Assembly (NCBI RefSeq): GCF_900109785.1
Contig: NZ_FOBH01000004.1
Span: 62,001-126,000 of the forward strand
From: Nitrosovibrio tenuis
GTDB taxonomy: Bacteria > Pseudomonadota > Gammaproteobacteria > Burkholderiales > Nitrosomonadaceae
Length of the DNA stretch: 64,000 bases
Direction: 5' to 3'
The stretch's first letter is position 1. Each line of letters begins with the position of its first letter. The position numbers and the translations under genes are program-made. Under the pieces are notes generated by a model, which was given only the letters and a program-made list of their open reading frames with translations, had not been told where the DNA came from and made no database searches. This document shows positions 1-64,000 of the stretch, in pieces.

Positions 1-223
1 AAACCACCTTTTGAACCTGAACCAGTGAATGAATATCGAATCCTAATTCCCGCAGCCACTCATAGCGGGCGCGCTCCATAAAATCGAGGTAGGTCGAATG
101 GTAAACCACCCCGCCCGCATCGGTATCCTGATAGTAGACGCGGACAGGCAGGGAAAAAGCTTCGCCTGAATGAGTGGAAAATTTATCAGCTTCTACCGTT
201 TTATCAGTTCCTATCGTTTTCAT
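1..223 (-). CDS. ybgC: YbgC-type acyl-CoA thioesterase, 3' part cut off by window edge
   Basis: Hotdog-fold acyl-CoA thioesterase that in proteobacteria accompanies the Tol-Pal system. Reading leftwards from ATG at 223-221, the protein has about 20 variable residues, then the family hallmark [20 protein letters not shown] followed by MERARYEWL. The Asp of the YQDTD motif is the expected catalytic residue. Only 74 codons lie in the window, about half of the usual 130-140 residues. It lies 80 nt downstream of ruvB on the same strand, the common yebC-ruvCAB-ybgC-tol arrangement, so tolQRAB probably follow outside the window. Family assignment is firm; the tol link is inference from known gene order. 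Confidence 0.88.
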
Positions 224-302
224 ACATTAAAACCGGGACATGAAAGACAGCTAAACCGGAATCAAGTAAGACGATCAGGCGCGGCACGTTATTACGAGGT
301 AC

Positions 303-1361
303 TTAGAGCGTTTGGCCATCTTCCCACAGCTCCCCGTTTAGCGCGTTCAACCCGATCTTCGGCAGCGCCAGGCCGAAGTGCTGGTAGGCGATAGCCGTGG
401 CCATGCGGCCGCGAGGGGTGCGCTTCATATAGCCCTGCTGGATCAAATAGGGTTCCAGCACATCTTCGATCGTGCCGCGCTCTTCACTGATGGCGGCAGC
501 CAGATTGTCCACTCCCACCGGTCCCCCGCCGAATTTCTCCATGACGGTCAGGAGCAGCTTTCTATCCATGACGTCGAGGCCGATCGCATCGACATCCAGC
601 ATGATAAGCGCTGCATCCGCCACCTGCCGGGTAATATGGCCGCTGGCCTTGACTTCGGCGAAATCCCGCACGCGCCGCAGCAACCGGTTGACGATACGCG
701 GTGTACCGCGCGAACGGCGCGCAATCTCCGTCGCGCCTTCGGGCGAGATTTCCGCATTCAGCAAGCTCGCGGATCGCGTCACGATTTTGGTCAGCTCTTC
801 CACCGAGTAAAATTCCAGACGCGAAATGATGCCGAAGCGGTCCCGCAAGGGGTTGGTCAGCATACCGGCCCGAGTGGTGGCCCCAACCAGGGTGAACGGC
901 GGCAAGTCGAGCTTGACCGATCGCGCGGCAGGACCCTCGCCGATCATGATATCAAGCTGATAATCTTCCAGTGCGGGGTAAAGAATTTCCTCTACAACCG
1001 GTGAGAGGCGGTGTATTTCGTCAATAAAAAGGACATCGTTGGGTTCAAGGTTGGTCAGCAGCGCCGCCAGATCGCCCGGACGCTCCAGCACGGGACCGGA
1101 TGTCTGGCGCAGACTCACTCCCATCTCTCTCGCGATGATGTGGGCCAGCGTGGTCTTGCCCAGGCCGGGCGGACCAAACAGCAATACGTGGTCGAGTGCT
1201 TCCCGCCGCCGGCGGGCCGCCTCGATGAATATCTGCAACTGTCCGCGGATCTTTTCCTGACCGACGTATTCATCCAGGTGCTTGGGCCGCAGTGCCCGCT
1301 CCAGCTCCTCTTCCTTGAAGGAAACGGGCGTGGAGGTGATTATTCGATCAGTCTCAATCAT
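303..1361 (-). CDS. ruvB: Holliday junction branch migration helicase RuvB
   Basis: Hexameric AAA+ motor that, with RuvA, drives branch migration of Holliday junctions during recombinational repair. The 352 residues match the family length. Walker A GPPGLGKT is at about 63-70 and Walker B DEIH at about 114-117; the C-terminal winged-helix domain ends with [10 protein letters not shown]. It is the third gene of the ruvC-ruvA-ruvB series and starts 26 nt after the ruvA stop. That short gap contains a copy of a dispersed repeat (1363-1381), so the ruvB ribosome-binding region lies inside repeat-like DNA. Confidence 0.97.
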
Positions 1362-1362
1362 T

Positions 1363-1381
1363 CAACCTAAGTCCGGCAGTT
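1363..1381 (+). repeat. Short copy of the AACCTAA-TCCGGCAGTT dispersed repeat
   Basis: This segment between ruvA and ruvB reads AACCTAAGTCCGGCAGTT and matches the ends of the repeat found at 23491, 23712-23730 and 38053. Only the terminal part is present here, so it may be a solo end or a chance survival. Confidence 0.45.
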
Positions 1382-1387
1382 ATAGAG

Positions 1388-1981
1388 CTACTTTTCTTTT
1401 GATAGAAGCTTTAATGCCTGCCGTATACCGTCGGATACGGTGGTGTCTGGGGATAATTGCCTGATCGCCCAATTGGCTTCCCGGTCATTATACCCCAGAG
1501 ACAATAGGGCATTGAGCACGTCACTTTCGTTCGAGGACAAACGCGTCGCCGCCGGCGTACCCGCCGCACCGGTCAGGCCGGGTTCCAGCTTGTCGCGCAG
1601 CTCAAGCAATAACCGTTCGGCGGTTTTCTTGCCGATACCGGGGATCTTGATCAGCCGCCCGCTATCCTGGGCAGCGACCGCTTGACGCAAATCGGCAACG
1701 CTCAAGCCGGACAGCAAGGCCAGGGCAGTCCTTGCGCCGACGCCGGAAATTTTCACGAGCTGACGAAAAGCCTGCCGCTCCGCTTCAGTGGCGAAGCCAA
1801 AAAGCAAGTGCGCGTCTTCGCGCACGACGAGATGGGTATGAAGCGTTATAAGGTTTCCTGTCGGCGGCAGGTTATAGAAAGTGCTCATCGGCACGTCGAT
1901 TTCGTAACCGACGCCCTGGACGTCAACCAGCACCAGCGGCGGGAGTTTTTCCAGCAGCAGGCCGGTTATCCTGCCGATCAT
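1388..1981 (-). CDS. ruvA: Holliday junction DNA-binding protein RuvA
   Basis: Tetrameric protein that binds the four-way junction and loads RuvB. I start it at ATG 1981 (MIGRITG), giving 197 residues, the normal family length; the reading frame is open further upstream but that part overlaps ruvC and does not look like RuvA. Visible: the N-terminal OB domain, the tandem helix-hairpin-helix region ([17 protein letters not shown] and [16 protein letters not shown]), a Thr/Ala/Pro linker and the C-terminal RuvB-contact domain ending LSKEK. Its ATG overlaps the ruvC TGA by 4 nt, implying translational coupling. Confidence 0.96.
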
Positions 1982-2496
1982 ACCAGTCTCCCGCGTTTCA
2001 TACGGTAGCCCGCTGTCGAAATCCTGCCCAGCCCCAGTCCCCCATGGGCGTGGCAGATCGCACAGGCCAGGGCGTCCGCGGCGTCCGCGCTGGGGCTGCC
2101 GCCAAGCTGCAGCAGCCGCCTGACCATTTCCTGCACCTGTTCTTTTTTCGCGTGGCCTTTGCCGACGACCGCCTGCTTGATCTGCAATGCGGTGTATTCG
2201 GCGACAGCGAGATTGTTCAGCACGGCCGTACAAATCGCGGCGCCGCGCGCCTGGCCCAGCATCAGTGTGGATTTCGGATTGACATTGACAAATACCTGCT
2301 CTACCGCGACCTGTTCGGGGCGGTGAAGGGCGATGACTTCGTTGAGATGATCCATAATGGACTTCAGGCGCGACGGCAGCTCGCCATCCAGTGTTTTGAT
2401 ACAACCACTGCTGATATAGGACAGCTTGCCGCCCGTTTGATCGATGATCCCGAAACCTGTAATGCGCAGGCCGGGGTCTATGCCTAAGATACGGAT
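1978..2496 (-). CDS. ruvC: Holliday junction resolvase RuvC, non-canonical start codon
   Basis: Endonuclease that resolves Holliday junctions bound by RuvAB. The frame encodes the conserved N-terminus [15 protein letters not shown] with the first catalytic Asp, but contains no ATG, GTG or TTG between the in-frame yebC stop (TAG, 2523-2521) and residue 50. The first ATG (2355) would give a 125-residue protein lacking the catalytic Asp. Plausible starts are ATC 2496 (172 residues, used here, close to the 173 of E. coli) or ATA 2502. No strong ribosome-binding site is seen, so coupling to yebC 18-24 nt upstream is likely. The C-terminal active-site part ([14 protein letters not shown]) is intact. 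The alternative is a sequencing error or mutation at the start codon. Confidence 0.88.
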
Positions 2497-2520
2497 TTTT
2501 ATACCCGTCGGGTAAGAGAT

Positions 2521-3246
2521 CTATTCATCCATCATCGCGGTCGTGTAGACCTCCTGCACATCATCGATATTTTCCAGTGCATCCAGCAGCTTCTGCATTC
2601 TTGTTGCATCGTCCCCAGCCAATGTGGTTTCGCTGGCAGGCTTCATGGTCACTTCGCCAAGCTCCGCCTTGAAACCGGCCTTCTCCAAGGCCTCTTTGAT
2701 CGCAACAAATTCGTAGGGTGCGGTGATGACTTCGATGCTACGGTCATCGTTGACGATAATATCCTCCGCACCGGCGTCAAGCGCCGCCTCCATCAGCTTG
2801 TCTTCATCAGTGCCGGGGGCGAATAGCAGCTGTCCGCAATGCTTGAACAAAAATGCCACTGAGCCGTCAGTGCCAAGATTGCCGCCATATTTGGTGAAAG
2901 CATGGCGCACATCAGCGACGGTACGCACCCGATTGTCAGTCATGCAGTCGACCAAAACGGCTGCGCCACCGATGCCGTAACCTTCGTAACGAATTTCCTC
3001 GTAATCCACGCCCTCGAGATCGCCGCTGCCACGCTTGATCGCGCGCTCGACGTTATCCTTGGGCATGTTGTGTTCATATGCTTTGTCGACGGCCAGACGC
3101 AGCCGTGGATTGCTGTTGGGATCACCCCCGCCCATGCGGGCGGAAACGGTAATTTCCTTGATGAGGCGTGTGAAAATCTTGCCGCGCTTGGCGTCCTGCG
3201 CGGCCTTCTTGTGTTTGATATTAGCCCACTTGCTGTGACCAGCCAT
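2521..3246 (-). CDS. yebC: YebC/TACO1-family regulator or translation factor
   Basis: Widespread cytoplasmic protein; homologues act as transcriptional regulators and, more recently, as ribosome factors relieving stalling at proline-rich stretches. The 241-residue length and the N-terminus [22 protein letters not shown] are diagnostic, followed by the acidic middle domain ([17 protein letters not shown]). It heads the ruvC-ruvA-ruvB series, with only about two dozen nucleotides to ruvC, a standard arrangement. It ends MMDE followed by TAG, in frame with ruvC. Confidence 0.96.
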
Positions 3247-3369
3247 GATGCGTATGCCTATTTCCTGTGTTGAGGTAGTGCAATGTTATCACCCCCGTCC
3301 CGCCTCACAAAGCACCATATGCCGTAATGCTATTCCATCGACCAAACCAGTTGCCGATGTTAGGTCGGC

Positions 3370-4497
3370 CTATCGCGGCCACTGGTAGGGTGTCACATCC
3401 ACCGGCTGGGGTTTATCGAGAATGATGTTGGAGAGAAGGCGGGCGCTGCCCGGCGCCATGGTAACGCCGTAGCGGTAATGGCCGCTGTTGAGATAAAGAT
3501 TGGAGATCGAAGGGTGGCGATCGATAACGGGTATATTCGCTGGCGAACCAGGGCGCAACCCCGCCCAATGACCGGAAACAGTTTCTTCGGTCAACGCGGG
3601 CACGAGTGCATGTGCCTTTGCGAGCAATATTTGCCGCGCTTCGGTAGTAGGGGATTTGTCGAAACCGGCTTCTTCCAAAGTGCTGCCCGCAAGAATATGT
3701 CCATCATGCCGGGGGATCAGATAAAAATAATCCCATTCCTGTAGCAGAATCGTATCGAGCAGGCCGGGCTGCGCCTTGAACAGCAGGATTTGCCCTCGCA
3801 CCGGCCAAATATCAAGCTTTAACGCGTGCTCGCCCAGAAGCTGGCGACTCCACGGACCAGCGGCCACGATGTAATGGTCCGCGGAATATTCGTCACCCTG
3901 GCTCGTGCTGATCGACTGGGTGCGTCCACGCTCCACCCTCAAGCCGGCAACCGCGGTGTGTTCAACGATTTTCCCCCCGGCCAGATTCACCGCCCGTATC
4001 AGCGCCTGCAACAAGCGAGGGTTGCGTACCTGGCATACGCCCGGCAGCCAAAATGCCTCCTGGTCGCGGGCAAGCGCCCGAGCGATTTCACGAGAACGCA
4101 CTCGTGTCATGGGGAAGGCGTTGCGGCCGCACCAGTCTTCTGCCATTTGGTTGCGAGCGTCTTGCCGCAAGCCCTTAGCGTCGCCGGAAGATTCGGGCAG
4201 CAACTCGGGCAATACCAGCATGCCGCTGGCCTGATACTCGGGATCGATGCCTGTTTCCGTAGTGAGTGCTTCGATAAATTCGGGAAACAGGCTGTTGCTC
4301 AACTGCGCCAATCGGGCCACCGACTGGGGGTAATCCCATGGCAGGAGCGGGGAAAGAATGCCGGCGCCCGCCCATGACGCCTCCAGGCCGCAGCGACTGC
4401 GCTCGAGTATTGTCACGCTTGCGCCAGACCGGATCAATTCGTGGGCTGTGGCAAGCCCGGCAATTCCGCCGCCTATGACAATTACGTCGCTGCTCAA
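3370..4497 (-). CDS. thiO: FAD-dependent glycine oxidase ThiO
   Basis: D-amino-acid-oxidase-fold flavoprotein that oxidises glycine to iminoacetate for the thiazole half of thiamine in aerobes. The N-terminus VIVIGGGIAGLATAHEL is the dinucleotide-binding motif for FAD. The 375-residue length and the C-terminal HYRYGVTMAPGSARLLSNIIL segment fit the family. The start is TTG at 4497, supported by AGGGA about 9 nt upstream; no ATG precedes the FAD motif. It stands alone between yebC and the tRNA-Lys gene. Other DAO-family oxidases cannot be excluded from sequence alone. Confidence 0.85.
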   Translation of the reverse strand: MSSDVIVIGGGIAGLATAHELIRSGASVTILERSRCGLEASWAGAGILSPLLPWDYPQSVARLAQLSNSLFPEFIEALTTETGIDPEYQASGMLVLPELLPESSGDAKGLRQDARNQMAEDWCGRNAFPMTRVRSREIARALARDQEAFWLPGVCQVRNPRLLQALIRAVNLAGGKIVEHTAVAGLRVERGRTQSISTSQGDEYSADHYIVAAGPWSRQLLGEHALKLDIWPVRGQILLFKAQPGLLDTILLQEWDYFYLIPRHDGHILAGSTLEEAGFDKSPTTEARQILLAKAHALVPALTEETVSGHWAGLRPGSPANIPVIDRHPSISNLYLNSGHYRYGVTMAPGSARLLSNIILDKPQPVDVTPYQWPR

Positions 4498-4596
4498 ATG
4501 GTCAATTCCCTAATACACCGGCGTCTCAAAACTGAATTCCTACGATGAACGGGATAGCGAAGCAATTATGCAACAAGCGAGCTTGATCCAAAAAAC

Positions 4597-4625
4597 TTTA
4601 TATCAAGTAGGTGAGCCGGTATAAT
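4597..4625 (+). promoter_or_regulatory. Sigma-70 promoter of tRNA-Lys
   Basis: A perfect TATAAT at 4620-4625 lies 20 nt before the tRNA. TTTATA at 4597-4602 with a 17-bp spacer is an acceptable -35. Confidence 0.6.
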
Positions 4626-4644
4626 GCACTCCCCTCGTATCTAT

Positions 4645-4720
4645 GGGCCGTTAGCTCAGCCGGTAGAGCAGCGGACTTTTAATCCGTTGGTCGGCAGTTC
4701 GAATCTGCCACGGCCTACCA
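4645..4720 (+). tRNA. tRNA-Lys (anticodon TTT)
   Basis: A 76-nt cloverleaf with CCA encoded. The acceptor GGGCCGT pairs with ACGGCCT, the D arm contains TTAGCTCAG...GAGC, the anticodon loop is CTTTTAA, and the T arm contains GTTCGAATC. The sequence from the anticodon loop to the 3' end is duplicated at 13783-13829, so this gene is the integration site of element A. The copy here remains a complete tRNA. Confidence 0.97.
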
Positions 4721-4721
4721 A
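4675..4721 (+). repeat. attL of element A (47-bp tRNA-Lys 3' segment)
   Basis: Identical over 47 bp to 13783-13829, beginning in the anticodon stem-loop and ending one base past CCA. The flanks diverge immediately on both sides, the signature of site-specific integration in a tRNA gene. Confidence 0.93.
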
Positions 4722-4766
4722 ATAAAACAGCAACTTGAATATTGAACGCTGTTTGTCACTCTTAAT

Positions 4767-4783
4767 TAGTAGCCTCATAGTAG
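4767..4783 (+). repeat. Arm-type integrase site, left end of element A
   Basis: TAGTAGCCTCATAGTAG, two TAGTAG boxes 11 bp apart, 46 bp inside attL. The same 17-mer with one mismatch lies at 13645-13661 in the same orientation near attR. Binding by the integrase is inferred. Confidence 0.6.
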
Positions 4784-4836
4784 TATAAAATTGTAAGCCT
4801 AATTCAATAGAATTTTTTAGGCTCTTCTAACCCTTC

Positions 4837-5577
4837 ATGCAACAATGTGTTTTTTGTAAGTCTGAAACGGCACCTTTCACAACGCGCGAGCATATTTTGC
4901 CAGAGTCCTTAGGTGGTGGCGATTGGGCGTTACTTCGGGAGGGGCTATTTTGCGATCATTGTCAGAATCGCTTCGGCTCTGAAATCGAACAGCAGGCGCT
5001 CAGTGATTATCCATTCTCATTCTTTCGCGTCTTTCTTGGAATTCCCACAAAAAAGCATAAAGCACCGTGGCTCAGATCATGGGAAGGCACTGTGCAGGCA
5101 GCCATGAAGGCTGGGCAATTTGGTTATGATCCGGCTCGCTGCTTTGAGCACGCAATGAGCGAAGGTAGGAAGACAGAAATTCGATTACTGGCACATCCGC
5201 TCCGGCCCCATATGATTTGCCGCACCCTTCTAAAAATGGGAATTGAAGTGGTTGCAAATGATAGTCCGACAGACGTCTTTCATGAGCGTTACGATGCGGC
5301 GCGGGAATACGCCCTAGAAGGGCGTAAGCAGGGCAATTGGTGGTATCTTCAGCGGGAAGACATGCAGGCAGCATCGCGGTTTATCACTCAGGGGGTAAGC
5401 TGGGATGATTGGAAGAAAGGGGTTGTCTTATCAGTCACTGAGATTGAGGATAACGCAGAAATGTTCCATCTTCGGTTGCTTTATATGGACCTAATAGTTC
5501 CACTGCATCCTCGAATTCAGGCTCCGCTACCAACTGACCTGCGAGAACCCGAGTTTCGGCTTTTTAACATTGAATAG
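4837..5577 (+). CDS. HNH endonuclease domain protein (element A cargo)
   Basis: A 246-residue protein with an N-terminal zinc-type HNH signature: CxxC at residues 4-7, REHILPESLGG around 17-27 (His19 the likely metal-site histidine) and a second CxxC at 39-42 followed by NRFGSEIE. The remaining 190 residues match no family I can name. Metal-dependent nuclease activity is expected from the motif. It is transcribed towards the Hachiman pair, which runs convergently, so it is not in that operon and could be an independent defence gene or an accessory. No clear ribosome-binding site precedes ATG 4837; a 43-residue frame overlaps its 3' end. Confidence 0.75.
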   Translation: MQQCVFCKSETAPFTTREHILPESLGGGDWALLREGLFCDHCQNRFGSEIEQQALSDYPFSFFRVFLGIPTKKHKAPWLRSWEGTVQAAMKAGQFGYDPARCFEHAMSEGRKTEIRLLAHPLRPHMICRTLLKMGIEVVANDSPTDVFHERYDAAREYALEGRKQGNWWYLQREDMQAASRFITQGVSWDDWKKGVVLSVTEIEDNAEMFHLRLLYMDLIVPLHPRIQAPLPTDLREPEFRLFNIE

Positions 5578-5701
5578 CAAAGAACTAATTCATCAGCTAG
5601 CAGAAGATATAAACCCAAGAAGCGGGATTGGGTTGTCTGCCACCGTGCTTACAGCCCTTTACGAAACCAAGAAACTAATGGAGCGACATCTCAGCGAATG
5701 A
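5570..5701 (+). CDS. Possible 43-residue small protein overlapping the HNH gene
   Basis: A frame starting at TTG 5570 overlaps the HNH stop and runs to TGA at 5699-5701. It reads like a real soluble helical protein (KELIHQLAEDINPRSGIGLS then ALYETKKLMERHLSE) rather than random sequence. The overlap suggests coupled translation. No function can be assigned; a small partner or immunity protein for the HNH nuclease is one possibility. Weak start codon and short length keep confidence low. Confidence 0.4.
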   Translation: MNSKELIHQLAEDINPRSGIGLSATVLTALYETKKLMERHLSE

Positions 5702-5845
5702 GCCAACGCTGCTGCGACTGACTACTGAGCTTTAACATTGAACGTTGATTACAAGAAAACAACCTAACTGAAATTATCTAATGGGCGAGCTGGGGGTAGA
5801 AACGCATCTGAGACCCCATTATTTTTGGGAAAAATCCAAACCCGT

Positions 5846-7948
5846 TCATTTAATTCTTTGAATTCCCTCAAAGAAATGATTAATTACGTAGTGATCAAAC
5901 CTGTCAAGATTTTTAACCGAAAGTTTTATAGACTGGGCACCACTTGCAAGAAATTGATCAATACAGTCGTGCAAACTCAGTGTTACATCGGCGAGATCGA
6001 TTAATCCAGCATGATGAATTTTTCTAGAGATCATTCGCGGCAAGCCATATTCTTCTAGCCTGAAAACGTTTGGTGGCAAGAATGCGAAGGACACTCTTGC
6101 TGCAAACGGCGAAATGTCTATAGCCGTCTTAGTGATCTTTCTATAGATTAAGTTAACGTCACTAAGCAGTGATGCCAAATTATGTGTGATCGTGCGCTCC
6201 AGTTTAAAAAATTCATCCAGACCTATATCATACTCATTTAGCTCTTCAAGCATCTCTGGAATGGTATTTGTCCAATTATTGCTGATGACCTTCATGAAGG
6301 CGACGATCTTGTGATGTTCAGTTCCCCAAATATCAGAGCGTAGCCGAATTGTCTTATATAGCAATCTGTCCCAGTCTTCTGGGTTTTCAGAATTCAGATA
6401 GCCAAGCCCATTCCAATCCTTTGCATTGCTATTGATTGCGCTGGCGATATCCCGAATGAGCGTCGAATTGCTACTCTGGAGTTCGTTGCCATTTAACAAC
6501 TCTGCGACGCTATCCTCATGTAATAACCCTCGCATCTCCTCCTTATACGCGGCAATCTTTGCGATCTGTTCAGGTGTTAGGTCCCTGGAATATTTCACTT
6601 CATCTATACTTCCAAGTAACTGATCAGGCAAGGTTAGCTCTAGCTGAGTATTGGTTGTGGCGGGTGGCTCTTCGAGAATATAGATCTTTCCCACAAAATG
6701 CCGAAACATGCGTGCGCCACGTCCGATGATATTTTTATACGTGAAGTCATCAAGTTTTGGATTCCCTCGTCCTCCCTTTTTATTGCTCCATATGACTATA
6801 TTTTCCGCTGAGGTATTTACCCCTTCAATAATGGAGGAGGTTGAGACGATAGTATCTAGGCCATCTGGGTCTTCGAACAGCCTTATTTGAATTTGGCTCA
6901 GAGATCGGTGGAGTTGACCGTTGTGTATGCCAACTCCCCGTTTCACTAGCTTTGTTAAGTGCCAGTTTCGACCGTAGTTTGTTGAAAGCCAGGCTTCAAA
7001 ATCATGAAGCCGCTCAAGTTCTAAGGTCGGAAGTTTGTCAATCAAAAGCGTGGAAAGACTACTAATGTTTGAATAGGTGGCGGCATAGACCAACGTTTTA
7101 CTTTTCGCAGACTGTAGTAGCTGTATCAAGAACTGACTTTTACGTTCCTCGTTCTTGCCCATTTGTCGGTAGAGCTCATGCTTTTCTAAGAACACGGTAT
7201 TAAAATTTACTAGTGCAAACTCCATCCCCTTGGTGAAGAAATTGCCTTTCAGGTCGGAAATATTTGGGGCGAGGAAATACTTCTGCTTGGCGATGTCGCC
7301 TAATCTCAGAATAGCCCGAAGTAAGGCTGGCGAACGTTCCTTATCAAATACGGGGCTTGCCTTATAGAATTCATCTATCACAAGCAGGTCCAAATCTTGG
7401 ATCAAGTTGGCATAATGAATTGCTCGCTCTTGTGGAAAAACAAGTATGTTTCTTTCCCCCAGAGGGACATCACCGGTTGTAATAATCTTGTATCGTCCCG
7501 AGAACTTTTGCTGAAGCCTTCTTCTTGTTTCATCGGTTAATGCTAGTGTCGGCACGATAATCACCACATTCTTCGGCTGCTTCAATGATATAAATGCATC
7601 GATGATGAAGCTCTTACCAAAGCTGGTAGGTGCGCTAACTGCTATATTCTTGCCATCGATCAGCTGTTTAAGAACGGAGGACTGTTCACGATGCAAAGTA
7701 ACTGGCAGTTCCAAACCAACATCGACCTTAAATGCTTCATACGCACATCTATCTTCCCACGTCGCGGTTTCGGTCTTGAGATAGGGATAGAGACCAGATC
7801 GTCTAATCAAACGATTCACGAGCTCTGAATAAGGAATTTGCGTTTTCTCTAGGTAATCCAAAAGTTGGATAAGCTTATCCCTAGCTTCGACTTCCCTATC
7901 GAGTTCAAAAAGATCGTTTACTCTTGAGCAGGTATCGAAAATGTCCAT
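5846..7948 (-). CDS. hamB: Hachiman helicase HamB
   Basis: Superfamily 2 helicase partner of HamA in the Hachiman anti-phage system, in which HamB senses abnormal DNA and controls the HamA nuclease. Of 700 residues, Walker A (SAPTSFGKS) lies at about 105-113, the motif II equivalent DEFYK at about 192-196, a threonine-containing motif at IVPTLALTDE (about 131-140), and a motif VI-like GRGARMF in the second half; the C-terminal third is helical and has no named domain. It starts 2 nt downstream of the hamA stop, a two-gene operon in the canonical order. The assignment rests on pairing with a DUF1837 gene; the helicase alone would be generic. Confidence 0.85.
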   Translation of the reverse strand: MDIFDTCSRVNDLFELDREVEARDKLIQLLDYLEKTQIPYSELVNRLIRRSGLYPYLKTETATWEDRCAYEAFKVDVGLELPVTLHREQSSVLKQLIDGKNIAVSAPTSFGKSFIIDAFISLKQPKNVVIIVPTLALTDETRRRLQQKFSGRYKIITTGDVPLGERNILVFPQERAIHYANLIQDLDLLVIDEFYKASPVFDKERSPALLRAILRLGDIAKQKYFLAPNISDLKGNFFTKGMEFALVNFNTVFLEKHELYRQMGKNEERKSQFLIQLLQSAKSKTLVYAATYSNISSLSTLLIDKLPTLELERLHDFEAWLSTNYGRNWHLTKLVKRGVGIHNGQLHRSLSQIQIRLFEDPDGLDTIVSTSSIIEGVNTSAENIVIWSNKKGGRGNPKLDDFTYKNIIGRGARMFRHFVGKIYILEEPPATTNTQLELTLPDQLLGSIDEVKYSRDLTPEQIAKIAAYKEEMRGLLHEDSVAELLNGNELQSSNSTLIRDIASAINSNAKDWNGLGYLNSENPEDWDRLLYKTIRLRSDIWGTEHHKIVAFMKVISNNWTNTIPEMLEELNEYDIGLDEFFKLERTITHNLASLLSDVNLIYRKITKTAIDISPFAARVSFAFLPPNVFRLEEYGLPRMISRKIHHAGLIDLADVTLSLHDCIDQFLASGAQSIKLSVKNLDRFDHYVINHFFEGIQRIK

Positions 7949-7949
7949 A

Positions 7950-8864
7950 TCAAGCTTTATGCTGTCCTACCTTGGTAACAAACCGGCTAATGATGGGGGC
8001 CTTATACGGAACGGGAAATAAAATAATGTGAAATCTAATCTCTGCGTATTTAAAAACATCTGAAAGACCTTTCACTTGTTTCTTGAAATATGCTGTTGCT
8101 CTCGATTTATGATAATCAGCAATCTGCTCCTTATATTTTTCAGTAAGTTCCTTTGCCTTCTGGGTAATTTCACATTCATGCAAAAGTAATATTGGAATAT
8201 TGATCTTTGGCTTTAGCTCATCCAGAGACCTACCCTGTGCGAGAGATTCCCTGATCCTCGTCTTGATTTCGCGATCTATATCGAGGTCTTCGATATCTGA
8301 GACGTTTGTGATAATCGTATTCTCTTTGCGAAGCTTGTCTGCATGAAGAGAATTCTTTACAGAGTCAACGATCCTTGACAGATTCGCATCCTCAATACAT
8401 TTGTAGAACTTCGCCTCCCCAAACCAAAGCGTGAAATCCCCATTTTTATGGATTACTATGTGAACGCTATCGGCGCCCTTTGCGTTGTCTTGTGAGTTTT
8501 GCTTGTAGAAAATCTTTGGAACTACGGGAAGCGCTTTGTAATGATGTTTCATTATTCCGTACAACACTATTTCAGCCAGTTCACTTCCTTTACCGATGTC
8601 ACCATCTTTGTCAGTCAATCTCAGGTTTTGTGCAGCTGCGTCAAGTAGTGAATTCTCTTTGCCTGCAAGGCAATTTCGTTCTCGAAGGGACAGCGCGGTT
8701 TCTTTGATGTTGTCCCAAATAAAATTATGAAATTTTTTCGCTCGCCATTCGCCATCTTCGAAGTCGTTGATCAGACTTAGGACAGATTTATTGCCAATCG
8801 GGCCCTCGAAACGTTCTTTAGCGACATTTGCGAACGAAGTATCAATCAAGACTTCGAATTCCAT
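7950..8864 (-). CDS. hamA: Hachiman effector nuclease HamA (DUF1837)
   Basis: DUF1837 protein, the nuclease effector of Hachiman. The PD-(D/E)xK-like core is visible: GADSVHIVIH (Asp132) and LWFGEAKFY (Glu150, Lys152), preceded by the conserved GKGSELAEIVLYGIM helix. I start it at ATG 8864 because AAAGGAG lies just upstream and the resulting 304 residues match the family; the frame is open to 9047, adding 61 residues that look unlike HamA. The segment 8865-9142 is then the probable promoter and leader region. In the published model HamAB degrades DNA after sensing damage to protect the population. Confidence 0.88.
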   Translation of the reverse strand: MEFEVLIDTSFANVAKERFEGPIGNKSVLSLINDFEDGEWRAKKFHNFIWDNIKETALSLRERNCLAGKENSLLDAAAQNLRLTDKDGDIGKGSELAEIVLYGIMKHHYKALPVVPKIFYKQNSQDNAKGADSVHIVIHKNGDFTLWFGEAKFYKCIEDANLSRIVDSVKNSLHADKLRKENTIITNVSDIEDLDIDREIKTRIRESLAQGRSLDELKPKINIPILLLHECEITQKAKELTEKYKEQIADYHKSRATAYFKKQVKGLSDVFKYAEIRFHIILFPVPYKAPIISRFVTKVGQHKA

Positions 8865-9142
8865 ATGCTCCTTTATTATTAGTAATTTCAAGCTCCATAT
8901 TCGATTTGCAATTCTAACCTTGCTGCCTTTCAATCTCCCTAGTTCGAGCGTGCTATTTTTTTTATAAGGCCGAGGATGGTCCATTTTTATCGGGTTCAGA
9001 GACAACTGCCATTGGACTTTAGTACACCCAAAGCTGAGTAGGGACATTCAGGATTACCCAACTAATGCTGTAAAAAGCAGTTGGAATTCAATTGTCGCTT
9101 CTCATCGACAACTAGCTTCCCTTCTTACCGTACTGCGTACAG

Positions 9143-11083
9143 TTATTGACAGGACTCCAAGGTGGAAGGCCAAATCTGATGCAAGGTGATTACTGCCGCC
9201 CTTCCATTTGGAAGCGGCTTAAGCTCAACCAGCCTTTTTAAAATATTTGGCTCATACTCACGCCTAATAGTCCACTGATGAATCCGTGTAGGGAATACCG
9301 CGCTCACCCAAGCTATTCCAATGATTTTCTCCCCTTTGGGCTCCCTGTAACGGTTAGGCTCATCATTCCACTGCTTAGCCAGTGATATCGGGAAATCCTT
9401 GCGTTTCGCTTCCGGTCCGCCCATCAGCATCACATAACGGTCCCATTCGCCCTTATCCGCCGCTTGCCTCAGCTCCTTCAACTCTCCGGTTACTCCCATT
9501 TCACCCATACGGCGCAGCTCGCGCCATATCGTTACAGGCGGCCCGCCAATCTGCTGGAATTGGCGTATGCCCCAAGTGCTCGCCCAGGCTCTTACTCGCT
9601 CGGCTGCGGTTTCGGGGTTTCCGCCATCGATATCGCTATCCAAGCCAAATCCATCGATATTCTTAGAGATGTATTTGGCGATATAACCGGCCGCTGTTCC
9701 TTTTGATCTATCTATGCGTTCTTCCTTGTAACGGTGCTCTGCCGCGCCCGGCTCGTCGCCATCCTCGCGCAGCGCATAGTCACGGATAATGCTGCCAACC
9801 TTTTCGACGTTTTCCTTCGACATGAACAGCAACAGGTGCCAATGCGGCGTACCGTCGTGTTGAGGCTCAGCGACACGAAAACCATAAACATGTATCCCCA
9901 TACGGTGCAGCTTGGCTCTTATCTGAGTCCAAAGCTTGGCTAGATAGGCTTGCGCTTGTCTCGGTGTCGTTTTGTCGTATTTCGGGTTTTCTTCGCCTGT
10001 TGCGGATAACCTCGCATGCATGCGCGAAGGACAGGTGACGGTATAGAACATCGCCTCATGCCCAAGAGACTGAGCAACAGCGTCAAACCCGGCAATACGG
10101 GTCATCAATTCAGCACGGCGTATCTTGGGGTTCGATACCGATAGCTCGGCTAATTGCTGTAACGTATATTCCTGCCCAAGCTCATTGATAGCGATGCAAT
10201 GTTCAAGGACGGCCCGGTTACGGCGGATGCGCTTGCGTCTCCTGTTCAGCGTTTCATCGCTGACGTATTTTCCCTTGCGTCGGTGAACCAATCCCAACCT
10301 TACCGCCGCATGCTCGAATTTGCGTACATGGACTTTGCGCAATGCCCTCCGCCACCAATACTCATCCGCAAGGCGAGCTAGAATTCCTGTAGCGGTAATT
10401 CCTGTATCGGTAACGGTTACAGGAAGGGGAGAATCGGATTTTCCTGTTACCGTTACAGGAGTCTGCCTGTCTGTAACAGATACCGTTACAGGAAAAGCGG
10501 ACGTTTTCCTTTCCATTAACGAAACAGGCTGTCTGTCTGTATCCGTTACCGATACGGGAAACTGCTCAATGGAGTTTCCTTTTGTTACTGGTACCGATAC
10601 CGATACAGAAACTAGAGGGTTTCTTACCGCTTCCGTTACAGCTACGGATAAGGGTTTTACTGACAGAGAAACCGCCTTACCTGTTTTGCCCAGTGGGGTA
10701 GCGACTCCATATTTGCTCTCTGCCAGCTGGCAGAGAAACGGGGCTGCGATGGCGGGATTATTGAACCAGCGTTGCAGGCGGAAGAATTGATCAGCTACCT
10801 TTCGGGCAAAAACCTCTATTTCCTCATCCGTTGCCAAAAGGCTTAAAGGTGTGCTGACAAGCTGATCGGAAATTGCCGCAAGGTATGCTTCTGCCTTCTC
10901 TTCCCCTTGAGCGAGATACAGCCGGGCATACTCTAATGCCATTGGCTCCGCCAGACAGTCGGGGTGTTGGCTGAGAACGTTGGAAGTGAAAGGCTCTTTG
11001 TCCTCTTCAACGTAGAGAACAAGGCCATCATCCCAGACGTATGTTCCTTTTGGACTTGGGACAAGCCGGGGAGCAGCACTCAT
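9143..11083 (-). CDS. GpA-type HUH replication endonuclease of element A
   Basis: Rolling-circle replication initiator resembling phage P2 protein A. In 646 residues, the HUH motif is [10 protein letters not shown] (His414, His416) and the paired catalytic tyrosines are in YIAKYISKN (Tyr467, Tyr471). It probably nicks an origin on the excised element. Residues about 137-235 form an odd Val/Thr/Ser-rich stretch encoded by short near-palindromic DNA repeats. ATG 11083 overlaps the alpA stop by 4 nt. It is highly similar to the gene at 47025-49028 except in the repeat stretch and the last 40 residues. Confidence 0.85.
10387..10640. repeat. VT-coding near-palindromic repeats inside the replication gene (element A)
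   Basis: Many variants of a short unit such as TCCTGTTACCGTTACAGGA, CCTGTATCGGTAAC and GTTACCGATAC, each nearly self-complementary. They stay in frame and give PVTVTDTG-like peptide repeats in the minus-strand protein. The same family recurs at 12278-12452 and in element B at 48265-48605. Origin iterons, replication-protein sites or selfish in-frame repeats are all possible. Confidence 0.75.
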
Positions 11084-11286
11084 TTGCGGCCTGTATCGCT
11101 CGTGGATTTGCGAATGCAGGACTCGATATAACGCTCCAAGTCTTGCAAGCGGTAGCGGACGGCTCTGGAGCCGATCTTTATGAATGGGACCTTTGCTCCG
11201 GCCCAGCGGTCGCGCTCCAAAAATGCCTTGCTTAAGCCCAGATACCGGGCAGCCTGACTGGTGTTAAGAAGTGTAGTGTTTTGCAT
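11080..11286 (-). CDS. AlpA-like helix-turn-helix regulator / excisionase
   Basis: A 68-residue winged or MerR-like helix-turn-helix protein of the AlpA/excisionase type. The recognition region is [20 protein letters not shown], followed by [21 protein letters not shown], the usual last helix of this family. Such proteins activate integrase or excision genes of P4-like elements. It overlaps the replication gene by 4 nt. The element B counterpart at 49025-49228 is nearly identical from residue 19 on. Confidence 0.85.
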
Positions 11287-11362
11287 AAGCCCTCCTGATT
11301 GATCAAAGCAGGGCTCATGATTTCAGACTCTCAGGGTGAGGCGTTATACCTTTACGGTGCAG

Positions 11363-11411
11363 CCGTGTACGTCACCATTGCACACGTATACGTATGCGTT
11401 GCAGACGTGTA
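11363..11411. promoter_or_regulatory. Palindrome cluster upstream of alpA, possible operator
   Basis: The short region between alpA and the next gene contains GTGTACGT, a perfect ACGTATACGT palindrome at 11384-11393, and ACGTGTA at 11405-11411. Such clustering in front of a regulator suggests an autoregulatory or excisionase site. No equivalent was seen upstream of the element B alpA. Confidence 0.4.
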
Positions 11412-11421
11412 ATAGATGAGA

Positions 11422-12258
11422 CTATTGCTGAAGGGAAGGGCGCTGGCCTTTGAGAAGTTTCGAAAGCCCTTCGGTTAGGGTGCGCACTCGGTTATAGTGA
11501 GCCAGATGTTCAACCATTTCTGGAGACTTCTCACAGAAGAGTTGGGCGGCATGGCGCTTGGATTTGAATGTTCCGGACGAATAGAAGTCTTGCAGCGCCA
11601 TAAGAGCGTTATTAGTTTTGCTGTGCCGTTGGATAGCCGCTCGCTGGTTGCGAGTCTTTATTTTCTGGGTGGTCTCGGCCATGCCGGATTCAAACCGGTG
11701 AGTGCCTTCAGCCGTCGCTACGGCATCCATAGCCTCGATCAGATACTCTGCTGAACGTGCGCAATTAGCGAGATTAAGGAAAAGGAAGTTTGCATCAGAA
11801 TCTTTGTAGGGGCCACGAGTAGACGTATACGAAAAACTCGCTTGATCTATGAGGGCTAACGCCAGTACGGCAAAAAAATCCGCCCAGGTTCCATTGGGAA
11901 AGCTCTCATCCTCGGTAATGTCGTATTTGGATTGCCGTTCTTTCAACGCGTACGTAATGCTGTATACATTGCGCCTAGTGAGCCAATCGTGGATATTTCC
12001 GTCAAGCTTTATAGGTTTCCCATGCTCATCTTTTTCAAACATCTTGTTAATTTTGATATGTACCTCATCTTTTTCACGAGCCGGTGCCGGTGACTGATCG
12101 GTCATCCAGTTAATAATTTCTATTGCTGCAAATATCTCTTTCTCTGAACGCTGGGCAAGGAGCGCACGGGCTCGAAATACGATATCGCCGCAAAGTTCCG
12201 TGAATTCGGAAGTCAGCTTTCCTTTCAATGGATGAAAATTTTCAAAGCCGAGAATCAT
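11422..12258 (-). CDS. Unknown 278-residue protein, element A cargo
   Basis: I do not recognise a family. The protein is predicted soluble and mostly helical, with an Asp/Glu-rich middle (KINKMFEKDEHGKP), a Trp/Phe-rich segment (GTWADFFAVLALALIDQASF) and a basic C-terminal third (KIKTRNQRAAIQRHSKTNN). It lies between alpA and the integrase, the slot where element B carries two different genes, so it is probably cargo rather than backbone. The start at ATG 12258 is about 100 nt downstream of the integrase stop, and that gap is filled by VT repeats. Confidence 0.6.
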   Translation of the reverse strand: MILGFENFHPLKGKLTSEFTELCGDIVFRARALLAQRSEKEIFAAIEIINWMTDQSPAPAREKDEVHIKINKMFEKDEHGKPIKLDGNIHDWLTRRNVYSITYALKERQSKYDITEDESFPNGTWADFFAVLALALIDQASFSYTSTRGPYKDSDANFLFLNLANCARSAEYLIEAMDAVATAEGTHRFESGMAETTQKIKTRNQRAAIQRHSKTNNALMALQDFYSSGTFKSKRHAAQLFCEKSPEMVEHLAHYNRVRTLTEGLSKLLKGQRPSLQQ

Positions 12259-12277
12259 GATTGTTTTTTCCGAACTC

Positions 12278-12452
12278 GAACTGTACCGATATCGGTAACC
12301 CGTCTGTAACGGTAACAGTAACAGTAACAGTAACAGTAACTGTATCCGTTACGGTAACGGTATCAAGTGGCGCAGGTAGGCTTGTCTGTATCGGTAACTG
12401 TATCTATTACGGTAACGGTATACGTATCTGTATCGGTAACCGCATTCATGCT
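12278..12452. repeat. GTAACG/GTAACA hexamer repeat block at the integrase 3' end
   Basis: Contains a run of GTAACA/GTAACG hexamers at about 12307-12340 and dispersed GTATCGGTAAC and GTTACGGTAACGG units. It begins in the intergenic gap and continues into the last 26 codons of the integrase. The unit reads Val-Thr on both strands. Confidence 0.8.
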
Positions 12453-13625
12453 TGTAAGCAGAAAATTAGTGACCCTTTGCATGGGCTCCCTTAGCCGTTG
12501 CACATCGCTGATGATGTAGCCTGCGGTTACATCGTTTGCCATTTTGTGATTCGCTAACCGCTTCAGGGCATAACCCGAGATATCCAAACTTTCCGCAACC
12601 GTAATAAAGGTGCGTCTGAGGTCGTGTAATGTGAACTCAACCCCGGATTCCTCGATAACCTTGTTCATCTGCTTTCTTGGTTCGTTCAGATAGCCTTTAA
12701 TGCCGTCTCCCGGAAAGACGAAAGGACTATCCGTTCTCTCCAGGTAGCGTTTCATAAGCAAATCATGTAAGAAATTGCTCAACGGCAATACATGCGGCTG
12801 CCGGTTCTTGGGGTCGGGTATCGTCAACGTCTTCGCCTTCAAATCCACTTGGCTCCATGCAAGGCTTAGCCCTTCCTCACGGCGGAGTCCTGTGAAGAGC
12901 AGTAACAACAAATAATCCTTGATTCTGTTGCGGCCTAGAGCGTCATCCTTGAGATTATTTACAGCTCTGAACCATTGGGGCAGGTCATGGGCTTTTATAA
13001 CCGTATTGCGCCTGTCTACGCGATACCACGAGCGGGTTTGCGAAAGCCGCTTTGTCGGGTTGTTGGCAATGATGGGGTTGCCGGCTGAGTCCTCGTACTT
13101 GCCTATCGCAAAATTCAGAAGGGCTCGCACAAAGCGCATGGTGAGGTTTGCTTGGGCAGGGCTGCGCTCGCCTATTTCCCTGTGCTTGCGTTCTATCTGG
13201 TCCTTGCTAATTTCGACTAATGGCTTGGTTTGCCAGTCGGCAAGGTAGGTTTTCATCAACCGCTTGTAATCATATACGGTGCGAGATTTTAGGCTACCTC
13301 GCGCCTTTAGATACGCTTCAAACACCTCGGATAAAGTTACGCTTTGCGCCCGTTTGGCTTTAGAAACATCATTGGGATTGATATCCCGCGCGATCATGCC
13401 AAGGATGTTTTTAGCTTCTTGCCGGGCTTGCTCGGCGGTAAAGATACCGTGATGACCAATGCTGACGCGTATCGTCTTACTGTTGACCTTGCCTTCGGCG
13501 ATATAGACCTTGCTGCTGGTGCCTACGCGAAGGCCAAAGCCTTTAATCTCTGAATCGCGGTAAAAGATTTGGCCGGTTTCGGGGTAGGGAATCGCATCGA
13601 CAACGGATTTGGTGAGCTTGGGCAT
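12363..13625 (-). CDS. int: P4-type tyrosine integrase of element A
   Basis: Site-specific recombinase acting on tRNA-Lys. An N-terminal DUF4102-like arm-binding domain (residues about 1-80, LTKSVVDAIPYPETGQIFYR) is followed by a SAM-like core-binding domain and the catalytic domain with Arg248 (FTGLRREE), His334 and Arg337 (LHDLRRTF), His360 (LANHK) and nucleophile Tyr370 (TAGYI). After PMQRVTNFLLTSMN, the last 26 residues are a VTDTDTYTVTV-type tail encoded by the repeat block and absent from the element B integrase. It lies next to attR and reads away from it. Confidence 0.92.
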   Translation of the reverse strand: MPKLTKSVVDAIPYPETGQIFYRDSEIKGFGLRVGTSSKVYIAEGKVNSKTIRVSIGHHGIFTAEQARQEAKNILGMIARDINPNDVSKAKRAQSVTLSEVFEAYLKARGSLKSRTVYDYKRLMKTYLADWQTKPLVEISKDQIERKHREIGERSPAQANLTMRFVRALLNFAIGKYEDSAGNPIIANNPTKRLSQTRSWYRVDRRNTVIKAHDLPQWFRAVNNLKDDALGRNRIKDYLLLLLFTGLRREEGLSLAWSQVDLKAKTLTIPDPKNRQPHVLPLSNFLHDLLMKRYLERTDSPFVFPGDGIKGYLNEPRKQMNKVIEESGVEFTLHDLRRTFITVAESLDISGYALKRLANHKMANDVTAGYIISDVQRLREPMQRVTNFLLTSMNAVTDTDTYTVTVIDTVTDTDKPTCAT

Positions 13626-13644
13626 ATGGGCTACTGATGAGATT

Positions 13645-13661
13645 TAGTAGCCGCATAGTAG
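13645..13661 (+). repeat. Arm-type integrase site, right end of element A
   Basis: TAGTAGCCGCATAGTAG, one mismatch to 4767-4783, 121 bp before attR and just upstream of the integrase start, so integrase binding here could also repress int. Confidence 0.6.
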
Positions 13662-13782
13662 ACCCGATATATAAAGTTGAGTCAAGAAGCTTCAAAGGAT
13701 ATCAAACAATAAGTACTTGTTACATATTAATATTAATAGATCAGTGATGCTTGGTAAAAGGCTTTAAAACAATTAAATCAGA

Positions 13783-13829
13783 ACTTTTAATCCGTTGGTC
13801 GGCAGTTCGAATCTGCCACGGCCTACCAA
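13783..13829 (+). repeat. attR of element A (tRNA-Lys 3' fragment)
   Basis: A 47-bp exact copy of the tRNA-Lys 3' part. The 5' half of a tRNA is missing, so this is not a functional tRNA. The next 300 bases (13830-14131) hold no gene I can support. Confidence 0.93.
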
Positions 13830-14131
13830 TAAAAAAATAATTAGTTACCTCAGACGTGGGCTAATAGCTCACTATCTATGTGACACAAGTGGGGCATTCA
13901 GATCTCGCTTGTCTGCTCGACTCTATTCCATTCCTATTCGTTGGTGTTACTGTCGAAGTATTACCGCTTCGTTTATCACTCGCCTAGCGATGGATACCTT
14001 ATACCTCCCCTAGCTGCCGACAATTACTCCCCTGTTTCCCGGTAGTAAAAACTCTTTATCCCTACTCCGTTAATTTTCCAGTCGGGGTGTCGTATCATCT
14101 CTATCCACAAAATGAACCTGCGGGAATTTTG

Positions 14132-15235
14132 ATGGCTGTCAGATATGGAATCATTTTGATAACCGCTACAATCATCTTGGTATACGGGCTTCTGAAACCC
14201 GAGCACAACTGGGATATGGTTGCATACGTGGCCGCTGCATTTCATAAAGACGGCTATAGAGGAGGGGACCTAACGAGAGAAACGTACGGGGAAATAAAGA
14301 AAGAAGCAAGTACCAAACGATTTTTACCGCTCATAACGGGAGAATATAGAGAAACGGTATTTAAAGACCCCTCTTCTTTGGAACAGCAACTACCATTCTA
14401 TTCAATTAGAGTCGCTTATATCCAATTGATACGGCTGCTCAAAGACATTGGCTTGAGTTACACAAAATCAACGTATGTAATTAGCGCCGTCTTCGCGTCG
14501 TTATCCGTACTAGTGCTCGGCTTGATTATTTTAGAGACGGCTGTCCCCATAGCAATGCTGCCAATTATTGTTGCGGTAACCGGATATACGGAAGTAGCAC
14601 GGATTTCTACGCCTGATGCAATGGCCGGTTTCTTTTCCCTTGTGGGAATATATAGTTTGATTAGAAGAGGAAAGCTGGTGTTCTTTATCGCGGTCATCCT
14701 CCCTTTAATAAGAACAGATTTTATATTGCTGTCAGCGCTTTTAATGACGTTTACCTATTTTCACGGGAATAGGCTTTTTTCATTATTTTCTCTTGTATCT
14801 GCTGTTGTTATTTATGTGTTGGTTACTCAGCTAAACGGGAATTACGGATATTTGACGCTTTTTAACTTCACGTTTATCGGTTCTTTTACTCCCTACCCCG
14901 CTGATATCGTCATTTCACATAAACTTAGCGATTACCTCATACCTTACGCAAAGTTGTTAGAGAGCCTAATTGCTCATCCCCATTCGGTGGTATACGTGCT
15001 CGCGCTTTATTTGCTCTGGCTAAACCACGCTAAGGTAGAGGATAAGCTAGAGTTTTATTGCCTATGCGGCCTGCCATTTCTTTTTATTACCATGCATATG
15101 CTTCTATTCCCTTCCGATCACTATCGTTTCTTCGTTTTTTCGGTTTCTTTAATTCTCGTTTGGAGCTTGGACCTTGTTACACGATTAGCAAGAAAATCAG
15201 CGACTCTCTCTTCTGCGATTAGGTCCAAAACGTAG
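14132..15235 (+). CDS. Polytopic membrane protein of unknown function
   Basis: About 367 residues from ATG 14132, which has GGGA 6-7 nt upstream; a GTG at 14087 in the same frame would add 15 residues. Roughly eight to ten hydrophobic segments (for example IILITATIILVYGLL, FFIAVILPL, LFSLFSLVSAVVIYVLV) alternate with short loops. The first periplasmic loop has KPEHNWDMVAYVAAAF, reminiscent of GT-C-fold or EpsG-like polysaccharide proteins, but I cannot name a family. It is AT-richer than nearby core genes and lies just outside attR, suggesting separate horizontal acquisition. Confidence 0.65.
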   Translation: MAVRYGIILITATIILVYGLLKPEHNWDMVAYVAAAFHKDGYRGGDLTRETYGEIKKEASTKRFLPLITGEYRETVFKDPSSLEQQLPFYSIRVAYIQLIRLLKDIGLSYTKSTYVISAVFASLSVLVLGLIILETAVPIAMLPIIVAVTGYTEVARISTPDAMAGFFSLVGIYSLIRRGKLVFFIAVILPLIRTDFILLSALLMTFTYFHGNRLFSLFSLVSAVVIYVLVTQLNGNYGYLTLFNFTFIGSFTPYPADIVISHKLSDYLIPYAKLLESLIAHPHSVVYVLALYLLWLNHAKVEDKLEFYCLCGLPFLFITMHMLLFPSDHYRFFVFSVSLILVWSLDLVTRLARKSATLSSAIRSKT

Positions 15236-15240
15236 ACGGG

Positions 15241-15931
15241 CGCGTATGCTTATATGGAAAATTACCGTAGGAAAATATCGACAGTTTCCATCGCCAGGCT
15301 GGGCAATGCTTCACCCATTTCAGGGTATCGTTGACGCTTATGATCGTTTTGCTTTCATCGATCTGATCAGCGCAGCTAACTGACCGTATTGCTCAATCCG
15401 AAGTCAACGCCATAGTCTTCTGTGCCTTAATACGGCGAGTCGCAATAAAGAATGTGTGCCGCCGGTCATACTTGCTGACACATTCCTTCCGGTCCAGATG
15501 TTCCATGTAAGTGCGCGCCAAGCGTAAATGAGCCTGGGTCAGATCTTCTTCGAGTCGTAATAAGTTGAGTCTGGGCGGCTATGTCGTAGCAGCACCGAAA
15601 GTTTGCTGTTCGAGAATAGTTCAGCTACGTCGTCCCGTTGCGCCGACTGATACTCTACTTTACGGCCGTAAACCAGTCCCAGGCAAGTAGCGCCGTGTTC
15701 GGCGTATGAGGATAGGGGGCCCCCTTACAAACCCGTGTCGGTATCCAGACGCACAGCAGACGGACCCTTCGTTCTCCAAACGTCCAATTCTGAAACAATG
15801 CGTTGAAATTATAACGGCAGAGCTGAGTCCGACAAATGATAAACTTATGGCACGTCAATTACCATATGACGAATGTACGGAATGGAAAAGGATTCCGTAA
15901 AATTATCAAGGGCATGCAAACTGGGTAGATC
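15241..15931. other. Gene-free gap with probable decayed coding remnant
   Basis: No intact gene is seen. On the minus strand about 15440-15700 two frames join into protein-like sequence (YGRKVEYQSAQRDDVAELFS in one frame, then LTQAHLRLARTYMEHLDRKE in another), separated by a frame change and stops. This looks like a frameshifted relic of an unrecognised gene. Short frames at 15655-15900 on both strands overlap one another and have no supporting features. Confidence 0.35.
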
Positions 15932-16900
15932 GTGCAGAAATCGATAAATTTGAAGAAAATTTGGCATCAGGTTCTGAATCCTTTCGCGCGTCCGCGGCTA
16001 AAGGCGGCTATTCCGGCAGAATTCAACTCCTGTGAGAGGGCGCCTCCCCCTGAACTGGACTGTCATATTTACCGGCGATTGCATGAAGACCTGGCTCACA
16101 TGGGTGACAATCAGTTGCTTGAGCACTATAACCGCTACGGAAAGCCTGAAGGGCGTGTATCCAATGGGTTAGCCAATCGCAAACAGTTCGCTTCTCTGGT
16201 TGCCCCTGGAATGCAGGCGCTTGAGGTTGGTCCCTTTGCAACCCCACTGCTACACGGCGATAACGTTTCGTATTGCGATGTCCTGGACCGGGACGGATTG
16301 AAAAAACGGGCTGGAGATTTGGGATTGGATCCTGATTCCGTACCGACCATTCATCATGTTCTTGGACCGCAAGGACTTGACGGTTTTACGGGGGAGTTCG
16401 ACGCAGTCCTGAGCAGTCACTGCATAGAGCATCAGCCCGATTTGATCCATCACCTTCAGCAGGTGCAGCGCAAGTTAAAAAATGACGGCGGACGTTACTT
16501 TATCTTGATCCCAGATAAGCGCTACTGCTTTGACAAACACATTGCCCCATCGACAATAGCTGAAGTTGTACAAGCGCATGAGGAACAGCGCACGGTGCAT
16601 ACTCTCCGCAGCGTGGTCGAACACCGCTCATTAACGACTCATAATAACGCGCGCCGGCACTGGCGGCCGCTTGACGCTGAGCAGCACTTCATCGATCCGG
16701 AAAAGGTTCAAAATGCAATAAACGATTGGCGCAACGCGAAAGGCCGCTATATTGACGTTCATGCGTGGTATTTTACCCCTGACAGTTTTAAGGAAATTAT
16801 CGGCTTACTTCGTTCTCTCAACCTAATCAATCTGACAGCGGAGCGAATTTACAGCACGCGATTCGAGTCAAATGAGTTTTGGGCTGTTCTTAAAAATTAA
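15932..16900 (+). CDS. Class I SAM-dependent methyltransferase
   Basis: A 322-residue protein starting at GTG 15932. The SAM-binding motif I is ALEVGPFATPLL, the acidic strand-2 motif follows at YCDVLDRDG, and FDAVLSSHCIEHQPDLIHHL is the methyltransferase-11 type motif IV region. The N-terminal 80 residues (LDCHIYRRLHEDLAHMGDNQ) resemble the short extension found in sugar or O-antigen methyltransferases. Substrate unknown. It is monocistronic between a decayed region and a secreted protein. Confidence 0.75.
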   Translation: MQKSINLKKIWHQVLNPFARPRLKAAIPAEFNSCERAPPPELDCHIYRRLHEDLAHMGDNQLLEHYNRYGKPEGRVSNGLANRKQFASLVAPGMQALEVGPFATPLLHGDNVSYCDVLDRDGLKKRAGDLGLDPDSVPTIHHVLGPQGLDGFTGEFDAVLSSHCIEHQPDLIHHLQQVQRKLKNDGGRYFILIPDKRYCFDKHIAPSTIAEVVQAHEEQRTVHTLRSVVEHRSLTTHNNARRHWRPLDAEQHFIDPEKVQNAINDWRNAKGRYIDVHAWYFTPDSFKEIIGLLRSLNLINLTAERIYSTRFESNEFWAVLKN

Positions 16901-17162
16901 GCGGACGCGCGGTGTCGGGATGGGCGGTGTCGGGTGCGTATTCCAATTCATTTCTTACCAATTCATTAAACTGGCACGCTAACTTCCCACGCTTCCGGCG
17001 GTCCATTCTTGTAAAGCAGCGCCGCCTCTCAGCAACCTCTTGGCGGTGCGGGCCCGTTAGCCTCCCGGTCGGTTAATCGTCTTCGGTCTGCGGACCATCA
17101 GGTGGCCATATCAGTTTCGGACTTCATTCAAAGCGGGACGACTCCGAGGGAGAAAGCTTATG

Positions 17163-17495
17163 TCAGAAATCAATACGGGCGCTGATCGCGTCGTAGACCT
17201 TAGCGCTGAATGCGGCAGCCTGCTGGATAATTTCCCCCTCCGCCTGTTCTTGAACCCTTCCCGTTTTATATAACTTCTCACCGATCCTAAAAGCGTTTTC
17301 CCACGCGGCGTTACATATGGGTGTGCCAAAAACATTTTTCTTTTGCGCAATATGCGCGGCCAGCCCGCTCAAAAACTTGTCATGAGTACCGGAAAAATAG
17401 CCGCCTATGGTACACAATTTGTAATCTTTTTCAGTTGCAATACTTGGGCTGGAAAAGGCCAGAAAAAAGATGGTTAGAAAAAATTTTATTCTCAT
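17163..17495 (-). CDS. Small exported protein of unknown function
   Basis: 110 residues with a clear signal peptide (MRIKFFLTIFFLAFSSPSIA, cleavage likely after SIA). The mature part has two cysteines (LCTIGGYFSG and GTPICNAAWENAF), which could form a disulfide. Similar small Cys-containing exported proteins are common in this group, but no function is assigned. Confidence 0.6.
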   Translation of the reverse strand: MRIKFFLTIFFLAFSSPSIATEKDYKLCTIGGYFSGTHDKFLSGLAAHIAQKKNVFGTPICNAAWENAFRIGEKLYKTGRVQEQAEGEIIQQAAAFSAKVYDAISARIDF

Positions 17496-17766
17496 GATAA
17501 GCCCTCAATAAATATTGAATCCTGCCGGCGGCACGCCGCAGGCTAATGAATTAATGCCGCAGAGCGCAGCACCCTATCCGAAGATATGCGCAATATAACT
17601 TTTAGCATAATAAATATACGAAAATGGCAGGCAACAGCCTTGCGCGCGTTCTCTAATTTTTAAATATTTTATTTGTTTACTTGCGACTGACCAAAGCCGG
17701 CGCTAAGGTAGGAAACATTCACCCAGCGAGAAGACGCATCTTGAGCAGAGGCAAGCACTGGCAGGA

Positions 17767-18210
17767 ATGCAATACAGGCGCACTAACCTGCGGTGGGTGG
17801 CGGCGTTCGAGGCCGTTAAGGGTATTTTGGTACTCGCAACGGCCGCCGCCGCTTTTGAATTCTTCCATAAGGATGCTCAGCAGGCTGCCGAGCGGCTGGT
17901 CGGCCACTTCCATCTTAACCCCGCCAGTCGTTATCCTCGAATTTTTCTGGAAATGGCTTCCAATCTCACTAACATTCACCTGCTTGCGTTAGGCTTGGGC
18001 GCATTGGCCTATGCTGTAATCCGGCTGGTGGAAGCCTATGGGTTATGGCATGGCAAGCGATGGGCCTGGGTATTCGGAATGGCAAGCGCGGGACTTTACA
18101 TACCGATCGAGGTTTATGAACTCATCAAGCACGTTAACGCGGCAGAGCTGATCCTGTTTCTGGCGAATATAGCGATTTTGGGCGCCTTATGGCTCGGTCG
18201 AGCGAAGTAG
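17767..18210 (+). CDS. DUF2127 family membrane protein
   Basis: 147 residues with four hydrophobic segments: WVAAFEAVKGILVLATAAAA, LLALGLGALAYAVIRLVEAY, WVFGMASAGLYIPIEVYEL and AAELILFLANIAILGALWL. The pattern GLWHGKRWAWVFGMASAGLYIPIEVYEL is typical of DUF2127. Role unknown. It stands alone, with 270 bp of gene-free sequence upstream. Confidence 0.75.
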   Translation: MQYRRTNLRWVAAFEAVKGILVLATAAAAFEFFHKDAQQAAERLVGHFHLNPASRYPRIFLEMASNLTNIHLLALGLGALAYAVIRLVEAYGLWHGKRWAWVFGMASAGLYIPIEVYELIKHVNAAELILFLANIAILGALWLGRAK

Positions 18211-18396
18211 CGCCGCATATATCCATTCCGCCATCCAATGTGTTATGCCTGCATGGTTACCTGCTTTCCAGCCAGCACGGATACCCTGACGGATGTTTAA
18301 CTCGGCAAGCCGTGTGATTATAATAGACCGAAACTCTGCCTTTGTGCTTCTAGCCAGACTGTGGGAACGTTAACTAACCGCTCAGCCTTCAAGGTG

Positions 18397-18432
18397 CTCA
18401 ATTCATGGTAGTTGCTCAATTCATGGTAGTGT
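18397..18432 (+). repeat. Two tandem copies of an 18-bp repeat
   Basis: GCTCAATTCATGGTAGTT is followed directly by GCTCAATTCATGGTAGTG, about 55 nt before yheT. Probably a small tandem duplication in the upstream region. Confidence 0.55.
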
Positions 18433-18487
18433 CTTTCAATCCGCTGATCGCCAATTCAGCGCCGGGTATAGCCTGCAAAGGCTGGGC

Positions 18488-19543
18488 GTGAATATCTCCT
18501 TGCTTCCCGTGCGCGCCAAACCTTACATCGCGCCTGCCTGGCTGCGGGGAGGCAATGCGCAAACAATTTATCCCTACCTGCTTTCCCGCCCGTTCATTCC
18601 CTTCCGGCGTGAGCGCTGGGAACTCGATGATGGAGATTTCATCGACATCGATTGGCTGGCTGGTCATCATGACGCGCCGCTGGTTGTGCTGTTTCACGGG
18701 CTGGAGGGAAGCTCAAGCAGTCATTATGTATTGAGCATCATGGGTATGCTGCAAGACCTGGGCTGGCGTGGTGCCGTTGTCCATTTCCGCGGCTGCTCGG
18801 GGTCTCCCAACCGATTGCCGCGCGCTTATCACGCCGGCGATTCAACGGAAATCGACTTGGTGCTTCGCCGGATAGCCGTACAAAACAAACGGCTGGGCTT
18901 CGCCGTGCCTGTTTTTGCGGTAGGCGTCTCATTGGGCGGCAATGCCTTGCTGAAATGGCTGGGCGAGCAGGGCAAACAGGCCTCCCGCTTGCTCGACGGC
19001 GTAGTAACGATTTCCGTGCCCCTGGATCTGGCCGCCGCAGGGAAGACTCTGGCTTCGGGTTTTAACCTTCTTTATACCCGTCATTTTCTCGATACGCTCA
19101 AGCGCAAGGCCTTGGAAAAACTCGATCGCTTTCCCGGCCTCTTCGACGCGGAGGCAGTGGCCGCATGCCAAACGCTGTATGAGTTCGACAATCTTGTGAC
19201 CGCACCGCTGCACGGCTTTCGAAACACCGAAGATTATTGGGATCGCTCAAGCAGCAAGCCTTGGCTCAAGCACATCGAAGTGCCCACGCTCGTCATTAAC
19301 GCGCTTAACGATCCCTTTATGCCGCCTTCCGCACTGCCTGGACCACATGACGTTTCATCCGCGGTGGTCCTGGAATTTCCCGAGCAGGGAGGACATGCCG
19401 GATTCCTGAATCCGCCTTTCCCCGGCAGACTGACCTGGCTGCCCGAAAGAATCATCAGTTTTTTCGAAGAGCGGGGGGCCGGGCTTGATTACAATCTGCA
19501 AGCAAGTAAGGCTGAGCTCGAGGTTTCCCGGATAACATCTTAA
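18488..19543 (+). CDS. yheT: YheT-type alpha/beta hydrolase
   Basis: 351-residue cytoplasmic hydrolase of the YheT/ABHD1-3 group. The signature PAWLRGGNAQTIYPYL opens the protein, and the catalytic triad is visible as Ser in GVSLGGNALLKWLGEQG, Asp in INALNDPFMPP and His in GGHAGFL. The start is GTG 18488, and the length fits the family. The natural substrate is not established; an esterase role is inferred from the fold. Confidence 0.88.
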   Translation: MNISLLPVRAKPYIAPAWLRGGNAQTIYPYLLSRPFIPFRRERWELDDGDFIDIDWLAGHHDAPLVVLFHGLEGSSSSHYVLSIMGMLQDLGWRGAVVHFRGCSGSPNRLPRAYHAGDSTEIDLVLRRIAVQNKRLGFAVPVFAVGVSLGGNALLKWLGEQGKQASRLLDGVVTISVPLDLAAAGKTLASGFNLLYTRHFLDTLKRKALEKLDRFPGLFDAEAVAACQTLYEFDNLVTAPLHGFRNTEDYWDRSSSKPWLKHIEVPTLVINALNDPFMPPSALPGPHDVSSAVVLEFPEQGGHAGFLNPPFPGRLTWLPERIISFFEERGAGLDYNLQASKAELEVSRITS

Positions 19544-19748
19544 CCTCTTACGCATACTGTATTGCGCATAGGCTGGGGCTGGGGCTGGGGTGGTGTCGGA
19601 AAGTTTTGCCGGCTGACCTTTGAATATATCCTTAGTGTAAAATCAGGGTCTGAAATTTCGATGCCGGATAGAAACCGGGTCGTTTCCTCATAAGCCTGGC
19701 CACCAGGTATAAACTCTCCGTAATCACCCAGCCCGGCCTTGCATTGCC

Positions 19749-22700
19749 ATGCCCCAGTCATCCACTTTTGTCCATTTACGCTTGCACAGTGAGTATTCCA
19801 TCGTAGACGGAATCGTGCGTATCGACGAGGCGGTAGCGAAAGCCGTGGCGGACGGCATGCCGGCACTGGCTTTGACCGATCTTTCAAACGTGTTCGGCCT
19901 GGTCAAGTTTTACCAGACAGCCCGCGATCACGGGATCAAGCCGATCATCGGCTGCGATGCCTGGATCACTAACGAGGACGACCGCGACAAGCCCTCACGC
20001 ATCCTCCTGCTTTGCCAGTCCAATGCCGGCTATCTGCTGTTGTGCCGCCTGCTGTCGCGCGCCTATCGTGAAAACCAGTATAGAGGGCGTGCCGAGATCA
20101 GAAAATCCTGGTTCGGGCCAGGGGAGAACGGAACAGAAGGATTGATCGCATTGTCAGGCGGGAATCTGGGCGATATCGGCCAGACGCTGATGCAGAACGG
20201 CCCGGCGGAGGCTGAAGCACTGACCCGAGAGTGGATGAGTCTATTTCCCGGCCGCTTTTATATCGAAGTGCAGCGCGCCGGGCATGCGAATGCAGAGATA
20301 CTGGTGCAGCGCTCGCTGGCGCTGGCATCCGTTTTGCGGCTGCCGGTGGTGGCGACGCAACCCATACAGTTTTTGAATCCAGAAGACTATCGGGCGCACG
20401 AAGCGCGAGTGTGCATTGCGGAAGGCTATGTCCTGGGCGATCGCCGCCGCCCGAGGCACTGCACCGAGGAGCAATATTGCAAAACCCAGGCTGAAATGGC
20501 GGCATTGTTCGCCGATGTACCGTCCGCCCTTGCGAACACCGTGGAACTGGCCAAGCGCTGCAACCTGACACTGGAATTGGGCGTTAACCGGCTTCCGCTG
20601 TTTCCCACTCCCCATAATGAAAGCCTGGAGCTGTATCTGCGCGAGCAGGCGGTTACCGGTCTGGGTGCGCGCATGAAAACACTTTTCCCCGATTCGGTCC
20701 GGCGTGAAGCGGAGATGCCGAAATATCGCACGAGGCTGGATTTCGAGGCCGACATCATCGTGCAGATGGGGTTTGCCGGTTATTTCCTGATCGTTGCCGA
20801 TTTTATCAACTGGGCCAAGAGCAACGACGTGCCGGTGGGGCCGGGCCGAGGCTCTGGCGCCGGATCGCTGGTCGCTTATTCGCTGGGCATTACCGATCTC
20901 GACCCGCTGCGCTACGACCTGCTGTTTGAGCGTTTTCTCAATCCGGAACGCGTCTCCATGCCCGACTTCGATATCGACTTTTGCCAGGATGGACGCGAAC
21001 ACGTCATCGAATACGTGAAACAGAAGTACGGCGCCGAAAGTGTTTCCCAGATCGCCACCTTCGGCACCATGGCGGCCAAGGCGGTGGTGCGCGACGTGGG
21101 CCGCGTGCTGGATCTGCCGTACAACTTCGTTGACCAACTGGCAAAGCTGGTGCCGTTCGAGCTCGGCATGACCCTGAAAAAAGCACGCGAAGAGGAACCG
21201 CAACTGAACCAGCGTGCCCAGGAGGAAGAAGAGGTGCGCAATCTGCTGGAATTGGCCGAGCGCCTCGAGGGCCTCACGCGCAACGTCGGCATGCATGCCG
21301 GCGGCGTGCTGATCGCATCGGGAAAAATTACCGACTTTTGCCCGGTTTACTGCACGGATTCTGGCGATTCCGTAATAAGCCAACTCGATAAGGATGATGT
21401 GGAGAAAATCGGGCTGGTGAAGTTCGACTTTCTTGGCTTGCGGACTTTGACCATACTCGACTGGACGGTCAGGTATATCCGCCAAGGGGGAAGAACCGTC
21501 GAATCGGGAATACAGCAAGCGGAGCCCTCCGAACCTCCTTCGGAACCCTTCGCTCTCGACAACCTCCCGCTGGAGGACCCGGCGACCTATGCATTGCTAC
21601 GGCAGGGCAACGCTGTCGGAATTTTCCAGTTTGAATCGCGCGGAATGAAAGACCTGTTGCAAAAGGCGAAGCCCGACCGTTTCGAGGACATCATCGCACT
21701 CGTGGCGTTATACCGTCCTGGACCGATGTCCCTGATCCCCGAGTTCATCGAGCGCAAGCACGGCAAGCGGGCAGTTGAATATCTTGACGCCCGGCTGCGG
21801 CCCATACTCGAGCCTACCTATGGCATCATGGTTTACCAGGAGCAGGTCATGCAGATCGCCCAGGTGATAGGAGGATACAGCCTTGGGAATGCGGACCTTC
21901 TGCGGCGCGCGATGGGTAAGAAAAAGCCCGAAGAAATGGCTCTGCACCGCGATATTTTTGTATCGGGAGCGGTCAAGAATGGCCTGACTGAGCATGATGC
22001 CGCTGAGCTCTTCGATTTGATGGAAAAATTTGCCGGCTATGGATTCAACAAGTCGCACGCAGCCGCCTACGCGCTGATCGCCTTCCAGACCGCATATCTG
22101 AAAGCGCACTATCCGGCTGAATTCATGGCCGCCACCCTATCCGCGGATATGGACGACACGGATAAGGTACACGCCTTTTTTGAAGACAGCGTCGCCCATG
22201 GGCTCGTCATGCTGCCGCCCGACATCAACCTGTCCGGTTACCGTTTTGTCCCGGTAGATAAAAAAACCGTACGGTATGGCCTCGGAGCGGTTAAGGGAAC
22301 GGGAGAATCGGCGATTTCAGCGATTATCAAGGCTCGGAACCAGGACGGGCCCTTTACTGATTTATTCGATTTTTGCCACCGCGTGGATAAGCGCATCGTC
22401 AACCGCCGCGTTATGGAGTCGCTCATACGCGCCGGTGCGTTTGACTCCCTCAACAGCCATCGGGCAGCGCTGCTGGCATCGGTAGGCATTGCGCTGGAAT
22501 CGGCTGAGCAGGCCGGCCGCGCGGCCAACCAGGTGAGTTTGTTCGGCGAAGCCGATACGTGCATGGAACAATCGAGTTTGATTAATGTTTCGCCATGGCC
22601 CGAGAAGGAAAAGCTGAAAAATGAAAAGATGGCGCTTGGGTTCTACTTGAGCGGGCATCCATTCCATGCTTATGCGGAAGATGTCAGGCAGTTCGTACGC

Positions 22701-23282
22701 ACCGGGTTGAACCGGTTGAATTCCCAGCGCGAAACCCAGGTTGTGGCGGGCATTATCTACGCGATACGCACTCAGATAACCCGCCGTGGCAGGATGGGAG
22801 TGGTGGTGCTGGACGATGGCAGCGCGCGCATTGAAATGGTTGTGTACAGCGAATTATTCGAGTCCGCCCGCGGATGGCTGAAAGAAGACCAGTTGCTCAT
22901 AGCCGAGGTCAGGGTAAATACCAGAATGGGCGACGATGAATATGGCGGAGCCATGCGCATCTCCGCCGAACAACTGTACACACTGGACAGCGCGCGCTCA
23001 CATTTTGCGAAATGCATGGAAATTCATTGCAATGGGATGGCGAACGCAGCGAGGTTGAAGGAGTTGCTGGGGCCTTATCGCAGCCATAACAGCGCCAGCA
23101 ATTCCAATGGAAACAAATACCCCGGCAATAATGGCTTGTGCCCGGTACGGGTGATTTATCGAAACCAAAGCGCCGTTTGCAAAATCGAACTGGGTGAAGC
23201 ATGGCGCGTGAGCCTGCAGGAGAACCTGATGCAATTGCTGACAGCACATTTCGAGGCAGAGAATATCAAAGTAATTTACTGA
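19749..23282 (+). CDS. dnaE: DNA polymerase III alpha subunit DnaE
   Basis: Replicative polymerase catalytic subunit. Of 1177 residues, the PHP domain opens the protein (FVHLRLHSEYSIVDGIVRID), the polymerase palm contains the metal-binding MPDFDIDF (about residue 400), and the finger region has GMHAGGVLIASGKITDFCPV. The helix-hairpin-helix and OB-fold regions follow (QVVAGIIYAIRTQITRRGRM). This is the main DnaE; a second, mutagenic homologue (dnaE2) is at 60144-63293. A short GGGGCT triplication lies upstream at about 19571-19590. Confidence 0.97.
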   Translation: MPQSSTFVHLRLHSEYSIVDGIVRIDEAVAKAVADGMPALALTDLSNVFGLVKFYQTARDHGIKPIIGCDAWITNEDDRDKPSRILLLCQSNAGYLLLCRLLSRAYRENQYRGRAEIRKSWFGPGENGTEGLIALSGGNLGDIGQTLMQNGPAEAEALTREWMSLFPGRFYIEVQRAGHANAEILVQRSLALASVLRLPVVATQPIQFLNPEDYRAHEARVCIAEGYVLGDRRRPRHCTEEQYCKTQAEMAALFADVPSALANTVELAKRCNLTLELGVNRLPLFPTPHNESLELYLREQAVTGLGARMKTLFPDSVRREAEMPKYRTRLDFEADIIVQMGFAGYFLIVADFINWAKSNDVPVGPGRGSGAGSLVAYSLGITDLDPLRYDLLFERFLNPERVSMPDFDIDFCQDGREHVIEYVKQKYGAESVSQIATFGTMAAKAVVRDVGRVLDLPYNFVDQLAKLVPFELGMTLKKAREEEPQLNQRAQEEEEVRNLLELAERLEGLTRNVGMHAGGVLIASGKITDFCPVYCTDSGDSVISQLDKDDVEKIGLVKFDFLGLRTLTILDWTVRYIRQGGRTVESGIQQAEPSEPPSEPFALDNLPLEDPATYALLRQGNAVGIFQFESRGMKDLLQKAKPDRFEDIIALVALYRPGPMSLIPEFIERKHGKRAVEYLDARLRPILEPTYGIMVYQEQVMQIAQVIGGYSLGNADLLRRAMGKKKPEEMALHRDIFVSGAVKNGLTEHDAAELFDLMEKFAGYGFNKSHAAAYALIAFQTAYLKAHYPAEFMAATLSADMDDTDKVHAFFEDSVAHGLVMLPPDINLSGYRFVPVDKKTVRYGLGAVKGTGESAISAIIKARNQDGPFTDLFDFCHRVDKRIVNRRVMESLIRAGAFDSLNSHRAALLASVGIALESAEQAGRAANQVSLFGEADTCMEQSSLINVSPWPEKEKLKNEKMALGFYLSGHPFHAYAEDVRQFVRTGLNRLNSQRETQVVAGIIYAIRTQITRRGRMGVVVLDDGSARIEMVVYSELFESARGWLKEDQLLIAEVRVNTRMGDDEYGGAMRISAEQLYTLDSARSHFAKCMEIHCNGMANAARLKELLGPYRSHNSASNSNGNKYPGNNGLCPVRVIYRNQSAVCKIELGEAWRVSLQENLMQLLTAHFEAENIKVIY

Positions 23283-23490
23283 TATGATTCCTGCTCTCAA
23301 AATCAGGCAATGAAGTATGGCATTGACAGGAATCGTCCACCGTTTGTCCGACTGCGAATGATCGATGGACTGCACATGGCTGGCGCGCACTTGTTCTTGA
23401 CCGTAAAGGTGAGCCGCCCTACTATGCTTATACGCTCATTATTTTTATAGCAATATAGCAGATCGCACCGAGAGGTTGACGGTCAATTTA

Positions 23491-23730
23491 AACCCAAATC
23501 CGGCAGTTGACCGCTCATTTTTTGTTTAAGACTATGACTCTCAAAAACTTTTTACGACACTTAGCCCTCACCTTTTTAGTGAGTCCGCTACAGGGCGGAT
23601 TGTAAGTTTTTTGCGGCAGATGGCTGCGTTGCAACTCCATTGGAATGGAATGGCGATTCCGCGTCGTTGCGTCTTGCACTGTATCCCAAAAACCGCACAC
23701 TCCACCCCGCCCAACTGCAGGATTTAGGTT
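23491..23730. mobile_element. MITE-like element with inverted ends, about 240 bp
   Basis: The left end is AACCCAAATCCGGCAGTTG and the right end, read on the minus strand, AACCTAAATCCTGCAGTTG: 19-bp inverted termini with two differences. The interior has no ORF. The right end shares about 70 bp with 38053-38124. It lies between dnaE and yggS. A non-autonomous transposon relic is the simplest reading. Confidence 0.55.
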
Positions 23731-23742
23731 AAAAGGAAAAAA

Positions 23743-24751
<1,009 letters not shown>

Positions 24752-24807
24752 CTATAGCTGACCGGTTATACTTGCGTAGTTATAGCCGCCCGGTTATACC
24801 TGCCCGC

Positions 24808-25287
24808 TTATACCTGCCATTTAGTCCGAAGCTGCGCCGCAACCAGGGGATGCACGAATTTGTCCACGCTTCCCCCTAGCAGGGCAATTTCCCTCACAAT
24901 GGAGGCGGAAATGAACATGTACTGTTCGGACGGCGTCATGAATACAGTTTCAACGCCAGGGTACAGACTGCGGTTCATCCCTGCCATCTGGAACTCGTAC
25001 TCGAAATCGGATACTGCGCGCAAACCCCGCAGAATTACCTGCGCATTTTGCTGCTGCGCGAACTCCATCAAGAGGCCCGAAAATGCCGTCACCTCGACAT
25101 TGTGGCAATCCCCCAGCACTTGCTGCGCCATATTCACCCGTTCGCTCTGAGTAAAAAATGGCTTTTTGCCGCTGCTGGTCGCCACCCCCACCACCACGTG
25201 GTCAAATAGCCGAGAGGCGCGCCGAACCAAATCCTCATGACCCCGGGTGACGGGGTCAAATGTGCCCGGATAGATCGCCTTATCCAT
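24808..25287 (-). CDS. coaD: Phosphopantetheine adenylyltransferase CoaD
   Basis: Fourth step of coenzyme A synthesis. 159 residues, with the nucleotidyltransferase signature [15 protein letters not shown] at the N-terminus and the [14 protein letters not shown] motif that corresponds to the conserved ISSTxVRE of the family. Overlaps rsmD by 8 nt in the usual rsmD-coaD order. Confidence 0.96.
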
Positions 25288-25849
25288 TCTTTTTTAACAA
25301 TTGGTAATATACGCTGCCCGCCCGGTCTTTGCGCCAAACCAACCAGTCCGCGCCAGGCTCGAAAAAATTGTCGTCTTCCATATAGACGAGTCCTTCGTCC
25401 GCAAGATGTAAACGAAGCTTGGGCAATAGTCTGGGGAGTAATTTTAACCGATAGGGCGGATCAAGGAAAATCACGTCAAACAGTTGCCGGTCGGAATCCA
25501 TGAATTTTAATGCATCCATCGGCACTAACTGGATTCGCGCCGTGCCCAGCTTTTGAATGTTGGCTCGCAGCGATTTCAACACTCCAGGATCGGATTCGAC
25601 CATCACAACCCGCGCTGCGCCACGTGACGCGGCCTCGAAGCCCATCGCGCCGCTGCCCGCAAACAAATCCAGGCAATTCTTGCCGCTCAGATCCTGTCCC
25701 AGCCAATTAAATACGGTTTCGCGTACCCGATCGGGAGTTGGACGCACATCTGTACCCTCTGACAGTGTAATGATGCGGCTACGCCATTCGCCCCCTACGA
25801 TGCGGATTTTGTTTTTCAAGGAATTAGGGAACCTCTGAATAGGTCCCAC
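25280..25849 (-). CDS. rsmD: 16S rRNA (guanine-966-N2) methyltransferase RsmD
   Basis: Methylates G966 of 16S rRNA. Motif [19 protein letters not shown] and catalytic DPPY are clear, and [15 protein letters not shown] with [16 protein letters not shown] is family-typical. The reported start is GTG 25849 (189 residues), but its first codons lie in a dispersed repeat (GGAACCTCTGAAT-type, 25827-25850); TTG 25819 (179 residues) is an equally good start and would free the repeat from coding. Confidence 0.92.
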
Positions 25850-25874
25850 CTATCGCTATACCCACGCTCTTCCT

Positions 25875-27203
25875 TTATTTTTTTTCCATGACCCCCACGA
25901 CAACAGTCACCATTCCCTTCGGATCGATACGTCGCTGGAAAGCATCCCTGATCTGAGCGACAGTGACCCTATCCACCGCCTTGATGTAGTCATCCAGATA
26001 GGTAAGAGGAAGTTGGTAAAAACCGATCAGGGCGAGATAGCCCAAGATTTTCTTGTTGCTGTCTATACGCAGCGGGAAGCTGCCAATGATGTTTTGCTTG
26101 GCCTCGACGAGCTCCTTTTCAGTGGGACCTGCCGCCACGAAATCGGCCAGGACTTTTTTCGTCAGCGCGAGCGCGTCTTCCGATTGTTCCTTCCTCGTTT
26201 GCAACCCGATTTCAAATGGGCCCTTTTCCTTGAGTGGAACGAAATGGCTATGAACGCTGTAGGCCAGCCCTCGTTTCTGGCGAATTTCTTCCATCAGGCG
26301 CGAGGTGAACCCGCCACTGCCCAGTACGTGATTACCTACGAGAAGCGGGAAATAATCGGGATCGTCGCGTTTGAGGCCCGGGTAGGCAAGCAATATGTGA
26401 CTCTGCGTAGCCGGATGAGGAATTCTTTTGATTTCCGGGACAGGCAGGCTCACCGGCGGCAGGGCATCCGCGGGCTTGCCTTGCGGCAAATCCTTCGTTA
26501 GCGATTCGGCGATATCCGCCGCTTCACTGCGGCTCACGTCGCCCATGATGGCGACCACGGCATTTGCTGCTGTATAGTTGGACCGGTAGAAATTTACCAG
26601 ATCCTCATACCGCAACGCCTTCACGGTATCAATTTCACCCGAACCACGCAGGCCGTAAGGATGGCTGCCGTACAGCATTTTCATCAAGGCTCGGTCGGCA
26701 ATAGCACCCGGTTTAGTATCGGCTTCCTTCAATCCGGCAATTATCCTTGCCTGCTCCCGTTCCAGCACATTTACCGGAAACTCGGGGTGCTGTATGACGC
26801 GAGAAAATATGTCCAGTGCCTGCTTGCGCTCGCGCGCGCTGCTTAACGTGCGAAGCGTAATACCTGCGCGATCCTGATCGAAATGAGCGCCGAGTTGTGC
26901 GCCGACATCGGCCAGCGCTTTTGAGATCTGGTCCTCGGACAGGCCTCCCGCGCCCAGGTCCATCAGATGCAGCACCAGGCCCGCGCGGCCGGATTTATCC
27001 GGCGTGTCGGTGCTGCTGCCCGCGCTGAAATCAACGCTGACATCCAGGATCGGCAAATCGGGGCTTTGAACGAAATATACCTGGGCACCAGAGGCCGCCT
27101 GCCAATGCTGAATCGGGAGCGTCGCAAGGGTTTGCTGGGAATAAATCCCTAAAAACAGGACAAACAAGAAACGCATCATATGCGTGGAAGAGTTTCTGGA
27201 CAT
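25875..27203 (-). CDS. M16 family peptidase-like subunit, no zinc motif
   Basis: 442 residues with a signal peptide (MMRFLFVLFLGIYSQQTLA), so exported. M16 fold throughout, but the HxxEH zinc motif is replaced by VLHLMDLGAGG, so it cannot bind zinc in the usual way. It retains the substrate-binding Arg/Tyr region RQKRGLAYSVHSHF. This matches the inactive partner of M16B heterodimers; the active subunit is the upstream gene, 106 nt away. Confidence 0.85.
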   Translation of the reverse strand: MSRNSSTHMMRFLFVLFLGIYSQQTLATLPIQHWQAASGAQVYFVQSPDLPILDVSVDFSAGSSTDTPDKSGRAGLVLHLMDLGAGGLSEDQISKALADVGAQLGAHFDQDRAGITLRTLSSARERKQALDIFSRVIQHPEFPVNVLEREQARIIAGLKEADTKPGAIADRALMKMLYGSHPYGLRGSGEIDTVKALRYEDLVNFYRSNYTAANAVVAIMGDVSRSEAADIAESLTKDLPQGKPADALPPVSLPVPEIKRIPHPATQSHILLAYPGLKRDDPDYFPLLVGNHVLGSGGFTSRLMEEIRQKRGLAYSVHSHFVPLKEKGPFEIGLQTRKEQSEDALALTKKVLADFVAAGPTEKELVEAKQNIIGSFPLRIDSNKKILGYLALIGFYQLPLTYLDDYIKAVDRVTVAQIRDAFQRRIDPKGMVTVVVGVMEKK

Positions 27204-27309
27204 TTCTAGGAAGCGCCTTTTTTAAATTGCCATATTTTCAATCGCAATGGCCAATTGACAACCGGCCAATTGACAACCGAATTCTCAAACCGGGCTGCGT
27301 GGGGATCTC

Positions 27310-28707
27310 TCAATGCCGCAAACCGGTGGGAGGCGCCGCAAAGGTTTTCTGTTCGAGCGGCTGCGGGTCGAGCACCGCAACCGTCAAGCTGTCATCCTTC
27401 AGATATTTCTTCGCCACATCACGCACTTGCTCGGCAGTTACGGCTTGCAGTTTTTTCAATATGATATCGACGTCGCGGTGGGACAACCCGATGCTTTCAA
27501 GCTGACCGATCTGCATCGCCTGAAAAAACATCGAATCGAGCTGAAAGACGTGACCAGCCACCACCTGCGCCTTGACACGCGTGAGTTCCTCTTCAGTTAT
27601 ACCGTCACGCACGAGTTTCTCCACCTCGCCGCGCAGCGCGGTTTCCAGGTCGGCCACGGTCTTTCCTTCGCTGGGAGTACCGTCGAGGTAAAACATGCCG
27701 GGACCCCGACCTGTCGAATCGTAGCCGGCGCCTGCCGAGCTCGCGATGCGCTGATCGCGCACCAACTCTTTGTTCAGGCGCGCGGATTGATTACCGTCCA
27801 GCACGCCGGCCAGGATCTCCAGCGCATAGGGTTCCCAATCAGTGCCTGGATTGCGCAACACTGGCGCATGGTAACCCATCGCAAGATAGGGCAACTGCGC
27901 CGGTGCCTTTACCACAAGCCGCTTGATACCCACTTGCGTGGGTTCAGTTTGTGGCTTGCGCTTATCCAGAGGCAGTAACTGCCGTGGTTTGGTCGGGCCA
28001 TAATACCTCTGCGCCAAGGCGAAGACTTCCTTCGGATTGACATCGCCAACCACCACCAGCACGGCATTATTGGGCGCATACCAGTGGTCGTACCACTCCT
28101 TCGCATCGTGGACAGTCATATTCTCCAGATCGTTCATCCAGCCTATTACCGGGCGGCGGTATGGATGCGATTGGAAGGATGTGGCCATCATTTTTTCATG
28201 CACCAGCGCGCGCGGCTGGTCATCTGTGCGCAAACGCCGTTCCTCCATTACCACCCTGATTTCCTTGGCGAACTCTGCTTCTGTGAGTACCAGGTTGCGC
28301 ATCCGGTCTGATTCCAGCTCCATCGCCAGCGGCAGTCTGGCTTTTTGCAACTGCTGAAAATAGGCCGTATAGTCACGACTGGTGAATGCATTTTCACGCC
28401 CGCCGGCTGCGGCGATACGCCTGGAAAACTCGCCGCCAGGAACCTTATGCGTGCCTTTGAACATCATGTGTTCCAGCACATGGGCCACTCCTGTCGCGCC
28501 ATTCAATTCATCAGTACTGCCCGCCTTGTACCAAATCTGGGAAATCACTACTGGAGAGCGATGATCCTCCTTCACGATCAGCTTGAGGCCGTTGGCAAGC
28601 ATATATTCGTGGACAGTAGCGAAGGCGCTGGATGAAATCAGCGAACTCAAAAGCATCGCAACTGCCTTCAGGCCGAAAGAACGAGTAATGCGGCGATAAA
28701 GCGTCAT
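27310..28707 (-). CDS. M16 family zinc metallopeptidase, active subunit
   Basis: 465 residues with a signal peptide ending ISSSAFA. The inverted zinc motif is HVLEHMMFKGT, with a downstream glutamate region (ELESDRMRNLVLTEAEFAKE), as expected for M16B peptidases. Probably periplasmic, degrading small peptides together with the downstream zinc-less partner. The N-terminal coding region is divergent from ftsY across an AT-rich repeat array. Confidence 0.9.
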   Translation of the reverse strand: MTLYRRITRSFGLKAVAMLLSSLISSSAFATVHEYMLANGLKLIVKEDHRSPVVISQIWYKAGSTDELNGATGVAHVLEHMMFKGTHKVPGGEFSRRIAAAGGRENAFTSRDYTAYFQQLQKARLPLAMELESDRMRNLVLTEAEFAKEIRVVMEERRLRTDDQPRALVHEKMMATSFQSHPYRRPVIGWMNDLENMTVHDAKEWYDHWYAPNNAVLVVVGDVNPKEVFALAQRYYGPTKPRQLLPLDKRKPQTEPTQVGIKRLVVKAPAQLPYLAMGYHAPVLRNPGTDWEPYALEILAGVLDGNQSARLNKELVRDQRIASSAGAGYDSTGRGPGMFYLDGTPSEGKTVADLETALRGEVEKLVRDGITEEELTRVKAQVVAGHVFQLDSMFFQAMQIGQLESIGLSHRDVDIILKKLQAVTAEQVRDVAKKYLKDDSLTVAVLDPQPLEQKTFAAPPTGLRH

Positions 28708-28731
28708 TTTAAATAACCAAAAATCGGTAAA

Positions 28732-28838
28732 GGGAATAAAATCGGGGGAATAAAATTGGGGAATAAAATTAGCGGAATAAAATTGCGAAATAAATTGGTG
28801 GAATACATTAGCAGAACAAAATCGGCAGCATAAAATTA
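28732..28838. repeat. Degenerate GGAATAAAATT tandem array
   Basis: About seven imperfect 14-16-bp units (GGGAATAAAATTGGGG, GCGGAATAAAATT, GGTGGAATACATTA, GCAGAACAAAATCG and others) lie in the divergent promoter region between the M16 gene and ftsY. The AT-rich units may affect promoter function; no CRISPR-like spacer structure. Confidence 0.6.
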
Positions 28839-28889
28839 TGACCCCTCCACTTAAGCATGAGTTTCTACTGATGTTGACAGCCTACCAGA

Positions 28890-29894
28890 ATGCCAGGTTT
28901 CTTTAAATCCAAAAATAGCTCGGGGAACAACTCTGTCTCCGTCGAGTCCGGGCCCGAGTCCGCCAACTGGACGGCCAGGATGAGGGCGGGCCTTTCCCGG
29001 ACCCGGGATAACTTAGGGAAACGCATCTCCGGTTTGCTTGGCGGAGGCAAGATCGACGAAACCCTCTACGAGGAGCTGGAAACCATACTGCTCACCGCCG
29101 ACACAGGCGTGGATGCAACCAACTGGCTGCTTGACGAACTTCGACGAAAGGTCAAACGCAACAATCTTACCGACGCTGCGCAACTCAAGGATGCGCTGCA
29201 GGAGGCACTCATTACCCTGCTTGAGCCATTGGCGCAGCCCCTCCACACGGATACGCACAAACCTTTCGTCATCATGCTGGCTGGCGTCAATGGGGCGGGA
29301 AAAACTACCACTATCGGTAAACTCGCGAATCATTTTCAGCGGCAGGGCAACACCGTGCTGCTTGCCGCTGGCGACACCTTTCGGGCCGCAGCGCGCGAAC
29401 AGCTCATGGCCTGGGGCGAGCGCAACCGGGTCGCGGTCGTCGCTCAGGAGAGCACCGGGCAGCAAAAAGCCGATCCTGCGGCCGTGATATTCGATGCGGT
29501 CAATGCCGCGAAAGCCCGGGGTACCGATATTGTATTGGCGGATACCGCGGGCCGGCTTGCCACGCAGTTGCATCTGATGGAGGAGATAAAAAAAGTAAAG
29601 CGCGTGATTGCCAAAGCTGAACCCGGTGCGCCTCATGAAACGCTGCTGGTGCTCGACGCCAACACAGGACAAAATGCAATCAATCAGGTGACCGCCTTCG
29701 ACGATGCGCTGGGCCTTACTGGTCTCATCATTACCAAACTCGATGGTACGGCCAAAGGCGGGGTCATTGCCGCAATCGCCAGGCAACGCCAACAAAAATC
29801 GCCTTTGCCGATCCGCTTCATAGGAGTAGGCGAAGGCATGGATGATTTGAGGCCGTTCGTCGCGTCGGAATTTGTCGAGGCTTTGTTTGACTAA
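28890..29894 (+). CDS. ftsY: Signal recognition particle receptor FtsY
   Basis: SRP receptor GTPase that delivers membrane-protein ribosomes to SecYEG. 334 residues: a short acidic N-terminal part, the N domain (about 30-120) and the G domain with AGVNGAGKTT (131-140), GDTFRAAAREQL, DTAGR (218-222) and TKLDGTAKGG. It heads ftsY-ftsE-ftsX-rpoH on the plus strand, a conserved cluster. Confidence 0.97.
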   Translation: MPGFFKSKNSSGNNSVSVESGPESANWTARMRAGLSRTRDNLGKRISGLLGGGKIDETLYEELETILLTADTGVDATNWLLDELRRKVKRNNLTDAAQLKDALQEALITLLEPLAQPLHTDTHKPFVIMLAGVNGAGKTTTIGKLANHFQRQGNTVLLAAGDTFRAAAREQLMAWGERNRVAVVAQESTGQQKADPAAVIFDAVNAAKARGTDIVLADTAGRLATQLHLMEEIKKVKRVIAKAEPGAPHETLLVLDANTGQNAINQVTAFDDALGLTGLIITKLDGTAKGGVIAAIARQRQQKSPLPIRFIGVGEGMDDLRPFVASEFVEALFD

Positions 29895-29931
29895 GCAAAT
29901 TCGGCAAGGACAGCGATAGCAGTAAACGTCA

Positions 29932-30585
29932 ATGATTAGCTTCAGTCAGGTCTATAAGCGGTATCCCAACGGCTTCGAGGCCCTCAAGAATGTCGGTTTT
30001 ACCCTTGAGGCGGGAGAAATGGCTTTGATTACCGGCCATTCCGGCGCGGGCAAGACCACTCTCCTGAGGCTTATTGCAGCGATTGAACGGCCCACTTCCG
30101 GCAGTATCATCATCAATGGCCAGAATGTCAGTGCGCTCAAGAGCGGCGCCATCCCTTTTCTTCGCCGCAATCTCGGGCTGGTCTTCCAGGATCAGAAGAT
30201 TCTGTTTGACCGCAATGTATTCAATAATGTATTGCTGCCTTTGCAGATCAGCGGCTTTAGTTCCAGGGCAGCGACCGGACGCGTCCGCGCCGCGCTGGAT
30301 AAGGTGGGATTGTTGGGCAAGGAGAAAGCCCGGCCCATCACGCTTTCAGGAGGTGAACAGCAGCGCCTGTGCATCGCCCGCGCGATCGTCAACCGTCCTT
30401 CCATACTTATCGCGGATGAGCCGACGGCCAATCTTGACGCCGACTATGCGCGGGACATCATGGATATGTTCAGATCGTTTCATCAGGTGGGTGTTACCGT
30501 GTTCATAGCCACCCACGACGCTGAGCTGCTCGGAAGCACGCAGCAGCGTGTTTTCACGCTTGATCATGGCGAGCTGACGACATGA
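29932..30585 (+). CDS. ftsE: Cell division ATP-binding protein FtsE
   Basis: ATPase of the FtsEX complex, which couples the divisome to activation of peptidoglycan hydrolases. 217 residues: Walker A GHSGAGKTT, Q-loop VFQDQKIL, signature LSGGEQQR and Walker B ILIADEPT are intact. Its TGA overlaps the ftsX ATG (ATGA). Confidence 0.97.
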   Translation: MISFSQVYKRYPNGFEALKNVGFTLEAGEMALITGHSGAGKTTLLRLIAAIERPTSGSIIINGQNVSALKSGAIPFLRRNLGLVFQDQKILFDRNVFNNVLLPLQISGFSSRAATGRVRAALDKVGLLGKEKARPITLSGGEQQRLCIARAIVNRPSILIADEPTANLDADYARDIMDMFRSFHQVGVTVFIATHDAELLGSTQQRVFTLDHGELTT

Positions 30586-31490
30586 GTGCGTGGCTTTCGC
30601 ATCATTTTCATGCCTTCGCCCTGGCGATCAAACGGCTCGCCGGCGCACCCTTCGGTAGTCTGCTCAGCATCGGAGTAATTGGAATCGCTTTCAGCCTGCC
30701 CGCCGGCATCTACGTGATGCTGGAAAACCTGCAGGCTTTATCGGGCCGGTTTTCCGGCGCGCCGCAATTAAGCCTGTTTCTCAAACTTGAGACGAACCAG
30801 GATCAGGTAGCGGAGCTCGAGTCGCGCTTGAAGCAGAATCCGAATGTGGCAAGCTTCAGGTTCGTTTCCCGGGACCAGGCGATTGAACAGTTCAGGCAGG
30901 GAAGCGAATTGGCGGACGTGCTGGATGGACTTGCACGAAATCCCCTGCCCGATGCTTTTGTAATTACCGCCAAGACCCCATCGCCCGAGGCGCTGGAGGG
31001 GTTGCGTGCCGAACTGGGGAAATTACCGCAGGTAGAGCATGTGCAGGTTGACTCAGACTGGGCCAGACGCCTCGATGCCCTGCTCAAATTGGGACGATTG
31101 GCGGTATTAATGCTGGCAGCCCTGTTGAGCTTTTCTGTTGTGGCGGTGGCGTTCAACATTATCCGCCTGCAAATTCTCACAATGCGGGACGAAATAGAAG
31201 TGGCAAAGCTGATTGGTGCGACGAACCGCTTTATCCGTCGGCCTTTTTTATATTTTGGCGCTATTCAGGGGATAGTCGGAGGTGCCGTGGCATGGCTGAT
31301 TATCTCGCTGGCAATTCATTTGATCGATGAACAACTGGAGCAGTTGATGCGGCTCTATGAGATCAATTTCCACCTCTATCATTTATCCTTAGAGGATAGC
31401 CTGAGCCTGCTGCTATTTTCGGCGTGGTTGGGCTGGACGGGTGCGTGGATATCGGTCTCAAATCATTTTCGGCAAATAGAACCTCGGTAA
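30582..31490 (+). CDS. ftsX: Cell division membrane protein FtsX
   Basis: Permease-like partner of FtsE, four transmembrane segments expected: one near residues 20-45 (FGSLLSIGVIGIAFSLPAGI), a large periplasmic domain, then LAVLMLAALLSFSVVAVAFN, FGAIQGIVGGAVAWLIISLA and LSLLLFSAWLGWTGAW. 302 residues, family length. Translation is coupled to ftsE. Confidence 0.95.
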   Translation: MSAWLSHHFHAFALAIKRLAGAPFGSLLSIGVIGIAFSLPAGIYVMLENLQALSGRFSGAPQLSLFLKLETNQDQVAELESRLKQNPNVASFRFVSRDQAIEQFRQGSELADVLDGLARNPLPDAFVITAKTPSPEALEGLRAELGKLPQVEHVQVDSDWARRLDALLKLGRLAVLMLAALLSFSVVAVAFNIIRLQILTMRDEIEVAKLIGATNRFIRRPFLYFGAIQGIVGGAVAWLIISLAIHLIDEQLEQLMRLYEINFHLYHLSLEDSLSLLLFSAWLGWTGAWISVSNHFRQIEPR

Positions 31491-31581
31491 TTCATGAGGT
31501 TAACTGTCCCCGTTGGGAACTTTCCCGGAGCACGATGCTCTTATTTGAAAAAGATTAATTGACCAGGACCCAGGAGGATAC

Positions 31582-32427
31582 ATGAATTTTGCTTTAGCCC
31601 TGCCTTCAGCCGGGAGTATCGAAAGCTACGTTCAATCTGCCAATCGCTTTCGCATTCTTTCTCAGGAAGAAGAGACTCGCCTGGCGCGCGCCCTGCGGGA
31701 CGAGGGTGACATCGAGGCTGCCCGTCAACTGGTATTGTCTCATTTACGAGTTGTGATCGCCATTGCCCGTGGTTATAGAGGCTATGGGCTGCCCCAGGCC
31801 GACCTGATACAGGAAGGTAACGTTGGCCTAATGAAAGCGGTCAAGCGCTTTGACCCCGAAAGGGGGGTGAGACTGGTTTCATTTGCGGTACACTGGATCA
31901 AGGCGGAAATCCATGAATTCATTCTGCGTAACTGGCGATTGGTAAAAATCGCCACTACAAAAGCGCAACGTAAGCTGTTCTTTAACCTGCGCAGTATGAA
32001 ACCGGTTCTCGATACAATGAACCCGGACGAAGTTAATGCTGTAGCCCGGCAGTTGGGGGTTAAAGCGGAGGAAGTGGTGGAAATGGAGACCCGCCTCGGC
32101 GGACGGGACATCTCGTTCGAACCACTGTCCGAAGACGATGATGACGAGTCATTCAGCCCCATCGCTTATCTGACCGATGGCGCCGAACCTTCACGCGTAC
32201 TGGAGGCTGAGCAAACCGAGCGCCTGCGCGGAGAGGGATTGGAACAAGCGCTGGCCAGCCTGGATGAACGCAGCCGCCACATCATCGAGTCCCGCTGGCT
32301 GCGGGAAAAAGATACCGCAACGCTGCACGATCTTGCGGACGAACTGGGCGTGTCCGCCGAGCGTATCCGCCAGATTGAGGCCAAGGCGATGCAAAAAATG
32401 CGATTGGCTATGGTGCCGGCCGCGTAA
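31582..32427 (+). CDS. rpoH: Heat-shock sigma factor RpoH (sigma-32)
   Basis: Alternative sigma factor for heat-shock promoters. 281 residues: region 2 (DLIQEGNVGLMKAVKRFDPERG), the RpoH-specific box QRKLFFNLR at about 129-137, and region 4 helix-turn-helix (LHDLADELGVSAERIRQIE). A strong AGGAGG lies 4 nt before the ATG. The 91-nt gap after ftsX may hold its own promoter. The RpoH box separates it from other group-2 and group-3 sigma factors. Confidence 0.97.
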   Translation: MNFALALPSAGSIESYVQSANRFRILSQEEETRLARALRDEGDIEAARQLVLSHLRVVIAIARGYRGYGLPQADLIQEGNVGLMKAVKRFDPERGVRLVSFAVHWIKAEIHEFILRNWRLVKIATTKAQRKLFFNLRSMKPVLDTMNPDEVNAVARQLGVKAEEVVEMETRLGGRDISFEPLSEDDDDESFSPIAYLTDGAEPSRVLEAEQTERLRGEGLEQALASLDERSRHIIESRWLREKDTATLHDLADELGVSAERIRQIEAKAMQKMRLAMVPAA

Positions 32428-32460
32428 TTCTGCAATTCGGTAATTCTCTATTACGCAGGG

Positions 32461-32478
32461 ACCGCCCGGCAGGGCGGT
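32461..32478. terminator. Stem-loop after rpoH
   Basis: ACCGCCC-GGCA-GGGCGGT, a 7-bp GC stem, followed by TATCCTTAATT. Likely ends rpoH transcription. Confidence 0.5.
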
Positions 32479-32523
32479 TATCCTTAATTCCTCCTGTATC
32501 CCTCCTGGATACACTGCGCCTTG

Positions 32524-32561
32524 TATGACCTGCCGCGGGAGGCGTCCCGCGGCAGGTCATA
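32524..32561. terminator. 17-bp perfect hairpin between convergent rpoH and bolA-type gene
   Basis: TATGACCTGCCGCGGGA, loop GGCG, then the exact complement. Very stable, but no T tract follows on either strand, so it may be a REP-like barrier to read-through or exonuclease rather than a simple intrinsic terminator. Confidence 0.5.
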
Positions 32562-32630
32562 GAGATCCTCCAAAACCCCTCGAGGTCCTTAAGCCGCCCC
32601 CTCAAGCCCCTCAATCTCTTACGCCTTTCG

Positions 32631-32879
32631 TTAGCTCCGGTTGCTCTCCGCCCATTGTTCCGGCGTCAGTGTTTTCATGGACAAGGCGTGAATCTCCTGC
32701 TTCATCCTGTCGCCGAGCGCACGGTAGACCATTTGATGCTGCTGCACCATATTTTTTCCGCGAAATTCAGCGCTGACAATAATGGCGCTGAAGTGAAAAC
32801 CGTCATCCCCTTCCACATGCACCAGTTCGCACGGCAAAGTCGTTTCAATATGATTTTTTATGCTGTCTGCTGTAACCAT
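32631..32879 (-). CDS. BolA/IbaG family protein
   Basis: 82-residue BolA-fold protein. The typical GDDGFHFSAIIVSAEFRGKNMVQQHQMVYRAL core is present, with the conserved HFSA and HQ-VY residues; BolA proteins work with monothiol glutaredoxins in iron-sulfur handling. The position at the end of an mla operon matches IbaG (YrbA) in other proteobacteria rather than BolA proper. Confidence 0.88.
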   Translation of the reverse strand: MVTADSIKNHIETTLPCELVHVEGDDGFHFSAIIVSAEFRGKNMVQQHQMVYRALGDRMKQEIHALSMKTLTPEQWAESNRS

Positions 32880-32977
32880 GCTTTGTCCCTTTCGCTTTTA
32901 ACCAAGTGAGCTTCAATAAGCCATTTCCGATTCACAACGAACTCATTTGATTCGTTGCCAACGAAATATAGAAAATA

Positions 32978-33733
32978 TCAGTGACGGATCTTGTAACCCG
33001 TCTTCAGCATCTGCAGTGTCAGCCATGATACTGCCACGAAGCATCCCGCCACAATCCCGAGGCTGACGTAGGGTGAAATATCAGAAACATTGAAAAAACC
33101 ATACCTGAAACCATCGATCATATAGAAAAACGGGTTCAGATGAGACAGCACCTGCCAGAAGGCCGGCAAGGAATGGATCGAATAGAACACACCCGATAAA
33201 AATGTCAGCGGCAGTATGACAAAGTTTTGAAACGCGGCAAGCTGATCGAATTTATCCGCCCAGATGCCGGCGACAAGTCCCAGCGCGCCCAGTAGGGCGT
33301 TGCCCATCAAGGCGAAAACAAATACCCACCCAAACGAAGATAAGGGTACATCGAAGAACCAGAGCGTCACGAGATAGACGCCCAACCCCACGGCCATGCC
33401 GCGTACTACGGAGGCCAGAACATACGCAAAAAATATTTCCCGATAGGAAAGGGGCGACAACAGGACAAATACCAGATTGCCTGTGACCTTGGATTGAATC
33501 AGGCTGGATGACGAGTTAGCGAAAGCGTTTTGCAACATGGCCATTATCACCAGGCCGGGAATCAGGAACACCGCATAATTTACACCGGGATATGGCTGGA
33601 CGTGATCTTCCAGTACATGGGAAAAAATCATGAGATAAAGGAGGACGGATACAATCGGTGCGAATATCGTCTGGAACCCGACTTTCCCGAACCGCAGCAG
33701 TTCCTTATAAAGCAGCGTAAGAAATCCGGTCAT
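32978..33733 (-). CDS. ABC-2 type exporter permease
   Basis: 251 residues from ATG 33733 (MTGFLTLLYKEL); a longer frame to 33790 would overlap the ATPase gene and is less likely. Six hydrophobic segments with the ABC-2 signature (LGLVAGIWADKFDQLAAFQNF, then TFLSGVFYSIHSLPAFWQVL). Related to YadH-type permeases. It pairs with the upstream ATPase gene 22 nt away. Substrate unknown. Confidence 0.88.
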   Translation of the reverse strand: MTGFLTLLYKELLRFGKVGFQTIFAPIVSVLLYLMIFSHVLEDHVQPYPGVNYAVFLIPGLVIMAMLQNAFANSSSSLIQSKVTGNLVFVLLSPLSYREIFFAYVLASVVRGMAVGLGVYLVTLWFFDVPLSSFGWVFVFALMGNALLGALGLVAGIWADKFDQLAAFQNFVILPLTFLSGVFYSIHSLPAFWQVLSHLNPFFYMIDGFRYGFFNVSDISPYVSLGIVAGCFVAVSWLTLQMLKTGYKIRH

Positions 33734-33755
33734 ATGGCAGTAACTTTGATGCAGA

Positions 33756-34679
33756 TTATATGGATAAGGCTTGTGTCGTTCTGGTTTCACTCATTGTTTT
33801 TACAAATACCTCTTCCAGGTCGGGCTGCATTATGTGCATTTCAAGTACTGTGGATGCTGCTGTACGCACCGCTGCCATGACGTCTTCAAGTTGGGCGTAT
33901 TCCTTGAGCGCCAAAACGTAGTAGCCATCCTCGTGGCTGATCATCAGCGGCTGTAGCGCCGGAGGAAGTGTGTCTGGCGACAACCGCAGCCGTATGGCGC
34001 ATCCTGGAATGGTCCTGATGAGGTTTCGGATGCTGTCGAGCGCAACAATATTACCCTGCTTCAACATAGCGACCCGGCTGCACAACGCCTCAGCCTCGTC
34101 AAGGTAATGCGTGGTGAGTACAATGGTATGCCCATTGCGGTTCAGTTGCTTGATGAAGCGCCAAAGCCCCTGGCGCAGTTCGACGTCCACGCCAGCGGTC
34201 GGCTCGTCCAGTACGATTACCGGCGGCTTGTGGACCAACGCCTGAGCCACCAGTACCCGACGCTTCATGCCGCCGGACAAAGTGCGCATATTGGCGTCAG
34301 CTTTTGCGGAAAGATCGAGATGATGGATGATTTCGTCTATCCACGCGCCGTTATTCTTGAGCCCATAGTATCCCGACTGAATGACGAGGGTCTCCCGAAC
34401 GGTAAAGAACGGGTCAAAAACCAATTCTTGCGGCACCACACCCAGCACGCGACGAGCTTCACGATAGTCGGCCACCACATCATGCCCCATGACCCGGGCG
34501 CTGCCGCTGCTGGCGCGAACCAATCCGGCAATGATGTTGATCAGCGTGGTTTTGCCTGCGCCATTAGGACCAAGCAGGGCAAAGAATTCACCGGTTTCGA
34601 TTTCAAGATCAACACCAGCCAGAGCCTGCACGCGGCCAAAGCGCTTGTGCATCTGTTTGACTTCGATTGCGTAAGTCAT
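33756..34679 (-). CDS. ABC-2 exporter ATP-binding protein
   Basis: 307 residues from ATG 34679 (a TTG two codons upstream is possible). Walker A LLGPNGAGKTT, signature LSGGMKRRV, Walker B PPVIVLDEPTAGVD and the H-loop TTHYLDEAEAL are intact; YadG-like, with a C-terminal extension of about 80 residues. Located between mlaB and its permease gene, so probably cotranscribed with the mla genes, possibly for envelope lipid or polysaccharide export. Confidence 0.9.
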   Translation of the reverse strand: MTYAIEVKQMHKRFGRVQALAGVDLEIETGEFFALLGPNGAGKTTLINIIAGLVRASSGSARVMGHDVVADYREARRVLGVVPQELVFDPFFTVRETLVIQSGYYGLKNNGAWIDEIIHHLDLSAKADANMRTLSGGMKRRVLVAQALVHKPPVIVLDEPTAGVDVELRQGLWRFIKQLNRNGHTIVLTTHYLDEAEALCSRVAMLKQGNIVALDSIRNLIRTIPGCAIRLRLSPDTLPPALQPLMISHEDGYYVLALKEYAQLEDVMAAVRTAASTVLEMHIMQPDLEEVFVKTMSETRTTQALSI

Positions 34680-34766
34680 TGGCAAAAGTACTCAGGCTCA
34701 GGGGACCGCGTGCGGCAGTAATTCCGCTGGACGATCGGGCTGGACGGCACATGCTGCGTTTGTGCC

Positions 34767-35135
34767 TCAGTTAGCGGAGGCTGCCTTAGACGCCGAGGCA
34801 AGGTCAGGCTTGCTTTCCGTACCCCAATCGATTAATTCTGCAACACCGTACAGCCGCATCAGACTTTGAAGTTTGTGCGGCACGTTCATAAAACGTATTT
34901 TACGGTTGCGGCGGCGAGCCTCGCGCTCCCACGTCAGCAACATGCTGACGGCCGATGAGTCCACGTCCGTTACCTGAGCCAGATCGATGGTGATATCTTC
35001 GCGATCAAATAAAACAATACCGCGCTCGACTACTGCAACGACATTAACGATCGTTACCGCCCCCTTGACGCTTAGTGTATTTGCGCTCAGTTCGCCACCT
35101 TCGCGGAGAACCACTTCAGCGATTTCAGCAGCCAT
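34767..35135 (-). CDS. mlaB: STAS-domain protein MlaB
   Basis: Cytoplasmic subunit of the MlaFEDB complex, which moves phospholipids between the outer and inner membranes. 122 residues; the STAS core has ITIDLAQVTDVDSSAVSMLL, where the DSS serine region is the family landmark. Gene order mlaF-mlaE-mlaD-mlaC-mlaB supports the call. Confidence 0.9.
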   Translation of the reverse strand: MAAEIAEVVLREGGELSANTLSVKGAVTIVNVVAVVERGIVLFDREDITIDLAQVTDVDSSAVSMLLTWEREARRRNRKIRFMNVPHKLQSLMRLYGVAELIDWGTESKPDLASASKAASAN

Positions 35136-35187
35136 GGCAACTAAGCATCAGGGATTATTTCGGACCATGGGCCGGCAGAATTTTCGG

Positions 35188-35829
35188 CTACTTGGAAGCG
35201 GCCTTCTTATCGGATGCCTTATCCGAGGCGATCAGCGATTTATTTTTGTCCGACAATGTTTTGATCAGCTTTTCCACGCCGCCTTCGCGTACCTGGCTGT
35301 CGAAAGTGCTGCGATAGTTGGTTACCAAACTGACACCCGCCACTGTCACATCGTATACCTTCCAGCTATCGCCGGCTTTTTCCATACTGTAATCGATAGG
35401 AATCGGCTGCTGGCCGCCATCCTGAATCACCTTGGTTTTGACCAAAGTATCCGAGGCCGGGTCTCCCTTGAGCGGCTCGACCTTGATGGTATGGTTACTA
35501 TAAGTGGACAGGGCGTTGGAGTAAGTGCGGACCAGCAGGGTACGAAATTCATTGACCAGGGTCTGCCGTTGCTCGGGCGTGGCTTTGGACCAGTTCTTGC
35601 CCATCGCAAGCTGTGTCATGCGGTTAAAATCGAAATGAGGCAGTATCTTGCCTTCGACCAGGTCAAGAAGTTTGGCATGATTGCCTGCCCGCAATTCTTT
35701 ATCCTGCCTGATAATGGTGAGCACTTCCTGCGCCGTATTGTCCACCAGAGTATCGGGACGTTCCATCGACCACACGGGAAACGCAAGCAACCACCCCAGC
35801 ATTATGGGGACACCAAGATATCCTTTCAT
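35188..35829 (-). CDS. mlaC: Periplasmic phospholipid-binding protein MlaC
   Basis: Shuttle between the outer-membrane MlaA complex and the inner-membrane MlaFEDB complex. 213 residues with signal peptide (MLGWLLAFPVWSM), then the MlaC fold with HFDFNRMTQLAMGKNWSKAT and the YDVTVAGVSLVTNYRSTF strand. GAGGAAATA precedes the ATG. The C-terminal tail is lysine- and serine-rich. Confidence 0.95.
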   Translation of the reverse strand: MKGYLGVPIMLGWLLAFPVWSMERPDTLVDNTAQEVLTIIRQDKELRAGNHAKLLDLVEGKILPHFDFNRMTQLAMGKNWSKATPEQRQTLVNEFRTLLVRTYSNALSTYSNHTIKVEPLKGDPASDTLVKTKVIQDGGQQPIPIDYSMEKAGDSWKVYDVTVAGVSLVTNYRSTFDSQVREGGVEKLIKTLSDKNKSLIASDKASDKKAASK

Positions 35830-35906
35830 TATTTCCTCACTAAATTTTGACAGTATTAATAAAACGAGAACAAAAACGAGAACGCATACCGCGCGATTAC
35901 ATTACC

Positions 35907-36407
35907 TTATTTCTTGCCACTGGTTCCACTTAGATCGGTATCCGATGACTTGTTTTCCGAAGCCTTGTCGAACAGGAACCGGCCGATCAATTCTTCCAGA
36001 ACCATCGCCGAGTTGGTCTTCATTATTTTATCACCGCCCTTCAGCACGGCGTCATCGCCGCCAGCGGCCAGGCCGATGTACTGCTCGCCTATCAGGCCTG
36101 ACGTGAGAATACTGGCGAAAGTATCCTTCGGGAATTTATAACGGCTGTCGATGCTCATGGTCACCAATGCATCGAAAGTCTCAGTGCTGAATTGAATATC
36201 CGCCACACGCCCTACCACAACGCCGGCGCTTTTGACCGGTGCCCGGACTTTCAAACCGCCTATGTTCTCGAAATTTCCGATCAGAGTGTAGCTGTCGGCG
36301 GCGCTATAAGTACCCATGTTTCCGACCTTTAATGCCAATACCAGCAAAGCCCCTATTCCGGCCATGACGAACACTCCCACCCATAAATCCATTGTTGCAC
36401 GCTGCAT
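35907..36407 (-). CDS. mlaD: MCE-domain lipid transport protein MlaD
   Basis: Inner-membrane anchored MCE protein forming a hexameric lipid channel. From ATG 36407 it has 166 residues: N-terminal membrane helix (LWVGVFVMAGIGALLVLALKV), MCE domain (IGNFENIGGLKVRAPVKSAG, GLIGEQYIGLAAGG), then a helical tail. ATG shares one base with the mlaE stop (TGATG). The frame is open further upstream, but that part overlaps mlaE. Confidence 0.95.
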   Translation of the reverse strand: MQRATMDLWVGVFVMAGIGALLVLALKVGNMGTYSAADSYTLIGNFENIGGLKVRAPVKSAGVVVGRVADIQFSTETFDALVTMSIDSRYKFPKDTFASILTSGLIGEQYIGLAAGGDDAVLKGGDKIMKTNSAMVLEELIGRFLFDKASENKSSDTDLSGTSGKK

Positions 36408-37204
36408 CAGCTCATTCCCCTGAACATGAACGAGGTCAAGATAAAATCGAGTCCCAGAATCGCCAGCGATGACGTCACGACGGTGCGAGTGGTTGCGCCG
36501 GACACGCCCTCTGCCGTGGGTGATGCATCGTATCCCTCGAACACCGCTATTGCCGTGACCGCGACACCAAACACACAAGTTTTTATTATGCCATTGACAA
36601 TGTCATACCTGAAATCCACCGCGCCCTGCATTTGCGACCAGAATGAACCCTCATCCACACCGATCAGGACAACCGCTACCATATAGCCGCCAAACACGCC
36701 TACGGCGGAAAACATGGCCGCCAAAAACGGCATCGAAATGACGCCGGCCCAGAATCGCGGAGCAACCACTCGCGCAATCGGATCCACCGCCATCATTTCC
36801 ATTGCCGCCAATTGCTCAGTGGCCTTCATCAGGCCGATTTCGGCCGTAATGGCTGAACCAGCGCGGCTGGCGAATAATAGCGCCGCCACCACGGGCCCGA
36901 GCTCACGTACGAGCGACAGCGCAACCATGGTGCCTACGGCCGATTCCGCTCCGTATTTCTGTAATGTCTCGTATCCCTGCAGACCCAGCACCATTCCGAC
37001 GAACAATCCCGACACAATGATAATGATCAGCGACAGCACGCCGGTGAAATACACCTCGCGGATGATCAGTCCGAAGCGGCGCAGGCTGGTACCCGATTTC
37101 AGAAGCGTCAACATGAAAAAGCGGCTGGCATAGCCCAGCCGCCAAACACTGTCTACCACGCGATGACCGATCCCCCGGATGCCAGCAACGATGCGACTAG
37201 GCAA
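36407..37204 (-). CDS. mlaE: Phospholipid ABC permease MlaE
   Basis: Permease of MlaFEDB. I start it at TTG 37204, which has GGAGG 6 nt upstream and overlaps the mlaF stop by 8 nt, giving 265 residues (close to 260 in E. coli). The longer frame to 37282 overlaps mlaF. The conserved GALSLVRELGPVVAALL-type segment appears as VALSLVRELGPVVAALLFAS, followed by GSAITAEIGLMKATEQ; the C-terminus has ILGLDFILTSFMF. Confidence 0.93.
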   Translation of the reverse strand: MPSRIVAGIRGIGHRVVDSVWRLGYASRFFMLTLLKSGTSLRRFGLIIREVYFTGVLSLIIIIVSGLFVGMVLGLQGYETLQKYGAESAVGTMVALSLVRELGPVVAALLFASRAGSAITAEIGLMKATEQLAAMEMMAVDPIARVVAPRFWAGVISMPFLAAMFSAVGVFGGYMVAVVLIGVDEGSFWSQMQGAVDFRYDIVNGIIKTCVFGVAVTAIAVFEGYDASPTAEGVSGATTRTVVTSSLAILGLDFILTSFMFRGMS

Positions 37205-38009
37205 AACTGCCCTCCAGCTGCAGGTCGCTCGCGTAGGCCGGAGCAGGGTAATGAAACGATACGGGCCCATCTTCTTCGCCATGCACGAACTGATGCACGA
37301 ACGGCGCTACCGAGTCCCGCACTTCCGGGGGAGTGCCATGCGCAGCAATCACCCCGTCGGCAATGAAATACACGTAGTCAACAATTTTCAAGGATTCCTG
37401 CACATCGTGCGTCACGACAACCGAGGTCATGCCCAACGCGTCAGTCAACCGGCGGATTAAATTTCCGATGACGGTTAGCGAAATGGGGTCAAGTCCGGTA
37501 AACGGCTCATCATACATGATGAGTAGGGGATCAAGCGCGATCGAACGAGCCAATGCTACTCGCCGCGCCATCCCTCCCGAAAGTTGCGCGGGCATCAGCC
37601 CTTGGGCGCCACGCAGGCCGACAGCCTGCAACTTCATCAATACCAGATCGCGAATCATGGGCTCCGGCAAATCGGTGTGCTCCCGCATCTGAAAAGCCAC
37701 ATTATCGAACACCGACAAATCGGTAAAGAGCGCGCCAAACTGGAACAGCATACTCATCTTTCGGCGCATGCGAAAAAGCTCGTTCCGGGAGAGCTCGTGC
37801 ACGACTTGGCCCGCAACTTTCACATAACCGGAAGATGGACGCATCGCACCGCCGATAAGCCGCAGCAAGGTCGTTTTGCCGCTGCCGCTGCCGCCCATGA
37901 TAGCAATGACCTTTCCGCGAGGCATCGTCATGTTGATGCCCTTCAGAACGGAACGCTCCCCATAGGAAAAATTAAGGTCTTTTATTTCGACCAAGGTGTC
38001 AGATGCCAT
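37197..38009 (-). CDS. mlaF: Phospholipid ABC ATPase MlaF
   Basis: ATPase of MlaFEDB, first gene of the operon. 270 residues: Walker A GGSGSGKTT, signature LSGGMARRVALARS, Walker B LLIMYDEPFTGLDP, H-loop VVTHDVQES. The FQFGALFTDLSVFDNVAF segment after the Q-loop is typical of MlaF. A dispersed repeat copy lies directly upstream (38053-38124). Confidence 0.96.
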   Translation of the reverse strand: MASDTLVEIKDLNFSYGERSVLKGINMTMPRGKVIAIMGGSGSGKTTLLRLIGGAMRPSSGYVKVAGQVVHELSRNELFRMRRKMSMLFQFGALFTDLSVFDNVAFQMREHTDLPEPMIRDLVLMKLQAVGLRGAQGLMPAQLSGGMARRVALARSIALDPLLIMYDEPFTGLDPISLTVIGNLIRRLTDALGMTSVVVTHDVQESLKIVDYVYFIADGVIAAHGTPPEVRDSVAPFVHQFVHGEEDGPVSFHYPAPAYASDLQLEGSFA

Positions 38010-38052
38010 GCTTCCGGGGAGTGGACGCCTCTGTTGACGGGATTTCGGATTT

Positions 38053-38124
38053 TAACCTAAATCCGGCAGTTGGGCAGGTGGAGCTTGGGTTCTCGGGCAC
38101 AAAGCGAGACGCAGCAACCGGAAT
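38053..38124 (+). repeat. About 70-bp dispersed repeat copy upstream of mlaF
   Basis: Begins AACCTAAATCCGGCAGTTG and stays similar to the minus strand of 23660-23730 for about 70 bp, including AGACGCA and CGGAAT near its end. It separates the mlaF start from the DUF3426 gene. Confidence 0.55.
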
Positions 38125-38210
38125 GTTATGCCGATCGAGGTGTCGGCTTGCGCCAACCCAGCTCCTCAGATAAAGAGATGTGGAAGAGGCGTAAGAAGTA
38201 CCGGGTGCTT

Positions 38211-39476
38211 CTAGGGGTTGGGATAAAGTAGCGAGAGCCGATATCCGGCAGCATTCAAATTGCCGGTATCGAGGTGGAGCTTGACGTTGAATTCGCTACC
38301 CGGAGAAACGGTCTCCACCTTATTCGCCTCTTCTCCAAGATACGCGTCGGGTTTAAAGATGCGGCTCGCAAGAGGCCGATTTTGGTTATCGATGAAAGTA
38401 AGCTCAAATAAAGGAAATGCTTGAGGAGAAGACCCGTGGTTGCGCACCGTGGCATTCAGCGTTATGACGCCGGGGTGCCGGGGATCTGCGTGCATATCGG
38501 AGGATTCGATATTCAACAAGCGCGGATGCCGCGGGACGGATATCGAGCATTGCAACAGCTCGCAGTATTGTTCCAGATACGGTTTGGCCGCAGGCACAAG
38601 GGCAGCCAATTCAGCCCTGTAAAAATAGATTGTCTGTCCCGTGAACAGGATGAGCAGAAGCAGACTGGCGAAACTCCATGCAGGGGATATATCGCGCGGC
38701 GGCACCGCATCAAAAGCATAATTTTCGGGGGCAGCCTCATGCCCAACCTCCCGCCTGGTTTCCTGCTCCCCCCGCATTTCCCGCTCATGCATCTCCTCTG
38801 CGGGCTCTTCCTTCGCATGAGCCTGCGCGGCATAGGGCCCCGTCGCATGCGTTTCATTTGCACCGATTCCCGACTCATCAGCCCCGAGTTCCCGTGCCCC
38901 CGGCTCCTGGGCCTCGGGCTCCTGGGTCTTGGGCTCCTGGCCCTCTGACTCGCTGCTCTCCGGTACGTGAGGTTTTTCCGCGGCACTGGCCGTATCGGTG
39001 ACTGATCCGGTCGAGACTTGTTCCGCAGCCGCTGGTTCCGAAACCGGCTGCTCCTGAAGCAATATGTCCGTCTTTGCCGCTGCCGGCCCGCCCACTTCCG
39101 GCATCGTCGCGTCCGGTATCAGCGCTTCCGTAATTTCAGCTTCCGGAGTTGCCGTCTCCTCAGTTACAGATCTCGCGTGGGCTTCAGTCCGTGTTACTTC
39201 ATCACCAGGTGCCGGAGGTGGGCCCGCGTGACCGGATACCTCCAATGCGGGCGATTGGTCCGTAGGCCGGTCTTTGGTCTTCTCTTCAGTCGTCTCTTCA
39301 GCTTTTCCCTTGGCCAGATCAGCGGTTCCCGGCTCCTGGATGGTGGATAGTGTTGAGTACGCGTTGAATACCTGAGCACAACGTCCGCAACGCACATCGC
39401 CACCGTGCGCCTGCAAGTGCAGAGGCGTTACGCGGAAAGTGGTCGCGCAGTGGGGGCAGCGGGTGATGAACGCCAT
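38211..39476 (-). CDS. Zinc-ribbon DUF3426 membrane protein
   Basis: 421 residues. An N-terminal MJ0042-type zinc ribbon (Cys7, Cys10, Cys30, Cys33: RCPHCATTF...RCGRCAQVF), a long Glu/Ala/Pro-rich linker of about 200 residues with repeated QEP units (about 165-185), one transmembrane segment (SFASLLLLILFTGQTIYFY) and a C-terminal DUF3426 domain. Such proteins are often beside prmA in betaproteobacteria, as here. Function unknown. Confidence 0.85.
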   Translation of the reverse strand: MAFITRCPHCATTFRVTPLHLQAHGGDVRCGRCAQVFNAYSTLSTIQEPGTADLAKGKAEETTEEKTKDRPTDQSPALEVSGHAGPPPAPGDEVTRTEAHARSVTEETATPEAEITEALIPDATMPEVGGPAAAKTDILLQEQPVSEPAAAEQVSTGSVTDTASAAEKPHVPESSESEGQEPKTQEPEAQEPGARELGADESGIGANETHATGPYAAQAHAKEEPAEEMHEREMRGEQETRREVGHEAAPENYAFDAVPPRDISPAWSFASLLLLILFTGQTIYFYRAELAALVPAAKPYLEQYCELLQCSISVPRHPRLLNIESSDMHADPRHPGVITLNATVRNHGSSPQAFPLFELTFIDNQNRPLASRIFKPDAYLGEEANKVETVSPGSEFNVKLHLDTGNLNAAGYRLSLLYPNP

Positions 39477-39502
39477 GGCCGAAATTTATGGAAAATTGAG
39501 TT

Positions 39503-40414
39503 TCAGTTCTTCGTTCCCGTCAGTAACACCCACCCCGCCTGCTCCTGCGCAACATACATATCAAAGCAAGGACGGTAAGCCTGCATCACGTCTTCCGCCT
39601 GTTCCGCGAGAATACCCGACAGGGCGATACGTCCCCCGGGGCGGGTAGCACCCGTTAAAATCGGGGCCAGCATGATTAGCGGGTTTGCCAGGATGTTGGC
39701 GATAACTATATCTGCCCAGGCTTTTTGCCGGGTACCTGCCTGAGCCGCAGAATGAGCCAATGAGAACTCTACATTCATTTCGCAGTGATTGAGCATCGCG
39801 TTGCTGCGGCTTGCCGCAACCGCCTGGGGATCGATATCTACACCGACCACGCGGCGAGCGCCCAGCTTTGAGGCGGCGATGGCAAGTATGCCGGAACCAC
39901 AACCATAATCCAGAACATCTTCGCCCGCTTGAAGGTTTGAGTCAAGCCAGGCGAGACACAACTGGGTGGAAGGATGGCTGCCCGTGCCGAACGCCAATCC
40001 GGGATCGAGTATCAGATTGATCGCGGCCGGATCAGGCACAGCATGCCAGCTCGGAACAATCCACAGCCGTGATGATATCCTGATCGGATCGAATTGCGAT
40101 TGAGTGAGACGAACCCAGTCCTGCTCTTCCACATGCGTGATGCGGTAGCTGGGCAGACTGGAAAGCCGGGCAGTTTTCGCCACAGCCTGCACAATGGACA
40201 GTATGTCCACGTCTGCTTCAAACAAGGCAGTGACTTCCGAAGCAGACCAGATTTCACCTCGGGCCTCGCCCGGTTCGTCAAATAACGGCTGCTCTCGTTC
40301 GGTGCCCGCAGCCGCATCGTGAGTATCCGTTGACAATGCGCCCAGTTCGAGCAGGGCGTCGCTCAGAACATCGGCATGAACATCGTCGGTATCAATGGCA
40401 AGCGAAATCCACAT
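39503..40414 (-). CDS. prmA: Ribosomal protein L11 methyltransferase PrmA
   Basis: Trimethylates L11. 303 residues; the N-terminal substrate-recognition domain is followed by the SAM-binding motif [20 protein letters not shown] and the [17 protein letters not shown] motif of the family. AccC-prmA order is common in this group. Confidence 0.95.
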
Positions 40415-40467
40415 TTCGAGGTGATCTCCCGCTCGTGGACAGCTATTCGAAAATGCTTAATTGTTTA

Positions 40468-40523
40468 AGGAACCTCTGAATCGGTTCCACGCAGGCGCGA
40501 GGAGGATTTATTCAGAGGATCCT
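40468..40523. repeat. 56-bp inverted-repeat element between accC and prmA
   Basis: AGGAACCTCTGAAT and, 28 bp later, ATTCAGAGGATCCT form 14-bp inverted ends with one mismatch. A related segment lies at 25827-25850 at the start of rsmD. Possibly a miniature transposable element. Confidence 0.5.
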
Positions 40524-40577
40524 CAATATTCAGCAGCGTGTGGTTTTACCATGATGCACCATGGTTCACGGTGCGTG

Positions 40578-41930
40578 TCAGCCCGGTTTATTGTAATTCG
40601 CGAGCTTTTGCTCCAGAAAATGGATGCCGATGGGGCCGTTGAGGAAAGCTGCATCGGATAAGAGATCCAGGTGTAACGGAATGTTGGTGCTTATTCCCCC
40701 GACAACCATCTCCGACAGGGCAATGCGCATCCGGGCAATTGCCTGATCACGATTATCGCCATAAGCGATGACCTTGCCGATCAGGGAATCGTAGTAGGGC
40801 GGCACCATATAGTTATTATAAACATGCGAGTCTACGCGAATGCCAGGCCCGCCCGGCGTGTGATATTGTGTAATGCGGCCGGCGGATGGCGTGAGCTTGT
40901 AAGGGTCCTCAGCATTGATGCGGCATTCGATGGCATGCCCTCTCAACACGACGTCTCTTTGACGAATGCTAAGTTTTTCGCCCGCCGCAACGCGAATCTG
41001 CGCTTGCACCAGATCAATTCCGCTGATCGCCTCGGTAACGGGATGTTCCACCTGGAGACGCGTGTTCATTTCGATGAAATAGAACTCGTTTCTCTCAAAC
41101 AAAAACTCAAACGTTCCGACGCCACGATAACCGATGCGCCGGCATGCATCGGCACAGCGTGTGCCTATTCTGTCGCGCAACCGGGGCGGAATGCCCAAAG
41201 CGGGTGCCTCCTCGAGAATTTTCTGATGGCGGCGCTGCATGGAACATTCCCGCTCGCCGATATAGATGGCATTCCGGTGTTCGTCAGCCAGAACCTGGAA
41301 TTCGATGTGGCGCGGGTTTTCAAGGTATTTCTCCGCATAAACCGTCGGGTTGCCGAAAGCGGCTTGCGCTTCATTGCGCGTGATTACCAGCGCGTTCGAC
41401 AACGCGGCCTCGGTATGAACGACGCGCATCCCGCGTCCGCCGCCACCCGCTGCAGCTTTGATGATGATCGGATAGCCGATGGCGCGTACGATTGCCCTGA
41501 CTTCTTCATGGCAATCAGGCAGGGCTCCGGAACCAGGAACGCAGGGTACGCCAGCTTTTCTCATGGCGTTCTTGGCGCTCACCTTGTCGCCCATTATACG
41601 AATTGTCTCGGGGCGCGGCCCTATGAAGACAAAGCCGCTTTTTTCCACGCGTTCGGCAAAGTCGGCATTTTCCGCGAGAAATCCGTAGCCCGGATGGATA
41701 GCTTCAGCATCGGTCACCTCTGCTGCGCTGATAATCGCGGGTATGTTGAGATAACTTTGGGCAGAGGGTGCCGGTCCGATACATACGGACTCATCGGCCA
41801 ACTTTACGTATTTTGCGTCGGCATCCGCCTGGGAATGCACGGCCACTGTTTTAATGCCCATCTCGCGGCACGCGCGCTGTATGCGCAGCGCAATCTCGCC
41901 GCGATTGGCTATTAGTATTTTTTCAAACAT
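40578..41930 (-). CDS. accC: Acetyl-CoA carboxylase biotin carboxylase subunit AccC
   Basis: ATP-grasp enzyme that carboxylates the biotin on AccB, the first step of fatty-acid synthesis. 450 residues: [17 protein letters not shown], glycine-rich loop [10 protein letters not shown], and [16 protein letters not shown] are all conserved. It lies 66 nt downstream of accB. Confidence 0.97.
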
Positions 41931-41996
41931 GTTACCGGGAGTATTTTATTGAGGGTCGAACTGTTGACTAAACTTATATGCTCTACCAGGAAACGG

Positions 41997-42473
41997 TTAT
42001 TGGGATGGCTCGATTACAAATAACGGCTCGCCGTACTCGACTGGCTGACCGTTTTCAACCAAAACCGCTTTAACCACACCGCTCGCATCCGACTCGATCT
42101 CGTTGAGCAGCTTCATCGCCTCGATGATGCACAGAGTTTCGCCTTCTTTTACCGTCTGCCCCACTTCCACAAACGCATTGGCGCCCGGAGCGGAGCTGCG
42201 ATAGAAAGTACCAACCATCGGCGATTTCACCACATGGCCTTCAGGCAATTTTTCGGCTGGCGCAGGGCTTGCGGCGGACGCTGCCACAGTTCCCGAAACA
42301 GCGGGCTGTAGCGTCGGCTGCGAGCCCGATGTTCCTGCCGTGGTGACTTGGCTCTGCGTGGAAGATACGGACTTGCTGATGCGGACCTTTTCCTCCCCTT
42401 CGGTAATCTCCAATTCGGCGATTCCCGATTCCTCAACTAGATCGATTAATTTTTTTAGCTTTCTCAGATCCAT
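41997..42473 (-). CDS. accB: Biotin carboxyl carrier protein AccB
   Basis: From ATG 42473, with AGGAGG 5 nt upstream, 158 residues (the open frame to 42512 adds 13 non-conserved codons). An N-terminal helical part, a Ser/Ala/Pro linker and a C-terminal biotinyl domain with EAMKLLNEI, where Lys121 carries biotin. First in accB-accC, 47 nt after aroQ. Confidence 0.96.
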
Positions 42474-42520
42474 AATAACCTCCTGGGGCAGAACCCCACT
42501 ATCGGATAACAACCGAGGAA

Positions 42521-42976
42521 TTACCGGCTCGTCAGGGCATACTGCAACGCCAGCTCATAGCCTTTCGCTCCCAAACCGCTGATTACACCTCGCGCCAGAT
42601 CGGAAAAATAGGATTTGCTGCGAAACGGTTCCCTGGAAAAAATGTTGGAAAGATGAACCTCTATGAAAGGCAATTCGACAGCGGCAAAGGCATCTCGGAG
42701 AGCGATGCTGGTATGAGTATAGGCCGCCGGATTGATGATAATGAAATCCACGCCATCCCGAACCGCCTGTTGAACCCGATCAATCAATTCCGCCTCGGCA
42801 TTACTTTGGAAAGCCGTTAATTTTATACCAGCCTCGGCGGCCAAGTTCGCCAAATTTCCGTTAATTTCCTCTAACGTCACACTTCCATAAACCCCGGGTT
42901 CGCGCTTACCCAAGAGATTCAGGTTGGGCCCATGCAGGACCAGCACATGTTTTACTGTAGAATTCGTATTTTTCAT
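42521..42976 (-). CDS. aroQ: Type II 3-dehydroquinate dehydratase AroQ
   Basis: Third step of the shikimate pathway. From ATG 42976 (a TTG three codons upstream is open) 151 residues: [20 protein letters not shown] with the catalytic Arg and Tyr, [16 protein letters not shown], and [12 protein letters not shown] with the catalytic His. aroQ-accB-accC is a standard proteobacterial operon. Confidence 0.96.
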
Positions 42977-43241
42977 GGGTGCCAAGTGTGACTCAACAAC
43001 GAAAAATTGTCCAGTGTTCGCGCACGTTCACCGAAAATCAGGGAAAATCATCCATAAAACGCGTTCCAGTTGGCTGAAACGCTGTTTCTGGGAAAAACCA
43101 GGATTAACGCCACCGTTCAGCTGAATTTCCTGATTAGGTACGGATTGGCGGAGATCGCGAGGATATATGGATTACGCAATTGGGACCCGCCGAGATGCCA
43201 GATTTCCTCGTTATGACGAATTTTAGTCTTTTAGCTCCCGT

Positions 43242-43270
43242 TTGCCGGTCTATCCGCAAACCTCTATAAT
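43242..43270 (+). promoter_or_regulatory. Sigma-70 promoter of tRNA-Thr
   Basis: TTGCCG at 43242-43247 and a perfect TATAAT at 43265-43270 are separated by 17 bp, 22 bp before the tRNA. The rest of the 42977-43292 gap shows no gene. Confidence 0.65.
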
Positions 43271-43292
43271 TGGGAGCGCCGGTTCTTGTCGG

Positions 43293-43369
<77 letters not shown>

Positions 43370-43415
43370 CATTATCAGTGGCTTGTAAATGCTGCTCGAA
43401 GCGGTCGCCAAATAA

Positions 43416-43433
43416 TGTAGACGTGGTGTAGAC
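43416..43433 (+). repeat. Arm-type integrase site, left end of element B
   Basis: TGTAGACGTGGTGTAGAC, two TGTAGAC boxes 11 bp apart, 46 bp inside attL; matches 52472-52489 at the other end. The stretch 43434-43730 has no supported gene. Confidence 0.6.
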
Positions 43434-43730
43434 GATAGACGCTGGACTCGCTTTCAAATTTATTACTTTAGCCGTCTGAACTCGTCGAAACTTAGGTATT
43501 TCATGCGCCTCATAAGCCACGCTGGTATTAGCTTATGGGCAGAGGAAGGGCCACGGAATTGAAAGTAAAACTCACTCTCGATAAGTTCTTAGAGAGTAAT
43601 CCTGTCAGGGCCTATAAGGTAGCCAAGGGAAAACTACTCAAGAATTAAAAAGGAAGTATTTCTTTATCAATGTAAGCAATTCTTTCTACCGCGATCTATT
43701 TCAATTTTCATGCGTCAAACGAAGAATTTG

Positions 43731-45011
43731 CTAACGTAACTGAAAAATATCAGAAGAACCCGAAGAATCTTGAAGACCCGATAGGGGGTTAGGAAAAGCA
43801 GGTCCTTCAAATAACATCGTCAGCAAAACGGCGGCAATAGGTGGCGCTACCGCATTGCCGATCATCTCGCGGAGAGCGGTAAGTTTCTTAATGGGAGCGA
43901 ACTTGAAGTAATCCGGAAAGCCTTGAATCCTTGCTGCCTCATGAGGGGTAATCATACGGCGCTGAGTTGGATGAACAAAACGACCTTGGCCCATAGAGCC
44001 AAACCCGCTGGTGATAGTTTGCGCGGGCAAGTCGGCTTGCAACCTTCCATACATGGACCGATAGGAATGTTGCTTTTCCCTGTGACAGGGTGGTCTTAAG
44101 TGGTTCGGCAAATCGAAGCGATTTGAAGCAAAAAGAAACATAATTCGTTGTTGGTTGCGGAGAGAGATTTTTGAACGCCTGCTGGAGAAATGAGCCAAAT
44201 CCTCGGATTCAGTTTCTAAATCACCAATAAAATCCCAAAGACGAATATTGTTCGGTCGTCGCGGAATTTTAGCAAAGAGTTGACCAAGCTCCTCTCCTGT
44301 ATGCATACGCGAAGCGATCAAAAAATGTCTTTTGCGCGTCTGGGGCAATCCAAAATCCTGTGCATCAGCGAGGAATTGAACAACAGAGTAACCTCCCGCA
44401 CTTAATGCCTCTAATGCAGCTGTCACAACTTGGCTAGTCGCGTGGATAACACTAGGGACATTTTCCACTACTATAACCTTTGCTTTTGTCTGTAGCCCAA
44501 AGGCCACGGGAACTGTATATAGCATGTTCCGCGGATCGTCCCTGCGGCTAGAGTTATTAAGATCGGAATGCCCCTGACAGGGCGGACCTGCTACCACTAC
44601 GTCTACCAACCCAGCGGCGTCGGCTAGCTTCAGCCCTAAGTTGGACAAATATAACGATTCGGGCCCCTTAACTATTAGCGACAAGTCTAACGTCGAGATA
44701 GTATCGAGCACCGAATGAAAGTTCGTTTGATAAACATCGTTGGCATCCGACCAAACATCTGCTGCTAATACAACTCTCAACTTCCGATCGAGCTGTAGAC
44801 AGGCGATTAGCGCGCCCAGCGTGAGGCCTCCGCAACCCGCGAATAGATCAACCACTCTTAACTCGGGAGCAGCCGTATTCAGCTTGGGCCAGTCCACTTT
44901 TCGGCATTCTATAGACCAATACCTTGAAGCCAACGTCTGCATCGCTTTGGCTTGTTGCTTCTCAATATCATGAAAAGTTAACTTATGTGATAACAAGATA
45001 CTTGAGGTCAC
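43731..45011 (-). CDS. DNA cytosine-C5 methyltransferase (element B defence operon)
   Basis: 426 residues. Motifs: I DLFAGCGGLTLG (55-66), IV AGPPCQGHSD with nucleophile Cys145, VI ENV (183-185), VIII QTRKR (224-228) and X GNAVAPP near the C-terminus. The region between VIII and X should hold the target-recognition part. It is the third gene of a DUF262-HEPN-methyltransferase operon and overlaps the HEPN stop by 4 nt. No conventional restriction endonuclease is adjacent, so the partners probably supply interference. Confidence 0.93.
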   Translation of the reverse strand: MTSSILLSHKLTFHDIEKQQAKAMQTLASRYWSIECRKVDWPKLNTAAPELRVVDLFAGCGGLTLGALIACLQLDRKLRVVLAADVWSDANDVYQTNFHSVLDTISTLDLSLIVKGPESLYLSNLGLKLADAAGLVDVVVAGPPCQGHSDLNNSSRRDDPRNMLYTVPVAFGLQTKAKVIVVENVPSVIHATSQVVTAALEALSAGGYSVVQFLADAQDFGLPQTRKRHFLIASRMHTGEELGQLFAKIPRRPNNIRLWDFIGDLETESEDLAHFSSRRSKISLRNQQRIMFLFASNRFDLPNHLRPPCHREKQHSYRSMYGRLQADLPAQTITSGFGSMGQGRFVHPTQRRMITPHEAARIQGFPDYFKFAPIKKLTALREMIGNAVAPPIAAVLLTMLFEGPAFPNPLSGLQDSSGSSDIFQLR

Positions 45012-45622
45012 TTGTAAGCCTTTAAGTTAAGAAAACCCTCAAAATCATAAATTACACGCTTTAACACGGCACTCGTCTTGTCGTGAAAGCTGCGTAATTG
45101 CTTTGCCGAATAATGTTTTCCGCAATCTGAAAAAGATTTAATTCCATGTGCAAGCTCGTTTCGTTCATGTTTTACTGTTTGTAAAACCGTTTCCTGGTAC
45201 TTATGAGTGCTCCGGACACCGAGGTGCTTAAGCGTCTCTTTAATCGTTTTGCAGTCTAAATTTCCAGAAAATACATCGGACCTATCAAAGCATGCCACTG
45301 CTAACCCCATTGCGGATGTTTGCATCTTTTCTACTAAGCTACTCGGTTTCCGCTTCTTACTATACCCAAGCACAAGTGTCTTCATCGTGGCGTTTAGCGA
45401 ATCGAATTCAACGTTATTCGAATGAAGATGATCAAAAACATCCTGAAGCAAATTTGTCATAGTCGATTCGATACAGTTGTAAATCATCAGTAAAGCCGAA
45501 GATTTCATAGTATTCATTATGCCGATGGGGAATCCGGTTTCCAACTCAAGAGTTTCGAGATGCAAAAGATACTCTTTAATTTCGCTCTCTCTTTTTTCAA
45601 ATTCGGCCTGAGCATTAAGCAT
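45008..45622 (-). CDS. HEPN-domain protein, probable RNase effector
   Basis: 204 residues, all helical. The C-terminal half has KHERNELAHGIKSFSDCG, the Rx4-6H motif (Arg154, Asn155, His159) that forms the active site of HEPN RNases. It resembles, from memory, the MAE_28990/MAE_18760-type HEPN family, often next to DUF262 and methylase genes. ATG shares one base with the DUF262 stop (TAATG) and its end overlaps the methylase start, so the three proteins should be made together. RNase activity is inferred. Confidence 0.78.
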   Translation of the reverse strand: MLNAQAEFEKRESEIKEYLLHLETLELETGFPIGIMNTMKSSALLMIYNCIESTMTNLLQDVFDHLHSNNVEFDSLNATMKTLVLGYSKKRKPSSLVEKMQTSAMGLAVACFDRSDVFSGNLDCKTIKETLKHLGVRSTHKYQETVLQTVKHERNELAHGIKSFSDCGKHYSAKQLRSFHDKTSAVLKRVIYDFEGFLNLKAYK

Positions 45623-46728
45623 TAGGCCTCCAGTAAACGGTCTCTGACATATTCGATTCGGCCCTTAAGTCTCGGTAAGGAATTGCTTGCGTCAGAGACA
45701 ACCTGGGCGCGGAATTCGTCCGAGTCGATCCATCTCTCAATAGAGTCTTTACTTGGGTTTAAATCGGGATTTATGCGTTGCGCAAGAGTAATTCCGCAGG
45801 CTAAGGCTTCAAAACGAACACGCGCTACACTAGAAGAATCTTTGCTTTTTCTAAAACCATAGGGGAAGTGGCTGTAAGCGAACTGGATCATCTTTAAGAA
45901 CTGCGAAAGCATCCTATCTCTTTCAAACTCTTGTTGGTGAGTCTTCAGATAATTGTCTAGAAAGTTTCGCACGTCATGTCGAAAACTCTGATAGGTATCG
46001 CTGTATGAAAAATATCTCAGCACAAGCTCTTCCGCCTCTTCCCTGCGCTGCCTTGAGTTAGAGATAGGACAAACGGTCTTAAACGCTGGGAGCGACGCAC
46101 ATTCCCGAATAAAATCATAAAAAGGCCCCGTGTAGATCCCTTTACGCTTTTCCATAGCCCGCAGCTCATCACTGCCGGTATTTATGCGCTCGAATATATC
46201 TCGCCGAATCTGTTCTGTTGCCCTGTCTGATAATTCGATAACGCGAATTCCTTGTCGTTTTATCTTACGTTGCCGCGAAACCTCAAGGTCGGAAAAGCGA
46301 AACCCATTAAGTTTCTCAAGCTTGTTCAATCCTGTTAGGCGCAAATCATCCTGTAGAAAGGCTGCGAGCGTTCTGATACGTTGTGAGCCGTCCACTATTT
46401 CTGCTCGACCCTCATCACTCAGTATGTCTTTCGGCAGCGTTGCAATAAAGATATAAGGAATAGGCAACTCAAGAATAATGGACTCGATAAATTTGCTCTT
46501 TCGATCATCGGTCCATACAAACGCACGCTGGTAGGTTGGAATAAAGATTTCGTTCTCATCCTCTTCTTTACCCTCCATGTACTTGTCCACGATTACTTCG
46601 ATCGTGAATTCCTTTGTTGAATAATCAACGTTGTGCTTCAACTCACGGATTTGTACTTCTGCAGCAAAACGCTCCTCTGTGGTGATCTCCTTTTGGCTAA
46701 TCTTCTTTTGTCGCACCGCGCTATTCAT
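45622..46728 (-). CDS. DUF262 (GmrS/SspE/BrxU-type) protein
   Basis: 368 residues with a DUF262 ParB-like domain: IPTYQRAFVW (63-72), IVDGSQR (111-117, Ser where most have Gln) and FERINTGSDEL (179-189). DUF262 domains hydrolyse nucleotides and drive modification-dependent defence proteins such as GmrSD, BrxU and SspE. No C-terminal HNH (DUF1524) domain is visible, so it probably needs a partner effector, the HEPN protein being the obvious candidate. First gene of the operon; the 296-bp gap to the replication gene (46729-47024) should hold the promoter. Confidence 0.87.
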   Translation of the reverse strand: MNSAVRQKKISQKEITTEERFAAEVQIRELKHNVDYSTKEFTIEVIVDKYMEGKEEDENEIFIPTYQRAFVWTDDRKSKFIESIILELPIPYIFIATLPKDILSDEGRAEIVDGSQRIRTLAAFLQDDLRLTGLNKLEKLNGFRFSDLEVSRQRKIKRQGIRVIELSDRATEQIRRDIFERINTGSDELRAMEKRKGIYTGPFYDFIRECASLPAFKTVCPISNSRQRREEAEELVLRYFSYSDTYQSFRHDVRNFLDNYLKTHQQEFERDRMLSQFLKMIQFAYSHFPYGFRKSKDSSSVARVRFEALACGITLAQRINPDLNPSKDSIERWIDSDEFRAQVVSDASNSLPRLKGRIEYVRDRLLEA

Positions 46729-47024
46729 AAATCTCCTTACTAAGGTTCCATCGTTAAGCTTGTATTATCTTCTGGTCACGCACTCAGGCGCCCGCTGATA
46801 ATCCTCCGCCATCAAATCTCGGTGTTTGTTAGGCTTAGCGGTCCAAGCAGGGGACAATTCGAAATCTTTTTTGAAATTATCCCATTTCCTTAGAGCAAAC
46901 TGTCTCAAAATTAAATGTCCGTCAGCAATTAAGTCACCATCGCCTCGGCTGTTCGCGGACTATATTGACCGTATCGCACATATTAGACGGAACCATACGT
47001 TTGCCCCAGCCTCTTGCCGTACAG

Positions 47025-49028
47025 TTATTGACAGTACTCCAAGGGTTCAGGCTTAGCCGGATGTAGCGGAATTATTGCAGCGCTTATATCCGCAAGCTCC
47101 GAAAGCTCAGCCGATTTTTCTTGCTTACTCCCATCGCATTTGCGCCTGATAGTCCATTGGTGAATCCGGGTAGGGAATATGGCGCTTGCCCAAGCTATCC
47201 CAATGATTTCCTCGCCCTTGGGCTCCCTGTAACGGTTGGGCTCGTCATTCCATTGCTTAGCCAGTGATATCGGGAAATCCTTGCGTTTCGCTTGCGGTCC
47301 GCCCATCAGCATCACATATCGGTCCCATTCGCCTTTATCCGCCGCTTCCCTAAGCTCTTTCAGTTCTCCGGTTACTCCCATCTCACCCATACGGCGTAGC
47401 TCCCGCCATACCGTTACAGGCGGTCCACCAATCTGCTGGAATTGCCGTATGCCCCAAGTACTGGCCCACACTCTTACACGCTCGGCTGCGGTTTCGGGGT
47501 TTCCGCCATCAATATCGCTATCCAAGCCAAACCCATCGATATTTTTGGAAATGTATTTGGCGATATAACCAGCCGCACTCCCCTTTGTTCTGTCTATGCG
47601 TTCTTCCTTATAACGATGCTCTGCTGCGCCGCGCTCGTCGCCATCCTCGCGCATCGCGTAGTCACGGATAATGCTGCCAACCTTTTCGATGTTTTCCTTC
47701 GGCATGAACAGTAACAAGTGCCAATGCGGTGTGCCGTCGTGTTGAGGCTCGGCAACGCGAAAACCATAAACATTTATTCCCATACGGTGCAGCTTGGCTG
47801 GTATCTGAGTCCAAAGCTTTGCCAGATAGGCTTGCGCTTCTCTTGGTGTAGTTTTGTCGTATTTTGGGTTTTCTTCGCCTGTTGCGGATAACCTCGCATG
47901 CATGCGCGAAGGGCAAGTGGCAGTGTAGAACATCGCGTCATGCCCAAGGGATTGCGCAACGGCGTCGAAACCAGCAATGCGGGTCATCAATTCAGCACGG
48001 CGTATCTTGGGGTTCGATACCGACAGCTCGGCTAATTGCTGTAAGGTGTATTCCTCGCCCAGCTCATTGGTGGCGATACAGTGTTCGAGAACCGCGTGGT
48101 TACGCCGGACCCGTCTGCGCCGCCTGTTCAGCGTTTCATCGCTGACGTATTTTCCCTTGCGTCTGTGAACCAATCCTAACCGAATCGCCGCATGCTCGAA
48201 TTTGCGTATATGAACCTTGCGCAGTGCTCGCCGCCACCAATACTCATCCGCAAGTCGGGCTAGAATTCCTGTAGGGGTAATTCCTGTATCGGTAACGGTT
48301 ACAGGAAGGGGAGAAGCGGATTTTCCTGTTACCGTTACAGGAGCTTGGCTGTCTGTAACAGATACCGTTACAGGGAAAGCAGAGGTTTTCCTTTCCACTA
48401 AAGAAACAGGCTGTCTGCCTGTATCGGCTACCATTACAGATACAGATGTAGGGAGATCAATTTCGCTATCTCTATCCGTTACTGATACGGGAAACTGCTC
48501 AGTGCTTTTTTCTCCTGTTACCGGTATCGATACCGATACCGATACCGATACAGCGGACAGAGGGTTTCTTCTTACCGCTTCCGTTACAGCTACGGACAAG
48601 GGTGTTGCTGACAGAGAAACCGTCATACCTGTTTTACCCAGTGGGGTAGCGACTCCATATTTCCTTTCTGCCAGATGGCAGAGAAATGGGGCTGCGATTG
48701 CGGGACTGCTAAACCAGCGTTGCAGGCGGAAGAATTGATCAGCTACCTTTCCGGCAAAAACATCTATTTCCTCATCCGTTGCCGAAAGGCTTAAAGGGGT
48801 GCTGACAAGCTGATCGGAAATTGCCGCAAGGTATGCCTCTGCCTTCTCTTCCCCTTGAGCCTGATACAGCCGGGCATACTCGTTTGCCATAGGCTCCGCC
48901 AGGCAGTCTGGATGTAGGCTGAGAGGGGAAGTGAAGGGTTCCTCTTCCTCTTCACCATAGAAGGCAATGTCGTCTTCCCAGTCGTACGCGTTTTCCGAAT
49001 ACGGCGTACGCCGTGCAATCGCGCTCAT
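47025..49028 (-). CDS. GpA-type HUH replication endonuclease of element B
   Basis: From ATG 49028 (overlapping the alpA stop by 4 nt, as in element A) 667 residues; the open frame to 49064 is not preferred. HUH motif [10 protein letters not shown] and tyrosine pair YIAKYISKN are present. It is near-identical to the element A protein over the catalytic part but differs in the N-terminal 35 residues, in the number of VT-type repeats (it has an extra block with [20 protein letters not shown]) and in the C-terminal tail. Confidence 0.85.
48265..48605. repeat. VT-coding near-palindromic repeats inside the replication gene (element B)
   Basis: Same unit family as in element A: GTATCGGTAACGGTTACAGG, TCCTGTTACCGTTACAGGA and a run of GATACCGATACCGATAC at about 48529-48550. 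There are more units than in element A, and all stay in frame. Confidence 0.75.
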
Positions 49029-49228
49029 TTGCGGCCCGTATCGCTGGTGGACCTGCGAATGCAAGACTCGATATAGCGTTCCAAGTCTTGCAGCCTGTAG
49101 CGCACTGCTCGGGAGCCGATCTTGATGAATGGCACCTTCGCTCCGGCCCAGCGGTCGCGTTCAAGGAACGCTTCACTGACGCCCAGGCATAAAGCGGCTT
49201 CTTTGGTATTAAGTAAATTCTGTTGCAT
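49025..49228 (-). CDS. AlpA-like helix-turn-helix regulator of element B
   Basis: 67 residues from ATG 49228 ([20 protein letters not shown]); the open frame to 49285 is not supported. From [16 protein letters not shown] onward it is almost the same as the element A protein. Likely excisionase or int/rep activator; overlaps the replication gene by 4 nt. The 384-bp gap to the next gene (49229-49612) is AT-rich, with a TTTTTTTAT/ATAAATTTTTT stretch near 49531-49555, and presumably carries divergent promoters. Confidence 0.85.
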
Positions 49229-49612
49229 GCTTCTGTCCCCACAAGTTGTTAAAAGGCGGAGAAAGAATGCGATAAATTGGAGCAAGAAGGAACGTCCTGT
49301 TACAGTCTATTGACAAATGAAGGGTTTTGTGTGGAAAACCTAAATGAAGAGGAAATAAATATATCCATTTGATTTATCATCGTTTCTACATCTGAGAGAT
49401 TGACGTATGGCTTGTAGTTGACGTAAAAACAACAGTCTTTTGGCAACTCAAAGTCACCCTAATTTCGGATACTTTTGAAAAAGAGGCATTAATCCCCTTT
49501 TATTCGAAGCTTAAAAGCGACTTTTTCGTAAAAAAAATAAATTTTTTATCAAAAAAATCGAATACGGGGCTTAAGCTAGCGACACAAAATTTTGGAAAGG
49601 ATTAGGTGCAGA

Positions 49613-49903
49613 ATGGGACAAGCAAAATTACGTGGCAGCAGGGAAGAAAGAATTGCACAAGGCAAAGCGAGAAAACGACCACCCGAAAAAGGGGGCTATG
49701 TCTCGACAAAAAACCCGATTGGCATGCGCTTTGTGGTTGAAGATGTGACGCTTGATGAGGATGAAGAGGGTTTTTTTCTGGTTCAGGTGATCGATGAATC
49801 TAGTGATGATGATACGAGTGCGTTGGGTGATGAGCTTGATCCAGAGGAATGGTTTACGTTAGTGGACCGATATGGGTTAGTTAAGTCTGAAGCAAAGATG
49901 TAG
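49613..49903 (+). CDS. Small acidic protein of unknown function, element B cargo
   Basis: 96 residues from ATG 49613 (TTG 49592 in frame is possible). The basic N-terminus MGQAKLRGSREERIAQGKAR resembles the opening of several small unknown proteins; the rest is strongly acidic (VTLDEDEEGFFLVQVIDESS). Only gene on the plus strand in element B. Convergent with the next gene. Function unknown. Confidence 0.6.
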   Translation: MGQAKLRGSREERIAQGKARKRPPEKGGYVSTKNPIGMRFVVEDVTLDEDEEGFFLVQVIDESSDDDTSALGDELDPEEWFTLVDRYGLVKSEAKM

Positions 49904-49997
49904 GAGTCAAGATTTGATCTGGACGTTGGTTGTCGAATTCAAATTACCGTTTCAACATATCTCACGGAAACTTTATTGATGGTGCATCTACAAGCGA

Positions 49998-51023
49998 TTA
50001 TGCGTAGTGTTCGTGCGCCCGGAACAGGTACGAAAACGCGCCAACATTAACTGCCTCCGGGCTTTCCAGTCCCAAAATGGAACCAGCTCCTGCAAGGGCT
50101 GCGCCAAGGAGATCACCCGAGGCCGCGGTCCACATTGCTCCCGTGAAGGCAAGCGCAAAGGACGCAGGTTTTCTCCATGCCTTTCGGGACCTTCGCTTCA
50201 GCTCGCTTGCCATCTTGTCTAATTGCGCTTGTCGATCCTCAAATGCAAGCTCCTTTTGTTCCTTCGACATACGGCTGAGCTCGTAAGCGAATCGGCGCAC
50301 CGACCGCCGATACTCCGTGAATGCGTCACTATTCTCGCGTCGAAATGCGAGAACCTCATCGATTGGAACGGGACCCAAATCTACCATGACGGTATTAAGA
50401 TCAAACGTGATTACCTGGCCGTGAGACGGGGCAGTGGGCAGCGACAGCATATCTGCGAGAGCAGCGATAAGAAGTGGCCGATCTGTCACGGGTTCTAGGC
50501 TAACGTTCCGGTTGGCTCCGTATTGCCGCAATATTTGCGAAAGAAGGGTCAGAATAAGCGATCGCACCATGGGATGCATCGGAATGGAACGCCCGTCCTC
50601 GGTATCGCGTGCCAGTCCTCGTTTCTTAAGTTGCCCGAATATCATGTCTGCAAGCTTCTCATCGCCATAATACCCAAGGCGTGATCGCGATAATGCATCG
50701 AACGCTGTGGAATCCTTTGCGAGCGAGTCAAGCGCCCCGGAGACGATAATGTCGGAGAGAATATATCCAAGTTGCTCCGTCGCCTCCTTTCCAACTGCTT
50801 CTTCGGCCTTGATGACGTGGAGGAGACCATGCTTTTCAAGTCCCACAACAATCGCAGGATCAAAATGCTCAAGCTTGTCTTGCATGTACTCGGGAACAAG
50901 GAGAGCAATTCCGTCGAAGAACAAGATTAAATTCTTCACCCAGTCTCCGCGTTTCCAGATCGGATTCGGGTAATAGAAGGCGAGTTCGGGTAAATCTGGC
51001 TTCGATGTCACAGTAATGTCCAA
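49998..51023 (-). CDS. Unknown 341-residue protein with hydrophobic C-terminus, element B cargo
   Basis: I do not recognise a named family. Features: an N-terminal FYYPNPIWKRGDWVKNLILF segment, a helical middle, a charged probable coiled coil (residues about 240-285, RMSKEQKELAFEDRQAQLDK) and an Ala/Gly-rich hydrophobic segment (FALAFTGAMWTAASGDLLGA then ALAGAGSILGL) near the end. It occupies the slot between alpA and integrase. A membrane-acting or defence role is possible but not shown. Confidence 0.6.
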   Translation of the reverse strand: MDITVTSKPDLPELAFYYPNPIWKRGDWVKNLILFFDGIALLVPEYMQDKLEHFDPAIVVGLEKHGLLHVIKAEEAVGKEATEQLGYILSDIIVSGALDSLAKDSTAFDALSRSRLGYYGDEKLADMIFGQLKKRGLARDTEDGRSIPMHPMVRSLILTLLSQILRQYGANRNVSLEPVTDRPLLIAALADMLSLPTAPSHGQVITFDLNTVMVDLGPVPIDEVLAFRRENSDAFTEYRRSVRRFAYELSRMSKEQKELAFEDRQAQLDKMASELKRRSRKAWRKPASFALAFTGAMWTAASGDLLGAALAGAGSILGLESPEAVNVGAFSYLFRAHEHYA

Positions 51024-51225
51024 TCGCTACACATAGCAGTTAATACAGCTCTGGCGCCCCAATATCAAATAGTGGCGATATCCCCGAAGCCCTGTCTCCA
51101 TGTGCCTCAGTCACGGCTGGTCGGTGCCGAAAATTGTTTCTTCCACCGACGCCCGACAGGGGACATGCAAAGCTAACCTCAATTTTCAAGAGATGAAAAC
51201 TCTGCTTTTCGGATTAACTCGACGA

Positions 51226-52455
51226 TTATGAAGCATATGAACGAATGCTTCCAAGTATGTGATCGGTGATCCGCTGCATGGGCTCCCTCAACCGCTCCAC
51301 ATCATTGACAATATAGCCCGCAGTGACGTCGCTGCTCATTTTGTGATTCACAAGCCGCTTTATAGCATAAGCGGAAATGTCGATACTTTCAGCAATGGTG
51401 ATATAGCTCCGCCTTAGATCATGAAGCGTAAACGAGACTTCGGATGCTTCAATCACTTTTTGAACTTGAGTACGAGGCTCAACCAAATATCCGCTCTTTC
51501 CCTTTCCTTCAAAAACATAATCAGAATCTGATGTAGCTTTCCTATTCTGCAAAAGGTCGTAGAGGAAATCCGTTAGTGGCAAGGTCAATGGTTGTCGGTT
51601 TTTAGTATCACTGATTGTAATCGACCGACCTCCTAGATCGACGTCGGACCATTTTAACGTTGCCGCTTCCTTACGGCGCAATCCTGTAAACAACAAGAAA
51701 AGCAGATAATCGGCAACAAGGGCAGACTGTTGCGAGTAATTGTCATTTTTAAGCGACACGACGCCTCGATACCATTGGGCAAGTTGGTGAGGTTTTATGA
51801 CCGTCTGGCGTCGCCCGACTCGATACCATGCACGGGTTTGTGTAAGTCGCACAACCGGGTTTTCTCGCAAAATGGAATTACCGTTGCCATCCTCGTATTG
51901 CGCGAGCGCGAAATTGAACAATGCCCGTAAAAAGCGCATGGCTAAGTTAGCGTAAGCTTCGCCGTTTTCTGTGCCCATCTTGGTATGACGTTTGGCAATC
52001 ATCTCCTTGCTGATGTCAACCAGAGGTTTATTTTGCCAATCAAGGAAAGCAACTTTCATTAGCCGCTTGTAATCGTAAAGTGTGCGCGGCTTGAGGCTCT
52101 TTCTCGCAAGGAGGAAATCATCGAAGGCTTTTTGTAGTGTTGTGGCTTGCAGTTCCTTTTGCTTCTTTTCCGCAATAGGATTGCTTCCAACAGCAATCTG
52201 ACCTAGCAGCTTATGAGCTTCCTTTCTGGCTTGCTCTACAGTCAATTCGGGATATCGGCCAAGGGTAAGCCGTTTTACTTTGCCGTCGATACGTTTTTCC
52301 AAAATGAACGACTTGGCGCCAGAGGTAGTAATGCGGACCGCGAAACCCTTGAGTTCGGAATCGCGGGTAAAGGTCTGCCCAGCTACGGGGGCATTCAACC
52401 TATCCACGACAGATTTTGTGATCCTAACCGGAATTGCTGAGGCGGGTGTAGACAC
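51226..52455 (-). CDS. int: P4-type tyrosine integrase of element B
   Basis: 409 residues: N-terminal DUF4102-like domain (TKSVVDRLNAPVAGQTFTRD), core-binding domain, and catalytic residues in LLFTGLRRKEA (Arg), FTLHDLRRSYI (His, Arg), LVNHK (His) and DVTAGYI (Tyr). Clearly homologous to the element A integrase but diverged, consistent with a different tRNA target. It ends normally after PMQRITDHILGSIRSYAS without the repeat-encoded tail. Confidence 0.92.
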   Translation of the reverse strand: MSTPASAIPVRITKSVVDRLNAPVAGQTFTRDSELKGFAVRITTSGAKSFILEKRIDGKVKRLTLGRYPELTVEQARKEAHKLLGQIAVGSNPIAEKKQKELQATTLQKAFDDFLLARKSLKPRTLYDYKRLMKVAFLDWQNKPLVDISKEMIAKRHTKMGTENGEAYANLAMRFLRALFNFALAQYEDGNGNSILRENPVVRLTQTRAWYRVGRRQTVIKPHQLAQWYRGVVSLKNDNYSQQSALVADYLLFLLFTGLRRKEAATLKWSDVDLGGRSITISDTKNRQPLTLPLTDFLYDLLQNRKATSDSDYVFEGKGKSGYLVEPRTQVQKVIEASEVSFTLHDLRRSYITIAESIDISAYAIKRLVNHKMSSDVTAGYIVNDVERLREPMQRITDHILGSIRSYAS

Positions 52456-52471
52456 GTTTTAACTTCCTTTA

Positions 52472-52489
52472 TGTAGACACAGTGTAGAC
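52472..52489 (+). repeat. Arm-type integrase site, right end of element B
   Basis: TGTAGACACAGTGTAGAC matches 43416-43433 (TGTAGAC boxes 11 bp apart) and lies 119 bp before attR, directly upstream of int. A further GTGTAGACAC overlaps the int start at about 52446. Confidence 0.6.
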
Positions 52490-52608
52490 AGGATGTGTCA
52501 AACTGCGGGCGGAAGTTTAAAACAATGTCAGTAAGAAAAGCAAATGAAAACAGTTGGTTTAATGCTTATTCAGGTATTTTCAAACAAGCTCTAACAGTGC
52601 TAATTAGA

Positions 52609-52655
52609 ATTCGTAATCAGTAGGTCGGAGGTTCGACTCCTCTCAACAGCACCAA
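52609..52655 (+). repeat. attR of element B (tRNA-Thr 3' fragment)
   Basis: 47-bp exact copy of the tRNA-Thr 3' part without a 5' half; not a functional tRNA. Confidence 0.93.
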
Positions 52656-52665
52656 AAAAAAATAG

Positions 52666-52968
52666 TTAGTAAAATAACAAGCCCGCCTCTAACGTTAATA
52701 GGCGATCGCGGTTTATGGTCAGTATTGCGTAAGCAAAATCCCTTGCTGTTTGTGACATTAACTTGTCTGCGACGCTCGCGAGTACATCGGTAAAGTCGAA
52801 ATTCCTGAGAGCGTACAGGCGATCAAGCCAATATAACGCTGCCCTGGTGTTTGCTTTTGTGCACTCATTGAAAGCACTCAAGGTGCTCATTGTTCTTGTG
52901 CTCATCCCATCTTCGAAAAAAACCCGACCGTGCTTTTGTGACATAACTTTGTACGGGATAGCCTCCAT
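52666..52968 (-). CDS. Possible 100-residue hypothetical protein next to attR
   Basis: Reads as a plausible helical soluble protein (NTRAALYWLDRLYALRNFDF, VADKLMSQTARDFAYAILTI). No family recognised, no strong start signal, and a plus-strand frame overlaps it. It lies just outside element B. The rest of 52969-53310 shows no gene. Confidence 0.35.
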   Translation of the reverse strand: MEAIPYKVMSQKHGRVFFEDGMSTRTMSTLSAFNECTKANTRAALYWLDRLYALRNFDFTDVLASVADKLMSQTARDFAYAILTINRDRLLTLEAGLLFY

Positions 52969-53310
52969 CTTTTGTTTTTAGCCGTGCGATTCGCTTTTGT
53001 AGTAGCCCCAATTGAACCGGACACGCATGCACAGATGATAGGAAATGGCATACGCCTGATACTATGCATAGTGCTTCTGGATTTGAACGTATTGAAGCCG
53101 TCACCGGAGGTCGAGCGCCGCAGGCGCTGAAGCCTTAATGAGAAATTGAAAGCTGTCGAGGAATCTCGCTTGCCGGGCATGACGGTCTCGTATGTGCGTA
53201 AGCGTACGGAAAAAGCCGCCCGTTTAAAATATAAAAAAGCCTCAAAGATATAGCTGGGGCAATAACACCAAGGCTGAGCTCGAACTTCTCATTGATTCGC
53301 GGAGCATGAA

Positions 53311-53646
53311 ATGACAATTATGAAAACTGTATTGGCGGCAATCAGCATAGTTGCAATGTTCAGTATGATGCCCCCGGCTTTTGCGCAACACCCAGGATTG
53401 GTTAGCGTAGATATTCGAAACGTTGCGGATAATATTGCCAAGAACATCAATGTTGATGTCAGTCAGGTTCCTGCGATGGTTGAGGTCAAGGCTAACGTAG
53501 CTGCACATGTATGTGAGGTGGCGGAAAGTGTTTTAGCAGCCCATCAAAAAAGTGCGAGCGCGAGCTGCATAGCTAAAATCACTTCCCCAGCCCTCGACCT
53601 GATTGTGGAGCAACAAGTAAAGGGTATTACCAAACCGCGTCCCTAA
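53311..53646 (+). CDS. Small exported protein of unknown function
   Basis: 111 residues, GGAG 7 nt before the ATG. Signal peptide MKTVLAAISIVAMFSMMPPA with cleavage after AFA. The mature part has VDIRNVADNIAKNINVDVSQ and two cysteines (HVCEVAES, ASCIAKI). Function unknown; ends into the IS3 relic. Confidence 0.6.
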   Translation: MTIMKTVLAAISIVAMFSMMPPAFAQHPGLVSVDIRNVADNIAKNINVDVSQVPAMVEVKANVAAHVCEVAESVLAAHQKSASASCIAKITSPALDLIVEQQVKGITKPRP

Positions 53647-53675
53647 GGCCGCGTCGAAGCACGACTTTTCATTAA

Positions 53676-53946
53676 CCCTTCCCACCCCTTGTGCGATAGT
53701 GGGATACGTGCGGTGATAAAACTGCCGCCATTTCGCGATTAATATTTTAGCGTCGTGCGGCGTTACGAACCGTTCGCGATTGAGGTATTCATCGCGTAAC
53801 TTACCGTTGAAGCTTCCACAAATCCATTTCGCCAGGGCTGCCCGGCTCGATATGAGTGAGCCCGACGTTCTGATCTCGGAGCTTGTCATCACGGCTGTAG
53901 CAGTAAAATCCGCCCCGTTGTTCAGCCGCGGCGGATTATGCGGCAT
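53676..53946 (-). pseudogene. IS3-family transposase (orfB) remnant
   Basis: The minus-strand frame contains ICGSFNGKLRDEYLNRERFV followed by AKILIAKWRQFYHRTYPT, matching the end of the IS3 integrase core (ESFNGKLRDELLNRE type), preceded by LNNGADFTATAV, equivalent to the DNGPEF catalytic-Asp segment. The parts between are garbled, the upstream half is missing and the reading runs on without a proper end, so it is inactive. Confidence 0.7.
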
Positions 53947-53972
53947 AATTCATCCTTTTCAGTTTCGCTGTG

Positions 53973-54518
53973 ATGAATGTTGCCCGGTCGTCTGGATGGT
54001 ATCCCGCCCTATCTTCGCTATCCCCCCGCGCTCGCGGCTGGCTGGAGAATCGCGGCTCCCTTACTCAGCTCATCCAGCAGCGTTGCCACGGCGATTTTCG
54101 GGTTAAACCGGTGTTCCAGTCCCTTGCCAGGGCGTTTCATGATGAGCTTGCCGTGATGAACCTGCGCCGGGACGAACTGGCGCTGGTGCGCGAAGTGTAT
54201 TTGTATTGCGGCGATACGCCGGTGGTCTTTGCCCACTCGGTGGTGGCGAGAGAGAATCTCCTCGGCGCATGGCGCGGGTTGAGCGGCCTTGGCAACCGGT
54301 CGCTGGGTACCGTTTTGTTTACCAATCCTGTGGTGAAGCGTACGCCGCTTCGGTTCAAAAAATTGACTCCAGCGCATCCGCTTTTCAGCCGAGCCTGCCA
54401 AAAACTTCAGGCAAAGCCTTCCAGTCTATGGGCCCGCCGTTCTCGGTTCAGTCTGCACGGTCAATCCATATTGGTTACCGAGGTATTTCTTCCTTCCATT
54501 CTTGAGTTGGCCTTATGA
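53973..54518 (+). CDS. ubiC: Chorismate lyase UbiC
   Basis: Converts chorismate to 4-hydroxybenzoate for ubiquinone. 181 residues from ATG 53973 (GTG three bases earlier also open). Family segments [20 protein letters not shown] and [19 protein letters not shown] are present, with Glu in the REV and the C-terminal TEVFLPS. Overlaps ubiA by 4 nt. Confidence 0.92.
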
Positions 54519-55399
54519 CGCTGACACCGATGACACTGACTCAGCGCCTCGGCTATTACGAAAAACTGATGCGGCTCGACAAGCCTATCGGTATTCTGTT
54601 GCTGCTATGGCCCACACTCTGGGGTTTATGGCTGGCTGCGAATGGATTTCCGAGCATGAACGTCCTGGCAATATTCATACTGGGCACGATCCTGATGCGT
54701 TCCGCCGGCTGCGTCGTCAACGATTATGCCGATCGCAATTTCGATGGGCATGTCGAGCGTACCAAAAATCGTCCATTGGCGGTCCGGGCGGTGAGCACAA
54801 AGGAAGCGCTGCTGCTCGCGGCTGGGTTGAGCCTGGTGGCGTTTCTGCTGATCCAGCCGCTCAACCGGCTGACCATCGAACTCTCATTCGTCGCCCTGTT
54901 CCTTGCGGCCAGCTATCCCTTCACCAAGCGCTTTTTTGCCATGCCGCAAGCGTACCTCGGCATTGCGTTCAGCTTTGGAATTCCCATGGCTTTTGCCGCG
55001 CAGACGGGCGAGGTGCCGTTTCTGGCATGGTTCATGATGGCGGCCAACCTGCTGTGGGTGATCGCCTACGATACGGAATATGCCATGGTGGATAAGGTGG
55101 ATGATCTCAAGATCGGCATCAAGACTTCCGCCATTACCTTCGGCCGTTATGATGTAGCGGGCGTGATGCTGTGTCATGGCGCTTTCCTGAGTGCCATGGT
55201 TTTCATCGGGCTGATCCAGAAACTGGGCGTTATTTATTATGCGGGCCTTGCGGTTGCGCTGGGGCTGATACTGTATCAATACCGGCTGATTCACGATCGC
55301 GACCGGGGGCACTGCTTCAAAGCCTTTCTGCATAACAACTGGGTAGGCGCAACGATATTTGCCGGCATTGCGCTGGACTACATGATAAAAAACAATTAA
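54515..55399 (+). CDS. ubiA: 4-hydroxybenzoate polyprenyltransferase UbiA
   Basis: Membrane enzyme joining the polyprenyl chain to 4-hydroxybenzoate. 294 residues, about eight transmembrane helices; both Asp-rich motifs are visible: [19 protein letters not shown] and [17 protein letters not shown]. Second gene of ubiC-ubiA-ubiD. Confidence 0.96.
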
Positions 55400-55408
55400 G
55401 CGTGCCGC

Positions 55409-56872
55409 ATGAAGTATAAGGATCTACGCGATTTTATTGCCCAGCTGGAGAGTCAGGGCGAGCTCAAGCGCATCACCGCCGAGATCGATCCCCATCTGGA
55501 AATGACCGAAATCTGCGATCGCGTGTTGAAAGCGGGCGGACCTGCCATCCTGTTCGAGAAACCCAAGGGTCATGCGATTCCCGTGCTGGGCAATCTATTC
55601 GGCACACCTCGGCGCGTAGCGATGGGCATGGGGCAGGATTCGGTCGAGGCATTGCGGGAGGTCGGCAAGCTCCTCGCCTATTTGAAAGAACCTGATCCGC
55701 CGAAGGGCATGAAGGACGCATGGGAAAAACTGCCCGTGCTGAAACAGGTGCTCAACATGGCGCCGAAGGAGCTTTCGCGGGCGCCTTGCCAGGATATCGT
55801 ATGGGAAGGGAAAGACGTGGATCTCGGCAGGCTGCCGATCCAGACGTGCTGGCCCGGCGATGTAGGGCCGCTGATCACCTGGGGATTGACCGTCACCAAA
55901 GGGCCGCACAAGACGCGGCAGAACCTGGGCATTTATCGCCAGCAGGTGATCGGCCCCAACAAGGTCATCATGCGCTGGCTCGCCCATCGCGGCGGGGCGC
56001 TGGATTATCGCGAGTTCTGCCAAGTCAATCCAGGCCAGCCTTATCCCATCGCGGTGGCGCTCGGGGCCGATCCGGCGACGATACTCGGCGCGGTGACGCC
56101 GGTGCCGGACAGCTTGAGCGAATATCAATTCGCCGGACTGCTGCGCGGAGCGAAAACCGAGATTGTCAAATGCCTGAGCCACGGCTTGCAGGTTCCCGCC
56201 AGCGCGGAGATCGTACTGGAAGGTTACATTTATCCGAATGAAACGGCCGTCGAAGGCCCGTACGGCGACCACACGGGCTACTACAACGAACAGGAGACCT
56301 TCCCCGTATTTACAATAGAGCGGATCACCATGCGGCGCGACCCGATCTATCACTCCACCTATACCGGTAAACCGCCGGACGAACCCGCCATACTCGGCGT
56401 GGCGCTCAATGAAGTGTTCGTGCCGCTGCTTCAAAAGCAGTTTACCGAGATCGTCGATTTCTACCTGCCGCCTGAGGGCTGCTCCTATCGCATGGCGGTG
56501 GTGAGCATGAAAAAGCAGTATGCGGGCCACGCCAAGCGCGTCATGTTCGGCGTATGGAGCTTTCTGCGCCAGTTCATGTACACCAAATTCATTATTGTGA
56601 CCGATGATGACGTTAATATCCGTGACTGGAAGGAAGTCATCTGGGCCATTACCACGCGCGTCGATCCCGCGCGAGATACGCTGATTGTGGAAAACACTCC
56701 GATTGATTACCTTGACTTCGCCAGCCCGGTATCCGGCCTGGGCGGAAAAATGGGGCTGGACGCCACCAACAAGTGGCCGGGCGAGACCAGCCGCGAATGG
56801 GGTAAGCCGATTGCGATGGACAAGGCAGTAAAGACGAAAGTGGATGGGATTTGGAACGAGTTGGGGTTGTGA
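55409..56872 (+). CDS. ubiD: Prenylated-FMN decarboxylase UbiD
   Basis: Decarboxylates 3-polyprenyl-4-hydroxybenzoate with prenylated FMN. 487 residues; [20 protein letters not shown] start, the prFMN-binding [20 protein letters not shown] region and the Glu-containing [16 protein letters not shown] segment are conserved. 9 nt after ubiA. Confidence 0.97.
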
Positions 56873-57256
56873 ATGGCTTTCAGCCTCTACCTGCTGCTAG
56901 CGGTAATATCAGGGCGTACTATTTATTAGGTTCAAACCTAATTTAATAAATTCTGTTCGGTTGAGTATACTTTCTTAACGGTTGAGTGCCTCGCGTCAGG
57001 ATGATGAGGATCACTCGCCAACACTATTCTTTGCGCATGAACGACGACAGCAAGGTTAGGCTTACGTTTCACGCCCTCCAGCCTGCCGATGCTATGCAAA
57101 GTGAGTGCTCTGGCCTACCTGATGCTGTTCGCTCTAATATGCTAAAACTCTAAAGGGGTCTTAGACGTAAGTCCGCATCTGGAGCGCCTGCAACGATAGC
57201 CATCGGTAGCTAACCCGTCTGCCTGAGAAGGTTTGATAAACTTTCCGGTGGACCGA
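56873..57256. other. Gene-free gap after ubiD
   Basis: No supported gene, RNA or strong repeat. Contains an inverted TTAGGTT-CAAACCTAA (56927-56942) shortly after ubiD, which may be a weak terminator. Confidence 0.4.
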
Positions 57257-58615
57257 TCATATCCATCGCGCCCACAATCTCGCTCCAAGCTCTTTCAGGC
57301 GCATGCTAATCGAACGCTGGCGCCACTTCTCAAGCGTCACAAGGCTGGAAGATTCGATATCCTTGTCGAACATCGCTTTCATTTGGACACCAAACTCTTG
57401 CCCAAGGACCACCGCGTTGATCTCTTGGTTAAGTTCTGCACTGAGCCAGTCGAGATTGGTTGAGCCTACAGTGGACCAGACGCCATCGATAAGCGCGGTC
57501 TTCGCGTGCAACACAGCGTCCTCCCGCTCATAAATCTTCACTCCCGCGCTCAGCAGTTCGTCATAATAGGAACGTGAAGCGTAAAAAACCATAACCGAAT
57601 CGGTCTTGCTGGGCAACAGCAAGCGCACGTCAACATTGCGGCGGGCAGCGTGCTGCAGGGCAGCCAGTATCCGTGGGTCAGGCACGAAGTATGCATTAGT
57701 GATATACGCGTAAGTTTCGGCATTATTGATGGCCGACAGCAGCGTAATGTAGATGGGGTTGAAGGGCTCATCAGGCGAACTGCTGAGGGCACGCACTACT
57801 TCATTCCCTTTATGGCCAATCGCCGGGAAAAAGGTTTTCGGTGCCAGTGGTTCTCCGTTCTGTTTTTCCCAGGTCGCCAGGAACAATCGTTGAAATTCGC
57901 TGACGATGGGCCCTTCCAATCGCAGATGTGTGTCGCGCCAGGGTTGATTATCTTTGGTGGGTGGTTTCGACCTGAATGACCCGCTGGAATACACGCTGCT
58001 GATATTCACGCCTCCAACGAAAGCGATCTGGCCATCCACTACCAGCAGCTTGCGATGATCACGCCCCACCTCCCATTTCTTACGAGGCGTCAAGGGGTTA
58101 AGAGGGTTGAATTCCAGCACGTTGATGCCGCTGTCTCTCATTGACTCGAAAAATTCCGTGGGCGTATCGCTCGAGCCAATACTGTCGTAAATGAAATTCA
58201 CCTGTACGCCTGTCTTTTGCTTGGCGATCAACACAGCTGCGAAGCGGCGGCCCACCTCGTCGTCTTCAATGCTGTAGGTTTCCATGTTGATGTGATCTTT
58301 TGCGTCCCGTATCGCCGCATACATCGATTTATAGGTAGTAGGGCCATCAATCAGCAGTGTTACATCGTTACCCGTTACCAACGGGCTTCCCGAAATCTCC
58401 TCAACCTGCGAAAGATGCCTATCAAAGATATTGGTTTTCGGGCTACCGTTTTTGAGTCTGCCTAGTATTTTTTTGCTTACCTGAACTGAAAGCGTACCGC
58501 GCGCGCCATCGATCTGCACGGGGCGGTTTGCATGCGCGGTTTTATCCGGCAATGGCAGCGAACTACAACCGGCCAACAATACTACGCACACTGTCACTGC
58601 AAATTTCGGGGCCAT
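57257..58615 (-). CDS. Phospholipase D / cardiolipin synthase-like lipoprotein
   Basis: 452 residues. Lipobox LLAGC at Cys17, so a membrane-anchored lipoprotein. Two HKD motifs: His187, Lys189, Asp194 (DHRKLLVVDG) and His370, Lys372, Asp377 (HAKTALIDG). The overall plan fits cardiolipin synthase C or a periplasmic PLD; which lipid it acts on is not clear from sequence. Monocistronic. Confidence 0.88.
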   Translation of the reverse strand: MAPKFAVTVCVVLLAGCSSLPLPDKTAHANRPVQIDGARGTLSVQVSKKILGRLKNGSPKTNIFDRHLSQVEEISGSPLVTGNDVTLLIDGPTTYKSMYAAIRDAKDHINMETYSIEDDEVGRRFAAVLIAKQKTGVQVNFIYDSIGSSDTPTEFFESMRDSGINVLEFNPLNPLTPRKKWEVGRDHRKLLVVDGQIAFVGGVNISSVYSSGSFRSKPPTKDNQPWRDTHLRLEGPIVSEFQRLFLATWEKQNGEPLAPKTFFPAIGHKGNEVVRALSSSPDEPFNPIYITLLSAINNAETYAYITNAYFVPDPRILAALQHAARRNVDVRLLLPSKTDSVMVFYASRSYYDELLSAGVKIYEREDAVLHAKTALIDGVWSTVGSTNLDWLSAELNQEINAVVLGQEFGVQMKAMFDKDIESSSLVTLEKWRQRSISMRLKELGARLWARWI

Positions 58616-58819
58616 CAGCTTCCTTTTATAATTTGATATTGCTGATCAGGTTGATTGGAACAAGCCCTTGATGAAGCTTCTCACAGGGAAGGGTTAATCC
58701 CCACATTTATTACGTGGAATTAATGCTTCAGAGATCGTAATGCAAAAATCGTTCCAGCCCTTGCACATCAAATAGTTATGAATATGAATCACTGACAAGT
58801 GTGAAAATTTTCGACAGGC

Positions 58820-59044
58820 CTACTCCTCCTTGCGACCGTTGGGAACCCACCTACAAGAGGCACAAGAGCTGCAAAACGCGGCCATTAGTGCTGCCTGCGC
58901 GGGCGGCTTTTGCCGTAGCGTTCCTTCACATTTGCCCGCGTATGTTCCCTCCGTGTCATACATTCTTGTGATGCCACCCGTAACCATGCTCAGGTTTAAC
59001 GCTGTAATAAACTTGGCAAAAGTCTTACCCTTGTCTAACCTCAT
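58820..59044 (-). CDS. Possible small cysteine-rich protein
   Basis: 74 residues from ATG 59044 (MRLDKGKTFAKFITALNLSM); GGTGGAATT precedes it. Ends with a CSSCASCRW cluster that could bind metal. No family known and a plus-strand frame covers the same DNA. The rest of 58616-59176 shows nothing. Confidence 0.35.
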   Translation of the reverse strand: MRLDKGKTFAKFITALNLSMVTGGITRMYDTEGTYAGKCEGTLRQKPPAQAALMAAFCSSCASCRWVPNGRKEE

Positions 59045-59176
59045 AATTCCACCGCTTGCCTTCCTCCATAGCATTCCGCCCGATAAGGGGATGTGAGGGC
59101 TATATCAGCATATCGCTTCGGGGACCGGCGTGAAGGGCCGTCTTTGCTAAATAATCCATGAGATGGAAATCAAATC

Positions 59177-59485
59177 ATGAATACAAAGCATCTGAGCCAT
59201 ACTTATATAGCGGGTCTGTTCGTGATTGCATTTGCCCCCGTGACAATTGCTCAGTCAGAACAAACCCGCGAACAGGTTAAACAACAGGTCGAGCGGCAGC
59301 AACGGGAGCAGACTCAAGGCAGTGAAGAGGCGACCGACCTTAAAGCTCAACAAAGCGAGCAGACTGAAAACCCTACCATAACGATGGAAGAAGAAAAAAG
59401 GTTACGTCGGCAGCAGCAAATTCAACAACAGCGATTACAGCAGCAGGAAATCGAGGACCGTGCTCAGCGAGACATGTTGCAATAG
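59177..59485 (+). CDS. Exported Gln/Glu-rich small protein
   Basis: 102 residues. A signal peptide (IAGLFVIAFAPVTIA) is followed by an almost purely Q/E/R mature part (REQVKQQVERQQREQTQGSE, RLRRQQQIQQQRLQQQEIED), probably a single long helix or disordered. Periplasmic; function unknown. Confidence 0.6.
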   Translation: MNTKHLSHTYIAGLFVIAFAPVTIAQSEQTREQVKQQVERQQREQTQGSEEATDLKAQQSEQTENPTITMEEEKRLRRQQQIQQQRLQQQEIEDRAQRDMLQ

Positions 59486-59703
59486 GACGACAAGGAATAG
59501 GCTTGCATGGCTGCCGGGTAGGCTAAAGCATGTAAGGATGTGTCGACCGGAGGGGCTGGTAGAAAACTTTTCAGTTGCTGCGATCGGGTCCGGTCATTGA
59601 CGGATTATTTCAGTTGGCTGATGGGTTGCGCTTCATAACCGCTTTGAAGTGAAGAAGGGCAGATTGATCTGCCCATCTCTCATCAATACATTTGCTGGCG
59701 AAC

Positions 59704-59775
59704 CTATAAAAGGTAGATAAATAACAGAACAATTGCGGGCACGCCTAAAAGCCACGCGATAAGATATTTTCCCAT
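59704..59775 (-). CDS. 23-residue single-pass membrane microprotein
   Basis: ATG at 59775 has AGGAGAG just upstream, an excellent ribosome-binding site. The peptide is one hydrophobic helix opening MGKYLIAWLLGVPAIVLLF. Similar short MGKYLIAWLLG-type peptides occur in other proteobacteria (from memory). The rest of 59486-60143 holds no other supported gene. Confidence 0.65.
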   Translation of the reverse strand: MGKYLIAWLLGVPAIVLLFIYLL

Positions 59776-59950
59776 GAAACTCTCCTATTCGTTATTGAGG
59801 TTAACAACACCGATGAAGGTCTGTATGGAACATGATTGACATGATCAATATACATGAGCGGTTGAACTAACTCCGTACGCAATCCCACTTATGCTGGATT
59901 ACAACGTGCAGCTGAATTAAGCAGTTCGAATCAGCCTTAACGATTTAAAA

Positions 59951-59996
59951 CATTTCGATTCAAAATATTTCGATTCAAATATTTGATTCGATTTTT
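59951..59996. repeat. ATTTCGATTCAAA repeats with T-tract
   Basis: Two copies of ATTTCGATTCAAA, then a TCAAATATTTGA palindrome and TTTTTT. May act as a terminator for plus-strand transcription or simply be low-complexity. Confidence 0.4.
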
Positions 59997-60143
59997 TCCC
60001 GGCTGACTAATGCGCAGCTCGATATCCGCTTTGCAAGTGGACCGGATGCCGTGAAGTAGCTCCGCCAATCGGCTTGCAGGTGCGGTTGGGAGATAAAGGG
60101 AGATAAAGCTGGGCTACCTCTTCCGTGTGATATTGCTTCCAGG

Positions 60144-63100
60144 TCAAACAAAATCCCGGCTATCCACCGTGAGGCTGCCCAATAGATGACTATGGTCCAC
60201 CAGCCGCTTGGCGATCACGTGTTTGACGCCGCTTTCGGATTGCCATACGCCGTGCACCGTCAAGAGCCTTGAACCTAGAGCTTCACGGCGCTGCTTCAGG
60301 ATGATGGGGTTCCATAATATGACATTGATGATCCCGGTCTCGTCCTCAAGCGTGACGAACATGACGCCGTTGGCGCTTCCGGGCCGCTGCCGGCACGTCA
60401 CGATGCCAGTCGTTCGCACCAGTCGCCCTGCTGGGCAGTTATCCAGCTCCACGGCCGAGCGCAGATTCATCCGGGCCAGTTTGGGACGCAGCAGCACAAG
60501 AGGGTGTCTGCGCAGGGTAAGCCCCGTGCTGGCGTAATCGGCCAGGATTTCCTCTCCTTCGGGCGCGGCGGGAATGGTGGGCAGCATCTCTCTCACCGGA
60601 GCATTTCGCATCATGTCTGATTGTTTAATATGCGAAGCGACCGCCCATAGCGTCTGGCGCCGGTGGCCTGATAAAGTATTCAGTGCATCGGAGCTGGCAA
60701 GGGCACGCATTTCCGCGGCATTGAGTAATGCCCGGTTTGCCAGATCGCCGGCATTTTCAAAAGGCGAAAGCTTTCGCGCCTCGACAATGCGTTGGGCGGC
60801 TTCCAGGCCCATCCCTTTTATCCGGTTCAGGCCCAACCGTACAATGGACTGGGCGGGCTGTGCGGATTGCATAGATTGAACAGGCTCGCCCGCTTCTTCC
60901 AGCGTGCATTCGTAATTGCTGATGGTTACGTCCACCGGCTTGACTTCAACGCCATGTCGCTTGGCATCCTGGATTAATTGCGACGCATTATAAAAACCCA
61001 TGGGCAGGCTGTTGAGCATGGCGCACAGGAATGCGGTGGGCTCATGGCATTTAAGCCAGGCCGATACATATACCAGGAGCGCGAAACTGGCGGAATGGGA
61101 TTCTGGGAATCCATATTCCCCAAAACCCTGGATTTGCCGGAATATTTGCTCGGCAAATTCGGCCTTGTAACCTCGACTGACCATTCCCGCGATGAGCTTC
61201 GCATGAAAGGATGCCAATTCCCCCTTTTTTTTCCAGGCGGCCATGGAACGTCGCAGCTGGTCCGCTTCACCCGGGGTAAAACCGGCGGCCTGCACTGCCA
61301 GTTGCATCACCTGTTCCTGGAAAATCGGCACACCGAGCGTGCGCTCCAAGGCCTCTCTCACCCCTTCGCCGGGATAACTCACGGGCTCCAGTCCCTGGCG
61401 GCGGCGCAAATAAGGGTGCACCATGCCTCCCTGGATGGGCCCCGGACGGACTATGCCGACTTCTATTACCAGATCGTAGAATTCGCGTGGTTTCAAACGC
61501 GGCAGCATGGACATCTGCGCGCGCGATTCGATCTGGAAGACGCCGACGGTGTCGGCTGCGCAAATCATGTCGTAGGTCGCTTTATCTTCCGCGGGGATAT
61601 CCTGCATCCGGAAGGGGACGCCGCGCCGGGCGGAAACCAGATCCAGCGTACGGCGGATCGCCGACAGCATGCCGAGCGCGAGCACGTCGATTTTCATGAG
61701 CCCTACCGCCTCGAGATCGTCCTTATCCCATTGGATGATGCGGCGCTCCGGCATGGCGGCGTTTTCAATGGGAACGATACGGCACAGCTTGTCGCGCGTG
61801 ATGACAAAGCCGCCCACATGCTGCGACAAATGACGTGGAAAACCGTAGAGAAGGGAAGTCAGCGAAATCAGCTTGCGGATGACTGAACTATCGGGGTCGA
61901 AGCCGTTCTCCGTCAGGCGCTGATGGATATCGGAGGCACTGTCCCACCAGGCAAACGAGCCGGACAGCTGCCTGACGCGTTCGAGATCCAGACCCAGCGC
62001 TTTGCCGATGTCCTGCACCGCCGAGCGCGTGCGATAGGTAATCACAGTCGCCGCGATGGCGGCGCGATCCCGGCCATATTTACCGTAGATATGCTGGATC
62101 ACTTCTTCCCGACGCTGATGCTCGAAATCGACATCGATATCGGGAACCTCGTTTCGCTCCCTGGAAATAAACCGCTCAAACAGCAAATTGCTGCGCTCCG
62201 GATCGATTTCGGTAATGCCCAGGCAATAGCAGACTGCAGAATTGGCCGCCGAGCCGCGTCCCTGACAGAGAATGTCCTGCGAGCGGGCGAACCTTACGAT
62301 ATCGAATACTGTTAAAAAATAAGGCTCATAGTTGAGCTCCGCAATCAGCTTTAATTCATGTTCGATTTGTCCCCTGACCTTGGCTGAAACGCCATTCGGA
62401 AAACGCCGGGTGATGCCCTCTTCAACCATGCGCCGGAGATAACCCGCATAGGTCTCGTCTGTTCCGGTTAATTCGTCAGGATATTGGTAGCGCAGCTCAT
62501 TCAGCGAAAAAGTACAGCGGGCGGCAATGTTTATGGTCTCGCGCAGGAGTTCCGGCGGATAAAGCTGCCCCAGTCGCGGTCTGGCGCGCAAATACTGTTC
62601 CGCATTAGGCTCCAGCGCATAGCCGCATTCAGCCAGCGGTTTACCCACGCGAATGGCGGTCATCGTATCCTGCAGAGGCTTGCGGGAAGCATCATGCATG
62701 ACGACATCCCCCGCAGCCACGAGTGGCATGCCTGTGATATCCGCCGCCAGTTGTATCCGCTCGAACAATTGATCTTCGCCACCGTGAAGCAACAGCTCGA
62801 CAGCGGTCCAGCAGCGACCAGGAAAGAGCGACAGCGCCCAGCGCATGTCATCCATCAAAGTGCTGTCCGCCTGGGTGAGACCGGGAATCAATAAGACGAG
62901 ACAGTCTTGTAGCAGCGCGAGATGAGGCGCATCCGGGCAGTTTTCAAAATCCTCACGGCTGATGCGATAAGCGCCTTTCTCGGCGCGTTGCCGTGCCAGT
63001 GTGATGAGTTCGCACAGGTTGCCGTAGCCATTCAGGTTCATGGCCAGGCATACCAGCCGCAATCCATCCTCCAGCATGAATTCGCTGCCAATGAGAAGAT

Positions 63101-63293
63101 GCAGGCCGACTTTTTTGGCTTCGGAATGGGCTCTTACAACCCCGGCCATAGAGCATTCATCGGTAATGGCAAGAGCTGAATAGCCCAGGCTTGCGGCACG
63201 TTCGACCAGCTCTTCCGGCATGGAAGCGCCTTTCAGGAAGCTGAAACTGGAGCGGCAATGAAGCTCGGCGTATGAGCAAATGGCGGAATACAT
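60144..63293 (-). CDS. dnaE2: Error-prone DNA polymerase DnaE2
   Basis: Mutagenic DnaE homologue of the ImuA-ImuB-DnaE2 SOS mutasome. 1049 residues: PHP domain start (AELHCRSSFSFLKGASMPEE), palm motif VPDIDVDFEHQRREEV, and the C-terminal OB region (GIVTCRQRPGSANGVMFVTL). It is shorter than the replicative DnaE at 19749-23282 and lies 14 nt after imuB. Confidence 0.95.
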   Translation of the reverse strand: MYSAICSYAELHCRSSFSFLKGASMPEELVERAASLGYSALAITDECSMAGVVRAHSEAKKVGLHLLIGSEFMLEDGLRLVCLAMNLNGYGNLCELITLARQRAEKGAYRISREDFENCPDAPHLALLQDCLVLLIPGLTQADSTLMDDMRWALSLFPGRCWTAVELLLHGGEDQLFERIQLAADITGMPLVAAGDVVMHDASRKPLQDTMTAIRVGKPLAECGYALEPNAEQYLRARPRLGQLYPPELLRETINIAARCTFSLNELRYQYPDELTGTDETYAGYLRRMVEEGITRRFPNGVSAKVRGQIEHELKLIAELNYEPYFLTVFDIVRFARSQDILCQGRGSAANSAVCYCLGITEIDPERSNLLFERFISRERNEVPDIDVDFEHQRREEVIQHIYGKYGRDRAAIAATVITYRTRSAVQDIGKALGLDLERVRQLSGSFAWWDSASDIHQRLTENGFDPDSSVIRKLISLTSLLYGFPRHLSQHVGGFVITRDKLCRIVPIENAAMPERRIIQWDKDDLEAVGLMKIDVLALGMLSAIRRTLDLVSARRGVPFRMQDIPAEDKATYDMICAADTVGVFQIESRAQMSMLPRLKPREFYDLVIEVGIVRPGPIQGGMVHPYLRRRQGLEPVSYPGEGVREALERTLGVPIFQEQVMQLAVQAAGFTPGEADQLRRSMAAWKKKGELASFHAKLIAGMVSRGYKAEFAEQIFRQIQGFGEYGFPESHSASFALLVYVSAWLKCHEPTAFLCAMLNSLPMGFYNASQLIQDAKRHGVEVKPVDVTISNYECTLEEAGEPVQSMQSAQPAQSIVRLGLNRIKGMGLEAAQRIVEARKLSPFENAGDLANRALLNAAEMRALASSDALNTLSGHRRQTLWAVASHIKQSDMMRNAPVREMLPTIPAAPEGEEILADYASTGLTLRRHPLVLLRPKLARMNLRSAVELDNCPAGRLVRTTGIVTCRQRPGSANGVMFVTLEDETGIINVILWNPIILKQRREALGSRLLTVHGVWQSESGVKHVIAKRLVDHSHLLGSLTVDSRDFV

Positions 63294-63307
63294 GAGTAGA
63301 AGCTGCC

Positions 63308-64000
63308 TTATCCAAACAATCCCTGCAAATACCAGCTCGCATCTTTGTTCCCTTTATCCCCGTCCTTTTTATCCTTGCTCTCTTTATCCTCGCCTTCCTT
63401 ATCCTTTTTTATCGGATCATATTCACGGTAAATCCAGAGCAATTGGCCCAGTGCATTCTCGGCAATGAAATAATCGCGCGCGATCAACGCATCATCCCAC
63501 CAACCGGCTTCGATCCGCTCCGGCCCCGCGAGCAGTTTCAATGGCGAACCATAAACCGGCTGGTGGCGTTGCAGCTTCAGTTCCAGCGGGGTTTCGATTA
63601 GCCAGGCGGGACGAGGTAACTCGGCTGGAATGATTTCATGGCGTGAAATTCTGTCCTTTTCCTTCGTTCTTCTCGTTTTTCCTCTCCCTGCTGCCTCTGT
63701 TTCCAAAGGCTCGAATCTCTGGCTGCACTCCGGCCGATGGTCGGGGACAGCTTTCAAGCCTGTGATGGCCTGGGGCCCCAGGCGGGCAGAAAGTTTCTCG
63801 ATAAATCGGTTCAATGAGGTTGTCTCCGATTGCGCGCTGGGGAACAGTTCCAGATTGGCATTTGCCCCCGCTGCGATTTCATCCGCTATCAGCTCGAGTT
63901 CGCAGACCGGGGCAGCCAGTTTTGCGCGCTCCAAGCGCTCGCGCAGCAAAAGCATTAAATGGCGGGAGTCGCCGCTTTGTTCGGAAAGCCGTATGTCGAT
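63308..64000 (-). CDS. imuB: ImuB-type Y-family polymerase-like protein, 5' part cut off
   Basis: The frame is open to the window edge, and 230 C-terminal residues are visible: the little-finger end, PAWLIETPLELKLQRHQPVY, and GPERIEAGWWDDALIARDYF typical of ImuB. A strongly charged insert (DPIKKDKEGEDKESKDKKDG) precedes the last residues. imuA should follow beyond the window. Confidence 0.88.
   Translation of the reverse strand: MDIRLSEQSGDSRHLMLLLRERLERAKLAAPVCELELIADEIAAGANANLELFPSAQSETTSLNRFIEKLSARLGPQAITGLKAVPDHRPECSQRFEPLETEAAGRGKTRRTKEKDRISRHEIIPAELPRPAWLIETPLELKLQRHQPVYGSPLKLLAGPERIEAGWWDDALIARDYFIAENALGQLLWIYREYDPIKKDKEGEDKESKDKKDGDKGNKDASWYLQGLFG

Follow-up and report, generated by a model that had tools for sequence, protein, structure and literature searches.

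Three overlapping genes on an integrative element

The analysed DNA, called the window below, is a stretch of 64,000 nucleotides of Nitrosovibrio tenuis (contig NZ_FOBH01000004.1, positions 62,001 to 126,000). It contains three ORFs on the minus strand which overlap in series and encode, in this order, a DUF262 protein, a HEPN protein and a C5-cytosine methylase. The Pfam matches of all three proteins were far above the curated cut-offs:

45622-46728, minus strand: DUF262 / GmrSD_N (ParB-like fold) protein, predicted NTPase sensor; 368 aa; PF03235, E = 4e-26
45008-45622, minus strand: MAE_28990-type HEPN protein, predicted RNase effector; 204 aa; PF18737, E = 1e-22, and PF18735, E = 2e-10
43731-45011, minus strand: C5-cytosine DNA methyltransferase; 426 aa, GTG start; PF00145, E = 2e-45, and TIGR00675, E = 9e-39

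The DUF262 and HEPN genes overlap by 1 nt (TAATG) and the HEPN and methylase genes by 4 nt (GTGA). An earlier, sequence-only reading of the locus had given both overlap lengths and the first junction correctly, but the second junction as ATGA. The methylase gene starts with GTG at position 45011, and its first in-frame ATG follows 23 codons further on.

The translations contain all the motifs that this reading had described as intact. In the DUF262 protein these are YQR (residues 66-68), VDGSQR (112-117) and FERINTG (179-185), and residues Y66-Q67-R68, D113-G114, Q116-R117, R181 and N183 were invariant in an alignment of 45 homologues. The AlphaFold2 model of the protein (pLDDT 91) had BrxU as its top match among PDB folds, followed by ParB-family proteins with CTP analogues or CDP, and a phmmer search against PDB sequences gave no useful match. 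From its model, the DUF262 protein is predicted to be a ParB/BrxU-like NTP-binding protein. The HEPN protein (81.7 bits against PF18737, cut-off 26.8) carries an intact RNxxxH motif (R154-N155-x3-H159), and R154, N155, H159 and G160 were invariant across 47 aligned homologues; the invariant motif suggests that the protein cuts RNA. Its AlphaFold2 model (pLDDT 94) had no significant match among PDB folds in a Foldseek search, known HEPN proteins appearing only at E values of 1 or more; phmmer against the PDB gave nothing useful, and a single-sequence scan of genome contigs retrieved zero relatives. The methylase, the sole PF00145 match in its genome, contains the motifs DLFAGCGG, GPPCQG, ENVP, QTRKRH, HEAARIQGFP and GNAV. 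A Dcm-like (CCWGG) assignment was dropped, as its target domain is unlike that of E. coli Dcm.

As the sequence-only reading had stated, there is no DUF1524 nuclease: a Pfam search of the DUF262 protein gave DUF262 only, and none of the operon's proteins had a recognised DNase domain (DUF1524, PD-(D/E)XK or HNH) in Pfam. Pfam and TIGR00675-type family searches of the three proteins also revealed no endonuclease domain that could represent a cognate type II restriction endonuclease.

The trio is the cargo of a 9.3-kb integrative element bounded by perfect 47-bp repeats, one copy of which lies in tRNA-Thr, and has an integrase, in agreement with its earlier description as cargo of a tRNA-integrated element:

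43293-43368, plus strand: tRNA-Thr (CGT), integration target (ARAGORN)
43323-43369, plus strand: left att repeat, 47 bp, perfect direct repeat, in the 3' half of tRNA-Thr (CGT)
47025-49064, minus strand: Phage_GPA-type replication initiator (Rep); PF05840, E = 5e-87; phrog_91, E = 5e-166
49025-49285, minus strand: small excisionase/regulator-like protein; phrog_66, E = 3e-6
49998-51023: protein of the element, weakly similar to DUF6236 (E = 0.001, under the cut-off); no PADLOC or PHROG match
51226-52455, minus strand: tyrosine integrase of the element; PF00589, PF13356; phrog_1 integrase
52609-52655, plus strand: right att repeat, 47 bp, perfect direct repeat

Comparison with relatives revealed no empty integration site, the right flank not being conserved among them. 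A related element is present in the same genome (L283, contig C13, 11190-18930), whose integrase is 85% identical at the protein level and whose Rep region is about 78% identical at the DNA level. Its cargo slot adjoining Rep contains kwaA and kwaB (Kiwa) and a DUF7946/DUF7947 gene, so that the slot of both elements looks like one that holds defence genes. A TumE-like toxin gene adjoins the integrase of this sister element, and both Rep genes contain short degenerate in-frame repeats (PVTVT-like; window 48200-48740, L283 14870-14986).

Conservation of the gene pair and exchange of the methylase

A DUF262 alignment was used to scan one genome per GTDB species, which yielded 463 relatives, and the best 80 of these were fetched. 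The HEPN gene was located immediately downstream of the DUF262 gene in 79 of these best 80 of 463 loci, the remaining locus being cut by a contig end; the HEPN protein was used neither in this search nor in that of IMG/VR, but the DUF262 query set had been picked beside HEPN genes. A C5 methylase was present in 70 of the same 80 loci: 41 were convergent downstream, 26 upstream codirectional, two downstream codirectional as in the window and one otherwise arranged. Among IMG/VR viral contigs, many of whose loci are near-copies of each other, HEPN was found in 80 of 80 and the methylase in 75 of 80. Starting from the other partner, a sample of 299 Pseudomonadota genomes contained nine PF18737 genes above the cut-off, each of which adjoined a DUF262 gene.

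The triplet, which had been noted at a single locus, thus recurs widely. It was found in Pseudomonadota, Cyanobacteriota, Bacteroidota, Acidobacteriota, Verrucomicrobiota and Campylobacterota, on prophages, on plasmids and, in many phyla, on chromosomal contigs; named carriers include plasmids of Klebsiella, Roseomonas and Rhodococcus, a P2-like phage and Moraxella phages. Because of this recurrence across many phyla, the arrangement is well beyond chance. On pTi932, a pTi plasmid of Rhizobium tumorigenes (L214, 2980-6366), the DUF262, HEPN and C5 methylase genes precede vsr, which encodes a mismatch endonuclease.

The three proteins do not diverge in the same way. In 120 non-redundant trios, the Spearman correlation of identities was 0.76 for DUF262 and HEPN and 0.13 for DUF262 and methylase, values which are descriptive only because the pairs are not independent. 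The DUF262 tree shows at least 14 changes of methylase class, and the window itself belongs to a well-supported group of five rows with three methylase lineages. An example is provided by loci L050 and L061, whose DUF262 proteins are 79% and HEPN proteins 75% identical, whereas their methylases share 29%; the methylase lineage differs here without a localised change in DUF262 or HEPN. Exchange also crosses the C5 class, as remoter relatives possess a methylase of the N4/N6 type (L213 from Roseomonas; L273 and L275 from the window's genus) or of the Eco57I type (L269) instead. In L269 (384-5174), the latter methylase has an HSDR_N domain and overlaps the DUF262 gene, which is followed by the HEPN gene. 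This arrangement is a type IIG-like form of the operon.

DUF262-HEPN pairs without an adjoining methylase occur as well (e.g., L087, L109, L114, L119 and L120), including pairs on E. coli plasmids (L210 and L212). A close methylase copy elsewhere in the genome was not found in six genomes with such pairs, which indicates that a linked methylase is not essential. The methylase-free cyanobacterial loci L109, L111 and L114 share a conserved convergent neighbour of 226 aa (about 7830-8650), which is without a match in Pfam and could not be recognised as a methylase. In summary, sequence comparison identifies DUF262 and HEPN as a constant two-protein core whose members diverge together and beside which methylases have repeatedly replaced one another.

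The C5 methylases of the trios clustered into four lineages. We compared their target-recognition regions after matching for identity in the catalytic part, using 30 Pseudomonadota methylases as controls. Between lineages 1 to 3 the identity of this region was 0.29, compared to 0.17 for trio versus control and 0.17 for control versus control; this common target domain is suggestive and no proof, because a few of the 30 Pseudomonadota controls also carry the lineage-1 domain. For lineage 4 (L047, L048 and L202) the value was 0.21 and the region looked unrelated by eye, with the DUF262 protein of L047 still 64% identical to that of the window. The sequences are therefore suggestive of most methylase swaps having retained one kind of target domain, which would follow if just some methylation specificities were compatible with the pair. 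Against strict site matching stand lineage 4 and the finding that sequence comparison of DUF262 and HEPN revealed no localised specificity region varying with the methylase.

Proposed mechanism and alternatives

The trio very probably functions in defence, for which Kiwa in the slot of the sister element provides independent support. In the mechanism that we propose, the C5 methyltransferase, given its intact motifs, would mark host DNA as self, and the DUF262 protein would bind incoming DNA devoid of the methyl mark. An NTP-driven change in its shape would then activate the adjacent HEPN protein, which would cleave RNA and halt growth ahead of phage release. The methylase would be an exchangeable self-marking module beside the constant DUF262-HEPN core. 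We give this full scheme, a mobile anti-phage (or anti-plasmid) operon resembling restriction-modification but with an abortive effector, an even chance of being right. The reading in which an RNase is the restriction arm, with unmarked DNA read by a ParB-like NTPase clamp that triggers the HEPN RNase and aborts the infection, and with the pair conserved and the methylase replaced by C5 and non-C5 enzymes alike, is tentative, its chances falling a little short of even.

We favour this explanation because of the operon overlaps, the intact motifs, the nearly constant linkage of HEPN and the frequent presence of a methylase, which recurs despite changed chemistry (N4/N6 and Eco57I types). Further arguments are the common target domain of lineages 1 to 3, the trio's place as cargo of the element, Kiwa occupying the corresponding slot of the sister, the resemblance of the DUF262 model to BrxU and ParB CTP/CDP complexes, and the DUF262-HEPN system PD-T4-2, which protects E. 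coli from T4 according to Vassallo et al. (2022; PMC9519451). Against it speak the methylase-free pairs, the target domain of lineage 4, the methylase swap between L050 and L061 without a change in the pair, and the HEPN model without a significant PDB match. In addition, type IV relatives of DUF262 recognise modified DNA (PMC10952713), which is the opposite logic. Since the methylase evolves apart from the pair and is missing at some loci, strict gating of self against non-self by the window's methylase is something that we infer.

The constancy of HEPN also bears on an alternative in which the DUF262 protein, or a complex containing it, cleaves unmethylated DNA and HEPN serves as a PrrC-like backup RNase that is freed only when a phage blocks restriction. 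The DUF262 protein does match the PADLOC model of a type II REase (E = 3e-10), nuclease activity has been reported for proteins of the ParB/Srx fold (PMC4619093), and Anantharaman et al. (2013) name the partner a 'ParB nuclease' and propose a PrrC-like HEPN guard in restriction-modification operons (PMC3710099). One would, however, predict frequent loss of a backup part, whereas HEPN occurs in 79 of the best 80 of 463 loci and is steadier than the methylase; together with the lack of a recognised DNase domain in the operon, this makes modification-gated DNA cleavage unlikely.

It is likewise improbable that the DUF262-HEPN pair acts in abortive infection independently of methylation, sensing another phage cue as PD-T4-2 may do, with the methylase hitch-hiking or protecting the element. 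The methylase-free pairs among our loci and on E. coli plasmids, the phylogenetic decoupling of the methylase, and PD-T4-2 itself, reported as DUF262 plus HEPN of the family PF18735 that the window's HEPN also matches, would fit such a function. However, the methylase is kept in about 90% of the loci of the subfamily and in three gene arrangements, and other methylase classes substitute for it in remoter relatives, a pattern that random hitch-hiking does not predict.

A selfish addiction module, in which a HEPN toxin is held by DUF262 and/or methylation so that loss kills the host and the element is stabilised, would suit the presence of the trio on integrative elements, on plasmids and in prophages and the HEPN toxins that PMC3710099 describes within toxin-antitoxin systems, but is very unlikely in view of the chromosomal trios in many phyla and the Kiwa system in the sister slot, although addiction and defence are mutually compatible roles.

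Relation to known systems

The association itself is not new. In Anantharaman et al. (2013; PMC3710099), the MAE_28990 HEPN family is already entered as occurring 'in operon with a ParB nuclease and DNA methylase genes', and a back-up role of RNases within restriction-modification operons is argued for. The three kinds of genes, the HEPN family and the conserved HEPN motif (Rx4-6H; R154/H159 in the window) are the same; in the text consulted, the entry is one line of a table with neither a tested mechanism nor a system name, and methylase exchange, the common target domain and methylase-free pairs do not appear there. As far as the consulted literature shows, the exchange and the common target domain are additions to that description. 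The sequence-only reading had seen a candidate little-described defence system whose novelty was to be checked; novelty of composition has to be given up in view of the 2013 paper and of DUF262-HEPN pairs among tested systems (PD-T4-2); the conserved operon, its very probable role in defence and a functional link of methylation to the DUF262-HEPN pair stand. In the literature searched, we found no later work on a DUF262-HEPN-methylase system and neither biochemistry nor a phage assay on the trio.

Among tested systems, PD-T4-2 likewise consists of a DUF262 protein and a HEPN protein, the latter of the PF18735 type (PMC10952713), but unlike the window trio it has no methylase in the sources available. 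PD-T4-2_A scored 116 bits on the window's DUF262 protein, below NsnA with 193 bits, the best PADLOC match, and PD-T4-2_B did not match the window's HEPN. PADLOC contained no model for this HEPN and none covering the trio as a system.

The gene names NsnA and NsnB presumably denote the Menshen system. In a clear NsnA-NsnB pair (L211), NsnA scores 362 bits and the ATPase NsnB adjoins, whereas the partner of the window's DUF262 protein is HEPN; NsnB is absent beside it (the neighbours being HEPN and Rep) and has no strong match in the genome. The methylase had DruM2 of Druantia as its best PADLOC match, and no other Druantia gene was found among the scanned neighbours (DUF262, HEPN, Rep, the DUF6236-like protein and the integrase). 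GmrSD, BrxU and SspE share the DUF262 domain and the predicted fold, with BrxU as the top PDB match, but the window trio differs from them by having no DUF1524 nuclease and by its own methylase and HEPN effector.

Based on the 2013 listing, PD-T4-2 and the likeness to NsnA and PD-T4-2_A in PADLOC, we regard the window trio as a member of a known, uncharacterised association, which is widespread although PADLOC has no system model for it. The modular methylase makes the gating model directly testable. With type II restriction-modification, the trio shares a linked DNA methyltransferase with intact motifs (PF00145, TIGR00675), but it differs in having no recognisable endonuclease and an RNase as its predicted effector; if methylation state gates this RNase, the logic of restriction-modification would be joined here to abortive infection.
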